In this document: positions 1 through 47,207 of the stretch, in pieces | Layout: every line of letters begins with the position of its first letter | Numbering within the stretch: the stretch's first letter is position 1 | DNA from: Solirubrobacterales bacterium | GTDB lineage: Bacteria > Actinomycetota > Thermoleophilia > Solirubrobacterales > 70-9 | Direction: 5' to 3' | Assembly: GCA_035573435.1 (NCBI GenBank) | Contig: DATMZR010000041.1 | Coordinates: 1-47,207 of the forward strand | Length of the DNA: 47,207 bases | The notes under the pieces: model-generated | Told to the model about the DNA's origin: nothing | What the model saw: only the letters and a program-made list of their open reading frames with translations | Databases searched by the model: none | Translations under genes and position numbers: made by a program

Positions 1-1
1 T

Positions 2-37
2 GACAAAGCCCTCGAAGCCGCCGGGCTGCGGGAGTAG
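2..37 (+). CDS. 3' end of a SnoaL-like protein (partial)
   Basis: The first bases read in frame as DKALEAAGLRE followed by TAG. This nearly matches the C-terminus of the next gene (EQALETAGLSE), and the same GCG spacer precedes the next ATG. It is therefore the tail of an upstream paralogue in a tandem SnoaL-like array. Only eleven codons are visible, so nothing more can be said about function. Confidence 0.6.
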   Translation, partial: DKALEAAGLRE

Positions 38-40
38 GCG

Positions 41-457
41 ATGTCGCAGGAGAACGTGGAGATCGTGCGGACGTTGGCAGAGGGTTTCCAGCACCGCCAG
101 CACGAGCGGGCGTTCGAGTTCTACGACCCCGAGATCGAATGGGATGCGTCGCGGGTTGTGGGGGTGCTTCCGGATAGCGCGGGCGTCTACCACGGCCACG
201 AGGGGGTCAGGGCGTTCTGGCGGACCTGGCTCTCGGCGTGGAGCGATCTCCGGTTCGAGATCCAGGACGTGGTGGACGCGGGCGACGACGTTGTGCTGCT
301 GATCCGCAACCAGCGGCAATGGGGACGCCACAGCGGCCTTGAGACGGAGTTCCCGTCCTACGCGATGGTCTTCACGTTTCGTGACGGGAAGGTGATCCGC
401 CAGCGGCACTATCTCGACCAGGAACAAGCCCTCGAAACCGCCGGGCTCTCGGAGTAG
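41..457 (+). CDS. SnoaL-like / NTF2-fold family protein
   Basis: A 138-residue protein with the pattern of the SnoaL-like branch of the NTF2 superfamily. The N-terminus (MSQENVEIVR) is followed by a helical segment with FYDPEIEWD, then YHGHEGVRAFWRTW near residues 50–63 and a C-terminal strand ending FRDGKVIRQRHYLD. These proteins form a cone-shaped alpha+beta barrel and may be small-molecule isomerases, hydrolases or binding proteins; no specific substrate can be read here. It lies 3 nt after an upstream paralogue and 3 nt before a truncated one. The GGAG at the end of each gene doubles as the Shine-Dalgarno of the next, so the array is probably translated as one message. Confidence 0.85.
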   Translation: MSQENVEIVRTLAEGFQHRQHERAFEFYDPEIEWDASRVVGVLPDSAGVYHGHEGVRAFWRTWLSAWSDLRFEIQDVVDAGDDVVLLIRNQRQWGRHSGLETEFPSYAMVFTFRDGKVIRQRHYLDQEQALETAGLSE

Positions 458-460
458 GCG

Positions 461-625
461 ATGTCGCAGGAGAACGTGGAGATCGTGCGGGCGCTCAACG
501 ACGCCTTCAATCGCGGTGACGCCGCCACGGCGGGGCAATGGATCGACCCGGAGATCGAGGTCGAGACCTGGACGGCCTTGGGGGCAGCGCGGATCTGCGT
601 CGATGTGCGCGGATGTGCGCGCTAA
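461..625 (+). pseudogene. truncated SnoaL-like gene, cut off by a repeat
   Basis: The ATG and first codons (MSQENVEIVRAL) are nearly identical to the preceding SnoaL-like gene, and about 43 residues look genuine (through DPEIEVETWTALG). The frame then enters the 10-bp direct repeats at 591 and stops at the TAA inside the hairpin arm (623–625). The result is a 54-residue product lacking about 85 residues of the fold, so it is almost certainly non-functional. It marks the point where repeat copy A inserted or recombined. Confidence 0.75.
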
Positions 626-657
626 CGGGCACCAGAGCGGCGCTGGTGCCCGTTAGC
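591..657 (+). repeat. interspersed repeat copy A (decamers + hairpin, no tRNA part)
   Basis: Three 10-bp direct units (GGATCTGCGT, CGATGTGCGC, GGATGTGCGC; 591–620) are followed by a perfect 15-bp inverted repeat: GCTAACGGGCACCAG at 621–635, a 7-nt loop, and its complement at 643–657. The same arrangement occurs at 2677–2753, 3283–3344 and 5241–5317, always in this orientation. Those copies carry a tRNA-Val fragment on the left; this one lacks it and instead abuts a broken SnoaL-like gene. The hairpin has no U-tract and is unlikely to be an ordinary terminator. Confidence 0.85.
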
Positions 658-736
658 CCGGCGGGCTCCGAGTGCCGACCGGCTTCCGCTCGTTGCCCGC
701 GCGATCGAGGGGCCATGCCTGCTTTCGGAAATGACG

Positions 737-765
737 TTGACCGCCCGCAGCTCCGGTGGTAGGTT
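737..765 (+). promoter_or_regulatory. sigma70-type promoter of the RCC1-repeat gene
   Basis: TTGACC at 737–742 and TAGGTT at 760–765 are separated by exactly 17 bp. The same boxes and spacing, with closely similar flanks, occur at 5398–5426 ahead of the second secreted repeat protein. The conservation in two places and the ideal spacing support a real housekeeping-type promoter. It lies 35 nt before the GTG chosen as the start, which rules out the longer reading frame that begins at 731 inside the promoter. Confidence 0.7.
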
Positions 766-799
766 CGGCCAGAAGGCCAACGCGGGGAGAGGAGTGAGC

Positions 800-2572
800 G
801 TGGAGAGGGCGAAGGTCGGGGCGAAGCGGACCCGGCGGCGGATTCCCGTCAAGGGCCGTCTTGCTCCTCGCCGGCTTGGCCCCTGCACCGCGATCGCCAT
901 CGGAGCCGCCCTCTTGCTCCTGGGTCTCGCCGCTCCGGCCTCCGCCGCAGCCCCGCCGACCGGAACCGGAGGGACCTCGATCGCCACCGCCCCGCCCGGG
1001 GCGGCGGCCGGGAGCGTGAGCGCCGGCAGCGACCACACCTGCGGCGTGAGGATGAACGGCGCCGTCGCCTGCTGGGGCGACAACGGCCGGGGCGAGGCGA
1101 GCCCGCCTCCGGGCAGCTTCACTGCGGTGAGCGCCGGCGGCCAACACACCTGCGGCCTAAGGACGAACGGGACCGCCGCCTGCTGGGGCGACAACGGCTG
1201 GGGTGAGACCACCCCGCCCTCGGGCAGCTTCACCGCGGTGGACGCTGGCGGCGACCACAGCTGCGGGGTGAGGACGAACGGGACCGTCGCCTGCTGGGGC
1301 TACAACCTCAATGGCCAGGCCACCCCGCCCGCGGGCAGCTTCACCGCGGTGAGCGCTGGCTTGAATCACAGCTGCGGGATGAGGACGAGCGGCGCCGTGG
1401 CCTGCTGGGGCTGGAACGACTACGGCCAGGCCACCCCGCCCACGGGCACCTTCACCGCCGTCAGCGCCGGCAGCGCCCACAGCTGCGGGGTGAGGACGAA
1501 CGGGACCGTCGCCTGCTGGGGCGACAACCTCGAGGGCCAGGCGAGCCCGCCCGCGGGCACCTTCACTGCGGTCAGCGCCGGCGCCAACCACACCTGCGGC
1601 CTAAGGACGAACGGGACCGCCGCCTGCTGGGGCTACAACCTCAAGGGCCAGACCATCCCGCCCGCGGGCACCTTCACCGCGGTGAGCGCCGGCGGCTACC
1701 ACAGCTGCGGGGTGAGGCCGAATGGCGCCGTCGCCTGCTGGGGCGGCACCGGCAAGGGCCAGGCCACCCCGCCCGCGGGCACCTTCGACGGCCCCGCAGT
1801 CGAGGCAGGAGACCAGTTCACCTGCGGCGTGGAGCACGTTGGCACCCTCGCCTGCTGGGGCTCGAACTCCTTGGCCCAGACAACCCCGCCCGCGGGCACC
1901 TTCACGGCGGTGACCGCAGGCGGCCTCCATGCCTGCGGGCTACGCACGGTCGGCACCATCGCTTGCTGGGGCGCCAACGGCAGCGGCCAGGCCAGCCCGC
2001 CCGCGGGCACCTTCACGGCGGTGAGCGCCGGCGCCTACCACAGCTGTGGAGTGAGGACGGATAGCGCGGTCGCGTGCTGGGGTCGCAACAACTTCGGCCA
2101 GGCGACTCCGCCGGCGGGCACCTTCACCGCGGTGAGCGCGGGCAACGGCCACAACTGCGGAGTGAGGACGGACGGCACAATCGGCTGCTGGGGCACCAAC
2201 AGCAGCGGCCAGGCGACTCCGCCGGGGGGCACCTTCTCCGCGGTGAGCGCGGGCAACGGCCACAACTGCGGCGTGAAGACGGACGGAACTCTCGCCTGCT
2301 GGGGCCGCAACGACTTCGGCCAGGCGACTCCGCCCGCGGGCACCTTCACGGCGGTGAGCGGGGGCGCCGCCCACACCTGCGGCCTACGCACCAACGGCAC
2401 GCTCGCCTGCTGGGGCCGTAACAGCTCCGGCCAGGCGACTCCGCCCGGAGGGAACTTCACAGCCCTGTCCGCCGGGGGCGACCACACCTGTGGGATGAGG
2501 ACCGACGGCACTGCCGTCTGCTGGGGCAAGAACACGAGCGGCGAGGCCACCACCCCACCTGGCTTCGGCTAA
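800..2572 (+). CDS. secreted RCC1-repeat beta-propeller protein
   Basis: A 590-residue exported protein. A basic N-terminus precedes a hydrophobic segment (GAALLLLGLAAPASAAA) that reads as a signal peptide ending near residue 48. Fourteen tandem units of about 37 residues follow, each with the pattern AVSAG..H.CG.RTNG...CWG.N..GQATPPAGTFT. This is the RCC1-like repeat, and fourteen units would make two seven-bladed propellers. The conserved CG and CWG cysteines of every unit could form disulfides outside the cell. The GTG start is preceded by a GGGGAGAGGAG-like Shine-Dalgarno and parallels the start of the gene at 5464. Function is unknown; such propellers usually bind proteins or polysaccharides. 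Confidence 0.9.
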   Translation: MERAKVGAKRTRRRIPVKGRLAPRRLGPCTAIAIGAALLLLGLAAPASAAAPPTGTGGTSIATAPPGAAAGSVSAGSDHTCGVRMNGAVACWGDNGRGEASPPPGSFTAVSAGGQHTCGLRTNGTAACWGDNGWGETTPPSGSFTAVDAGGDHSCGVRTNGTVACWGYNLNGQATPPAGSFTAVSAGLNHSCGMRTSGAVACWGWNDYGQATPPTGTFTAVSAGSAHSCGVRTNGTVACWGDNLEGQASPPAGTFTAVSAGANHTCGLRTNGTAACWGYNLKGQTIPPAGTFTAVSAGGYHSCGVRPNGAVACWGGTGKGQATPPAGTFDGPAVEAGDQFTCGVEHVGTLACWGSNSLAQTTPPAGTFTAVTAGGLHACGLRTVGTIACWGANGSGQASPPAGTFTAVSAGAYHSCGVRTDSAVACWGRNNFGQATPPAGTFTAVSAGNGHNCGVRTDGTIGCWGTNSSGQATPPGGTFSAVSAGNGHNCGVKTDGTLACWGRNDFGQATPPAGTFTAVSGGAAHTCGLRTNGTLACWGRNSSGQATPPGGNFTALSAGGDHTCGMRTDGTAVCWGKNTSGEATTPPGFG

Positions 2573-2590
2573 GCGCGCAGCGCCTTCCTC

Positions 2591-2753
2591 GATGGGCGCG
2601 GCTGGTTTCGAACCAGCGACCTCTCGCGTGTGAAGCGGTGACACCTCAGGCACGGATGGGCGTCGTTGCGCGCATCGGATGTGCGCGGATATGCGTGGAT
2701 ATGCGCGGATGTGCGCGCTAACGGGCACCAGAACGGCTCTGGTACCCATTGGC
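2591..2753 (-). repeat. tRNA-Val-derived composite repeat, copy B
   Basis: Bases 2591–2637 match 6774–6820, the 3' 45 nt of the intact tRNA-Val plus 2 nt beyond, over 47 bp. The match breaks inside the anticodon stem. A linker with CCTCAGGCACGGATGGGCG follows, then four 10-bp units (2677–2716) and an imperfect hairpin (2717–2753, two mismatches). It is in the same orientation as the tRNA and as copies C and D. The T-arm and anticodon loop are intact, but the 5' half of the tRNA is missing, so this is not a functional tRNA gene. Confidence 0.85.
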
Positions 2754-2768
2754 CGTAACGTTGACCTC

Positions 2769-3098
2769 GTGCGCATCTGGGACCTCGAGCCGGACGTTCT
2801 CTGCGATCGCCACCTGCTTGGCGAACACCGTGAGCTCCACGCCGTGTGGTCGATTCTCACCGCCGGCAAGCGCGGCTATGCCAACCATCCGGAGACGCTG
2901 CGCTGGCGCGGAAGGCTCAAGGCCCTATACGTGCGACACGACGGGCTGGTCGAGGAGATGAAACGCCGCGGGTTTGACCACCGCAGTCCGCTCGATCCCG
3001 CTCTCGCGACCGGGGCGATCCGTCAAACCGAGCTGCTCGAAAGCGTGGAGCGTCAGCGGGAACGGCTCCGCCTCCGCGATTGTTCCTGCTTTTCATGA
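2769..3098 (+). CDS. pyrimidine-dimer DNA glycosylase/AP lyase family protein (DenV-like)
   Basis: A 109-residue protein whose N-terminus (VRIWDLEPDVLCDRHLLGEHRELHAVW) matches the bacterial branch of the T4 endonuclease V (DenV) family. In T4 DenV the N-terminal amine starts base excision at thymine dimers, and Arg22 and Glu23 are key active-site residues. The corresponding H15, R21 and E22 are present here in HLLGEHREL. Later family features include HPETLRWRGRLKALYVRH and EEMKRRGFDHRSPLD. The GTG start at 2769 puts the conserved RIWDL at the extreme N-terminus, as the mechanism needs. It lies directly after repeat copy B and probably protects against UV damage. Substrate specificity is inferred from the family only. 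Confidence 0.85.
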   Translation: MRIWDLEPDVLCDRHLLGEHRELHAVWSILTAGKRGYANHPETLRWRGRLKALYVRHDGLVEEMKRRGFDHRSPLDPALATGAIRQTELLESVERQRERLRLRDCSCFS

Positions 3099-3121
3099 GC
3101 GGGTAGGCCACCGTGGGTGGG

Positions 3122-3177
3122 GATGGGCGCGGCTGGTTTCGAGTGAGCCCGGAGGGCGAGCGGGTGAGAAACCAGCC
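3122..3177. repeat. partial tRNA-Val fragment forming a long inverted repeat
   Basis: GATGGGCGCGG followed by CTGGTTTCGA at 3122–3142 repeats the 3' end of tRNA-Val (acceptor strand and half of the T-arm). Instead of completing the T-arm, 27 nt intervene before GAAACCAGCC at 3168–3177, which is the exact complement of GGCTGGTTTC at 3131–3140. It looks like a broken or rearranged copy of the tRNA fragment next to copy C. No gene is seen between 3099 and 3448; the stretch is filled by this element, copy C and about 100 bp without recognisable features. Confidence 0.6.
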
Positions 3178-3195
3178 CCGACACCGGTCATGAAG

Positions 3196-3344
3196 GATGG
3201 GCGCGGCTGGTTTCGAACCAGCGACCTCTCGCGTGTGAAGCGGTGGTCCCTCAGGCACGGATGGGCACCGCTCAGTCCGTCGGGATGTGCGTCGATGTGC
3301 GCGGATGTGCGCGCTAACGGGCACCAGAACCGCGCTGGTGCCCG
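3196..3344 (-). repeat. tRNA-Val-derived composite repeat, copy C
   Basis: Bases 3196–3242 match the same 47 bp of tRNA-Val found in copy B. The linker (CCTCAGGCACGGATGGGC) follows, then three 10-bp units (3283–3312) and a hairpin whose 10-bp core CGGGCACCAG (3318–3327) pairs with CTGGTGCCCG (3335–3344). The three bases after the tRNA fragment differ from B and D, while CCTCAGGCAC is constant. No promoter-like boxes follow the hairpin, unlike copies A and D. Confidence 0.85.
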
Positions 3345-3448
3345 ATCACTCGGTGGCGGTGGGTGCTACTCCGCAGCCCGGCGGCTTCGAGGGCGGCGGG
3401 CGCCGCTTCGCTCGCTTCCCAATTGCTCTCGCCGATTCGGGCCTACGG

Positions 3449-4084
3449 CTAGACAGTCCAGCTTCTGAGGTGCTTGGCCGCGGTGCCGTTGTTTCCGAGT
3501 TGATACACGCTCAGTCCAGCCGGGGAGAAGGTGAATGGGTCGAACGGCTCCGCTTCGATCTCCTCCAGATCATCTAGCTTCGCAAGGCCGACGGTGACGT
3601 GCGCGATGAACTTCGATCCGCTGTGGTCGGGCACGTAGGCCTCGATGTATCCGATCGTCTGGTCGTTGATCTCGGGCTCGGCCTCGGTGCGGACGTAGGC
3701 GTCGGCCGTACCACCGCTCTCGGTGAACGGCTTCACCGCCTCGATCAGGCGCGCCTGCAGATCGAGGACCTCCGGCCCCGGCTGCACGACGATCCCGGTC
3801 AGCCCGAGGCCGGGTGCGGTGTCCATGTGCGCGAGCTTCACCCCGGTCAGCTGGAGCTTGCCGACGTCGACCTCATCGACAATCTGCCCGACGGCGTCGA
3901 AGACCTCGTCGAGATCCGCCGTTCGCACATAGCGTTGGAGGGTGGTGATGTGGGGCTGGTGATGCTCGTCGAGGGCGAAGCCGTCGGGGTAGCTCGCGCG
4001 CATCGTCTCGTTGGCAGCCTTCGCCCGCGACATCATCGTCTGGTCGGGGTCGATCAGGATGTCGATCGCGGTCAGGTCTCCCAT
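3449..4084 (-). CDS. 2H phosphoesterase family protein (2'-5' RNA ligase-like)
   Basis: A 211-residue protein with the two HxTx-type motifs of the 2H phosphoesterase superfamily, HITT at 45–48 and HVTV at 162–165, separated by the usual distance for two pseudo-symmetric lobes. Members hydrolyse or form 2'-5' or cyclic phosphodiester bonds in RNA or nucleotides; which of these applies cannot be told. The start ATG is 2 nt after the stop of the tyrosine-phosphatase-like gene, so the two are probably translationally coupled. The pair lies between tRNA-fragment repeats C and D, which suggests accessory cargo. Confidence 0.8.
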   Translation of the reverse strand: MGDLTAIDILIDPDQTMMSRAKAANETMRASYPDGFALDEHHQPHITTLQRYVRTADLDEVFDAVGQIVDEVDVGKLQLTGVKLAHMDTAPGLGLTGIVVQPGPEVLDLQARLIEAVKPFTESGGTADAYVRTEAEPEINDQTIGYIEAYVPDHSGSKFIAHVTVGLAKLDDLEEIEAEPFDPFTFSPAGLSVYQLGNNGTAAKHLRSWTV

Positions 4085-4086
4085 CG

Positions 4087-4896
4087 CTAGCTTGCCTCAG
4101 TAAAGGTCGTCCGCAGGTTGTCGATCGTCGCCGAGTCGAGTCCCAGGCCGTCGGCGAAATAGCGGTCGATGTCCCCATACTTCGAGTTCATCTCGGCGAT
4201 CGCTGCGTCGAGGTACTCCTCCTGGACTCCGAGCACCGGGGCCAGGACCGCCGGATCACCGCCGAGCGAGGCGAAGTGGTCACTGACGGGCTTGGTCATC
4301 GGCAGGAGCTGCTCGTTGGTGAGCATGAAGTCGGCGAACACATCCTCGCGGCTTACTCCCAGCAGCAGGAGCAACGACGCCGCCGCCCAGCCGGTGCGGT
4401 CCTTGCCGGTGGTGCAGTGAAACAGCGCCGGCCGGTGCTCGGGGTTCGCGATCTGCTCGAAGAACTGCTTATAGCCGGCGCGCGCGCTCGGGAGGTCGAT
4501 CATCTCGCGGTAGCTGCCCTGGAACAGACTCAAGGCCTTGCCACCGCCGAGTGCCTGCTCGGCTGCCGGCGGATCGTCGATGACCTTCAGCAGCATCGCC
4601 GGGGCGGCATCGGTGGAGTCGGCGAGGATGTCGATCGCGACGTACTCAACTCCGCCGGGCACGACGTTCGGCTGCGCCGCGCGCTCGGCCTCGGTGCGGA
4701 AGTCATAGACGGAGCTGATACCGAGCTTGGCGAATGCGGATGCGTCTGCTCCTCCGAGGTTCGCGAACTCGGCTGAGCGATAGATCAGGCCGGATCGCAC
4801 CTTGCCGTCCGGGGTCGGCCATCCGCCGAGGTCGCGTAGGTTCGGGATCGTCGCGATCGAGATGCTTTGACCGGGCTCTGTGATTGGCGACACCAT
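4087..4896 (-). CDS. tyrosine/serine protein phosphatase (MptpB/SIW14-like)
   Basis: A cysteine phosphatase with the P-loop HCTTGKDRTG (C-x5-R) and the N-terminal NLRDLGGW and FRTEAERA motifs of the Y_phosphatase3 family, which includes mycobacterial PtpB. A cytoplasmic phosphatase acting on phosphotyrosine, phosphoserine or a phosphoinositide-like substrate is expected. The start is uncertain. A TTG at 4923, an ATG at 4896 and a GTG at 4893 share one frame, and AAAGGGGAG lies just before the last two, so the 4893/4896 region is preferred. It leads a two-gene operon with the 2H phosphoesterase. Confidence 0.85.
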   Translation of the reverse strand: MVSPITEPGQSISIATIPNLRDLGGWPTPDGKVRSGLIYRSAEFANLGGADASAFAKLGISSVYDFRTEAERAAQPNVVPGGVEYVAIDILADSTDAAPAMLLKVIDDPPAAEQALGGGKALSLFQGSYREMIDLPSARAGYKQFFEQIANPEHRPALFHCTTGKDRTGWAAASLLLLLGVSREDVFADFMLTNEQLLPMTKPVSDHFASLGGDPAVLAPVLGVQEEYLDAAIAEMNSKYGDIDRYFADGLGLDSATIDNLRTTFTEAS

Positions 4897-5006
4897 CTCC
4901 CCTTTCTCGTGTCCGGAGGTCAAGCCCGGGTCGCGGCGCTCGACCCGAGCCGGGTGTTCGCCCGCACCCTAGCGGCGAGCCCGCATTGGTTGTGGCGCCC
5001 TCAACA

Positions 5007-5042
5007 CCTACGGATCAGGCAAGTCCTACGGATTAGGCAAGT
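5007..5042. repeat. 18-bp tandem duplication
   Basis: CCTACGGATCAGGCAAGT at 5007–5024 is followed directly by CCTACGGATTAGGCAAGT at 5025–5042, with one mismatch. It lies in the 540-bp gene-free stretch 4924–5463. That stretch also holds a short GCCCG–ATAG–CGGGC–TTTT hairpin at 5134–5151 (a weak terminator candidate on the plus strand), repeat copy D and a promoter. No coding potential is convincing there. Confidence 0.7.
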
Positions 5043-5155
5043 CGCACTTTGGACGATGTGGAGGAGTGCGGCTTTCGCGTGAAGCGAGAGCCTGGTTGAG
5101 CGGTTGATCGATGGTCGACAGGGCCTGAACGCGGCCCGATAGCGGGCTTTTGCGC

Positions 5156-5317
5156 ATGGGCGCGGCTGGTTTCGAACCAGCGACCTCTCGCGTGTGAAGC
5201 GGTGTTCCCTCAGGCACGGATGGGCGTCGTTACGCGCATCGGATGTGCGCGGATGTGCGTCGATGTGCGCGGATGTGCGCCCTATCGGGCACCAGAACCC
5301 GGCTGGTACCCGTTAGC
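5156..5317 (-). repeat. tRNA-Val-derived composite repeat, copy D
   Basis: Bases 5156–5201 match the tRNA-Val 3' portion over 46 bp. The CCTCAGGCACGGATGGGCG linker, four 10-bp units (5241–5280) and a hairpin follow (core CGGGCACCAG 5286–5295 with CTGGTACCCG 5303–5312, one mismatch). From the hairpin to the downstream GTG start the sequence is homologous to the stretch after copy A, including the promoter boxes. It is the copy nearest the intact tRNA gene, 1.6 kb away. Confidence 0.85.
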
Positions 5318-5397
5318 GCAGGCGACCCCGGGCGAGCCGCTTTCGGCTCGTCTCGCCGGTGCACGGGCGGTGCCATGCCCGCTTCCGGATGAAGACG

Positions 5398-5426
5398 TTG
5401 ACCACCCCGGCCTCCGGTGGTAGGTT
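5398..5426 (+). promoter_or_regulatory. sigma70-type promoter of the delta-60 repeat gene
   Basis: TTGACC at 5398–5403 and TAGGTT at 5421–5426 have a 17-bp spacer ending in CCTCCGGTGG. The copy at 737–765 ends in GCTCCGGTGG before the same TAGGTT. The two promoter regions are clearly duplicates, so the two secreted propeller proteins are probably expressed together. Confidence 0.7.
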
Positions 5427-5463
5427 CGTGCGGAAGCCCGCGGAGTAGGGGAGAGGAGCGAGC

Positions 5464-6729
5464 GTGGAGAGACCGCAGACCGTGCGGACGCCGACAGGAC
5501 GGCGGGTGGCTGCCCTGGGCTCCCTGGCGGTAGTGCTCCTACTTGGCGCAGTGGTGGCAGCGCCGGCACAAGCCGCCGCCGGCGACCCCGACCCGACCTT
5601 CTCCGGAGACGGCAAGCTGAGAACCGACTTCGGCGCCTCGTTCAGCGTGGCGACGGCGGCCGTGCGCCAGGCGGACGGCAAGATCGTCGCGGTGGGAGGG
5701 GCCGATGGGAACTTCCTGGTGGCTCGCTACAACCTTGACGGCTCGTTCGACGCGAGCTTCTCCGGCGACGGCAGGGATCAGACCAACTTCACGGTCTCGG
5801 ACATCGCGACCGACGTGGCACTCCAGGGCAATAAGATCGTCGTCGTCGGGTTCAGCACGACCAACGATGGCGGCGACTTCGCGCTCGCCCGCTACAACCC
5901 GGACGGCTCCCTCGACCCGAACTTCTCGGGCGACGGCAAGCAGATGACCAACTTCGGGAGCGGCGACGGGGCGACCGGGGTGGCGCTCCAGGGCGGAAAG
6001 ATCGTCACGGTCGGCTTCGGCGGCAGCCTTCGCGACTTCGCGCTGGCCCGCTACAACTTGAACGGCTCGCTCGACACCAGCTTCTCCGGCGACGGCAAGC
6101 AGACAACCGACTTCGGGGGCTTCGACACGGCCACCGGGGTGGCCCTCCAGGGCGACGGCAAGATCGTCGCGGTCGGCAGCGCAGGCGGGGGTGCCACCAG
6201 CGATGACTTCGCGCTCGCCCGCTACAACCCGAACGGCTCGCTCGACACCAGCTTCTCCGGCGACGGCAAGCAGGCAACCGACTTCGGGGGCTCCGAAGGG
6301 GCGCAAGGAATGGCGCTCCAGACGGACGGCAGGATCGTCGCGGTCGGGAACAGCGGCGGCGGCGACTTCGGGCTCGCCCGCTACAACACCGACGGCTCGC
6401 TCGACGCGAGCTTCTCCGGGGACGGCTTGCAGACGACCGACTTCCTCTTCGGGGCCGACGACGTGGCGAACGACGTGGCCATCCAGGCGAACGGCAGGAT
6501 CGTCGCGGTCGGCAGTGCAGGCGGGGGCGCGACCGGTAATGACTTCGGGCTTGCCCGCTACAACACGAACGGATCGCTCGAGACGAGTTTCTCCGGGGAC
6601 GGCAGGAAGCGGACCGGGTTCGGCGGCTCCGACGGTGCGACCGGAGTGGCGCTCCAGGGCGACGGCAAGATCGTCGCGGCTGGCGTCGGCAACGGCGAGT
6701 TCGCGCTGGCTCGCTATCTCGGAGGCTGA
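5464..6729 (+). CDS. secreted delta-60 repeat (DUF5122-type) beta-propeller protein
   Basis: A 421-residue exported protein. The signal peptide has an RRVAALGSLAVVLLLGAVV core and a likely AQAAA cleavage region near residue 40. Seven units of 50–57 residues follow, each with D.SFSGDG..TDFGG, VALQ.DGKIVAVG and FALARYN. This is the delta-60 repeat, and seven units would close one seven-bladed propeller. The GTG start has GGGGAGAGGAG about 5 nt upstream. The gene follows repeat copy D and a promoter nearly identical to that of the RCC1-repeat gene. Its role is unknown; an extracellular or surface-binding function is inferred. It ends 46 bp before the tRNA-Val 3' end. Confidence 0.9.
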   Translation: MERPQTVRTPTGRRVAALGSLAVVLLLGAVVAAPAQAAAGDPDPTFSGDGKLRTDFGASFSVATAAVRQADGKIVAVGGADGNFLVARYNLDGSFDASFSGDGRDQTNFTVSDIATDVALQGNKIVVVGFSTTNDGGDFALARYNPDGSLDPNFSGDGKQMTNFGSGDGATGVALQGGKIVTVGFGGSLRDFALARYNLNGSLDTSFSGDGKQTTDFGGFDTATGVALQGDGKIVAVGSAGGGATSDDFALARYNPNGSLDTSFSGDGKQATDFGGSEGAQGMALQTDGRIVAVGNSGGGDFGLARYNTDGSLDASFSGDGLQTTDFLFGADDVANDVAIQANGRIVAVGSAGGGATGNDFGLARYNTNGSLETSFSGDGRKRTGFGGSDGATGVALQGDGKIVAAGVGNGEFALARYLGG

Positions 6730-6775
6730 GAACTCCTCCCGCCCTGACGGGGGAAGGGTGCAGGCACTTTGCGGA

Positions 6776-6847
6776 TGGGCGCGGCTGGTTTCGAACCAGC
6801 GACCTCTCGCGTGTGAAGCGAGCGCTCTCCCACTGAGCTACGCGCCC
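6776..6847 (-). tRNA. tRNA-Val (anticodon CAC)
   Basis: Read on the minus strand, 72 nt fold into a complete cloverleaf. The acceptor stem is GGGCGCG/CGCGCCC with discriminator A, the D-stem is GCUC/GAGC, and the anticodon stem CUCGC/GCGAG carries loop UUCACAC (anticodon CAC, reads GUG). A five-base variable loop precedes the T-arm GCUGG–UUCGAAA–CCAGC. No CCA is encoded. Its 3' portion is duplicated three times in the 4.2 kb beyond its 3' end, as expected of a tRNA gene used as an integration site. Confidence 0.97.
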
Positions 6848-6907
6848 GGGTGGCCCGATGATAGGACGCAAGGCGCCGGGCGGCGCCGGCGCGGCACCTG
6901 CGGCCGG

Positions 6908-7567
6908 CTACTGGTCCGACGAATAGTTGAAGGTCGACTCGAAGCCACAGCTGCCCGTGTACTCGAACCGAAGCGCTCCATCCTCAACGCTCAGCTGGTC
7001 GGCGTAGAGCTCCCGGCCGGAGCGGTGGTGACCGGGGATGATGCAGGTCACAGGCTCCTGGTCGGGCACCGGCTCGCGGATCCGCAGCGTGACCTGGCCG
7101 CCGGCGCGGAGCCAGCTGCGCCCGGAGGTGTGCTCGATCTCGATCGGAACGGCACGCACGCCGAGCGGGTTGCTGTCCTTGAACGCCCACGGGAATTGCT
7201 TCAGCGGCGTCCCCCCGAGTCGGCCACCGAAGATCTCGGCAAGCGCCTCGCGCTGGCCCTCGTCGCCGCGCTCGTCGAGGTAGAGCCAGAAGGTCCAGGG
7301 GGAGCCGGGCTCATCGTCGCTGTAGCGAAGGGCGAGGACCACGTTGAGCCCGGACAAGTCGATCTCCCCCGCACGTCCGCGCTCGATTACCCAGGAGAGC
7401 ACGCCCATGCAGACCCCATAGGTTGAGCGACCCCCCTTGCGGTCGCCGATGCTGCGGCAAGGACAGATCGCCTCGCAGTTGCACGACTCCAGGTAGGTCC
7501 CGGAAAGCTGCCAGGGGAGGTGGTCGCCCACGGGGACGAGCGTAACGGCGCCGCCGTCTGGCCGCAT
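6908..7567 (-). CDS. DUF1326 domain protein
   Basis: A 219-residue protein with the DUF1326 signature near the N-terminus: SGTYLESCNCEAICPC, with cysteines at 29, 31, 35 and 37. Later family blocks include GVCMGVLSWVIERG and an ALAEIFGGRLGG segment. The function of DUF1326 is unknown; the clustered cysteines suggest metal binding. The ATG at 7567 has no clear Shine-Dalgarno, and an in-frame GTG at 7531 is an alternative start. It is a single-gene unit between tRNA-Val and the SRP RNA. Confidence 0.85.
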   Translation of the reverse strand: MRPDGGAVTLVPVGDHLPWQLSGTYLESCNCEAICPCRSIGDRKGGRSTYGVCMGVLSWVIERGRAGEIDLSGLNVVLALRYSDDEPGSPWTFWLYLDERGDEGQREALAEIFGGRLGGTPLKQFPWAFKDSNPLGVRAVPIEIEHTSGRSWLRAGGQVTLRIREPVPDQEPVTCIIPGHHRSGRELYADQLSVEDGALRFEYTGSCGFESTFNYSSDQ

Positions 7568-7591
7568 CGAGGATAGGATGACCGCTGGACC

Positions 7592-7801
7592 GTGCTAGGC
7601 GGGGAGGTAGCGGTGCCCTGTCACCCGCAATCCGCTCTAGCGGGGCTGAATGCCCGTCCGAGGGTCGCGGCCTTCGGGGTCGGTACGTCGCGGGCGGCGT
7701 TGACGGCCAGGTCCCGCGCAATGTGCGCCCGCGAACCAGGTCAGATCCGGAAGGAAGCAGCCTTAAGCGGTAGCGGGCATGTGCCGCGGATATGCCTGGC
7801 T
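7592..7801 (+). ncRNA. ffs: signal recognition particle RNA
   Basis: The domain IV motif that binds Ffh is intact: GGTCAGATCCGG then AAGGAAGCAGC at 7739–7761. The 5' part contains GGTGCCCTGTCACCCGCAAT, typical of the Alu domain of long Gram-positive SRP RNAs. The ends pair: GCTAGGC at 7594–7600 with GCCTGGC at 7794–7800, so the RNA is about 210 nt; the exact ends are approximate. SRP RNA directly upstream of dnaX–ybaB–recR is common in Gram-positive bacteria. It works with Ffh in co-translational targeting of membrane proteins. Confidence 0.9.
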
Positions 7802-7866
7802 CGAGCCAGCCACGACGGGAACGCCCGGGGACTGCTCTCGAAGGCGGGCCGCACGGTCCTGCGCGC

Positions 7867-8571
7867 TCAGCCCGTCTCGACGACCTTCGGCGCCAGCCTC
7901 AGGCGGAGCCTGCGCGGCATATGCGGCACCGACGTTCCCCCGGTCGAGGTTTGCCGGGTGCCGGACGGTGAGGTGCCACCGGTGCTCGGCTTCGCCCCCG
8001 ACGAGGGCGGGGGCTCTTCGGGCGGCTCGGGGCACTTGCGTGTGTAGACGACCCGGGCCGGGTCCTTCGGCTCGGTCTCGGAGTGCATCCAGGAGAGGTG
8101 GAGGTGGTCGCCGCGGCCGTGGCCGGCATCGCCGTTCCAGCCCACCCATCGCCAGGGCGGGATCGGGTGGTCCTGGCGCGGCTCTGCCTTGTGAGCGAGC
8201 TCACCGATCTGCGCCCAGGTTCCGCCCTTGCTCTTGTACGGGACGATGTCGGTGGCGAGGCCGATTGGATGCTCGCCGTTCGCAGCATGGGCCGAGTCGG
8301 TGGAGTACCCGTCGGTGATGAAGATGTCATAGCGCCGCTTCATCCAGCGGATGTCCGCCAGGAGGCGCCGGTCGATCTTCTCCCCGGGAAAGCCGGGGAT
8401 GTCCACGAAGCGGCCTCCACCCACGGTCTTGCAGAGGTGGGTGTCGATCAGCTTGCTCCGCATCCTGGCGGGCGCCGGGGAGGCGATGGCTCCCGCGATC
8501 AGGGCAGCCAGGGGCAGCGCGATGAGCGCGCGCGTACGACGGCTCCGAGCATGGGCGGCGGTGCCTGCCAT
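7867..8571 (-). CDS. secreted M15-like (DD-carboxypeptidase fold) protein
   Basis: A 234-residue protein with a signal peptide (ALIALPLAALIAGAIASPAPA, residues 15–35). The central domain has a zinc-peptidase pattern: H101-P-I-G-L-A-T-D108, matching the HxxGxAxD of M15 peptidases, then GDHLHLSW with H156 and H158. These are likely zinc ligands and suggest a peptidoglycan DD- or LD-carboxypeptidase-like role in the envelope. The C-terminal 60 residues are Pro/Ser/Gly-rich and low in complexity. Activity is inferred from the motifs. It is transcribed toward the SRP RNA, 65 bp away. Confidence 0.7.
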   Translation of the reverse strand: MAGTAAHARSRRTRALIALPLAALIAGAIASPAPARMRSKLIDTHLCKTVGGGRFVDIPGFPGEKIDRRLLADIRWMKRRYDIFITDGYSTDSAHAANGEHPIGLATDIVPYKSKGGTWAQIGELAHKAEPRQDHPIPPWRWVGWNGDAGHGRGDHLHLSWMHSETEPKDPARVVYTRKCPEPPEEPPPSSGAKPSTGGTSPSGTRQTSTGGTSVPHMPRRLRLRLAPKVVETG

Positions 8572-8671
8572 TGGCTTCAGGGATCGGCATCCGGGCGCGG
8601 ATCCAGAAACGCTCTAGACGAATGTCCGAGGTGGTCGGGCGGGCCGGACCCACAGCTAGACTGGCCTCCCC

Positions 8672-10297
8672 GTGTCCGAGACCTCCCTCTATCGCCGCCA
8701 CCGCCCCCAGGCTTTCGACGAGGTGGTCGGCCAAGAGCACGTGGTGCGCACCCTGCGAAACGCGGTGGAGCGCGACCGCGTGCACCACGCCTACCTGTTC
8801 GTGGGCTCGCGGGGAACGGGCAAGACCTCGGTGGCGAAGATCCTCGCCCGCTCCCTCAACTGTGTCAACGGGCCCACCGTGACGCCCTGCGGGGAGTGTG
8901 AGTCCTGCCTCACGATCGCCGCCGGCTCCTCGCTCGACGTGATCGAGATGGACGCCGCCTCGAACCGCTCCGTCGACGACATCCGCGAGCTTCGCGAGCG
9001 GGTCGGCTATGCACCGGCGGCCGGCCGCTGGAAGGTCTACATCCTGGACGAGGCGCACATGCTCACACGCGAGGCGTGGAACGCGTTCCTCAAGACGCTC
9101 GAGGAGCCGCCCCCGAACACCGCCTTCGTGCTCTGCACCACCGAGCCGCACAAGGTGATGCCGACGATCGTCGACCGCTGCCAGCGCTTCGACTTCCAGC
9201 GACCCTCGCTGGAGCAGATCGCCGAGGTGGTGCGACGGGTGGCGGGAGCGGAGTCGATCGAGATCGAGGACGGCGCGGTGGCGGCCATCGCCCGCGCCGC
9301 CACCGGCAGCTTCCGCGACGCCCTCGGGACGCTCGACCAGCTCGTCGCCTACGGCGGCAAGCAGGTCGCCACCGACGACGTGCTGGCCGTGCTCGGCGTG
9401 GCCGAGGCCGAGCTGATCCTGGCCGTCGCCGACGCGATTGCCGCCGAGGACGGCAAGGCCGCGCTGGAGGCGAGCGACCGCCTGGCACGCTCGGGCCGGG
9501 ACCTGGCGCAGTTCGGTCGGGACCTGCTGGCCCACCTGCGCCAGCTGCTGGTGATCCGGACAATCGGTGAGCCGCCCGCCACCTTCAGCGTCACCGCCGC
9601 CGACCCGGAGCGGCTCCGCGTCCAGGCCGAGGCCTTCTCAGATCTGGCCCTCACCCGGGCGATCGACGTGATCGCCGCGGCGCTGGCGGCAATCAAGGAG
9701 GGCGACGAGCCGCGCATGACCCTGGAGTTGGCGATCCTGCGCGCCGCTCGGCCCGACGTTGACCCATCGCGCGCCGCCCTGGCGCAGCGTCTCGAGCGAG
9801 TGGAGCGACTTTTGGAGGGCGGCGTCGCCCAGATCGCCGGCAAGCCTTCCGAGGACAATCCCGGGCCCACTGCGGTGGCCACGGAGGCGGTGGCCACGGA
9901 GGCGGTTGACTTCGAGCGGATCAGCGGCCTGTGGCCGGCGGTGCTCGATCAGGTCCGCGAATCCGGCTCGGAGCTGCTCTCGACGGTGCTCGCCGCCGCG
10001 CGCCCGGTGGCCGTGGATGTGGAGCGAGCGGTGCTCGAGGTCGGCTTTCCGGCCAGCGCAGCCTTCAACAAGAGAAAGGCCGAAGCGCAGGACGCGCGCG
10101 AGCGCCTGGCAGAGGCGGTGAGGACGATCGCAGGCGAGCGCCTGCGGCCGGTCTACGTCCTGCTGGAGGGGAAGGACGAATCCGGGCCTGAGGGCGGCGA
10201 GTCGGCACTCAGCGAGGAGGAGCTGATCGAGCTCCTTCGCTCCGAGTTCGACGCCCAGGAGTTCGAGGCCGGCGAGGCAAAGGAGGCCGAGGGATGA
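8672..10297 (+). CDS. dnaX: DNA polymerase III subunit gamma/tau
   Basis: A 541-residue clamp-loader ATPase. It has the N-terminal TSLYRRHRPQAFDEVVGQ, Walker A GSRGTGKTS (45–53), a zinc module with C64, C73, C76 and C79, the Walker B-like DEAH at 126–129, sensor 1 CTTEPHKV and the DRCQRFDF arginine-finger segment. After the collar domain comes a linker with the in-frame tandem repeat VATEAVATEAV and a C-terminal domain ending in acidic residues. No slippery A-rich site for a gamma frameshift is visible, so one tau-like product is expected. The GTG start has TAGACT 9 nt upstream and no Shine-Dalgarno. It overlaps ybaB by 4 nt. Confidence 0.97.
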   Translation: MSETSLYRRHRPQAFDEVVGQEHVVRTLRNAVERDRVHHAYLFVGSRGTGKTSVAKILARSLNCVNGPTVTPCGECESCLTIAAGSSLDVIEMDAASNRSVDDIRELRERVGYAPAAGRWKVYILDEAHMLTREAWNAFLKTLEEPPPNTAFVLCTTEPHKVMPTIVDRCQRFDFQRPSLEQIAEVVRRVAGAESIEIEDGAVAAIARAATGSFRDALGTLDQLVAYGGKQVATDDVLAVLGVAEAELILAVADAIAAEDGKAALEASDRLARSGRDLAQFGRDLLAHLRQLLVIRTIGEPPATFSVTAADPERLRVQAEAFSDLALTRAIDVIAAALAAIKEGDEPRMTLELAILRAARPDVDPSRAALAQRLERVERLLEGGVAQIAGKPSEDNPGPTAVATEAVATEAVDFERISGLWPAVLDQVRESGSELLSTVLAAARPVAVDVERAVLEVGFPASAAFNKRKAEAQDARERLAEAVRTIAGERLRPVYVLLEGKDESGPEGGESALSEEELIELLRSEFDAQEFEAGEAKEAEG

Positions 10298-10653
10298 CCC
10301 GGATGCCGAACCCGGGCCGCGGCTCAGGCGGCCTGGACCTGAACGCGATGATGAAGCAGGTGCAGCAGCTGCAGGGCGAGATGATGGAGGCGCAGGAGAA
10401 GCTCAAGGACGAAATCGTCGAGGCGAGCGCGGGCGGGGGCATGGTGAAAGTGAAGATGAGCGGGGATCTGAGGCTGCTCGAGATCGCGATCGATCCCGAG
10501 GCGATCGATCCCGAGGACGCGGAACTGCTTCAGGACATGGTCACGGCCGCCGTCAACGAGGCGATCCGCTCCGCCCAGGAGCTGGCCACGAGCAAGCTAG
10601 GCGGGATCGCTGGCGCAGGGGGGCTGGGAGGCCTGGGGCTTCCGGGCGGCTGA
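10294..10653 (+). CDS. YbaB/EbfC family nucleoid-associated protein
   Basis: A 119-residue small DNA-binding protein with the family core: LNAMMKQVQQLQGEMMEAQEKL helix, then VEASAGGGMVKVKMSGD and IAIDPEAIDPEDAELLQDMV. The C-terminus is Gly-rich. YbaB dimers bind DNA and are thought to act in nucleoid organisation or in DNA repair together with RecR. The ATG overlaps the dnaX stop (ATGA), and recR follows after 32 bp, giving the classic dnaX–ybaB–recR cluster. Confidence 0.95.
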   Translation: MTRMPNPGRGSGGLDLNAMMKQVQQLQGEMMEAQEKLKDEIVEASAGGGMVKVKMSGDLRLLEIAIDPEAIDPEDAELLQDMVTAAVNEAIRSAQELATSKLGGIAGAGGLGGLGLPGG

Positions 10654-10685
10654 GCACGCCGCCCCGCTCGCTACCGTCAAGCGGC

Positions 10686-11297
10686 GTGCACCCAGCGCCG
10701 ATCCAGCGACTGATCACGGAGCTCTCCCGCCTGCCCGGCGTCGGCCAGCGGACCGCGCAGCGGCTCGCCTTCCACATCCTGCGTGCCGGCGACACGGAGG
10801 CGCTCGGCCTCGCGGAGGCGATCCGAGAGGTGAAGGAGAAGGTGGGGCTCTGCGAGCTCTGCTTCAACCTGGCAGAGGGGCCGCGTTGCCGGATCTGCGA
10901 GGACGAAAGGCGGGACTCCTCGTTGATCTGCGTGGTGGAGGAGCCATCCGACGTGATCCCGATCGAGCGCACCGGCGAGTATCGTGGCCTCTATCACGTG
11001 CTCGGCGGTGCGCTGTCGCCGATCGACGGCGTCGACCCCGAGGACCTGAGGATTGCCGAGCTCGTGCGACGCACGGAAGGGGGTGACGTGCGCGAGGTGG
11101 TCCTCGCGACCAATCCGACCACCACCGGCGAGGCGACCGCGCTCCACGTCGCCGAGCTGCTGCGAGACCGGGTGACGATCACTCGCCTCGCCAGCGGGCT
11201 CCCGGTCGGCGCCGACCTCGAGCATGCCGACGAGGTGACGTTGGGACGCGCGCTCTCGGGACGCAGGGCCCTCGACGGTTGGGGCCAGGCGGGCTGA
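10686..11297 (+). CDS. recR: recombination mediator protein RecR
   Basis: A 203-residue protein with the complete RecR layout: a helix-hairpin-helix (LPGVGQRTAQRLAFH, 16–30), a C4 zinc finger with C56, C59, C68 and C71, and a Toprim domain from about residue 79 (SLICVVEEPSDV, EYRGLYHVLGGALSP, ATNPTTTGEATA). The C-terminal TLGRALSGRR is typical. RecR works with RecF/RecO to load RecA at gaps. The GTG start has TACCGT 8 nt upstream and no Shine-Dalgarno, so recR may also have its own leaderless promoter. It is convergent with the MMPL gene, with 1 nt between the stops. Confidence 0.97.
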   Translation: MHPAPIQRLITELSRLPGVGQRTAQRLAFHILRAGDTEALGLAEAIREVKEKVGLCELCFNLAEGPRCRICEDERRDSSLICVVEEPSDVIPIERTGEYRGLYHVLGGALSPIDGVDPEDLRIAELVRRTEGGDVREVVLATNPTTTGEATALHVAELLRDRVTITRLASGLPVGADLEHADEVTLGRALSGRRALDGWGQAG

Positions 11298-11298
11298 T

Positions 11299-13443
11299 CT
11301 ACGCCTCGGAGAGCCCGATCCGCGCGTACAGGCGACGCAGCGGGCGGGGCGCCCACCAGTTCCACTTGCCAAGGAGCTCCATCAGCGAGGGAACCAGGAG
11401 AGCGCGGATGATGCTCGCGTCGATCAGCACGGCGAGCGCGGTGCCTATCCCGTTTTCCTTGAGGAAGATAATCTGCGAGGTCGCGAAGGCGCCGATCGCG
11501 ATCGCGAACAGGAGCGCGGCGGCGGTGACGATTCGCCCGGTTCGTTCGAGCCCGATCGCCACCGACTCGGAATCCGAGGCCCCGTGGTCCCGCGCCTCCT
11601 TGATCCGCGACAGCAGGAAGACGGCGTAGTCCGTCGACAGACCGAAGGCGACTGCGAACAGCAGGATCGGCATCGTCTGCTCCAGCGCACCCTGGCCGGT
11701 GTAATCGAGGAGCCCCTCCAGGTTTCCGTGCTGGAACAGCAGCACCAGGATTCCGAACACGGCGCTCAGGTTCAAGACGTTCATGATCAGCGACTTCACC
11801 GGCAGGATCACCGAGCCTGTCATCAGGAACAGGATCACCAGGGTGGCGCCCACGACGATCGTCAGCGCCAGCGGGAGATGCGCCTCGAGGCTGGACTGGA
11901 AGTCGACGAAGTGGGCCGCGCCGCCGGTGACCAGCACGGTGGCGCCGGGCGGGTTCCGCAGATCGCGAATCCGCTTCACGGTGGACTTGGCCGATTCGGA
12001 GGTGAACGGCGCGTTGCCGATCGCGTCCACGGTCGTCACGCCGCCGCCGAGTTGCTGCGCCGGCTGGATAGCGGTGATTCCCGGGTCGCGCTTGACCTCC
12101 GAGAGGAAGTCCGCGGTCGCGCTGGGCCGCCCGCCCTCGATCGCAAGGCGGATGGGGGTGTCGCGGAAAGGCGGGAAGTCAGAGCGCACGGCGTCGTCGA
12201 CCTGACGCGCGCTCGCGCTCTCGGGCAGCACCTGTGCGTCCACCGAGGTGAACTTGATGCCGAAAAACGGGATCCCCAGGGCGATCAGGAATGCCGCGCT
12301 CAGGCCCGCGATCGGGACGGGCCGCCGCATCACGAAGCGTGAGAGGCGGTACCAAAAGCCCGTCTCCGTCTGGGTCGCCTCACGTTCGGCGCGGCGCTGA
12401 AGGAAGCGAGGGGCGAGGGCGTTCACCCGCGGCCCGAGCATGCTGAGGACGGCGGGCAGGACCACCAGGGCCACGCTCGCCGCGAGCAGTGCCACCAACG
12501 ACCCGCCGATCCCCATCGAGTAGAGGAACCGCTGGGGGAAGACGATCAGCGAGGCAAGCGCCACGGCCACCGTGAGCGACGAGAACATGACCGTGCGGCC
12601 GGCGGTCCTCATGGTGGCGCGCAAGGCCTCCCACCGCTCGGTGCGGCTCCCCGGCCGGTCCAGATCCACGCCGCGTTTCGCCAGCTCCTCCCGATAGCGG
12701 GAGACGATGAACAGGCTGTAGTCGATGGCCAGTCCGAGGCCCAGCCCAGTGGTCAGGTTGAGCGCGAAGATCGAGATCGAGCCGACCTCGCTCGCGACCC
12801 TCAGGATGAAGAACGTGCCGATGATCGCCAGGCCGCCGATCAACAGGGGCAGCAGCGAGGCGATGAGGCTGCGGAAAAAGAGCAGGGAGAGCAGGAACAA
12901 CAACGGAAAGGCCAGTAGCTCTGCCCGCCGCAGGTCGGATTCGACCTGCTTGTTGACCTGTTCGGTGGCGAGCGCATAGCCGCCCACGGTGACGCCCGGC
13001 CGGCCGTTCAGCTGGTCGGCGATGCCCGAGGCCGCGTCCTGAAGGGCCTTGTCGTCGGTGGGCTTCAGGGCGACCGAGACATAGGTCTGGGTTCCGTCCT
13101 TGGAGACGAAGGCGGCCGAATGCGTGTCGTAGTAGCCCCTCACCCAGGCGACGTCTTCGCGAGCCTGAAGCTCGCGCTCGATTCCTTCGACGCGTGCCCG
13201 GGTCTGTGGGTTGGCGACCGGCGCGTCCCGCATCCAGACGATCACCGACGGGTCCCGGTAGCCACGTTCCTGAAGCAGCTCGTCGGCCTTGACGCTGTCG
13301 GTGGCGGGATCGTCGGCGCCGTATGGATCGAGGCGCTCCGCCACCGAGCTGCCGACCGCGGCGGCGAAGATGAAGAAGGCCGCCGCCCCGATCGCCACCA
13401 CTCGACGGCGTCGGTACACGAATCTGGCGAGTGAATCGAGCAT
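11299..13443 (-). CDS. MMPL-family (RND superfamily) membrane transporter
   Basis: A 714-residue transporter with two repeats, each with one N-terminal membrane helix, an outer loop of about 120–150 residues and five further helices. This is the MmpL/RND layout. [22 protein letters not shown] and [17 protein letters not shown] are the paired motifs of this family, carrying the proton-relay Asp–Tyr pairs. Such proteins export lipids or drugs by proton antiport. The ATG at 13443 shares one base with the stop of the PadR gene (TGATG), so the two are translationally coupled. The regulator pairing favours efflux of a toxic or hydrophobic compound; the substrate cannot be read. Confidence 0.93.
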
Positions 13444-13985
13444 CAAGCGGTCTTCCTCTCGCGTGCGGCCTCGTCCTCCAAGGCGCGCCTGGTTCGCTCG
13501 GACCAGGCCACCATCCATTCGTTGAACTCGATCCCATGGCGGAGAACGAGGTAGGCGAAGCCCTCCGGCTTCCCGGTCGCCTCGATCTCCTTCAGCCGCG
13601 CGGCGATTCGCTCGTGGGTGCGGCCCTTGGCTTCCAGAGTCCCGGGGGCCGAGTCACCTTCGGTGGCGTCGGCGAAGAAAAGCTTCAGAAGCGCCTCGTC
13701 GCGGAGCTCGAAGACCTCCGGATCGGCGTCCAGCCAGGCGCGCAGCTCCTTGCGGCCGGCGGGCGTCAGGCGGTAGACGTTGCGCCTCCGGCCGCCCTGC
13801 GGGCTCGCCTTGCCCTCGATCAGTCCGCCGGTTGCGAGCCGGCGCAGCTCGGGATAGATCTGGCCGTAGCTGGCCGCCCAGAAGAAGCGGGTGGACTCGT
13901 CGACGATCGACTTGATCTCGTAGCCGCTCATCGGTCGCCAGCCGAGCATTCCGAGGATCACGTAGGCGGTGGGCGAGAGCACCAT
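13443..13985 (-). CDS. PadR family transcriptional regulator
   Basis: A 180-residue regulator. The N-terminal winged helix ([21 protein letters not shown], then [17 protein letters not shown] and [13 protein letters not shown]) is the standard PadR signature. The C-terminal half is the Vir-like helical dimerisation domain with [17 protein letters not shown]. It probably represses its own operon, which contains the MMPL transporter, through the palindrome at its start codon, and is released by a ligand of the pump. It is divergent from lysC. Confidence 0.93.
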
Positions 13986-14002
13986 ATATCGCGAAGATAT
14001 AT
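13984..14002. promoter_or_regulatory. palindromic operator at the PadR start codon
   Basis: ATATATC (13984–13990) and GATATAT (13996–14002) form a perfect inverted repeat around a 5-nt centre (GCGAA). It is strikingly AT-rich in this GC-rich window. It covers the first bases of the PadR start codon and the leader just upstream, where a repressor would block transcription or translation. Autoregulation by PadR is inferred; binding is not shown by the sequence. Confidence 0.6.
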
Positions 14003-14090
14003 CGCGCTGGAAGGGCTCGGTGTGTGCAACGGGTCACAGAAGCCACGGCCTGATCAGGCGCCCGGATCGCCCTTATCCTCATTCGCCACG

Positions 14091-15404
14091 ATGGCAGCGA
14101 TCGGCGAGACAGTGGTGATGAAGTTCGGCGGCACCTCGGTCGCCGGGCCGGAGGACATCAAGCGCGCCGCCAGGCGGATCGTCGCCGCCCGCGAGGACGG
14201 CAAGCGCGTGGTCGCGGTGCTCTCTGCGCGCGGCAAGACCACCGACGACCTCGTGAGCATGGCCCACGAGGTGTCCGACACTCCGGCTGCCCGCGAGATG
14301 GACATGCTGCTCTCGACCGGCGAGCGGATCTCCTGCGCTCTGTGCGCGATGGCGATCCACGACCTGGGTCACAACGCGATCTCGCTCACCGGGTCGCAAG
14401 CGGGAATCGTCACCGACTCGTCTCACACGAAGGCCCGCATCCTCGACGTGCGAGCAGACCGGATCCGTGAGGCGCTCTCGGACGACCGGATTGCGCTGGT
14501 GGCGGGGTTCCAGGGAATCTCGGGCGACAGCCGCGACGTGACCACGCTCGGTCGGGGCGGCTCCGACACCACTGCGGTCGCGATCGCCGCGGCGCTGGGC
14601 GCCGACGTGTGTGAGATCTATACGGACGTCCGCGGGGTGTTCAGCGCCGATCCGCGGCTGGTTCCCGAGGCGCGCCTGTTGCGGATGGTTTCGTTCGAGG
14701 AGATGCTCGAGATGGCGGCCTCCGGCGCGAAGGTCCTTCAGCTTCGTTCAGTCGAGTACGCGCGAAACCACGAGATCCCGATTCATTGCCGAAGTTCCTT
14801 CGAGGAGAGCCCCGGTACCCTCGTCGTCTCGGAGAAGGAGACCATGGAAAGACCCTCGGTGACAGCCGTGACCCACGCCGACGAGGCGCGCGTGACCCTG
14901 GCCGGGGTGCGTGACGAGCCGGGGGTGGCGGCCCAGATCTTCGGCGCTCTGGCGGGCGCCAACGTGAACGTGGACATGATCATCCAGAACGAACCCGTGT
15001 CGGCCGAGCAGAAGGCCGACCTTTCGTTCACGCTCGACCAGGAGGATCTGCGCGCTGCGACGCACGCCCTCGACGGGCTCGAGATCTGCGAACGGCTGGA
15101 GGCGGACGAGCAAATCGGCAAGGTGTCCATCGTCGGCGCGGGCATGCGCAGCCACCCGGGCGTCGCCGCCAAGGTCTTCCAGACCCTGGGCGATCACGGG
15201 ATCAACATCGAGATGATCTCCACCTCGCCGATCAAGATCTCCTGTGTGATCGCCGCCGACGAGGTCCCGGCGGCGGTCCGGGCGCTGCACCAGGCCTTCG
15301 AGCTCGGTGAGGACGCCGTCCGTCGCGAGGAGCCGACCGGAGCGGAGCACCGGCCGGTCGTTCGTCCCGTCGGCGGCGAGGGCGAGTCCCGCGATGGCGC
15401 CTGA
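14091..15404 (+). CDS. lysC: aspartate kinase
   Basis: A 437-residue enzyme that phosphorylates aspartate, the first step to lysine, threonine and methionine. The kinase domain starts [14 protein letters not shown] (10–23) and includes [12 protein letters not shown] and [21 protein letters not shown]. Two C-terminal ACT domains follow ([20 protein letters not shown] and [20 protein letters not shown]), the usual site of feedback inhibition by Lys/Thr. The ATG at 14091 is chosen because family members begin close to the KFGGTS motif; TATCCT lies 11 nt upstream. It overlaps asd by 11 nt. Confidence 0.97.
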
Positions 15405-16452
15405 CGGCTACAGGGTCGGCGTCCTCGGCGCCACGGGGGCCGTTGGCTCGACCATGCTCCAAGTGCTGGCCGAGCGCGGCTTTCCCGCGGACGAGGTGGT
15501 GGCTTTCGCGTCCGAGCGCTCCGCGGGGCGCAAGCTCGCCATGGACGGCCAGGAGCTGGAATGCCGGCCGCTCTCGGGCGAGGCGATCGAGGGCCTCGAT
15601 CTGGTCCTGTCATCGGCGGGCGGAGAGGTCAGCGCCGAGTGGGCGCCGAAGCTGGTCGAGGCGGGCGCGGTGGTGGTGGACAACACGAGCTACTGGCGCA
15701 TGCACGCCGACGTCCCGCTGGTGGTCGCCGAGGTCAATCCCGAGGCGCTCGACTCTCACCGGGGGATCGTGGCCAACCCCAACTGCTCGGCGATGCAGAT
15801 GGTCGTCGCGCTGGCGCCGATCCACCGCGCGGTGGGGATCGAGCGGATTGTCGTCTCGACCTATCAGCCGGTTTCCGGAACGGGCCGGCGGGCGATGCAG
15901 GAGCTTCGCGACCAGGCGCATGCCGTGCTCCACGATGGGGAGCCGCCTGCCCCCGAGGTGTACCCCCACCGGATCGGGTTCAACGTTTTGCCGCAGGTGG
16001 AGACGTTCAAGGGCGGAGACGACTACACGACCGAGGAGCGCAAGATGATGGCCGAGACGCGGAAGATCCTCGGTGTCGGGGAGGAAGAGCTGCAGATCTC
16101 GGCCACCTGCGTGCGAGTCCCTGTGCTCTACGGGGAGTCGGAGTCGATCAACGTGCAGACGCGCGATCCGCTGTCTCCGGAAGACTGCCGGGAGCTCCTG
16201 GCTCAAGCCCCCGGAGTGGTCGTCGTCGATGCGCCGGCGGAGGGCGTCTACCCGCTGGCGAGCGACGCCGCCGGGCGTGACGATGTGCTGGTTGGGCGCA
16301 TTCGCCGCGATCCCTCCCATGAGCGCTGCCTCAACCTCTGGGTGGTCGGCGACAACCTGCGAAAGGGGGCGGCCACGAACGCCGTCCAGGTCGCCGAGCT
16401 GCTCCACCAGCGCGGCCTGATCCGCCGCACCGAAGCGCCCGCGCCCGCGTAG
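15394..16452 (+). CDS. asd: aspartate-semialdehyde dehydrogenase
   Basis: A 352-residue NADPH enzyme that reduces aspartyl phosphate to aspartate semialdehyde, the step after LysC. It has the nucleotide-binding GATGAVG (12–18), the catalytic cysteine C131 in [20 protein letters not shown], and the [10 protein letters not shown] and [12 protein letters not shown] blocks. The ATG at 15394 lies inside the end of lysC, an 11-nt overlap that implies coupled translation. A longer in-frame extension to 15307 is an artefact inside lysC. Confidence 0.97.
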
Positions 16453-16483
16453 GGGGCCGCCGCCCACTCTACGATCGGCGCCC

Positions 16484-18895
16484 TTGCTAGGCGCCTACGC
16501 ATCCGTCACGGTGCTGATCGCCGGCTCGATCGCGGCGGGCCAGGCGATCCTCTCGTTGTGCGGCCGCCGCGAGTTCACGTGGCTCTCGGGGCCCGTTGGC
16601 CTGGCGGCCATCCTGGTCGTGAGCGGGATCGCGATCCGGCTGCCGGGGCACGGGACCGCGGTGGCGATCGCCCTGGCGGCCCTATTCGTCCTCTCAATTG
16701 CGAGCCTCGCAAGGCGAGGGCGAGTGCCGGATGGGGACCCGGCAAACGTCCGCAGCATGGACGCGAGGACGGTGCGATGCAGGGATGCAGAGCGTTTGTC
16801 GGGGGCGCATCCGGCGGTCGCCCTGATCGCGGCTGGGCTCGCGCTCCTCCTTGCCTCGATCCCGTTCATCGTCAACGGGCGGGTGGGGATCCTCGGCGTC
16901 GGGTTGATCAACGACGACATGGCCTCCCACCTGTTGATCGCGGACTGGCTGAACACGCGGGTTGGGCAAACGCCGGGCCTCGTGGAGGGCGGCTACCCGG
17001 TGGGGCCACACGCGCTGGCGGCCGGGCTCAGCGAGGGACTGGGGACTGGACTGATCGAAGCGTTCGCCGGCATCACGCTCGCCATCCCCGTGCTCACCGC
17101 GCTGCTCGCGTTCCAGGCGCTGCGCGACCTGCGACCTCTTGGCCGAATCCTCGTCGCGACGCTGGTGGCGCTTCCGTATCTCGCCGCCGCCTACCTGGCA
17201 CAGGGGGCGTTCAAGGAGCCGATCGAGGCCCTGTTCCTGCTCGGGTTCGCGCTCCTCTTGCCCGGTGCCACCACTGCCCGGCGCGGACTGCCGCTCGCGG
17301 TGATCGCCGCGGGCGCCGTCTACGCCTACAGCTTCCCGGGCCTCTTCTGGCTCCTGGGCGCGGCGGCGATCTACATAGCTGTGCGGCTGATCAGGGGAGC
17401 GCGCCCATGGTCGCTGGGCAGCGGGACCCGCCCGGCAGTGGTCTGGGGGGGAGCTGCGGCGGTGGCCGGGGCGCTCGTGATCCTGATCGCGCCCGACATC
17501 GGAAGGCTCGTCGACTTCACGGACTTCAGGGCCTTCCGCAACTCGACAATCTCGAGCGGGCTCGGCAACCTGCGCCATCAGCTCTCGCCGCTGGAGGCGC
17601 TGGGGATCTGGCCGGCAAGCGACTTCCGGCTCTCGGCGAGCGCCGCCAGCGTGCCCGCGCCCGTCTTCTACCTCGCCGCGCTGGTGGCCGCGGTCGCATT
17701 GGCGGTCGCGTTGCCGCGCTGGCTACGCCGCCACGGCGAGGCGGTGCCCGCCGCGCTGGCCGCGGCGATCGTCATCTACCTCGGGGCGCTCGCCTTTGGA
17801 ACGGTCTACACCAGCGCCAAGGCCCTGGCGATCGCCGCCCCCGTCATTACGCTCATCACCTTCGGCGGCCTGCTGGGCCACGAGCGCGCGGAGAGCACAC
17901 GCTCGCTGCGCTCCTGGCGCCCCGGGCTCGCGCTGGCACTTGCGGCGGGCATCGCGCTGTCCAGCTTCCTGGTCCTGCGCCAGGCTCCCGTCGCCCCCGA
18001 TGATCACGCCGATCAGCTGGCAGAGCTGCGGCCGCTGGTTCAGGGGAGAAAGGTCCTGTTCCTCGGCCGCGACAACTTCATCTCCTACGAACTGCGGGGC
18101 TCGCGGCCGTTCACGGCCGTGCGCAACTACTACGACCCCAACTACGTCCGGCCCAACCTGCGGCTCAAGGACGTGTTCCGGAAGTTCGACTTCGATTCGG
18201 TGGCCGCGGCGAAGCTGGGGCGCTTCCCGTACGTGATCACGACCCGGGCCCCGTACGCCAGCGGACCGCCCCCTGCCTTCGAGCCACTCCGCGCGACCAA
18301 GGACTTCGTGCTCTGGAGGAGGACGGAACCGGTGGGGCAGCGGCGCACCTTGGACGAGGCGGACCGGCCCGGTGCCCCGCTCGATTGCTCGAGCCGGGAT
18401 GGACGGCGCTTGAGGCGAAGCGGCGGCACGTCAACCGTGTTCGCGGCGCCACCTGTGATCGGCGGTGCCTGGTCGCCGAGCTCCACGGTGGAGAGCGGGT
18501 CCGTCGCCTCCTTGTCGTTGAAGCTGTCGCCGGGCCGCTGGTGGGTCTCGATCCAGTACGACTCCACCAGGGCGCTTCAGATCCGCGCGCCGGGGATGGA
18601 TGCGACCGTGCCGGCGAATCTCGATTACCGGGGCTCGGTCCCGTTCTATGCCGCGGGCGACCTCACCGTCCAGCGCCGCGGCCCGATTCAGTTCACGGTC
18701 AGCGTCGAGCGACCGCCCATTGCGGGTCGCCTGCTCGGCGTCCACTCGGTGGCACATCTGGGGACCATCGCCGCCACGGCCGCCGCGGGCGGTCATCCGG
18801 GCGGGCCGATGCCCGGCTTGGGCGAGCAGGCCATCCCGCTCCGCCGCGCCTGCGATCGCTACGTAGACTGGTACCGGCCGCGGGGCGGCGGCTGA
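16484..18895 (+). CDS. large polytopic membrane protein with extracytoplasmic C-terminal domain
   Basis: An 803-residue protein. The first 500 residues hold about a dozen hydrophobic helices, with a soluble loop near 90–110 and the motif NDDMASHLLIADWLN after the fourth helix. Acidic residues in the first outer loop of a multi-helix protein are typical of GT-C glycosyltransferases, so lipid-linked sugar transfer is possible but not established. The last 300 residues look soluble and beta-rich (LSLKLSPGRWWVSIQYDS). The TTG start has TACGAT 8 nt upstream and no Shine-Dalgarno. A single-gene unit between asd and the antiporter. Confidence 0.75.
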   Translation: MLGAYASVTVLIAGSIAAGQAILSLCGRREFTWLSGPVGLAAILVVSGIAIRLPGHGTAVAIALAALFVLSIASLARRGRVPDGDPANVRSMDARTVRCRDAERLSGAHPAVALIAAGLALLLASIPFIVNGRVGILGVGLINDDMASHLLIADWLNTRVGQTPGLVEGGYPVGPHALAAGLSEGLGTGLIEAFAGITLAIPVLTALLAFQALRDLRPLGRILVATLVALPYLAAAYLAQGAFKEPIEALFLLGFALLLPGATTARRGLPLAVIAAGAVYAYSFPGLFWLLGAAAIYIAVRLIRGARPWSLGSGTRPAVVWGGAAAVAGALVILIAPDIGRLVDFTDFRAFRNSTISSGLGNLRHQLSPLEALGIWPASDFRLSASAASVPAPVFYLAALVAAVALAVALPRWLRRHGEAVPAALAAAIVIYLGALAFGTVYTSAKALAIAAPVITLITFGGLLGHERAESTRSLRSWRPGLALALAAGIALSSFLVLRQAPVAPDDHADQLAELRPLVQGRKVLFLGRDNFISYELRGSRPFTAVRNYYDPNYVRPNLRLKDVFRKFDFDSVAAAKLGRFPYVITTRAPYASGPPPAFEPLRATKDFVLWRRTEPVGQRRTLDEADRPGAPLDCSSRDGRRLRRSGGTSTVFAAPPVIGGAWSPSSTVESGSVASLSLKLSPGRWWVSIQYDSTRALQIRAPGMDATVPANLDYRGSVPFYAAGDLTVQRRGPIQFTVSVERPPIAGRLLGVHSVAHLGTIAATAAAGGHPGGPMPGLGEQAIPLRRACDRYVDWYRPRGGG

Positions 18896-18915
18896 AGCGA
18901 ATATAAGCCCACGGG

Positions 18916-20127
18916 ATGGATATCGGGTTCGGCGAGGCGATCCTGCTGTTCGGCGCCCTGTTGACGGTCGCCGCAGCGCTCTCGGGGGTGATGCGGGGAA
19001 CGGTGCTCTCGATCTCCGTGCTGTCGGTGGCGCTCGGAATCGGCCTCGCGGTGACGGATGTGGTCTCGGTCGACGCCGACGATTCGGCGGTGGTCCACCT
19101 CATCGAGCTGGCGCTGATCCTGACCCTGTTCTCGGATGGGCTGTTCGTCGACAGGGAGCTCCTGCGTATCCATTGGGGGCCCGTGACCCGGGCGATCGTG
19201 CTCGCCATGCCGATCACGCTCGGTTTGCTCGCCCTGATGGGCCACGGGCTCTTTCCGGAGCTCACGTGGGCTGAGGCGTTCCTGCTCGCCGCGGTGCTCA
19301 CCCCGACCGACCCGGTCGTAACCTCGACGGTGGTCACGGCTCAGCGCGTTCCCTCGACCGTCCGCCACACGCTGAACCTGGAGTCGGGGCTGAACGACGG
19401 CCTCGCGCTGCCCTTCGTGCTCTTCTTCCTCGTCCTGGCCGAGGCGAGCGGCGACGCGGGCGCCGAGGCCGCAAAGCTCCTCGGCGAGGCCGCCTTCGGC
19501 GCCCTGGTGGGCATTGTTCTCGGCGTCGTCGGCGGGCGCCTTCACCGACACCTGCCCGGAGGCGGGATCACCGCCCGCTACGAAGGGATCTATGCCGTGG
19601 GCTTCGGCCTCGCGGCGTTCGGTCTGGCGGACGTGACGATCGGCAACGGCCTGATCGCCGCCTTCGTCGCCGGAATCGTGATGGGGCTGGCCGAGCACGA
19701 GATCCCGGATGCCTTCGTCGAGTTCGCGGAGAACGTCAGCGCGATCTCGCAGGTGCTCACGTTCTTCGTCTTCGGGGCGCTGATCGTCGCCACCGGCTAC
19801 GACGGGGAGGTCTGGCGCCTCGTCGTGTTCATACTGCTGGCGCTGCTGGTCGCACGGCCGCTCGCCATCCTCATTGCCTTCGTTCGCAGCCGCCTGCCCG
19901 GTCCCCAGAAGGCATTCATCGCCTGGTTCGGGCCCAAGGGGGTGGCCTCGATGCTGTTTGCCCTGTTCGTGCTGCAGTCCGACGTCGGCGCCGCATCGAC
20001 GATCTTCGACACCGCCGCTTTCGTCATCCTCGCCTCGATCGTCGCCCACGGCCTCACCGACACGGTCGGCGCGAGTTGGATCGAGCGGCGGATGGGCGCG
20101 ACGGGCACTTCGGAACAGGTCAAGTAG
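18916..20127 (+). CDS. Na+/H+ antiporter, CPA1 family (NhaP-like)
   Basis: A 403-residue integral membrane protein with about 12 helices. The ion-site region reads LLAAVLTPTDPVVTSTVV, followed by LNLESGLNDGLALPFVL, the TDP and ESGLNDG motifs of CPA1 exchangers. A late WFGPKGVASMLFALFVL helix is also typical. It exchanges cytoplasmic Na+ or K+ for protons for pH and salt homeostasis. The usual long cytoplasmic tail is absent. TATAAG lies 8 nt before the ATG and there is no Shine-Dalgarno, consistent with a leaderless promoter at the end of the preceding gene. Confidence 0.93.
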   Translation: MDIGFGEAILLFGALLTVAAALSGVMRGTVLSISVLSVALGIGLAVTDVVSVDADDSAVVHLIELALILTLFSDGLFVDRELLRIHWGPVTRAIVLAMPITLGLLALMGHGLFPELTWAEAFLLAAVLTPTDPVVTSTVVTAQRVPSTVRHTLNLESGLNDGLALPFVLFFLVLAEASGDAGAEAAKLLGEAAFGALVGIVLGVVGGRLHRHLPGGGITARYEGIYAVGFGLAAFGLADVTIGNGLIAAFVAGIVMGLAEHEIPDAFVEFAENVSAISQVLTFFVFGALIVATGYDGEVWRLVVFILLALLVARPLAILIAFVRSRLPGPQKAFIAWFGPKGVASMLFALFVLQSDVGAASTIFDTAAFVILASIVAHGLTDTVGASWIERRMGATGTSEQVK

Positions 20128-20156
20128 GGAAGTCGTCGCGGCGATCCCGCCACCAC

Positions 20157-20193
20157 TGGCGAGTTTATGGCGGTATGCGCCATAAAAACGCCA
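20157..20193. repeat. two-part hairpin between convergent genes, copy 1
   Basis: TTTATGGCG (20164–20172), loop GTATG and CGCCATAAA (20178–20186) form a perfect 9-bp stem, extended by TGGCG/CGCCA at the outside. A second copy lies at 41618–41654, where the central A–T pair is replaced by G–C on both arms (TTTGTGGCG/CGCCACAAA). Both copies sit between convergent genes, and each strand gives an A/T-flanked stem. A bidirectional terminator or a REP-like element is likely. Confidence 0.75.
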
Positions 20194-20200
20194 ACCGCGG

Positions 20201-20368
20201 TTAGCCCAAGTCCGCGGTGAGCTGGTCCACCACCGCCCGCGCCGTCTCCTCGTCGGCGCCGGTGTGGGTGATGTAGAGGCCGACTGCCTCCTCGAGGTGC
20301 CCAAGCATGACCGCCTGCTCGACCTCGGGAGGGGGCGGCGGGGTTTCGGGTGTCTGGCTGGACTCCAT
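20201..20368 (-). CDS. small protein encoded after the HdrB-like subunit
   Basis: A 55-residue reading frame starting 4 nt after the stop of the CCG-domain gene. It has a Pro-rich start (MESSQTPETPPPPPEVEQ) and a well-formed helical end with LGHLEEAVGLYITHTGADEE and ARAVVDQLTADLG. The helical part has sensible third-position GC bias. It does not match a family I recognise. Its position suggests co-transcription with the succinate dehydrogenase cluster. No strong Shine-Dalgarno is visible; coupling to the preceding stop is likely. Confidence 0.5.
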   Translation of the reverse strand: MESSQTPETPPPPPEVEQAVMLGHLEEAVGLYITHTGADEETARAVVDQLTADLG

Positions 20369-20372
20369 CGGG

Positions 20373-21281
20373 TCAGGCGGGGACGGCTTCGGTGAGGCGA
20401 CCCTCCACCCACTCGGTGGAGGCGATGTGCTTGCGCATCCCGAGTTCCTTCGGCTCATACCCGAGCGCGAGCCCGACCAGTTGGGGCAGATGCAGGATTG
20501 CGAGCCCGAGCTCACGCCCGGTGACCTTCGCCGCCTCCGGCTGCTGCATGTCCAGGTTCAGGTGGCAGAGCGGGCAGGGAGTCACCAGGCAGTCCGCCCC
20601 GGCGTCCAGGGCATCGCCGACGTGGGTGCCCGCCTGGCGCAGGGAGGTGTCGCGGTTCATGGTGATGACGGGGAAGCCGCAGCACTTCCGGGCCCCGTCG
20701 TACTCGACCGCCTCGCCGCCGAGCGCCTCGATCACCTGCTCGAGATAGAGGTCGCGCTCCGGGTGCTCTTCGTAGCCGATTCGGCTCCTGGGGCGGATCA
20801 CGTAGCAGCCGTAGAACGGCCCCACCCGCAGGCCGGCGAGCGGCCGGGTCACCTTGGTCTTCAGCTCATCCAGCCCGTAGTCCTCGACCAGCACCCAGAG
20901 GAAGTTCTTGTTCTCGAACCCCGCCTTGTCCTTCGCGTACTCGAGCCCCTCATCGGCGAGCGCCTCGTTGATGTGGGCGCGGTAGGCGGAGTCGGCGTCG
21001 AGGCGTTGCTGGCACTCGGACTGGGCGCCCTGGCAGGTGGAGCAGATGTTCATCATCGAGAGGCCCGTGCTCTGCGCGAGGGCGAAGGTCCGCGCGTTGA
21101 GGGTGTCGGCGAGCTCCTGGTTGTGCTCGGCGATCACTCCGGCCCCGCAGCAGTTGGCGCGGTCCAGGGTCACCAGCTCGATCCCGAGCCGGTCGGCGAC
21201 CAGCGCCATGGAGCCGTGCAGCTCGGGCGTGAAGCCGCGGGACACGCAGCCGGGCCAGTAGGCGAGCTGGAGGTCGGTCAC
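20373..21281 (-). CDS. CCG-domain (HdrB/SdhE-like) succinate dehydrogenase subunit
   Basis: A 302-residue protein with two CCG domains, as in heterodisulfide reductase HdrB and the SdhE subunit of non-classical succinate:quinone reductases. Domain 1 has C12, CC at 44–45, C80 and C83; domain 2 has C159, CC at 200–201, C236 and C239 (CPLC). These cysteines normally hold an unusual iron–sulfur cluster. The GTG start overlaps the sdhB stop by 4 nt (GTGA), which places it firmly in the sdh operon. It probably replaces the cytochrome b subunits as the membrane or quinone module. The SdhE here is not the small E. coli flavinylation factor of the same name. Confidence 0.88.
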
Positions 21282-22471
21282 CGGTCTTCCACCTCGTCGG
21301 GCTCGGGCTCGATCGCCGCCTCGGGCGTCGGCGACTCGTCGGGCTCGGGCTCCAGCTCCTCCTCGCCCGTGACGTAGAGGTTGAGCTCGGTCCGGTGCTC
21401 CTCGGCGTGGGCGTAGAGGCGCTTGACGTGGTCCTGCGCGCCGTCCGGGAGCTTTTCGTGGACGCCGGGGATCAGCTTCGGCAGCGAGCGCATCTTGCCG
21501 GTCCGCAGCCCCCGGATCGCCGTCGGGATCGAGCCGACTAGGCCCTTGATGGCGCTCGCGTGAGGAATCAGCTTGCCCTTCACTCCCTGCGCGTAGGACT
21601 CCTGGAGCAGCAGGGACTCGTCCAGCGTTCCCTTCTTCTGGATGATCTTCGTGAAGGCCGTCTCGTGACGGCGGCCGTTGTTGACGTCGTTGATCTCGTG
21701 GTCGTGGGTGGCGCGTCGCCGCAGCCGCATGATCTGGTCCATCGGGGCGACGTCCTTTGGGCAGGCGTCCACGCACGAGAAACAGTGGGTGCAGTCGTAG
21801 ATGCCTTGCGGGTCCTGCGCCAGGTCGTATAGCCGCTCCCTGGTCTGCGAATCGCGCGGGTCGCCGACGAAGCGATACGCCTTGGCCAGTGCCGCGGGAC
21901 CGATGAACCCCGGATCGGCCTCCAGCGAGAGACAGGACGAGACGCAGGCGCCACACTGGATGCAGGCCATCGCCTGGGTGATGTCGATCATCGACCCAGG
22001 CGGGACCACGTATTCGCGCTCGGGCGGCTCGCCCTCGGGCAGGAGCCACGGGGTGACGCGGCGGATCTTCGCCCAGTGCGTGGACTCCATGTCCGTGACC
22101 AGGTCCTTGATCACCGGCATGTTCGCCATGGGCTCCACCAGGATCGGGCGCGCCGCCTCCGCCGCTTCGCGTCCGGGGGCGGCACGGTCGCTGCCAGGAC
22201 CGTTGCGGCGATTCGCGCGCTCGTGGGCGTCGCTGAGCCGGGTCTTGCAGCCGAGCGTCGACTGCCCGTTCACCTTCATCCCGCACGAGCCGCAGATCGC
22301 CGCCCGGCACGAGCAGCGGACGACCAGCGTTCCGTCGGTGCGGTCGCGGACCTGGAGCAGCCCGTCGAGCACCGAGAGGTCGGGGTCGAGGTCAACCTTG
22401 AACTCCTGCCAGTACGGCCCCTCGCCCGTCTCCGGCTGGTATCTCCGAACTTTCAGCGTGTACTCAGGCAT
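21278..22471 (-). CDS. sdhB: succinate dehydrogenase/fumarate reductase iron–sulfur subunit
   Basis: A 397-residue electron-transfer subunit. The 2Fe–2S ferredoxin domain has C55, C60, C63 and C75 (plus an extra C53). The alpha-helical part has C170-IQ-C173-GA-C176 with C180, and C227, C230, C233 and C237, for the 4Fe–4S and 3Fe–4S type clusters. It is much longer than E. coli SdhB (about 240). There is an insertion after the first cluster (about 80–110) and a C-terminal extension of over 150 residues ending in acidic EPEPDE repeats. It passes electrons from SdhA, probably to the CCG-domain subunit encoded next. Confidence 0.93.
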
Positions 22472-22489
22472 GAGGCCTCCGGACCCACA

Positions 22490-24178
22490 CTAGTACGTCC
22501 TCTCGGCAGGCTGCCACTGCGTGATCGTGACCGGCGAGTAGCTGATCTCCGGCTCATCCGTGTCACGGGTGACGTCGATGTGCTTCAGCCACTCTTCGTC
22601 GTTGCGCTCGGGAAAGTCGGTCCGGTACTGCGCCCCGCGGCTCTCGGTTCGGTGGAGGGCCGCCAGACAGGTGCATTCCGCACAGTCCAGCATGAAGCCG
22701 AGCTCGATCGCGCCGAGCACATCCTGGTTGAAGACGGTGCCGCGGTCGTCGATGTACACGCTTGCGGCCTCCTCCTGGAGGCGCTTCACGGTCTCCAGTG
22801 CCTGCTGGATGCCGTCCCCGCTGCGAAATACGGCGACTTGGGCGTCCATGGTCTCGCCCAACTCGTTGCGGACCTCCGAGACGCGGCGGCCGTTGCCCGG
22901 CTCGTGGGCGATGAGCTCCGAGACCTGGCGCTCCGCATCGGCGAGCGCCGCCTGGGACGGACGGCCGAGCTCGAGCTGCTTGGCGCGGGCCGCGGCGTGC
23001 TGGCCGGCGCGGCGGCCGAAGATCAGCGTGTCGAGGAGGGAGTTGGCGCCCAGCCGGTTGCCGCCGTGCACCGAGACGCAGGCGACCTCGCCCGCCGCGT
23101 AGAGGCCGGGGATCGACGTGGCCCCGTCCGTGTCGGTCTTCACGCCGCCCATCGTGTAGTGGTTGCCCGGCTTGATGTGGATCGGCTCCTGGGTGATGTC
23201 GACCCCGGCGAAGTCTCGCCCCACCAGCACGATCTCCCGCAGCGCCTCGTGGATGCGCTTGCGGGGGACGACCGTGATGTCGAGCGCCACCGTGCCGTCG
23301 GGGAAGCCGCGCCCCTCGTTGATCTCCGTCTGCTCGGCTCGCGAGACGACGTCACGGGAGGCGAGCTCCATCTTGTTCGGGGCGTAGGTCTCCATGAAGC
23401 GCTCGCCCTTCGCGTTGAGCAGGTGAGCGCCCTCGCCGCGGGCCCCCTCCGTGATCAGAAAGCCCTTCTTCGCCAGCGTCGTCGGGTGGTACTGGATCAT
23501 CTCCATGTCCATCAGCGGCGCGCCGGCCCGGTACGCCATCGCGATCCCGTCGCCCGTGCAGATCAGGGCGTTCGTGGTCGGATGCCAGACCTGCCCGTTC
23601 CCGCCGGTGGCCAGGATCACGTTCTCCGCCTCGAAGAGCTCCATCGATCCGTCGGCCACGTTCCGGAGCACCGCGCCCACGCAGTTGCCGTCGTCGTCGA
23701 GCACGAGGTCGGTGGTGAAGTACTCCTCGTAGCGGGAGATCAGCTCCGCGTGCTTCATCAGCTGCTCGTAGAGCACGTGCATGATCGCCTGGCCTGTGAT
23801 GTCGGCCACGTAGTAGGTGCGCGCCTGCGAGGCGCCGCCGAAGGCGCGAGTGCCGAGCCTGCCCTCCTCGTTGCGATGGAAGGTGACTCCCAGGTGCTCG
23901 AGGTGGAGGATCTCCTCCGGCGCCTCGCGGCACATGATCTCGATCGCATCCTGGTCGCCGAGGTAGTCGGACCCCTTGACCGTGTCGAAGGCGTGGGACT
24001 CCCAGCTGTCGCCCTCCTGGAGCGCGGCGTTGATCCCGCCCTGGGCCGCGTTCGAATGCGAGCGCACGGGGTGGACCTTGGAGACGATGCCGACGGAGAC
24101 GCCCTCCTCGGCCGCTGCGAGCGCCGCCCGCTGCCCGGCGAGGCCCGCTCCGATCACCAGTACATCGTGCTTGGGCAC
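22490..24178 (-). CDS. sdhA: succinate dehydrogenase/fumarate reductase flavoprotein subunit
   Basis: A 562-residue FAD enzyme that oxidises succinate to fumarate. It has the dinucleotide fold [30 protein letters not shown] with H41 where FAD is covalently attached in the family, the active-site HPTT and [11 protein letters not shown] segments, and the [13 protein letters not shown] block. The start is GTG at 24178; TAGGAT lies 9 nt upstream and there is no Shine-Dalgarno, so the operon is probably led by a leaderless transcript. Order sdhA–sdhB–CCG subunit–small protein, with gaps of 18 nt, –4 nt and 4 nt. Confidence 0.96.
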
Positions 24179-24207
24179 CGGGCGCTGATCCTATAGCGAG
24201 GGGCGAG

Positions 24208-25386
24208 TCAGCCGGCCCCGCCGACCGCGTTGCGGAGCGCCCGGCCCACCTGGTCCGCCGTGATCACGCCGCGCAGGCGGCCGTCGGCGTCGACCGCCAT
24301 CACGGCCCCCAGCCGCCGGAGGGCGTCGTTGCCGAGCAGCGACTCGAGGGGCTCGTCGTCGCGGACCTTCAGGGTGCCGGTCGAGTCCGCCTCGAAGACG
24401 TCGCGCACCGCCGAGGAGGCGCGGCTCACCTCGGGGACCGCGTCGGCGGCGCCACGCTCGATCAGGCCGCGAAAGCGCTGTGCAGCATCAACGACCGGGA
24501 ACCAGGGCCAGCGATACCGCAGGAAGTATTCGTCGAGGGCGCGCTCGACGCTGGCGTCTTCAGGGATCGCGACCGGATCCCTGTCCATGACATCCGCAAC
24601 CCTGATGCCCTCGATCCGACTTGCGAACTCCGTCTGCATGACCGCGCCGCGGGCCGATTGGCCGAGGATGAAGCCGACCAACCCCAGCCAGATCCCACCG
24701 ATCAGGTCTCCCTGGAACAGGACCAGCCAGATGCCGACGCCGATGAACACGTAGGAGAAACCCTGCCCAAGGCGGGCGGCGGCGCGCGTGGCCCGGTTGC
24801 GATCGCCGGTCACCCGCCAGGCGATCGCCCGCGCGATCCGCCCGCCGTCCAGCGGAAAGGCCGGGATCAGATTGAAGGCAAGCACCAGGAGATTGATGCT
24901 CGCCAGCCACGCGATCAGCGCCAGGATTCCGGACGTGTCGGCCCCTTCCTCGACCCGCATCGCCTTCCAGAATTCGTCCGAGCCGCCGGCGGCGATCCCG
25001 ATTCCGAAGCAGGCGAGCGCGATCGCCAGGGTCACGACGGGGCCGCCGATCGCCACCTTGAACTCGGTGCCCGGTGAGTCGGAGTCCCGCGTCATCCGCG
25101 CGACGCCGCCGAACATCCACAGCGTGATGTCGGAGATGCCGATCCCGCGACGAAGGGCGACGAAGGCGTGACCCAGCTCGTGCAGCAGGATCGAGCCGAA
25201 GAAGGCGAGTGCGCTGGCCAGCGCCAGGAGGTAGGGGACGGCATCGCTGTCCGACGCGTCGAGCACGGAGCGGTAGAAGCTCGACAACCACAGGATGATC
25301 AGGAAGAGGACGAAGAACCAGGAGTAGTCCACTCCGATCCGGATTCCACGCACCTCGAAGAGGGTCAGGGCGCCGCGTGCGGGCAT
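24208..25386 (-). CDS. site-2 protease family zinc metalloprotease with CBS domains (M50)
   Basis: A 392-residue membrane protease. The zinc motif HELGH is at 69–73 in a hydrophobic helix, and the second motif NLIPAFPLDGGR (172–183) supplies D180. About six membrane helices are followed by two CBS domains (VADVMDRDPVAIPEDASVER and VRDDEPLESLLG). M50 proteases of this type cut substrates within the membrane; CBS domains usually bind adenine nucleotides and regulate activity. The substrate is unknown. TAAGAT lies 6 nt before the ATG. Confidence 0.93.
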   Translation of the reverse strand: MPARGALTLFEVRGIRIGVDYSWFFVLFLIILWLSSFYRSVLDASDSDAVPYLLALASALAFFGSILLHELGHAFVALRRGIGISDITLWMFGGVARMTRDSDSPGTEFKVAIGGPVVTLAIALACFGIGIAAGGSDEFWKAMRVEEGADTSGILALIAWLASINLLVLAFNLIPAFPLDGGRIARAIAWRVTGDRNRATRAAARLGQGFSYVFIGVGIWLVLFQGDLIGGIWLGLVGFILGQSARGAVMQTEFASRIEGIRVADVMDRDPVAIPEDASVERALDEYFLRYRWPWFPVVDAAQRFRGLIERGAADAVPEVSRASSAVRDVFEADSTGTLKVRDDEPLESLLGNDALRRLGAVMAVDADGRLRGVITADQVGRALRNAVGGAG

Positions 25387-25425
25387 GGGTCCATCTTATG
25401 TAGGAGCCGGTAGGTTTCGCCGCCG
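25387..25425. promoter_or_regulatory. 39-bp divergent promoter region
   Basis: The site-2 protease (minus) and the M28 peptidase (plus) start 39 bp apart. On the minus strand TAAGAT (complement of 25393–25398) is 6 nt before the protease ATG. On the plus strand TAGGTT (25411–25416) is 9 nt before the peptidase ATG. Neither has a Shine-Dalgarno or a good –35 box. Both transcripts would begin at or near the start codon. Confidence 0.5.
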
Positions 25426-26646
25426 ATGGCCACGCGTGCCACACGGGCGTCCTCCGGCGCGCCGCACCTCGACTCGGAGTGGCTGTGTGACCTGGTCGAG
25501 ACGCTGTCCTCGATCCACCGGCCCACCGCGTCGCACGGGGAGCGACTGGCGGCGGAATGGCTGGCCGGGCGTCTGAGCGAGCTCGGTGCGGACGACGCGC
25601 GGGTCGAGTCCGAACGGGTCCACGGGACCTTCTGGTGGCCGCTCGGCCTCGCCGCCGTCGCGGGAGTCGCGGCCGGGGTCGGGGTCCTGCGTGGCCACCG
25701 CGTGCTCGGCGGGGCGCTGGCCGGCCTGATCGGCGCGGCCGCCGCCGACGATCTGCCCCCCGGAGACCGGAGGCTGCGTTCCCTGCTGCCGCAGCGCACG
25801 GCGACTACCGTCATCGCCGAGCTCGGCCCACCGGACGCCGACCGCACCGTGGTGCTGGTGGCCCATCACGATGCGGCGCACGCCGGCCTGCTGTACCACC
25901 CCGCGATCCCCGAGGCGGTTTTCGGCCGCTTCCCGTGGTTGCTCGAGCGCCTCGACACCAGTCCGCCCCTGTTGGGCCCCGTGGTCGCAATACCCGCGCT
26001 GGTCGGCGCCGGGGCTCTGACCGGACGGCGGGCGTTCGCCAAGGTGGGGACGGCCCTCGCGGCGCTCTCGGTCGGGGTGCTCGCCGACATCGCGCTGCGG
26101 GACACCGTTCCCGGCGCCAATGACAACGCCACGGGAGTGGCGGCGCTCCTGGCCGTGGCGCGCTCGCTCGTGGAACGACCCACGGAGAGCGTCCGGGTGA
26201 TGCTCGTCTCCACGTCGGAGGAGGCGCTGTGCGAGGGAATGCAGGCGTTCGCCAAGCGGCACTTCGCGGCGCTGCCCCGCGAGAGCACGTTCTTCTTGAC
26301 GCTCGAAACGCTGGGCTCGCCGCACCTGCTCGTGCTTCGCGGCGAGGGAATGATCAAGATGCGCGAGTACCCCGCCCGCTCGCTGGCCCTGCTCGACGGG
26401 CTCGCCGACGAGCTGGACATCTGGCTATTCCCGAACCTGCGCCTGCGCAACGCGACCGACGGGGTCATCCCGCTCGCCGCGGGGTACGAGGGCGCCGCAC
26501 TCTGCTCCTGTACCCCGCTCAAGCAGCCGGCCAACTATCACTGGCCCACCGACACCCCCGAGAACGTGGACTACGGCACCCTCGCCGACGCGATCCGCCT
26601 CACGGAGGCCGTGGTCCGCCGCCTGGACGAGCGCTGGCTCGACTAG
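25426..26646 (+). CDS. M28-family peptidase-like protein with hydrophobic segments
   Basis: A 406-residue protein related to M28 aminopeptidases. Zinc-site blocks are visible in order: VLVAHHDAAHAG (H148, D149), PGANDNATGVAALL, VSTSEEALCEGM (the two acidic residues) and NYHWPTDTPENVD (last His). Unlike typical soluble M28 enzymes it has hydrophobic stretches near 70–106 and 195–235, between the N-terminal helix and the metal motifs, so it may be membrane-attached. No signal peptide is seen. Its stop shares CTAG with the stop of the convergent acyl-CoA dehydrogenase gene. Confidence 0.8.
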   Translation: MATRATRASSGAPHLDSEWLCDLVETLSSIHRPTASHGERLAAEWLAGRLSELGADDARVESERVHGTFWWPLGLAAVAGVAAGVGVLRGHRVLGGALAGLIGAAAADDLPPGDRRLRSLLPQRTATTVIAELGPPDADRTVVLVAHHDAAHAGLLYHPAIPEAVFGRFPWLLERLDTSPPLLGPVVAIPALVGAGALTGRRAFAKVGTALAALSVGVLADIALRDTVPGANDNATGVAALLAVARSLVERPTESVRVMLVSTSEEALCEGMQAFAKRHFAALPRESTFFLTLETLGSPHLLVLRGEGMIKMREYPARSLALLDGLADELDIWLFPNLRLRNATDGVIPLAAGYEGAALCSCTPLKQPANYHWPTDTPENVDYGTLADAIRLTEAVVRRLDERWLD

Positions 26647-28328
26647 GCCTGCGGGCTGTGGCGCTCGATGATCCGGCCGAAGTCGGTGCCTTGGGGCAGG
26701 GTGCCGAAGGCGAGGCCGGCGTCGCCGTCGAGGCGCGACGCGCAAAACGCGTCGGCGACAGCCGGATCGCCGTAGCGAACCAGCAGCGAGGCCTGTAGCG
26801 CCAGCGCCATTCTCTCGACGAGTCCGCGGGCACGGCTCTCGAGCGTCTCAGGATCGGAGGCGAGGTCGTCGCGCAGTCGGCGACCGAACTCGTCGAGCCG
26901 GCGGTCGGCGACCGCACCCTCGCCGACCTCGGCGGCGAACGCCTCGACGCACTCCGGATTGCGCGCCATCGCGCGCAGGACGTCGAGGCATTGCACGTTC
27001 CCCGATCCCTCCCAGATCGAGGCGAGCGGGCTCTCGCGGTAGAGCCGCGGCATCCCCGAATCCTCCACGTAGCCGTTTCCGCCCAGGCACTCCAGGGACT
27101 CGACCGCGTGGACCGGGGCACGCTTGCAGGTCCAGTACTTGAGCACCGGGGTCGCGAGCCGCCGGAACTCGACCGCGGCCTCGTCGCCGGCGTGTGCCTC
27201 GTCGAAGGCGCGAGCGATCCGCATTGCGGCGACGGTCGCGGCCTCCGATTCGGTCGCCAGGTCGGCGAGCACGTTTCGCATCAGGGGCTGCTCCGTGAGC
27301 CGCTTGCCGAACGCCTCCCGATGGGAGCAGTGGTGGATTGCAGCGGCGGTGCCCCAGCGCATGCCGGCCGCCACGCCCAGGACGCAGTCGAGACGGGTGT
27401 GATTGACCATGTCGATGATCGTCCGCACGCCGCGCCCTTCCTCGCCGACGAGCTGCGCCCAGGCGCCCCGGAACTCGACCTCCGAGGAGGCGTTGGAGCG
27501 GTTCCCGAGCTTGTCCTTCAGTCGCTGAAGGTGGATTCGGTTCCGCTCGCCGTCGGGCGTGAAGCGGGGGAGCAGGAAGCACGACAGGCCTCCCTCGGCT
27601 TGCGCGAGGACGAGGAAGGCGTCGCACATCGGGGCCGAGAGAAACCACTTGTGCCCCGTGATCTCGTACTCGCCGGCCGGCCCCCCGCCGTTCAGGGGGC
27701 GGGCGGTGGTGGTGTTTGCGCGCACGTCTGAGCCGCCCTGCTTCTCGGTCATCCCCATCCCGCACAGCGCGCCCTGCTTGTCGGGCGCGGGGACAAGCCG
27801 CTCACCGTCGTAGGCCAGCGACATGAAGCGCGGCTCCCACTCGGCCGCCAGCTCCGGTTGCGTCCGCAGCGCGGGAATCACGGAGTAGGTCATCGAGATC
27901 GGGCAGCCCACTCCCGCCTCGACCTGCGTCAAAAGCATGAACAGGGCGCCCCGAGCGACGTGAGCGCCCGGCTGGGGTTGGCGCCATGGCAACGCGTGCA
28001 GACCGTGGCCGATGCCGACCCGCATCAGCTCATGCCAGGCGGGGTGGAAATCGACCTCGTCCACCCGGTTGCCGAAGCGGTCGTGGGTGCGAAGCCTGGG
28101 GGGGTTCTGGTTCGCCTCGACGCCCAGGCGGATCGTCTGCGGGAGCCCGCACAGGGCGCCGAGCTCGCGGGCCTGGTCCTCGGCCCAATCGCCTCCCTCG
28201 CGGCGCAGACCCTCGACCAGCGCCGCATCCGCGGCGAACACGTTGTAGCCCTCCAGCGGCGGTGGCTGGTTGAAGACCTCGTGTGTGGAAGAGTCAGACG
28301 GGGCGCGCTCGACGGTGGCCACGCGCAC
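26643..28328 (-). CDS. AidB-like acyl-CoA dehydrogenase
   Basis: A 561-residue flavoprotein of the AidB branch of acyl-CoA dehydrogenases. The N-terminal HEVFNQPPPLEGYNVF (16–31) is diagnostic of AidB-like proteins. The FAD-binding MTEKQGGSDVRANTT, GHKWFLSAPMCDAF and ECLGGNGYVEDSGMPRLYRE blocks follow. E. coli AidB is induced by alkylation stress and binds DNA; many homologues may be true dehydrogenases, so the role here is open. The GTG start has a strong GGGAGGTGAT Shine-Dalgarno, one of the few obvious ones in the window. Confidence 0.9.
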   Translation of the reverse strand: MRVATVERAPSDSSTHEVFNQPPPLEGYNVFAADAALVEGLRREGGDWAEDQARELGALCGLPQTIRLGVEANQNPPRLRTHDRFGNRVDEVDFHPAWHELMRVGIGHGLHALPWRQPQPGAHVARGALFMLLTQVEAGVGCPISMTYSVIPALRTQPELAAEWEPRFMSLAYDGERLVPAPDKQGALCGMGMTEKQGGSDVRANTTTARPLNGGGPAGEYEITGHKWFLSAPMCDAFLVLAQAEGGLSCFLLPRFTPDGERNRIHLQRLKDKLGNRSNASSEVEFRGAWAQLVGEEGRGVRTIIDMVNHTRLDCVLGVAAGMRWGTAAAIHHCSHREAFGKRLTEQPLMRNVLADLATESEAATVAAMRIARAFDEAHAGDEAAVEFRRLATPVLKYWTCKRAPVHAVESLECLGGNGYVEDSGMPRLYRESPLASIWEGSGNVQCLDVLRAMARNPECVEAFAAEVGEGAVADRRLDEFGRRLRDDLASDPETLESRARGLVERMALALQASLLVRYGDPAVADAFCASRLDGDAGLAFGTLPQGTDFGRIIERHSPQA

Positions 28329-28394
28329 ATTCTCGCATCACCTCCCAACGTCTACGTCGTCGGGCTAGTGCGCCCCGATAGCATCGCGCCGCTC

Positions 28395-30828
<2,434 letters not shown>

Positions 30829-30922
30829 GTGTTCCTTCCTTGGTTGGTTGTGTGACTGTGTGTGTAGCTCGCGCACTGTAACAGTGGGTCACAGTGGGAG
30901 AACCCCGGCTGGATGGACGCCG

Positions 30923-31546
30923 CTACTGAGTGCGCTTGCGCGGCAGGGTTCGGAAGATGACGTCCCAGAGTGGGGAGGAGACGCCGTATCCGTAGCGGTG
31001 ATCCTGGAAGTGGTGGCGCATGTGCTGCTCCCGCAGACGTTTCCCATGCTTCGTCTTCGGGGTGTGGTGATGCAGGTGATAGTGGGTGTAGTCGTAGGTG
31101 AGGTAGCCGATGATCAGGCCGGCGAAGATCGGATAGGCGGCCGGAGTCCCGAAGATCAGCGTGAAGACCCACAAGAAGAGCGCTGCGAGTGGCAGGCTGA
31201 CCGCCGGAGGCATGACCAGTCGCAGGCGGTCGTTCGGGTGGTCGTGGTGCACGCCGTGGATGATGAAGTGGAGGCGGCTGCCGACCGGGTGGTCCGGCTC
31301 CCAGTGAAAGACGAGCCGGTGCAGCCAGTACTCGGTGAGCGTCCAGATCAAGAGCCCCAAGGCGACCAGCAGCACGATCTGGACCGCGTCGTAACCGCGG
31401 TCGGCGCCCAGCCACACCCCGGCGATGACCACAGGGACGAAGATGATCGCGGGAACCGCTGGGTGGATCCTCGAGAAGAAGTCGATGAGGCGGTTTTCGA
31501 ACAGCCGGGGAGAGGCGCTAAGCCGCGCGGTGCGCTGGTGGGCCAT
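30923..31546 (-). CDS. fatty acid hydroxylase/sterol desaturase superfamily membrane protein
   Basis: A 207-residue di-iron membrane enzyme. Histidine clusters are in the expected order: EYWLHRLVFHW, IIHGVHHDHPND, THYHLHHHTP and EQHMRHHFQDH. Four hydrophobic segments flank them. It resembles the short FA2H-like bacterial family that hydroxylates acyl chains of lipids. The ATG at 31546 starts the conserved region; the longer upstream frame runs through intergenic repeats. Confidence 0.88.
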   Translation of the reverse strand: MAHQRTARLSASPRLFENRLIDFFSRIHPAVPAIIFVPVVIAGVWLGADRGYDAVQIVLLVALGLLIWTLTEYWLHRLVFHWEPDHPVGSRLHFIIHGVHHDHPNDRLRLVMPPAVSLPLAALFLWVFTLIFGTPAAYPIFAGLIIGYLTYDYTHYHLHHHTPKTKHGKRLREQHMRHHFQDHRYGYGVSSPLWDVIFRTLPRKRTQ

Positions 31547-31578
31547 CGATGAGAATTCTAGTGACACGGCACCGGAGC

Positions 31579-31673
31579 CAGCGACGAAGTCGCGGTAGTC
31601 ACGTCCGGGCCTGCCGAGTAAGGCTGGCGCCCTAGCCCGCGGCAACGTAGCCGAAGGCGAGGCTGCCGCCGGA
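31579..31673 (+). repeat. intergenic repeat family 2, copy 1
   Basis: About 95 bp similar to 37178–37275. It begins with a small hairpin (GCGAC–GAA–GTCGC, 31581–31593) followed by GGTAG. Near its right end GGCAACGTAGCCGAAGGCGA is followed by GGCTGCCGCC. It fills most of the 300-bp gap between the fatty acid hydroxylase and the small Cys-rich protein; the rest of the gap shows nothing recognisable. Confidence 0.75.
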
Positions 31674-31848
31674 ATTTGCCGGCCGAGGCTTCCGGCGGAG
31701 TCATTCACTTCCGCAAACGGCGGGAAAGCGGGCTGCGGCGCATTTCTCAAAAAGTCGGGGATTGCGCGAATGCGTGCTTCGGAGCCGGCCAGGGGGTGAC
31801 ATGATCGCCGCTCTCTGGCAAGTCCGCTGACGCGAAGGGGTATAGGGA

Positions 31849-32103
31849 GTGATTCAGATCGAGCATCAGGCCAGGCAGATGGCCGAGGCAATCGGGCTGG
31901 CGAAGCGCCGCGCAAACAAGCGCCGCAAGGGACGCCCGAGCTGTGAGGACTGCTTCTTCCACTGTCAGATGCTCTGCGCGCTCGACCTGGACGAGCCGTG
32001 CTCAACCTTTCGGCCCAACAGCCCCGATGGCCTGATCCCTCCCCGCCAGCCGTCCCTCCTCCTTCGGTCCCAGCCGGATCAGCAGGTGCCGGAGACGGCC
32101 TGA
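31849..32103 (+). CDS. small cysteine-rich protein
   Basis: An 84-residue protein of unknown function. A basic helical N-terminal half (IEHQARQMAEAIGLAKRRAN) is followed by four cysteines in RPSCEDCFFHCQMLCALDL and a fifth in DEPC, suitable for binding zinc or an iron–sulfur cluster. The tail is Pro/Gln-rich. The GTG start has AGGGA a few bases upstream. Codon use matches the surrounding genes. A single-gene unit. Confidence 0.65.
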   Translation: MIQIEHQARQMAEAIGLAKRRANKRRKGRPSCEDCFFHCQMLCALDLDEPCSTFRPNSPDGLIPPRQPSLLLRSQPDQQVPETA

Positions 32104-32225
32104 CGGCTGCACCCCCTCCTCGATCGAGCGCGACCTGATGGCGCCCCACGGGCGCCGGGCACGTCGTTGCAGGGAGCACAACCTGTGGCGCCCACCTCCG
32201 GGCGAAGATAGAGTTGATCGTCACG

Positions 32226-33020
32226 ATGCGGATCACGGTGCTGGGGAAGTCACCGTCGTGGGAGGACGCTGGGGGGGCCTGTAGCGGGTACCTGATCGAG
32301 GACGGCACCACCGCGTTGCTGCTCGATTGCGGCAACGGCGTGTTCTCGAAGCTCCGCCTGTTTCGCGATTACACGGAGCTGGACGCGGTGATCATCTCCC
32401 ACCTGCACGCCGACCATTTCCTGGACCTGGTCCCGTATGCGTACGCGCTGACCTATGCGCCCCGCCAGCAGCCGGTCCCGGTCGGCGGGTACCCGGGGAC
32501 CGACAGCCCCGCCCGCCCCCGCCTGATCGCCCCAACCGGCGCCGGCGAGTGCTTCCGCCAAGTGGTCGGCGCCTGGGGCAAGGACGATCTGATCGAGAGC
32601 GCCTTCGAGCTCGAGGAGTACGGTCCGGCTGACACCGTCGAGGTCGGAGCCCTGCGGGCGCGCTTCCAGGAGGTCCCGCACTTCACCACCACCTACGCCA
32701 TCGACTTCACCTCCACCAACGGCAGCGGGAGATTCACGTACGGAGCCGATTGCCGCCCGGGCGAGGAGCTGATCGAGATCGCCCGGGACACCGATCTGTT
32801 GATTGTGGAGGCGACGCTGCCTCGCCCCGAGCGCACCGGCGTGCGCGGCCACATGACGCCGGGCGAGGCCGGCGATCACGCTCGCCGCGCCGGCGCCCGA
32901 CGGGTGGTCCTCACCCACATGTCGGACGAGCTCGATCCGGACTGGGCCCGCAAGGAGGGCTCCGAGGCGTTCGGCGGGCCGGTGGACCTCGCGCACGAGG
33001 GCGCCGTCTACGAGGTCTGA
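32226..33020 (+). CDS. MBL-fold metal-dependent hydrolase
   Basis: A 264-residue metallo-beta-lactamase fold protein. The metal motif HLHADH follows VIISH, and later blocks supply further ligands (VPHFTTTYAI, YGADCRPG, ATLPRPERTGVRGHMTPGEA, VVLTHMSDEL). The arrangement, with GHMTPGEAG and a C-terminal TH, is like ribonuclease Z/ElaC-related and phosphodiesterase-like members rather than antibiotic beta-lactamases. The ATG is preferred over a TTG 12 bp upstream because TAGAGT (32209–32214) lies 11 nt before it and overlaps the TTG. Confidence 0.88.
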   Translation: MRITVLGKSPSWEDAGGACSGYLIEDGTTALLLDCGNGVFSKLRLFRDYTELDAVIISHLHADHFLDLVPYAYALTYAPRQQPVPVGGYPGTDSPARPRLIAPTGAGECFRQVVGAWGKDDLIESAFELEEYGPADTVEVGALRARFQEVPHFTTTYAIDFTSTNGSGRFTYGADCRPGEELIEIARDTDLLIVEATLPRPERTGVRGHMTPGEAGDHARRAGARRVVLTHMSDELDPDWARKEGSEAFGGPVDLAHEGAVYEV

Positions 33021-33034
33021 CGGGCCGCTCGCGG

Positions 33035-33050
33035 GTGTCCTGTCGGACAC
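33035..33050. promoter_or_regulatory. inverted repeat upstream of hsp20–lon
   Basis: GTGTCC (33035–33040), TGTC and GGACAC (33045–33050) form a perfect 6-bp inverted repeat in the 51-bp gap before hsp20. TAGGCT at 33060–33065 lies 6 nt before the hsp20 ATG and could be the –10 box. The repeat would then overlap the –35 region, a good place for a repressor. It could instead be a weak terminator for the MBL gene, but has no U-tract. It does not match the HAIR or CIRCE consensus. Confidence 0.4.
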
Positions 33051-33071
33051 GCGGGTGGCTAGGCTAAGACC

Positions 33072-33524
33072 ATGGCACGAGACCGAGACCTGCTGGTCAA
33101 CTTCGAGCGCATGCGTCGCGAGATGGATGAGCTGTTCGGCGATATCTGGGGCGAGGGCCGCCGGCTCTCCGGCCGGCACCAGGCCGGGTTCTCCCCTCGC
33201 GTAGACGTCTACTACTGCGGCGATCCGCCGAAGGCCGTCGTCAAGGCCGAGCTGGCAGGAGTCAGGCTCGAGACGGTCAACCTGGAGATTGTCGGCCGCG
33301 AGCTGGTGATCCGGGGTGAGCGCCCGGTTCAGGAGACCGAGGGTCGCGTGTACCAGCAGGTCGAGATCGAGGCCGGTCCCTTTCGCCGGGTCGTTCAGCT
33401 GAATGCGGACGTCGTCGCCGAGGAGGCCACCGCCACGTACGAGGACGGCGTGCTGCGGGTCGCGCTGCCGCTTCGCGCCAGCCGCCAGGCCAGCCGGCAA
33501 GTCCCAATCGAGACGAAGGAGTAG
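33072..33524 (+). CDS. Hsp20/alpha-crystallin small heat-shock protein
   Basis: A 150-residue chaperone. The N-terminal FERMRREMDELFGDIW helix is followed by the alpha-crystallin domain (about 38–135): PRVDVYYCG, VVKAELAGVRLETVNLEIVG, ELVIRGERP and a closing ATYEDGVLRVALPL. The C-terminal RQVPIE contains a V-P-I motif of the I-x-I type that links oligomers. It holds unfolding proteins without ATP. lon begins 5 nt later with AAGGAG inside the end of this gene as its Shine-Dalgarno, so chaperone and protease are made together. Confidence 0.95.
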   Translation: MARDRDLLVNFERMRREMDELFGDIWGEGRRLSGRHQAGFSPRVDVYYCGDPPKAVVKAELAGVRLETVNLEIVGRELVIRGERPVQETEGRVYQQVEIEAGPFRRVVQLNADVVAEEATATYEDGVLRVALPLRASRQASRQVPIETKE

Positions 33525-33529
33525 GGCTG

Positions 33530-35962
<2,433 letters not shown>

Positions 35963-36019
35963 CGACTCCAGTTCGGGGTATATGCTCCGAAGACGAGCGA
36001 AGCGACGAGGGAGTTGGCG

Positions 36020-36460
36020 ATGGCAAAGAGCAGCAGTGCGAGGGCCCGGCAGGCGCGCGAGGCAGCCCGTTCGGCGGGCTCCAACCCGTACGTGCGGCGC
36101 CTGATCGAGGACGAGGATCTTCGAGGCAACGTTCGCGATGCCTTCGAGGCGGCCCGGCACGCGTATCAGCGGATGTCGAACGGCAAGGGCCCCGTGAAGG
36201 CGATCACCGAGGACAAGAAGGTGCAGCGCGACCTGCGAAACGCTGCAGAGTCGCTTCGCGACGCGTCCGATCAGCTTCGTGGCAAGCGCAAGCACCGCCA
36301 CTGGGGAAGGCTCTTTGTGTTCGCGCTGATCGGAGCGGCCCTGGCGATCGCGCTCAGCGAGGACCTCCGCAAGACAGTGCTCGATCGGCTGTTCGGCGCC
36401 GAGGAGGAGTTCGAGTACAGCTCCACCACCACCCCCGCCGCAGAGACCACCCCAGCCTAG
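36020..36460 (+). CDS. single-pass membrane protein of unknown function
   Basis: A 146-residue protein. The first 95 residues are basic and helical (AREAARSAGSNPYVRRLIED, VRDAFEAARHAYQRM, RDLRNAAESLRDASDQLRG). One membrane segment follows (LFVFALIGAALAIAL, about 101–115), then a short tail ending in Thr/Pro. The cytoplasmic part may be an amphipathic bundle; the family is not recognised. The ATG at 36020 has AGGGAG 6 nt upstream and is preferred over a TTG two codons earlier. The next gene starts at the base after its stop. Confidence 0.75.
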   Translation: MAKSSSARARQAREAARSAGSNPYVRRLIEDEDLRGNVRDAFEAARHAYQRMSNGKGPVKAITEDKKVQRDLRNAAESLRDASDQLRGKRKHRHWGRLFVFALIGAALAIALSEDLRKTVLDRLFGAEEEFEYSSTTTPAAETTPA

Positions 36461-37165
36461 TTGCCTGAAGTTCACGTACTGGTACCTGCCCAGCGGCACG
36501 TCTTTTCGCTCGACGGGCGGGGCGGGGCCGAGGTCGAGGACCTGGAGAGCTCGGCCGACGGCTTTCGCCGTTACAAGGAATTGCAGGCGGCGGGCAAGCC
36601 GACCGGCATGGTCGCCTTCCCGAACACCTGCCTGATCCGAGCCGACCGCGACTATCTCGTCGACCCGGGACTTGTGATGCAGGGCGCTCCGGTGTTCGGG
36701 GCGCTCCAGGCGCTCGGCGTCGATCCGGGTGCGATCAACGACGTGATCCTCACCCACCTGCACTTCGACCATGCGGAAGGGCTGGTCGCCTGGCCCCAGC
36801 GCCGGGCCTTCGTCCATCGTTTGGAGACGGAGGCGCCCTACGTGCCGCTCGTCTCCGGGGTGCTGGAGATGGTGCGGCTCGAGGTGCTCGACGGCGACGA
36901 AGGCGAGATCGAGCCCGGCCTGCGCTGGATCCGCACCCCCGGTCACTCCGACGGGCTGATCTCGTTGCTCGTTGACACCCACGATGGCTTGACGGTGGTT
37001 GCCTCGGATTGCGTTGGGCCTCTGCCTGAATACTTCGAACGGATGGATCTGCCGGCGGACTTCGGCCCAGAGCGGGAAGAGCTGCTTACCCAATGGCAGC
37101 GCATCCGCGAGCTGGAGCCGGCCGTCGTGATCCCCGGCCACAACCCACCGGTCAGACTGGACTAA
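36461..37165 (+). CDS. MBL-fold hydrolase (lactonase/glyoxalase II-like)
   Basis: A 234-residue metallo-beta-lactamase fold protein with the signature THLHFDHAEGL. Further metal positions include FVHRLE, RTPGHSDGLISLLVD, VVASDCVG and the final VIPGHNPPV. It lacks a signal peptide and is likely a cytoplasmic hydrolase of a thioester, lactone or similar bond; no substrate can be assigned. The TTG start immediately follows the previous TAG with no Shine-Dalgarno of its own, so it is probably translated by re-initiation. Confidence 0.85.
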   Translation: MPEVHVLVPAQRHVFSLDGRGGAEVEDLESSADGFRRYKELQAAGKPTGMVAFPNTCLIRADRDYLVDPGLVMQGAPVFGALQALGVDPGAINDVILTHLHFDHAEGLVAWPQRRAFVHRLETEAPYVPLVSGVLEMVRLEVLDGDEGEIEPGLRWIRTPGHSDGLISLLVDTHDGLTVVASDCVGPLPEYFERMDLPADFGPEREELLTQWQRIRELEPAVVIPGHNPPVRLD

Positions 37166-37177
37166 GCCTGGTTCGTA

Positions 37178-37275
37178 CTAGCGAACGCAGTTCGCGGTAG
37201 ATACGGAGGTGCCTGCCGGGTAAGGTAGGCGCCCAAGCCCGGCGGCAACGCAGCCGAAGGCGAGGCTGCCGCCGG
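37178..37275 (+). repeat. intergenic repeat family 2, copy 2
   Basis: About 98 bp similar to 31579–31673. It begins CTAGCGAACGCAGTTCGCGG, in which GCGAAC–GCA–GTTCGC (37181–37195) is a 6-bp hairpin replacing the 5-bp one of copy 1. It ends with CGGCGGCA (37240–37247 region) pairing with TGCCGCCG. An overlapping palindrome GTTCG–TACTAG–CGAAC (37171–37186) crosses its left edge. It lies in the 131-bp gap before the TetR gene, so part of it may also serve as that gene's operator. Confidence 0.75.
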
Positions 37276-37296
37276 ATTATTCGGAGAGAGATCCCA

Positions 37297-37926
37297 GTGG
37301 AATCAGAAACCGTCGAGGCGGGATTCGATAACGCACAGCGCGAGCTGAGCGGCGAGAAGGTCCAGCGGATCGTCGACGCAATGCGCCACTGCGTCGCCGA
37401 GCGGGGCATCGTCGGCGCCACCTTTGAGCACGTATCGCGCGAAGCCGGCGTCAGCCGCGGGCTGCTCCACTACTACTTCGGGACCAAGGAGCGCCTCTTG
37501 ATCGAAGTCCTTCGGAACGACGTCGTGACTCGCATCGCGATGCTCGACGAGCCTCTGGCGGCGGCCAAGACCGTGGACGACGTGATCGCCGTGCTCGTCG
37601 CGGGCGCCGAGGAGATACTGCGGGAGGACCCGGGCTTCTACGTGATCCTCTACGAGCTGTTCACCGCCGGGCGCCAGAACCCCGAGATCCAAGCCGAGCT
37701 TGCGGAGCTCTACGAGCGTTGCCGTCAGCACGTCGCCCGTGACCTGCGCCAAAAGGAGGCCGAGGGCGTGCTCTCGCTGCGCTTCGACGCCGAGTCGGTG
37801 GTCTCGTACATGTTCGCGGCCGCCGACGGCGGCGCGCTCCAGCGCCTTACGGACCCCGAGCGTGAATTCGCAGGAACCGTTCAGACGGGCGCCGCGGTGG
37901 CGCGCTTCCTGCTCAGCTCGGAGTGA
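37297..37926 (+). CDS. TetR/AcrR family transcriptional regulator
   Basis: A 209-residue repressor. The N-terminal helix-turn-helix (about 22–68) reads VQRIVDAMRHCVAERGIVGA, then VSREAGVSRGLLHYYFGTKE. The remaining helices form a ligand pocket and dimer interface. The GTG start has GGAGAGAG 7 nt upstream. It is convergent with the R2-like oxidase gene (3 nt between stops). The palindrome in that gene's promoter is a possible target, and a fatty-acyl effector would fit the neighbour. Confidence 0.93.
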   Translation: MESETVEAGFDNAQRELSGEKVQRIVDAMRHCVAERGIVGATFEHVSREAGVSRGLLHYYFGTKERLLIEVLRNDVVTRIAMLDEPLAAAKTVDDVIAVLVAGAEEILREDPGFYVILYELFTAGRQNPEIQAELAELYERCRQHVARDLRQKEAEGVLSLRFDAESVVSYMFAAADGGALQRLTDPEREFAGTVQTGAAVARFLLSSE

Positions 37927-37929
37927 GCG

Positions 37930-39234
37930 TCAACGGGCAGAGCTTCCCCGCGGGAAGATCTGCTGCAGCTTCCAGAGCAGCTTGAGCGAGCCGTGCGGCC
38001 GAAGCCTACGGCGCAGCACCGCCCGCCGCGGATCGCCGCCGTAGGTGGTGACCTCCAGCCAGTCGCGCCACGAGGTGTCGAACGTCAGGCTCGGCCGCGG
38101 AGCCTCGCCCTGGACTGCCTCCGTGCTCCCGTTGTCGATCCTGATGTACCAGGGGGCCGCGTCCGAGAAGCGCCACTGGATCGTCACCGGCTGGCCGTTC
38201 ACCGCGTCGGTTTGGGCAGACCGCGCGACCACGTCGAACAGGAGCGCCTGGGTCTCGGGAGACGAGTCGGGGTTGGCGACGGGCTCGCCGACGACGCCGG
38301 CGCGCAGCAGGGTGATCGCCCGCCTGGCTCGCTCCACCGGGGGCCGTGACAGATCGAACGGGAAGATGTCGGACGGCATCTCGTTGATCGGGTAGCCGGC
38401 CGCCTTCCACTTGGTCTCGACCGAGCGGATTCCGAACCCGTAGATGTCCTCCAACTCGAACCCCCAGCAGCGCGTGTATTCGAGGTTCCAGTCCGGCGGC
38501 ACGAACACGGACATGGACCACGGCAACACCTCACGCAGGATCTCGTCCACGGCTGCCTTGCACTCATCGCTCTCACGGAAGCAGTCCGAGAGCACCTTGA
38601 CCCCAAAGCCGATGTGGCGCTGCTCGTCCCGCGAGACGTTGTGCATCCCGCTGCTGAACCCGGGCATCGTCCCGGCCTTGTTGAAGTAGTCCTCGATGAA
38701 GTGCTGTCCCGGCTGCGCCAGGGCCGCCTCGACGACCAGGTGGTAGAGCGCGATCGCCTGGGCGAACTTGGGCAGCGAACGATCCTTGCGCAGCTCGTCG
38801 GCCATCTGGTCGAGGCGCCCGAAGACGTTGCGGTACCCCCAGCCGAGCTGCGACTGGGTGTAGGCGAGGGTCGAGCCGATCGACTCGCCGGCGCCGATCA
38901 CCTCCTTGAAGAAGCGGTGGAAGAAGACCGCGTGGCGCGCCTCGTCGACCTGCTGGGTCGCGAGGAAGTACTTCTGCTCCTCGAGCGGCGCCGCGTCGAT
39001 ATAGGGAGACAGGTTGTCGGTGACCGAGTCCTCCCCGTAGAAGAACATCGAATAGGTCCACAGCGCCGACTTCCGCTGGATCTCGCTCAGCGATTCCCAG
39101 CCCCTGCGATCCTCGGCCAGGTCGATCTCAGTCGCCCTCCAGTTGCCTTCCTCCCAGCGCCGGTACAGATCCTCGTAGGAGATCTGATCGACGAAGGAAC
39201 CCCGCTCGATCCCGTCCTTCTGCGCAACGCTCAT
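37930..39234 (-). CDS. R2-like ligand-binding oxidase fused to an SCP2-like lipid-binding domain
   Basis: A 434-residue two-domain protein. Residues 1–300 are a ferritin-like di-metal fold with ligands E68, E98, H101, E169, E204 and H207. The spacings match R2-like ligand-binding oxidases (R2lox). V71 and Y164 sit where R2lox forms its Val–Tyr ether cross-link (three after the first Glu, five before the fourth ligand). R2lox uses an Mn/Fe site and binds a fatty acid. Residues 330–430 resemble an SCP2 sterol-carrier domain (VTIQWRFSDAAPWYIRIDNG, LTFDTSWRDWLEVTTYGGDP, GSLKLLWKLQQIF). Lipid oxidation with a built-in lipid carrier is inferred. It could be called ribonucleotide reductase R2, but no R1 gene is near. 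GGAGGAG lies 7 nt before the ATG. Confidence 0.82.
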   Translation of the reverse strand: MSVAQKDGIERGSFVDQISYEDLYRRWEEGNWRATEIDLAEDRRGWESLSEIQRKSALWTYSMFFYGEDSVTDNLSPYIDAAPLEEQKYFLATQQVDEARHAVFFHRFFKEVIGAGESIGSTLAYTQSQLGWGYRNVFGRLDQMADELRKDRSLPKFAQAIALYHLVVEAALAQPGQHFIEDYFNKAGTMPGFSSGMHNVSRDEQRHIGFGVKVLSDCFRESDECKAAVDEILREVLPWSMSVFVPPDWNLEYTRCWGFELEDIYGFGIRSVETKWKAAGYPINEMPSDIFPFDLSRPPVERARRAITLLRAGVVGEPVANPDSSPETQALLFDVVARSAQTDAVNGQPVTIQWRFSDAAPWYIRIDNGSTEAVQGEAPRPSLTFDTSWRDWLEVTTYGGDPRRAVLRRRLRPHGSLKLLWKLQQIFPRGSSAR

Positions 39235-39280
39235 CTGACTCTCCTCCGCTCAACCCATTCGCTTGCGCGCTCCACCCATT

Positions 39281-39298
39281 TGTCATCAATCGATGACA
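39281..39298. promoter_or_regulatory. 18-bp perfect palindrome upstream of the R2-like oxidase
   Basis: TGTCATC (39281–39287), AATC and GATGACA (39292–39298) form a perfect inverted repeat 47 bp before the oxidase ATG. Its size and symmetry fit a TetR-type operator, and a TetR gene lies at the other end of the oxidase gene. No other copy was noticed in the window. Confidence 0.55.
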
Positions 39299-39312
39299 CG
39301 GTTGCACCGAGC

Positions 39313-39432
39313 TTAATGCACCGCCGACGAGAAGCCAAACCGTTCTGTGACCAACCTCACGGTGGTTTCCGTCCTCACAGGGCTGTGGGTTCCAGCAAGC
39401 TCCGCGATTATTCTTCTGGCCACTTCGTCCAT
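39313..39432 (-). CDS. possible 39-residue small protein
   Basis: A short reading frame in the 330-bp gap between glyS and the R2-like oxidase, reading MDEVARRIIAELAG then a helical stretch ending FGFSSAVH and TAA. The helix pattern resembles short actinobacterial dimerisation-domain peptides, but the length is too small for certainty. AGGACGG lies just upstream, a poor Shine-Dalgarno. If real, it would be in the leader of the oxidase operon. The rest of the gap shows only the palindrome and the glyS terminator. Confidence 0.3.
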   Translation of the reverse strand: MDEVARRIIAELAGTHSPVRTETTVRLVTERFGFSSAVH

Positions 39433-39510
39433 TCCGTCCTAGAAACCTGCTACGTTTTGGACAGCGTCTTCGAGATACGCACCCTCCCCTGTACGCGTAG
39501 ATCGATCTCG

Positions 39511-39537
39511 AAAAGGGCCCGCCCAGCGGGCCCTTTT
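39511..39537 (-). terminator. intrinsic terminator of glyS
   Basis: AAAAGGGCCCGC (39511–39522), loop CCA and GCGGGCCCTTTT (39526–39537) form a perfect 12-bp stem with a 3-nt loop, bounded by A4 and T4. It begins 28 nt after the glyS stop on the minus strand. The symmetry means it could stop transcription from either side. It is the clearest intrinsic terminator in the window. Confidence 0.85.
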
Positions 39538-39564
39538 CATTTGACGCAGCGCTGAGGGCGTCCG

Positions 39565-40956
39565 TCAGCCCAGTTTCGGGCTCAGCCAGGGCTCGGCCAG
39601 CTTCGCGGCTAGGCGCTCGGCTAGGTCGTCGGCCGGGACCCGCACCTGCTCCAGGCTGTCGCGGTCGCGAAGGGTTACCGTGCCGTCCTCCATTGTCTGG
39701 CCGTCCACGGTGATTCCCCAGGGCGTGCCGATCTCGTCCTGGCGGCGGTAGCGGCGGCCGATCGAGCCGCCCTCGTCGAATTCGGCCGGGAACTGGGCCC
39801 GCAGCTGTTCGTAGATCTCGCGTGCCCTCTCGGGCATCCCGGCCTTGGAGACCAGCGGCAGCACCGCCGCCTTGACCGGCGCCAGGCGAGGGTGAAGGCG
39901 GAGCACGGTGCGCTTCCGCCCCTCGACCTCCTCGGTGTCGTAGGCGTCGACGAGAAAGGCGAGCAGTGAGCGGTCCACCCCCAGCGAGGGCTCGATCACG
40001 TGGGGCACGAATGCCTCTCCCTTGTCCTGGTCGTAGTACTCGAGCTTCTCGCCCGAGAATTCGGCGTGGCGGGAGAGGTCGTAATCCCCCCGATTGGCGA
40101 TCCCCTCGAGTTCGGACCACCCCATGGGGAACAGGTACTCGATGTCGGAGGTCGCCGAGGAGTAGTGAGACAGCTCATCGGGCCCGTGCTTACGCAGGCG
40201 CAGATGGTCGGGGCGGATGCCGAGGTCGGTGTGCCAGCGCATGCGGTCCTCCATCCACTGCTGGTGCCACCGGTCGGCATCGTCGCCGCGGACGAAGTAC
40301 TCGATCTCCATCATTTCGAACTCCCGCGTGCGGAAGATGAAGTTGCCCGGAGTGATCTCGTTCCGAAAGGCCTTGCCGACCTGAGCGATCCCGAACGGCG
40401 GCTTCTTGCGCGCGAACTGAAGGACGTTCTTGAAGTTGACGAAGATCCCCTGGGCCGTCTCCGGTCGCAGGTAGACGCGGGCGGCGTCATCGCGGACCGG
40501 GCCCATGAAGGTCTCGAACATCAGGTTGAACTGGCGAGGCTCGGTCAGGTCGCACTCGCTGTGTTCACCGGGATGCACGGACGGCTTCCGCCCGCACGCG
40601 GCGTCCTCGAGTTTGTCCGCCCGGAAGCGGAGCTTGCAGGTGCGGCAATCGACCATTGGGTCCGTGAAGCCCTCCAGGTGGCCCGACGCCTCCCAGGTTC
40701 GGGGGTGCATGAGGATCGCCGCGTCCAGGGCCACCATGTCATCCCGCTCCTGCACGACGGCCCGCCACCACTGGGCCTTGACGTTGTTCTTGAGCTGGAC
40801 GCCGTAGTGGCCGTAGTCGTAGGTGGAAGCGAGCCCACCGTAGATCTCCGAGGACTGGAAGACGAAGCCGCGCCGCTTGCACAGGGCGACGACCTCGTCC
40901 AAGGTCACCTCGGGGGCGCGGCTCGCCTCCGTTGGCTGCTTCGCGGTGCCGGTCAT
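39565..40956 (-). CDS. glyS: glycine–tRNA ligase (single-chain class II)
   Basis: A 463-residue homodimeric glycyl-tRNA synthetase of the eukaryote/Gram-positive type. It has LCKRRGFVFQSSEIYGG and TYDYGHYGVQLKNN at the N-terminus, a zinc-like CRTCKLRF segment, motif 2 FRNEITPGNFIFRTREFEMM, motif 3 PSLGVDRSLLAFLVDAY and a C-terminal anticodon-binding domain (ILRLHPRLAPVKA-like). It charges tRNA-Gly with glycine. TAGCCT lies 11 nt before the ATG and there is no Shine-Dalgarno. Confidence 0.97.
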   Translation of the reverse strand: MTGTAKQPTEASRAPEVTLDEVVALCKRRGFVFQSSEIYGGLASTYDYGHYGVQLKNNVKAQWWRAVVQERDDMVALDAAILMHPRTWEASGHLEGFTDPMVDCRTCKLRFRADKLEDAACGRKPSVHPGEHSECDLTEPRQFNLMFETFMGPVRDDAARVYLRPETAQGIFVNFKNVLQFARKKPPFGIAQVGKAFRNEITPGNFIFRTREFEMMEIEYFVRGDDADRWHQQWMEDRMRWHTDLGIRPDHLRLRKHGPDELSHYSSATSDIEYLFPMGWSELEGIANRGDYDLSRHAEFSGEKLEYYDQDKGEAFVPHVIEPSLGVDRSLLAFLVDAYDTEEVEGRKRTVLRLHPRLAPVKAAVLPLVSKAGMPERAREIYEQLRAQFPAEFDEGGSIGRRYRRQDEIGTPWGITVDGQTMEDGTVTLRDRDSLEQVRVPADDLAERLAAKLAEPWLSPKLG

Positions 40957-41001
40957 CGCTTCGGCGCAGGCTAGCGGCGGCTGCGGCGCGGGCCAAGTGA
41001 C

Positions 41002-41034
41002 CTGAGGCGGCCGGCTCCTTTTCCGGCCGCTCAG
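41002..41034. other. stable hairpin between glyS and a 55-residue ORF
   Basis: CTGAG-G-CGGCCGG (41002–41014) can pair with CCGGCCG-CTCAG (41023–41034), giving 12 base pairs with one bulged G and an 8-nt loop CTCCTTTT. It lies in the region between divergent glyS and the small ORF at 41076, without a U-tract on either side. It may be an RNA structure in one of the two leaders; no known riboswitch class is recognised. Confidence 0.45.
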
Positions 41035-41075
41035 CGGTTCACCATGAATGCGGATCCATTCAGCGGGAGGCGACC

Positions 41076-41243
41076 ATGCAGAACATCGTGACGGCGCCCA
41101 TCCGGGCGAGCAGGCACCTGGCGATCTGGCTCGTGTGGCAGTTCACCGGGATCACCCTCCTCGCGCCTGACAGTCGCAGCCCCGTGCCCCGCATCCACGA
41201 GGACCGGGAGGCAGGCCGCGAGCGGCTGCCGCGGGCCAGCTGA
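41076..41243 (+). CDS. small protein of unknown function
   Basis: A 55-residue frame with an excellent Shine-Dalgarno (GGGAGG, 5 nt before the ATG). It reads MQNIVTAPIRASRHLAIWLV, then a hydrophobic WQFTGITLLAP and a charged tail rich in Arg/Glu. The hydrophobic middle could touch the membrane. No family is recognised. A 6-bp inverted repeat (TGAATG–CGGATC–CATTCA, 41045–41062) precedes the Shine-Dalgarno. The good initiation signal, rare in this window, is the main reason to believe it. Confidence 0.5.
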   Translation: MQNIVTAPIRASRHLAIWLVWQFTGITLLAPDSRSPVPRIHEDREAGRERLPRAS

Positions 41244-41305
41244 ATCGGCACTCGTGCATCCGGAGTGCCAGGACCGCCGGGACCGGCTGCGATAATCGGG
41301 GTCCG

Positions 41306-41599
41306 ATGCCGATCTACGAGTACCGCTGCCCCAACGGACACCAGTTCGAAGTCTTCCAGGCGATCGCGGACGACCCGGTGTCGACCTGCCAGGTATGCGG
41401 CGAGCCGGTCGAGCGAGTTCTCCACCCGGTTGCGGTGCACTTCAAGGGCTCCGGTTTCTACACGACGGACTACGCGCGAAAGTCCGGCGCGAAGGCGTCG
41501 GACTCGAACGACGGCAAGCCTGCGAAGGACGCGGGCGGAGACTCGACGACGGAGAAGAAGAAGGGCGAGAAGGCCACGTCGTCCAGCAAGGACGACTGA
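41306..41599 (+). CDS. FmdB-family zinc-ribbon protein
   Basis: A 97-residue protein starting MPIYEYRCPNGHQFE, the FmdB-type N-terminus. The second knuckle is C28-x2-C31. In the first knuckle the usual second Cys is missing (C8-P-N-G-H12), so H12 may be a ligand instead. The C-terminal 40 residues are Lys/Ser/Asp-rich and disordered. Function is unknown; FmdB proteins are small putative regulators. GATAAT in a TGCGATAAT context (extended –10) lies 9 nt before the ATG with no Shine-Dalgarno. Confidence 0.9.
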   Translation: MPIYEYRCPNGHQFEVFQAIADDPVSTCQVCGEPVERVLHPVAVHFKGSGFYTTDYARKSGAKASDSNDGKPAKDAGGDSTTEKKKGEKATSSSKDD

Positions 41600-41617
41600 G
41601 AAACTCCCCGGGCGAAC

Positions 41618-41654
41618 TGGCGAGTTTGTGGCGGTATGCGCCACAAAGTCGCCA
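41618..41654. repeat. two-part hairpin between convergent genes, copy 2
   Basis: TTTGTGGCG (41625–41633), loop GTATG and CGCCACAAA (41639–41647) form a perfect 9-bp stem, with outer TGGCG (41618–41622) and CGCCA (41650–41654). It repeats 20157–20193 with a paired A–T to G–C change. It lies between the stops of convergent fmdB and the LCP gene (18 and 14 nt away), consistent with a shared terminator. Confidence 0.75.
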
Positions 41655-41668
41655 GCGGCGGCTCGCAC

Positions 41669-42922
41669 TTAACCTGCGGGGGAGCACGCCGGGGTCTCCG
41701 GCGGGTCGTGGCCCAGGAACCGCTTCACGGCGCGGGCGCATTCCTCCTGCGAGACGGTGAGGCTGCCGAGCGGCCCCGGCCCCGCGGGCTCGAGGACCTG
41801 GCTCTTCGAGCTGAAGCCCAGTGCCGCGGAGAGGACGAACTGGGGCATCGTCAGCATGCCCATGCTCGACACGAACGCCTTGGGCGCGTTCCAGCCGATG
41901 ATCGGCCCCTTGATGAAGTTGTAGGGGAGCCGGGTGATGCTCGTCATCCGGCCCTTGATCCCCGACAGGACGTCCTGCTGGAACTCGGCGCGGTCGAGGT
42001 CGTCGATCGGCGGGCAGGGGTTCCCCTGCTGATCCGTGGGCAAGTTCTTGCGCGTTCGCGCCAGGCTCAGCGCCTCGTCTGCATTGAGGTCGTGTTCCCC
42101 CGGATCGAGGAAGAGGCTGAAGCCGCCGTTCTCCGCCCCGCCCGAGATCTCCGAGCAGACCTTGGTGTCGATGTCAACCGTCACGCCGCCGATCGCGTCG
42201 ATGAAGTCGCGGAAGCCGTTGAAGTCGACCACGGCGACCTGGTCGACGTCGATGCCGAGGAACTGCTCCACGGTCTGGACCTCGAGCTTGGCGCCGCCAA
42301 ACGCGTAGGCGGCGTTGATCTTCTGGGCGTCGTGTCCGGGAATCGAGGCGAAGGTGTCCCGCGGGATGGACAGCTTGCGAAAGGCAAAACGCCCGGCGCG
42401 CACGAGCATGATCGTGTCGGCCCGGTAGGGCGAGCAGGTCGAGGGCGGCGGCTTGCCCTCGCCGGCTGCGTCGATGCACTTCTGGGGGGTGGCCTCGTTC
42501 GTAGCCGCCAAGCCCGACGGGCGGACGTCGGTGCCGAGCACTAGGACGGTCTGCGGAAAGCCGAGCATGAACGGATTCCCGCCGAGCGTGTCGCCCATGT
42601 CCGCCAGCTTTCCCTTCTGTATCTGGGAGGAGACCGCGAAGGCAACGATGCTCAAGGCGAGCCAAGCGAGCGCGGCAATTCCCACCCACTTGAGGACTCG
42701 GCGCCATGGCGGACGCTCCTTCGGCGCCTCCGGCGCTCGGGGTCTCTTCTCGGGGTCGGCCCTGGACGGGCCCTTGGCCCTCAGTCGCTCGCGGAGCGTG
42801 GCGAGATCCGGTGAGCGAAGCCGGCTCAGCAGGCCGGGCCGGGAGCGGTACACCTTGTAGTCGGGCCGCTCGGGTGGGCCCTGCTCGCCGCCGGCTGGGC
42901 CCTGATCCCCGTTGGCTGGCAT
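41669..42922 (-). CDS. LytR–CpsA–Psr (LCP) family cell-wall ligase
   Basis: A 417-residue membrane-anchored protein. A cytoplasmic N-terminal region of about 100 residues is followed by one membrane helix (WVGIAALAWLALSIVAFAV). The LCP domain then reads VLVLGTDVRPSG, YRADTIMLVRAG, FRKLSIPRDTFASIPGHDAQKINAAYAFGG, DFIDAIGGVTVDI and DADEALSLARTRKN-like blocks with the conserved Arg/Asp residues. LCP enzymes transfer secondary polymers (teichoic acid or arabinogalactan-like) from lipid carriers to peptidoglycan. The ATG at 42922 is chosen because TATTAC lies 6 nt upstream; the longer frame to 43072 crosses the promoter and hairpins. Confidence 0.92.
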   Translation of the reverse strand: MPANGDQGPAGGEQGPPERPDYKVYRSRPGLLSRLRSPDLATLRERLRAKGPSRADPEKRPRAPEAPKERPPWRRVLKWVGIAALAWLALSIVAFAVSSQIQKGKLADMGDTLGGNPFMLGFPQTVLVLGTDVRPSGLAATNEATPQKCIDAAGEGKPPPSTCSPYRADTIMLVRAGRFAFRKLSIPRDTFASIPGHDAQKINAAYAFGGAKLEVQTVEQFLGIDVDQVAVVDFNGFRDFIDAIGGVTVDIDTKVCSEISGGAENGGFSLFLDPGEHDLNADEALSLARTRKNLPTDQQGNPCPPIDDLDRAEFQQDVLSGIKGRMTSITRLPYNFIKGPIIGWNAPKAFVSSMGMLTMPQFVLSAALGFSSKSQVLEPAGPGPLGSLTVSQEECARAVKRFLGHDPPETPACSPAG

Positions 42923-43003
42923 GAGCGGGTAATACTGCCGAATGGCCCAGATCCCTCCCGAATCAACCGCCGCCTCCTCCCAGGGAGCCGAAGGCGACCG
43001 GTG

Positions 43004-43024
43004 GTCCGAGCCGAAGGCTCGGAC
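43004..43024. other. perfect 9-bp hairpin
   Basis: GTCCGAGCC (43004–43012), loop GAA and GGCTCGGAC (43016–43024) form a perfect stem in the 200-bp gap between the divergent LCP and ROK genes. AGCCGAAGGC also occurs at 42986–42995 and inside repeat family 2, so it may be related to that family. There is no U-tract, so termination is unlikely. Confidence 0.5.
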
Positions 43025-43075
43025 TCGTCCGGGGGCGGCGGGTTCGGGCGTGAACGGTGTGGACCCGGGCAACTC

Positions 43076-43100
43076 GCATCTACCGCGACTTCGTCGCTAG
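43076..43100 (-). repeat. intergenic repeat family 2, partial copy 3 (inverted)
   Basis: On the minus strand these 25 bp read CTAGCGACGAAGTCGCGGTA followed by GATGC. This matches the first 25–27 bp of copies at 31579 and 37178, including the small hairpin and GGTAG. The remainder of the element is weakly recognisable or lost. It lies 24 bp before the ROK kinase start. Confidence 0.6.
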
Positions 43101-43124
43101 CCCGGGCGAGGCTGCTGGTTGACG

Positions 43125-44093
43125 ATGGAGACCATCGGGGTCGACCTGGGGGGAACGAAGATGCTGGTCGGGGTGGTGGACTCCGAGCGCAGGGTCCTCT
43201 ACCGCTCCACCGCGCCCAGCCATGGCCTGGGCCAGGATGAGCTGCTGGAGACACTCGAGCACGAGCTGCGGGCGGCCCGCGCGGCGCGGCCCGAGCTGGC
43301 CGCCGCCGGGCTGGGGATCCCGTGCACGATCGACCGCCGGCGGGGCGTTGCGATCATGGCCGTCAACCTCGAGCTCGCCGACGTGCCGATTCGGGAGCTG
43401 ATGACGGAGCGCCTCGGGCTGCCTGTGCTGATCGACAACGACGCGAACGTCGCCATCCTCGCCGAGCACCGTTTCGGCGCCGCCCGCGGAGCGCGGAACG
43501 CAGTGATGCTGACCATCGGTACGGGGATTGGCGGCGGGCTGATCATCGATGGGCAGCTGTATCGGGGCTCGACCGGCGCCGGCGCCGAGCTCGGCCACAC
43601 CGTGATCGACGCCGACGGCCCCCCCTGCCAGGGCAACTGCCCCAACCGCGGCTGCATCGAGGCGCTGGCTTCCGGGACCGCGATCGCCCGCGATGGCCTG
43701 GCGGCGGCCGAGGCCGCCCCGGAGTCCGCGCTCGGCCGCGCGCTGGCCCGCGGCGCGCAGCTCGACGGCAAGGAGGTCACCGATGCGGCACTGGCCGGCG
43801 ACGCAACCGCTCGCGGCGTTCTCGAGGAGGTCGGGAGGCGGCTGGGCGTGGCGTTCTCGAGCTTCGCCAACACCTTCGAGCCCGACGTGATCCTGATCGG
43901 CGGCGGCGTCAGCAGGGCGGGGGAGCTCTTGGCCGGACCGGCTCGGCGGGAGCTCGCCGCCAGAGCCCTGCCGCCCATGAACGGGACCCGGGTCGCGACC
44001 GCCGAGCTGGGACCGGACGCCGGAATGATCGGGGCGGCGACCATGGCGGCGACCGAGCTCGAGGGAAGCGGGGTTGGATGCCCGGACGATTGA
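43125..44093 (+). CDS. ROK-family sugar kinase (glucokinase-like)
   Basis: A 322-residue ROK kinase. It has the N-terminal phosphate motif GVDLGGTKMLVG, catalytic D106 in IDNDANVAILAE, TIGTGIGGGLIIDG and the zinc site H158, C168, C172, C177 (ELGHTVIDADGPPCQGNCPN then RGCIEAL). Members phosphorylate glucose or other hexoses using ATP or polyphosphate; the substrate here is uncertain. ATG at 43125 is preferred over a TTG 6 bp upstream. The end overlaps rsmI by 16 nt. Confidence 0.93.
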   Translation: METIGVDLGGTKMLVGVVDSERRVLYRSTAPSHGLGQDELLETLEHELRAARAARPELAAAGLGIPCTIDRRRGVAIMAVNLELADVPIRELMTERLGLPVLIDNDANVAILAEHRFGAARGARNAVMLTIGTGIGGGLIIDGQLYRGSTGAGAELGHTVIDADGPPCQGNCPNRGCIEALASGTAIARDGLAAAEAAPESALGRALARGAQLDGKEVTDAALAGDATARGVLEEVGRRLGVAFSSFANTFEPDVILIGGGVSRAGELLAGPARRELAARALPPMNGTRVATAELGPDAGMIGAATMAATELEGSGVGCPDD

Positions 44094-44902
44094 CCGTCTG
44101 CCCGACGCCGATCGGGAACCTCGAGGACCTCAGCCCTCGCGCGCGCCGAGCCCTGGGGGAGGCGGACCTGGTCGCCTGCGAGGACACCCGGCGGGCAGGG
44201 AGGCTTTTCGAGCGGCTCGACATCCCCCGCCCGCGCCTCGTCTCCAACCATGAGGGCAACGAGGCCGAGCGGGCGGTTCAGCTGGCACAGCAGATCGAGC
44301 GCGGCGCCAAAGTGGTCCTGATCTCCGACGCGGGGACACCGGCGCTCTCCGACCCGGGTTATCCGCTGATCCGGACCTGCATCGAACGCGACCTGGAGGT
44401 CGAGGTGCTGCCCGGCCCCTCAGCGGTGACCACGGCCCTGGTGGCGTCGGGGCTGCCACTCGACCGGTGGCGGTTCGAGGGCTTTCTGCCGCGCCGGGCC
44501 GGAGAGCTCGAGCGGGTGCTGCATTCGGCGGAGACCGTGGTGGCATTCGAGTCGCCGCGGCGCCTGCCCGACTCGCTGGCGGCGCTCGCGGCGCTCGCCC
44601 CCAACCGCCCCGCCGCCGTCTGCCGCGAGCTGTCCAAGCTTCACGAGGAGGTTGCTCGCGGAACACTCGGCGAGCTGGCGCGGCGGTTCCGCGACGAGGT
44701 CAAGGGCGAGATCGTGGTTGTGCTGGCGCCCGCCGCCACCACAGCCAGCTCCCCAGACATCGGCTTCGCGGTCGACGCCCTACGGCGTTTGGTCCAGTCC
44801 GGGGCCCGGCCACGGGCCGCCGCCGGCGTCGTCGCGGCGCTGACGGGGACGCGGGCGAACGATCTGTACCGGGCGCTCACGGGCCGCGCGCCGCGCGAGT
44901 AG
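44078..44902 (+). CDS. rsmI: 16S rRNA (cytidine-2'-O)-methyltransferase
   Basis: A 274-residue tetrapyrrole-methylase fold enzyme that uses SAM to 2'-O-methylate C1402 of 16S rRNA. It has CPTPIGNLEDLSPRARRAL at the N-terminus, ACEDTRRAGRL, SDAGTPALSDPGYPLIR, VLPGPSAVTTALVASGLP, the FEGFLPRR segment and VAFESPRRLPDSL. The ATG lies inside the end of the ROK gene, and coupled translation is expected. The C-terminal domain with LTGTRANDLYRALTG is normal. Confidence 0.96.
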   Translation: MPGRLTVCPTPIGNLEDLSPRARRALGEADLVACEDTRRAGRLFERLDIPRPRLVSNHEGNEAERAVQLAQQIERGAKVVLISDAGTPALSDPGYPLIRTCIERDLEVEVLPGPSAVTTALVASGLPLDRWRFEGFLPRRAGELERVLHSAETVVAFESPRRLPDSLAALAALAPNRPAAVCRELSKLHEEVARGTLGELARRFRDEVKGEIVVVLAPAATTASSPDIGFAVDALRRLVQSGARPRAAAGVVAALTGTRANDLYRALTGRAPRE

Positions 44903-45054
44903 CGCCCGCCCGTCGGCCGCCGCGGATCGGCCGCGTGTAAATCCGCGCCCAATTTTGTGCCTACTGCGCCATTTGCGGCGGCGGGGGAATAGGATTCCGT
45001 ACGGAGGAGAAAACCCTCGTGCCGGGGCCCAGTGCCCCGTCCAGGGAAGGAGAG

Positions 45055-45126
45055 ATGACAGTCCGCGGGAGAAAGCCTGAGGCTCACGTGGTTTCGAAGG
45101 AGGAGCGGGCGGGTACGGCCCTGTAA
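45055..45126 (+). CDS. 23-residue leader peptide upstream of the mce operon
   Basis: A short frame reading MTVRGRKPEAHVVSKEERAG then TAL and TAA. GGAAGGAG lies 3–4 nt before its ATG, a very strong Shine-Dalgarno, and its stop is 3 nt before the GTG of the first mce gene, which has none. A hairpin (CGGGGC–CCAGT–GCCCCG, 45023–45039) and TAGGAT (44990–44995, possible –10) lie upstream. It may couple or control translation of the mce gene. No family is recognised. Confidence 0.5.
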   Translation: MTVRGRKPEAHVVSKEERAGTAL

Positions 45127-45129
45127 ACG

Positions 45130-46563
45130 GTGACGCCTGAACGGCAGACCCTGACCGCCGCGCGCACTCCATGGCTCGCTCGGGCCGCGGCCGGCGCGGC
45201 GCTGATCGCCGGCTTGGTGCTGGTGCTCGTAGTCCTGTTCGGCAACGGCAACGGCCGCACCTATCACCTGCTGTTCGAGAACGGCGGCCAGCTCGTCTCC
45301 GGCAACGAGGTGCTGCGAGCCGGGCAAAAAATCGGCAGCGTCAAGGACGTCACCCTCACAGACGACAGCCAGGCCGAGGTGACGATCTCGGTGGACGAGC
45401 CGCTGCACGAGGGAACCTCGGCGACCATCCGGGCCACCTCCCTGTCGGGGATTGCGAACCGCTACGTCTCGATTACCCCGGGCCCCGACAACACCACGGA
45501 GCTCGACGACGGGGCGACGCTGTCGGGCGAGAAGACCACCTCGCCGGTCGACTTGGACCAGATCTTCAACACGTTGCGCCCGCGGACGCAGAAGGCCCTG
45601 CGGAACGTGATCCAGGGCTCCGCGTCGCTTTACGCCAACCACGCGGAGGGTGCACAGAGAACCTACAAGTACTTTGCGCCCGGCCTGTCGACGTCCCGAC
45701 GACTGTTCGCGGAGGTGAACTTCGACAGCCGGTCGCTCAGCCAGTTCCTGGTTCAGGGATCGCGGGCGCTCGGAGCGATCGCGGACCGCCGCGACGACCT
45801 CTCGGCGCTGACTCAGAACGCGAACGAGTTCCTCGGGGCGATCGCTCAAGAGCAAACCGCTCTGGACACCTCGCTGCAGGCCTTCCCTCCGGCGCTTCGC
45901 CAGGCGAACACCACCTTCGTCAACGTGCGAGCGTTCCTCGACGACCTGACGCCGCTGGTCAACGAGTTCAAGCCGGCGACCAAGGATCTCGCGCCGTTCC
46001 TCCGCAAGCTGCGTCCGGTGGCCGAGCGGTCGATCCCCGTCTTCCACGACCTCCGCCTAACGGTCAACCGCAGTGGCCCGACGAACGATCTGACGGACTC
46101 GCTGCAGGAGCTGCCGAAAATCGAGAACAAGGCGAGCAGCTCGGTCCCCCGGACCATCGCAGGGCTCGACGCCTCCCAGCCCACAATCGAGTTCGCCCGT
46201 CCGTACATGCCCGACCTGATGGGCTTCCTCTCCAAGTTCGCCGAGGTCACGTCCTTCTACGACGCGAATGGCCACTACGCGCGCGTCTCCACCGCCCAGG
46301 CGAATCTCTTCCACTACTGCAAGTCGGGCGACACCAACTCACATTGCACCGGGGGCGGCGGGCCCTACACGACCGGCCAGCTCGCGCCGATTCCGCCGAG
46401 CGAGCAGTTCAACGACCTCGAATTCGACATCTTCACCCGCTGCCCGGGCGGCGCCACGCAGCCGATCTCCGGCTCCAACCCGTTCACGGATGACGGCAGC
46501 CTGCTGAGCGGCGGACAGTCCCCGAACCCGAAGTGCGATCCCTCCGACGTTCCCCCTGGATGA
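45130..46563 (+). CDS. MCE/MlaD-family lipid-transport protein
   Basis: A 477-residue envelope protein. One N-terminal membrane helix (AAAGAALIAGLVLVLVVLFG) precedes the MCE domain (about 43–125: YHLLFENGGQLVSGNEVLRA, GQKIGSVKDVTL, ATIRATSLSGIANRYVSITP). A long helical region follows, then a Cys-containing, Gly/Pro-rich end. MCE proteins assemble into hexamers that carry lipids or sterols across the envelope for an ABC importer. It is the first gene of an mce operon, followed after 4 nt by a second MCE gene; permease genes are expected outside the window. Confidence 0.9.
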   Translation: MTPERQTLTAARTPWLARAAAGAALIAGLVLVLVVLFGNGNGRTYHLLFENGGQLVSGNEVLRAGQKIGSVKDVTLTDDSQAEVTISVDEPLHEGTSATIRATSLSGIANRYVSITPGPDNTTELDDGATLSGEKTTSPVDLDQIFNTLRPRTQKALRNVIQGSASLYANHAEGAQRTYKYFAPGLSTSRRLFAEVNFDSRSLSQFLVQGSRALGAIADRRDDLSALTQNANEFLGAIAQEQTALDTSLQAFPPALRQANTTFVNVRAFLDDLTPLVNEFKPATKDLAPFLRKLRPVAERSIPVFHDLRLTVNRSGPTNDLTDSLQELPKIENKASSSVPRTIAGLDASQPTIEFARPYMPDLMGFLSKFAEVTSFYDANGHYARVSTAQANLFHYCKSGDTNSHCTGGGGPYTTGQLAPIPPSEQFNDLEFDIFTRCPGGATQPISGSNPFTDDGSLLSGGQSPNPKCDPSDVPPG

Positions 46564-46567
46564 TGAG

Positions 46568-47207
46568 ATGAGGCGAATCGCAGCCATAGTCGCGCTCCTG
46601 GCCACGGCCACACTGACCGTCTTCGGCCAGGCCGCGAGCGGCGACGGGGACGACTACGAGGTCCGCGCGATCTTCGACAACGGCGGCTTCCTGGTCCCCG
46701 GCGAGCAGGTGCGGATCGCCGGCGCCAACGTCGGGTCCGTGTCGTCCGTCGCGGTTACGCTGCCGGGCGAGGAGGCGCGCCGCGACGGTTCGGAGGATCC
46801 CGGCAAGGCGGTGGTCGTGATGAAGATCGACGAGGCCGGCTTCCAGGACTTCCGCCAGGACGCCACCTGCCTGATCCGTCCCCAGTCGCTGCTGGGCGAG
46901 AAGTACGTCGACTGCAAGCCCACCAAACCGCGGGCGCCGGGCTCCGAGCCGCCACCGGCTCTGGACGTGGTTCCCGACGGCCAGCCCGGAGCCGGGCAGC
47001 ACTTCCTGCCGCTGGAGAACAACGGCAAGGAAGTCGACATCGACCTGATCAACAACATCATGCGCGAGCCCTACGCCGACCGCTTCCGGCTGATCCTCAA
47101 CGACCTGGGAGCCGGGTTCGCGGCCCGCGGGAAGGACCTCGCGGCGATCATCAGGCGCGCCGACCCGGCGCTGCGCCAGACCAACCGGGTCCTGGCCGAG
47201 CTCGCCA
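46568..47207 (+). CDS. second MCE/MlaD-family protein (partial, runs off the window)
   Basis: An ATG at 46568 opens a frame to the end of the window, 213 codons. It starts with a signal-anchor-like segment (MRRIAAIVALLATATLTVFG) and an MCE domain (YEVRAIFDNGGFLVPGEQVR, GANVGSVSSVAVTL, CLIRPQSLLGEKYVDC). The domain carries a 12–15 residue insertion around GEEARRDGSEDPG. The helical region begins near residue 160. The spacing of 4 nt from the first MCE gene indicates one operon. The C-terminus is not visible. Confidence 0.88.
   Translation, partial: MRRIAAIVALLATATLTVFGQAASGDGDDYEVRAIFDNGGFLVPGEQVRIAGANVGSVSSVAVTLPGEEARRDGSEDPGKAVVVMKIDEAGFQDFRQDATCLIRPQSLLGEKYVDCKPTKPRAPGSEPPPALDVVPDGQPGAGQHFLPLENNGKEVDIDLINNIMREPYADRFRLILNDLGAGFAARGKDLAAIIRRADPALRQTNRVLAELA

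What the first reader, a model, noticed from the sequence alone, without database searches (positions are those of the whole stretch)
591..5317. Composite repeat: tRNA fragment, linker, 10-bp units and hairpin
Beyond the tRNA part, each copy has CCTCAGGCACGGATGGGC, three or four 10-bp units of GGATGTGCGC type and an inverted repeat around GGGCACCAG. The motif GATGGGCG occurs at both ends of the tRNA fragment. The parts are always in the same order, and copy A has lost the tRNA part. The structure resembles a small non-autonomous, tRNA-derived element, comparable in outline to SINEs, which would be unusual in bacteria.
Basis: partly seen in the sequence, partly recalled or inferred. Interest (0 to 1): 0.7.

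Follow-up and report, generated by a model that had tools for sequence, protein, structure and literature searches.

The report
Tandem integration scars at tRNA-Val
The repeat is not a SINE-like retroelement but the attachment-site end of small mobile DNA modules that inserted one after another into a valine tRNA gene, and the same end structure recurs at other tRNA genes across an order of soil bacteria.

Summary
The composite repeat is real: three full copies (2591-2747, 3196-3346, 5156-5312) and one copy without its tRNA part (591-657). The tRNA fragment is the 47-bp 3' part, cut at the anticodon loop, of the intact tRNA-Val(CAC) gene at 6776-6847(-). All copies lie in one orientation downstream of that gene; other copies sit on contigs C16, C10 and C29. 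This is the signature of repeated site-specific integration into a tRNA gene. Linker, 10-bp units and palindrome form an attachment-site arm. A covariance model of units plus palindrome matches 65 of 232 Solirubrobacterales genomes; many matches lie behind 3' fragments of about nine different tRNAs, at spacings stepping by roughly one helical turn. Fourteen of 16 arm-linked and 4 of 5 tRNA-Val-linked integrases fall in one clade, against 2 of 15 others. The window's modules carry one or two genes and no integrase; the genome encodes only two Xer-like recombinases. Best reading: an accretion array of integrase-less (CIME-like) cassettes that depended on an integrase in trans. SINE reading rejected; 'small non-autonomous element' kept. 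The kind is known; the arm architecture and tiny modules look like a new variant. Integrase binding and mobility are inferred, not shown.

The parts
6776..6847 (-). intact tRNA-Val(CAC): integration target, 3' end towards the array
   Evidence: ARAGORN; Rfam RF00005 71 bits
5464..6729 (+). module D cargo: DUF5122 beta-propeller repeat protein
   Evidence: Pfam PF17164
5156..5201 (+). core D: displaced tRNA-Val 3' fragment
   Evidence: identical to the tRNA
5209..5225 (+). linker box D (CTCAGGCACGGATGGGC)
   Evidence: slot of the GCAGG box in relatives
5242..5279 (+). 10-bp units D (four)
5286..5312 (+). palindrome D
   Evidence: covariation
4087..4923 (-). module C cargo: tyrosine phosphatase family
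   Evidence: PF13350
3449..4084 (-). module C cargo: 2'-5' RNA ligase superfamily (below Pfam cut-off)
   Evidence: PF13563 24.4 bits against 27
3196..3242 (+). core C
3250..3266 (+). linker box C
3284..3311 (+). 10-bp units C (three)
3316..3346 (+). palindrome C
3122..3142 (+). 21-bp core stub; 3122-3166 is identical to a stretch at the end of a C16 module
2679..3098 (+). module B cargo: pyrimidine dimer DNA glycosylase (mechanical ORF; by eye it probably starts near 2770)
   Evidence: PF03013
2591..2637 (+). core B
2645..2661 (+). linker box B
2678..2715 (+). 10-bp units B (four)
2723..2747 (+). palindrome B
731..2572 (+). module A cargo: RCC1-repeat protein
   Evidence: PF13540
592..619 (+). 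10-bp units A (core and linker lost)
621..657 (+). palindrome A
461..590 (+). SnoaL-like reading frame cut off where arm A begins
41..457 (+). SnoaL-like gene
   Evidence: PF12680

Best explanation
Each composite is the arm-bearing junction (called attR here) left by site-specific integration of a small circular module into the 3' part of tRNA-Val(CAC). The 47-bp tRNA fragment is the core where strands exchange; integration rebuilds the tRNA at the array's proximal end and leaves the old 3' part behind. Linker box, three or four 10-bp units and palindrome are the module's own attachment arm, most likely binding sites for the amino-terminal domain of a tyrosine integrase and for a bending or directionality factor. 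Repeated rounds gave a one-way array: core-arm-cargo, core-arm-cargo, ... tRNA. The modules carry one or two cargo genes and no integrase, so they are CIME-like and needed an integrase from another element. Shown: anatomy, orientation, target, boundaries, order-wide recurrence, link to one integrase clade, absence of an integrase from the held genome. Inferred: that the integrase binds units and palindrome, that the modules moved in trans, that they can still move.
For: Core identical to the intact neighbouring tRNA and ending at the anticodon loop. Same-genus G001 has the same arrangement at tRNA-Ala: four extra 42-bp 3' fragments, all one orientation, three with arms, no PF00589 on that contig. 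R1 (units + palindrome) matches 65 of 232 genomes. Of 64 places checked, 43 have a tRNA T-arm within 330 bp upstream, against 91 of 2000 random stretches. Distances cluster at 116-121, 130-132 and 108-109 bp, with single cases at 99 and 161; concentration 0.77 at period 10.5 for 39 of the 43, own copies left out. A TTTGCAGGGATTTC box sits at fixed places on both sides of the core in many arms. Palindrome covaries: 28 double-changed cells against 10.6 in shuffles. 14 of 16 arm-linked and 4 of 5 tRNA-Val-linked integrases in one clade (100/100) with 2 of 15 others. In G003 (same genus), G042 and G021 an integrase frame runs into tRNA-Val(CAC) itself. G071: tRNA-Ala, one integrase, then four arms in a row.
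Against: No empty site: the gene beyond the distal core on C16 was not found beside tRNA-Val in the fetched tRNA-Val loci of relatives, and its family homologues lie elsewhere. The joining of C16, C10 and C41 into one island is inferred; an integrase could lie in an unassembled gap. 21 of 64 arm places show no T-arm. Two arm-linked integrases are outside the clade and Xer-like; two clade members have no arm on their contig. The window's core-to-unit distances (77-87 bp by my counting) are shorter than the common class. Nothing here measures binding or excision.
Confidence: 0.8

Rival explanations
1. Graveyard: the array arose by site-specific integration of integrase-bearing elements, but integrases and most contents were deleted in place, and the modules are immobile remnants rather than cassettes that ever moved alone.
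For: Copy A lost its core and abuts a truncated SnoaL frame; stub at 3122; degenerate cores on C10 and C29; no integrase in the held genome beyond two Xer-like ones; G044 and G029 have integrase fragments beside such arms.
Against: Cores B, C and D are identical to the tRNA and arms are well kept, odd for old debris; G001 has a second integrase-less array with two of its cores identical to the tRNA 3' part.
Confidence: 0.4
2. Units and palindrome are an origin of transfer or replication (iterons plus inverted repeat) carried beside the attachment site, not integrase arm sites; this would let tiny modules be mobilised.
For: Direct repeats followed by a palindrome fit that outline (general knowledge).
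Against: Constant distance to the core with near-helical steps ties the units to the attachment site; they follow one integrase clade.
Confidence: 0.15
3. SINE-like retroposon with a tRNA head, copied through RNA.
For: tRNA-like 5' part, fixed order of parts.
Against: Copies only behind the matching tRNA gene, one orientation; other tRNAs carry the same tail in relatives; no Rfam match except the intact tRNA.
Confidence: 0.02
4. A transcription terminator or small RNA gene shared by duplicated genes.
For: Strong inverted repeat; leader region shared by modules A, D and one on C16.
Against: By eye no T-run follows the hairpin; G-U pairs are few (10 of 166 paired cells by my count), as expected for a DNA palindrome; spacing to the tRNA fragment is conserved.
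Confidence: 0.04

Closest known systems
Accretion arrays with CIMEs (cis-mobilizable elements; Streptococcus ICE-related islands; defined in PMC5704250, passages read)
   Same: Attachment sites kept, integration and transfer genes lost, tandem at the 3' end of a target gene.
   Different: Modules here hold only one or two genes and share a distinctive arm (10-bp units plus palindrome).
Dehalococcoides ssrA genomic islands (PMC3146451, passages read)
   Same: Many tandem islands behind one RNA gene, bounded by repeats of its 3' end; 15 islands without an integration module.
   Different: There a serine recombinase and tmRNA with a 20-bp repeat; here a tyrosine-integrase clade, many tRNAs, and a conserved arm.
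tRNA-gene islands as mapped by Islander (PMC4383910, abstract)
   Same: Intact tRNA at one end, displaced fragment at the other.
   Different: Islander insists on an integrase in each island; these modules have none and would be passed over.
Lambda-type attP arms (PMC4880445, passages)
   Same: Short arm sites outside the core with other sites between; integrase with an extra amino-terminal DNA-binding domain. That lambda's P' sites are adjacent is recalled.
   Different: A covarying palindrome follows the units, and unit sequence differs between arm types at the same core.
Integron gene cassettes (recalled)
   Same: Arrays of one-gene modules in one orientation made by a tyrosine recombinase.
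   Different: The site is a tRNA core with a double-stranded arm, not attC; no IntI.

Membership tests
tRNA-targeted site-specific integration array | intact tRNA at one end and displaced 3' fragments downstream | tested here: met
tRNA-targeted site-specific integration array | same orientation of all copies and common core boundary | tested here: met
   own 21-bp stubs and the degenerate C10 and C29 cores are shorter or altered
tRNA-targeted site-specific integration array | empty site in a relative | tested here: inconclusive
   no syntenic empty site found
CIME (cis-mobilizable element) | no integration genes in the module | tested here: met
   no integrase on C41 or C16; only two Xer-like recombinases in the held genome
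CIME (cis-mobilizable element) | no transfer genes in the module | tested here: inconclusive
   no relaxase or transfer family among the proteins scanned, which were not all of C16 and C10
CIME (cis-mobilizable element) | functional attL and attR, mobilised by accretion | not testable with these tools
   needs excision assay
Lambda-type attachment arm | linked integrase has an extra amino-terminal domain absent from Xer | tested here: met
   conserved amino-terminal block before the core-binding domain in the full-length rows; domain identity as arm binder is inferred, no Pfam arm domain was hit
Lambda-type attachment arm | integrase binds the repeats | not testable with these tools
   needs footprint
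SINE | dispersed copies with target-site duplications | tested here: not met
   copies confined to tRNA-Val array or contigs with the same core, in array arrangement where placed
Integron cassette | attC site and IntI | not tested
   no dedicated attC search; the genome's two tyrosine recombinases match Xer models best

The most novel reading that the evidence does not exclude
Solirubrobacterales keep integron-like cassette arrays at tRNA genes: integrase-less modules of one or two genes with a full attachment arm are inserted in trans by one clade of tyrosine integrases, some fused to a carboxy-terminal Mrr_N-like winged-helix domain that reads the palindrome. Two arm types on the same tRNA-Val core would let different integrases serve one array.
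Probability: 0.25. Interest if true: 0.7.

Novelty: new variant of a known kind. Interest (0 to 1): 0.45.

Why it matters
Integrase-less modules are missed by island finders that demand an integrase. The arm gives a sequence handle (model R1) to find module ends in a large, poorly cultured soil group, and it makes a clear test possible: does one integrase move small cassettes in trans, turning tRNA genes into cassette platforms? If the modules prove to be dead relics, the value is mainly annotation.

Tried and rejected
SINE or RNA element: rejected on copy placement, orientation and Rfam. Phage origin of the arm: exact arm pattern 0 stretches in viral contigs. Wide spread: the same exact pattern gave 9 stretches in genome contigs; the 3 outside Thermoleophilia (Stenotrophomonas, Spongiactinospora, Chloroflexales) show no closing palindrome by eye and are taken as chance. 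DNA search with copy D's arm found own copies and only weak matches in 2 of the other 49 family genomes, so a covariance model was used. Empty site by synteny: failed. Wing-helix domain as palindrome reader: 8 arm-linked integrases have it, but that of G071, whose arms have units and palindromes by model R1, does not, so it stays an idea. Promoter of cargo and RNA transcription: not tested. Structure prediction not run: the tool admits only window proteins and loci of other fetch tools, and the clade integrases come from the fetch from genomes.

Dropped rows: one search used 39 of the 43 distances (own copies left out); one search used 41 of 43 (C16 and G031:C7:20414 left out); one search used 38 proteins chosen from the loci fetched, not all integrases of the genomes (short fragments in G044, G029 and G166 and the G060 frames left out). 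The 15 arm rows of G025 include opposite-strand echoes of the same palindromes. tRNA identities of fragments were read by eye except where ARAGORN found the intact gene.
Full report
What is there. The window is contig C41 of a 2.58-Mb, 43-contig genome (97.39% complete). At 6776-6847 on the minus strand lies an intact tRNA-Val(CAC). Downstream of its 3' end, towards position 1, the 3' part of the same gene recurs at 5156, 3196 and 2591, 47 bp long, ending at the anticodon loop; bases 2-47 are identical in all four places. A 21-bp stub lies at 3122. Each full copy is followed by a linker, 10-bp units and an inverted repeat; copy A at 591-657 has only the last two and begins where a SnoaL-like frame is cut off.

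What lies between. Module A has an RCC1-repeat protein, B a pyrimidine dimer glycosylase, C a weak 2'-5' RNA ligase match and a tyrosine phosphatase, D a DUF5122 repeat protein. Modules A and D and one on C16 share about 250 bp from the arm into the leader of a repeat-protein gene. No integrase was seen among the proteins scanned on C41 and C16, and the whole genome has two tyrosine recombinases, both best matched by Xer models.

The rest of the array. Contig C16 holds a further full copy (6928-7064), a stub (4211) and a core at 17440 without the tRNA 5' half, all in the orientation that would place C16 beyond the window's left end; its flank CAGGCACTTTG resembles the flank of the intact tRNA. 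C10 and C29 carry altered cores. C10 and C16 also show a second arm type: GATTACC units with a GGGCAGAAAG palindrome. That C16, C10 and C41 form one island is inference.

The arm in relatives. A pattern of three units hit 11 of 232 genomes of the order, reversed control 0 of 232, and most hits had a palindrome a few bases further on, though the pattern did not ask for it (exceptions G091 and G027:C244). In the 16-sequence alignment the palindrome forms 86.5% standard pairs with 28 double-changed cells, against 10.6 in shuffles and at most 10 when slid. The model built on it matched 65 of 232 genomes at E up to 0.01. Of 64 places examined, 43 have a tRNA T-arm motif within 330 bp upstream, against 91 of 2000 random stretches of the same loci. 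Read by eye, the fragments come from tRNA-Ala(CGC), Ala(TGC), Cys, Val, Thr, His, Pro, Arg and Ser; ARAGORN found the intact partner nearby for several. Distances to the units cluster at 116-121, 130-132 and 108-109 bp, a step of about one turn of DNA; the statistic is suggestive only, as arms share descent. A box close to TTTGCAGGGATTTC lies about 40 or 29 bp after the core and about 30 bp before the units in many arms, and about 20 bp before the core in many (14 and 15 of 41 with at most 4 mismatches; on the left the mean is no better than shuffles). The window's linker CAGGCACGG takes that slot, but scores poorly against the box.

Order. Contigs of the matching relatives are titled Solirubrobacterales, Thermoleophilia, Thermoleophilaceae or Actinomycetota; lineage of the order.

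Integrases. In G003 (same genus), G042 and G021 an integrase frame runs into tRNA-Val(CAC) itself. In G071 tRNA-Ala(CGC) is followed by one integrase and then four arms over 56 kb, with one PF00589 match on that contig. In G031 an arm at C74:48397 and tRNA-Val at 120787 enclose about 72 kb with an integrase at 115447. In same-genus G001 tRNA-Ala(CGC) is followed by four extra 42-bp fragments without any PF00589 on the contig. In a tree of 38 recombinases, 14 of 16 arm-linked and 4 of 5 tRNA-Val-linked ones lie in a 20-row clade with support 100/100, with 2 of 15 not linked to an arm; two arm-linked ones are Xer-like and outside. Clade members share an amino-terminal block; 8 arm-linked ones also have a carboxy-terminal domain like Mrr_N.

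How it works. Site-specific integration at a tRNA gene rebuilds the gene and leaves the old 3' part as a displaced fragment (PMC4383910, abstract). Lambda integrase binds arm sites through its amino-terminal domain and core sites through the rest (PMC4880445, passages). By analogy the 10-bp units are arm sites, and box and palindrome sites for partners. Repeated integration at the rebuilt tRNA gives a one-way array. The window's modules have kept core and arm but have no integrase, which is the CIME definition (PMC5704250, passages), and the closest described picture is the Dehalococcoides ssrA array, where 15 islands lack integration modules (PMC3146451, passages). Whether they moved alone in trans or are relics is open; I give relics 0.4.

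Cargo exchange. The module C ligase-like protein is 63% identical to one near an arm in G029, a C16 glycosyltransferase 66% to one near an arm in G018, and a SnoaL protein occurs in the G001 array.

Novelty. Literature searches for Thermoleophilia with integrase, genomic island and tRNA gave one paper (PMC9903846, listing only); Solirubrobacterales with related terms gave no paper holding that name among the 8 listed. The library holds open-licence papers only. I call it a new variant of a known kind.

Noticed in passing
L046 (C10) about 2300-2390(-); L044 (C16) 16846(-) and 4183(-): Second arm type at the same tRNA-Val core: GATTACC 10-bp units followed by a GGGCAG...CTGCCC palindrome.
   Followed up: partly
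L094:3785-5416, L218:4821-6479 and six other integrases: Tyrosine integrases with a carboxy-terminal Mrr_N-like winged-helix domain, confined to the arm-linked clade in the set examined.
   Followed up: partly
window 3122-3166: 45-bp stretch (core stub plus GTGAGCCCGGAGGGCGAGCGGGTG) identical at the end of a C16 module; by eye followed by the reverse complement of the stub.
   Followed up: no
window 660-841, 5394-5520; L044 near 6740-6900: Shared leader upstream of RCC1 and DUF5122 repeat-protein genes in three modules: same front, different cargo.
   Followed up: no
window 5690-5766: ARAGORN tRNA-Ala call inside the DUF5122 reading frame, probably false.
   Followed up: no
L128/L075, L063, L073: Integrase frames end inside tRNA-Val, with the tRNA core read as peptide GWFRTSDLSRV.
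   Followed up: no

Follow-up and report, generated by a model that had tools for sequence, protein, structure and literature searches.

Small gene modules stacked behind tRNA-Val(CAC) in a Solirubrobacterales bacterium: a tandem array probably formed by serial integration

The 3′ side of tRNA-Val(CAC) in a Solirubrobacterales bacterium (assembly GCA_035573435.1) is best read as a tandem array of CIME-like modules, each carrying one or two cargo genes. The window, i.e. the whole stretch of 47,207 nt that was analysed, holds the tRNA-proximal end of this array; it represents one complete contig (C41), and its left end falls inside the array. The best explanation, at a rough probability of 0.82, is serial integration at tRNA-Val followed by loss of the integration genes.

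Attachment cores at the tRNA-Val(CAC) locus

The following att-type features were identified.

6776..6847, minus strand: intact tRNA-Val(CAC) (ARAGORN), the putative attB target, reconstituted at the tRNA-proximal junction
6775..6820, minus strand: 46-nt att core inside tRNA-Val(CAC), 3′ half through the anticodon loop
5156..5201, minus strand: distal att core of module A, matching tRNA-Val(CAC) at 46 of 46 nt
3197..3242, minus strand: distal att core of module B, free of mismatches to 6775–6820
2592..2637, minus strand: distal att core of module C, free of mismatches to 6775–6820
3122..3166, plus strand: second scar type, cut short, in which 21 nt from the 3′ end of the tRNA, interrupted in the T loop, are joined to 24 nt more

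The core at 6775–6820 begins one base outside the tRNA gene and ends shortly beyond the anticodon loop. Its three copies in the window are identical to it over 46 of 46 nt, two of them sharing one extra G, and all three have the orientation of tRNA-Val(CAC) and lie on its 3′ side. A 23-nt probe, with up to 3 mismatches permitted, returned exactly these four sites, the tRNA and the three copies, where about 0.01 would be expected by chance. The claim of the sequence-only reading that a 3′ fragment of this tRNA recurs three times, co-oriented and on the 3′ side, is borne out by the full identity and by the probe. On the extent of the repeat it was right about the 45–46-nt fragment, but it saw only partly the longer unit, which runs on for about 115 nt through decamers and a hairpin; the long arm, an orphan arm at 587–657, the scar at 3122–3166 and a further unit on contig C16 had been missed.

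Modules and their cargo

Cargo genes occupy nearly all of the space in the window modules, which measure ca. 0.5–2 kb.

5464..6729, plus strand: cargo of module A, secreted DUF5122 (delta-60) beta-propeller protein of 421 aa (Pfam)
3449..4084, minus strand: cargo of module B, 2H / 2′-5′ RNA ligase-like protein (Pfam, 24.4 bits, below the cut-off of 27)
4087..4923, minus strand: cargo of module B, Y_phosphatase3 tyrosine phosphatase (Pfam)
2679..3098, plus strand: cargo of module C, pyrimidine-dimer DNA glycosylase (Pyr_excise, DenV-like; Pfam)
731..2572, plus strand: cargo of module D, secreted RCC1-repeat protein of 613 aa (Pfam)

The DenV-like, phosphatase, 2H and delta-60 gene calls made on first inspection were thus upheld by Pfam. 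A distal core with its arm lies at one end of every module from A to C, with the next core or the tRNA at the other end, and module D is without a distal core. In module C the Pyr_excise match begins at residue 31, and the true start of the glycosylase therefore probably lies past the arm. A tRNA-Ala called by ARAGORN at 5690–5766 falls within the DUF5122 repeat gene and was taken as spurious.

Counting the genome itself, the glycosylase was present in 2 and the tyrosine phosphatase in 3 of 61 genomes. Neither was found in the three genomes of the same genus (G001–G003), absences that constitute weak evidence because these assemblies are only 72–84% complete.

The arm beyond each core

Rightward of each core copy follow the linker CCTCAGGCACGGATGGGC, three to four 10-bp direct repeats and a palindrome, reaching ca. 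115 nt past the tRNA fragment.

5241..5280, plus strand: module A arm with four direct repeats of 10 bp each (GGATGTGCGC type) that are candidate arm sites of an integrase
5281..5317, plus strand: palindromic hairpin of module A (GGGCACCAG/CTGGTACCC)
3283..3349, plus strand: arm of module B, three decamers (3283–3312) and hairpin (3313–3349)
2677..2753, plus strand: arm of module C, four decamers (2677–2716) and hairpin (2717–2753)
591..657, plus strand: orphan arm of module D with its tRNA core lost, decamers (591–620) and hairpin (621–657)

The decamers of the window arms are of the types GGATGTGCGC/TCGATGTGCG, and the palindrome reads GCTAACGGGCACCAG-n7-CTGGTGCCCGTTAGC with a 15-bp stem. 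Folded as single-stranded DNA, the best arm copy lies 5.3 sd below its shuffles. Of the 15 stem pairs, 13 were changed on both sides, and the covariation score was 0.401, slid controls reaching no more than 0.126, both in an alignment that had been fitted to the hairpin structure. An intrinsic terminator is not favoured as the identity of the hairpin, because no T-run follows it in the copies inspected. The orphan arm stands in front of the RCC1 gene, and recombination between scars is a plausible explanation for its missing core.

Further scars in the genome

Across the genome (2.58 Mb), the full composite of core and arm was restricted to the window copies and one copy on contig C16, beside related cargo, which brings the full or near-full composites to four. 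The C16 module encodes a DUF5122 protein of 862 aa and is 73% identical to module A across 1.6 kb. Its arm and leader (from arm to promoter) share 84% identity with the corresponding parts of module D; since the ends are alike and the cargo is DUF5122 in one and RCC1 in the other, one end has been joined to different cargo.

The scar at 3122–3166 is identical over 45 of 45 nt to a scar on C16, which there continues into a variant arm (GATTACCGGG with a GGGCAGAA/TTCTGCCC hairpin), and its pattern was found nowhere else in a search of 61 genomes. Contig C10 carries a degenerate core followed by a variant arm similar to that of C16. With these scar types in the window, C16 and C10, tRNA-Val scars of several generations are thus present in this genome, and we infer that the three contigs belong to one array. 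A search by sequence similarity for an empty site, using the left flank of C16 against sibling genomes, found nothing, and the exact junction of core and linker was not found in the other named genomes.

Integrases at the tRNA-Val loci of relatives

Pfam and an integrase HMM (14 seeds) detected no integrase, and Pfam no transfer genes either, in the window modules, and the whole genome encodes only two Phage_integrase proteins, assigned to XerC and XerD by size and sequence. The initial observation that no integrase is visible is accordingly confirmed for the window.

Fragments of at least 27 nt in addition to the tRNA were present at 10 of 50 tRNA-Val(CAC) neighbourhoods, a set made up of the window and relatives and enriched for loci with known copies. 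All were co-oriented and on the 3′ side, and none was on the 5′ side, where the control covered only 2–4.5 kb for several of the repeat-bearing loci. Active-site motifs of tyrosine integrases were found ca. 280–300 nt from the tRNA-Val 3′ end in four relatives (G042, G021, G060 and, from the same genus, G003). In G042 an intact 11-kb element comprises, in order, distal core, FtsK_SpoIIIE, RepSA (E 3e-136), integrase and tRNA-Val; judged by this gene content it appears to be AICE-like, and its match to the arm and hairpin is weak (16 bits, E 0.11).

The integrase HMM further revealed stumps adjoining tRNA-Val in G011 (139 aa) and, twice, in G044 (148 aa). No stump was detected by the HMM in the window array, in C16 or in the G001 array described below, and none was seen in the short intervals of G025, G030, G020 and G023. 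Intact element, stump-bearing interval and stump-free interval form the series that decay predicts. Stump-free intervals are also the expected look of modules that were never autonomous.

Distribution of the arm in the class

With a covariance model built from six arms, additional copies were recovered from 24 of the 151 genomes of the order searched, and a model rebuilt from 31 matches detected the arm in 27 of the 249 genomes searched in the class. Upstream of the arms in relatives lie reversed 3′ fragments of various tRNAs. An explicit test for a T-arm stem-loop was positive in the expected orientation for 43 of 57 arms and for none of the 57 at the mirror (downstream) position, compared with 478 of 11,400 random windows (4%); among arms outside model building 15 of 22 were positive. 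The remaining 14 of the 57 had no recognisable T-arm match. The distance from T-arm to arm was mostly 107–121 or 130–132 nt, and 67–86 nt in the genome of the window.

Core-to-arm distances were phased with a period of ca. 10.7 bp, the resultant length being 0.75 for 42 arms and 0.69 for 15 distinct distances; these Rayleigh statistics are descriptive only, as they ignore relatedness, and the arms have a common origin, some of their differences amounting to entire decamers. Such phasing is expected if core and arm have to lie on one face of the helix.

In G001, of the same genus, four 3′ fragments of tRNA-Ala lie on its 3′ side at spacings of 1.7–4.6 kb, each followed by an arm, and the integrase HMM detected no integrase in this array. 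The tRNA-Val locus is thus not the only place where such arrays form. A scan of viral contigs with a narrow arm pattern returned nothing, giving no support for a phage origin.

Proposed history of the array

In the reconstructed order of insertions and losses, a tyrosine integrase would have joined the attP of an element to the anticodon-loop and 3′ half of tRNA-Val(CAC), and every insertion, of which there would have been three or four at the minimum, would have restored the tRNA and moved the former 3′ half away from it as a scar. Two to four GATATGCG-type decamers together with the palindromic hairpin would constitute a single arm of the attachment site on the element; the N-terminal arm-binding domain of the integrase most likely binds the decamers, and the hairpin would act as an accessory or structural site. 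Later loss of the integrase, replication and transfer genes would have left modules of one or two cargo genes that keep both ends. Being CIME-like, these could still move in cis or in trans through the integrase of a related element.

Serial insertion at the tRNA 3′ end had been one of the options offered at the outset, and the integrases of relatives, the G042 element, the confinement of fragments to the 3′ side and the presence or absence of the cargo now argue for it. No stump was found in the window modules, C16 or the G001 array, which counts against this history, and an integrase-bearing ancestor for these very modules is therefore putative.

The assignment of the decamers as integrase arm sites is probable, judging from their position, repetition and phasing. 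AICEs transfer as double-stranded DNA using clt sites of short repeats, and they replicate by the rolling-circle mode. This general background, and the RepSA and FtsK genes in the G042 element, would suit a clt-like conjugation site or a rolling-circle origin beside the att site of AICE-like elements, a function that we regard as unlikely: the helically phased distance between core and arm, kept over different tRNAs, fits arm-type integrase sites, and the hairpin loop shows no conservation, unlike what would be expected of a nick site.

At a similarly low or slightly lower probability, the modules were never autonomous but are integron-like cassettes without integrase, travelling as small circles that the integrase of a co-resident element integrates in trans through core and arm. 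Modules of ca. 0.5–2 kb consisting mostly of cargo agree with this, as do the stump-free window, C16, G001 tRNA-Ala array and G025/G030/G020/G023 intervals, the pairing of one arm and leader with either RCC1 or DUF5122 cargo, the four successive arm-bearing modules in G001 and the related arms at different tRNAs. Against it, cut-and-paste integration by itself does not explain modules lacking an integrase, the intact elements and integrase stumps of relatives form the expected decay series, no circular form and no identical copy of a module at a second site came to light, and the genome itself encodes no integrase that could act in trans. The wider proposal of a class-wide cassette system, in which AICE-family integrases would capture in trans short modules without integrase, each with a standard recombination site of tRNA core, phased decamers and hairpin, and stack them in order at tRNA genes as a functional counterpart of integrons, is doubtful.

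Growth of the array from one original scar, by tandem duplication or RecA recombination instead of repeated insertion, is less probable again. It would account for the identical cores and highly similar arms, for the arm, leader and cargo family common to module A and the C16 module, and for the recombined look of the core-less orphan arm. However, the cargo differs wholly between modules B, C and A/D, the arms vary in decamer number and hairpin sequence, the scar at 3122–3166 is of a different type, and the same geometry recurs at other tRNAs.

A tRNA-derived dispersed repeat (SINE-like or retro-copied), spreading independently of integration and lying between genes by chance, had also been offered at the outset and is very improbable: although several near-identical copies occur regionally and hairpin and direct repeats are joined to the tRNA fragment, the four full or near-full composites, with a single further full one in 2.58 Mb next to related cargo, led to its rejection on copy number and fall far short of the hundreds of sites that had been named as the mark of such a repeat, while copies are confined to the 3′ side of the parent tRNA and share one orientation, like arms are fused to different tRNA fragments at phased distance, and integrase elements occupy the same site.

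Comparison with known systems

Each module of an integron array is likewise a short cargo gene with a structured recombination site. In contrast to integrons, the genome of the window has no IntI and only XerC/XerD-like recombinases, the att core is double-stranded tRNA sequence, the arms are direct repeats with a simple palindrome, and cargo lies in both orientations. Tycheposons are integrative elements anchored at tRNA genes, with partial tRNA repeats and variable cargo. In general description the window array is alike in these three respects, and differs in host phylum and size.

CIMEs are described as stacked elements without integrase and transfer genes that keep their att sites (Pavlovic 2004, as summarised in PMC5704250). 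The likeness to the CIMEs and ICESt1-related elements of Streptococcus thermophilus lies in the loss of integration and transfer genes, the retained attL/attR and the tandem placement at one site (PMC5704250). In the window, modules A, B and C have att sites at both ends, and integrase and transfer genes are absent; as regards a possible origin from an ICE or IME by deletion, decay intermediates occur in the relatives G011 and G044, and no relic was found in the window. Compared with the CIMEs of the same account, the window modules have only one or two genes, a shared decamer-and-hairpin arm, a tRNA target and an actinobacterial host.

The ssrA islands of Dehalococcoides are closely parallel (PMC3146451): more than a dozen direct repeats follow the RNA gene, and 15 of the islands have no integration module. 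They resemble the present array in having repeats of an RNA-gene 3′ end downstream of the gene and between accessory modules, and differ in their serine recombinases, 20-bp repeat at ssrA and islands with a six-gene integration module; no decamer/hairpin arm is reported in the passages considered (PMC3146451).

AICEs of the pSAM2 type combine a tyrosine or serine integrase with Rep (RepSA/RepAM/PrimPol) and an FtsK-type Tra (PMC3218068). They likewise lie in tandem at tRNA genes (PMC3218068). The G042 tRNA-Val element possesses all three modules, whereas the window modules lack integrase, Rep and FtsK-type Tra. For tyrosine integrases of actinobacteriophages, an att core of typically 30–45 bp over the tRNA 3′ half and paired arm-type sites are normal (PMC10865867).

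Given the parallels in CIMEs, ssrA islands and actinobacteriophages, the process itself is already known. In the open-licence literature searched, no description was found of a decamer-and-hairpin arm common to elements at different tRNAs, nor of arrays with modules as small as these. The attachment-site signature that recurs in the class is apparently undescribed.

Significance

An odd tRNA repeat has become a searchable attachment-site signature for gene gain in a poorly studied class of actinobacteria, and one that also flags integrase-less elements that island finders keyed to integrases would miss. One-sided arms common to elements with different tRNA targets make the separate evolution of arm and core recognition testable. 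If the modules can indeed be moved in trans, they would form an integron-like system with a tRNA gene as its landing site.

Integrase genes and the tRNA-Val end

In two of the extracted loci, L068 (12483-14027) and L076 (87-755), integrase reading frames extended into the 3′-end of tRNA-Val. In both elements, attP and the end of the integrase gene therefore overlap. Across relatives, the flank on the SRP-RNA (5′) side of tRNA-Val was conserved in many, whereas the 3′ side was not.

RNA features near tRNA-Val, and a second array piece and further scars and cores in the window genome
Window 5690-5766: tRNA-Ala predicted by ARAGORN within the repeat-containing DUF5122 gene; probably a false call
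Window 7590-7856: large SRP RNA of the bacterial type, 5′ side of tRNA-Val
L026 (contig C16) 4191-7064: second array piece
L026 (contig C16) 17440-17484: additional scar without an arm
L029 (contig C10) 2469-2514, minus strand: degenerate tRNA-Val core
L028 (contig C29) 2373-2417, minus strand: degenerate tRNA-Val core

The array piece on C16 was ordered as composite unit, 862-aa DUF5122 protein, and T-loop-type scar with a variant arm. On C10, the degenerate core likewise led into a variant arm, here bearing repeats of the GGATTACC type together with a hairpin (GGGCAGAA/TTCTGCCC).

Arm-like sequences and tRNAs in relatives

In L131 (G118:C63) and L132 (G130:C146), loci of two relatives, an arm-like decamer with a different hairpin (CCACTCGAGC..) was located upstream of tRNA-Ala, and this neighbouring tRNA gene was intact, not a fragment. 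Such loci possibly represent an element with an entire tRNA gene aboard, or promoter-proximal convergence. In G044, a relative with integrase stumps, a degraded tRNA-like sequence containing a GTG anticodon-like triplet followed directly after the arm within the element (L061 8330-8410).

SnoaL-like genes

At the left end of the window (1-560), SnoaL-like genes were in tandem, with near-identical (93%) junction copies at 6-73 and 426-493. Similar C-terminal sequence was identified directly left of the outermost scar in the tRNA-Ala array of G001, a relative of the same genus, and directly left of the tRNA-Ala scar of the relative G005. Because of this placement beside both scars, the SnoaL-like gene may be a recurrent cargo.
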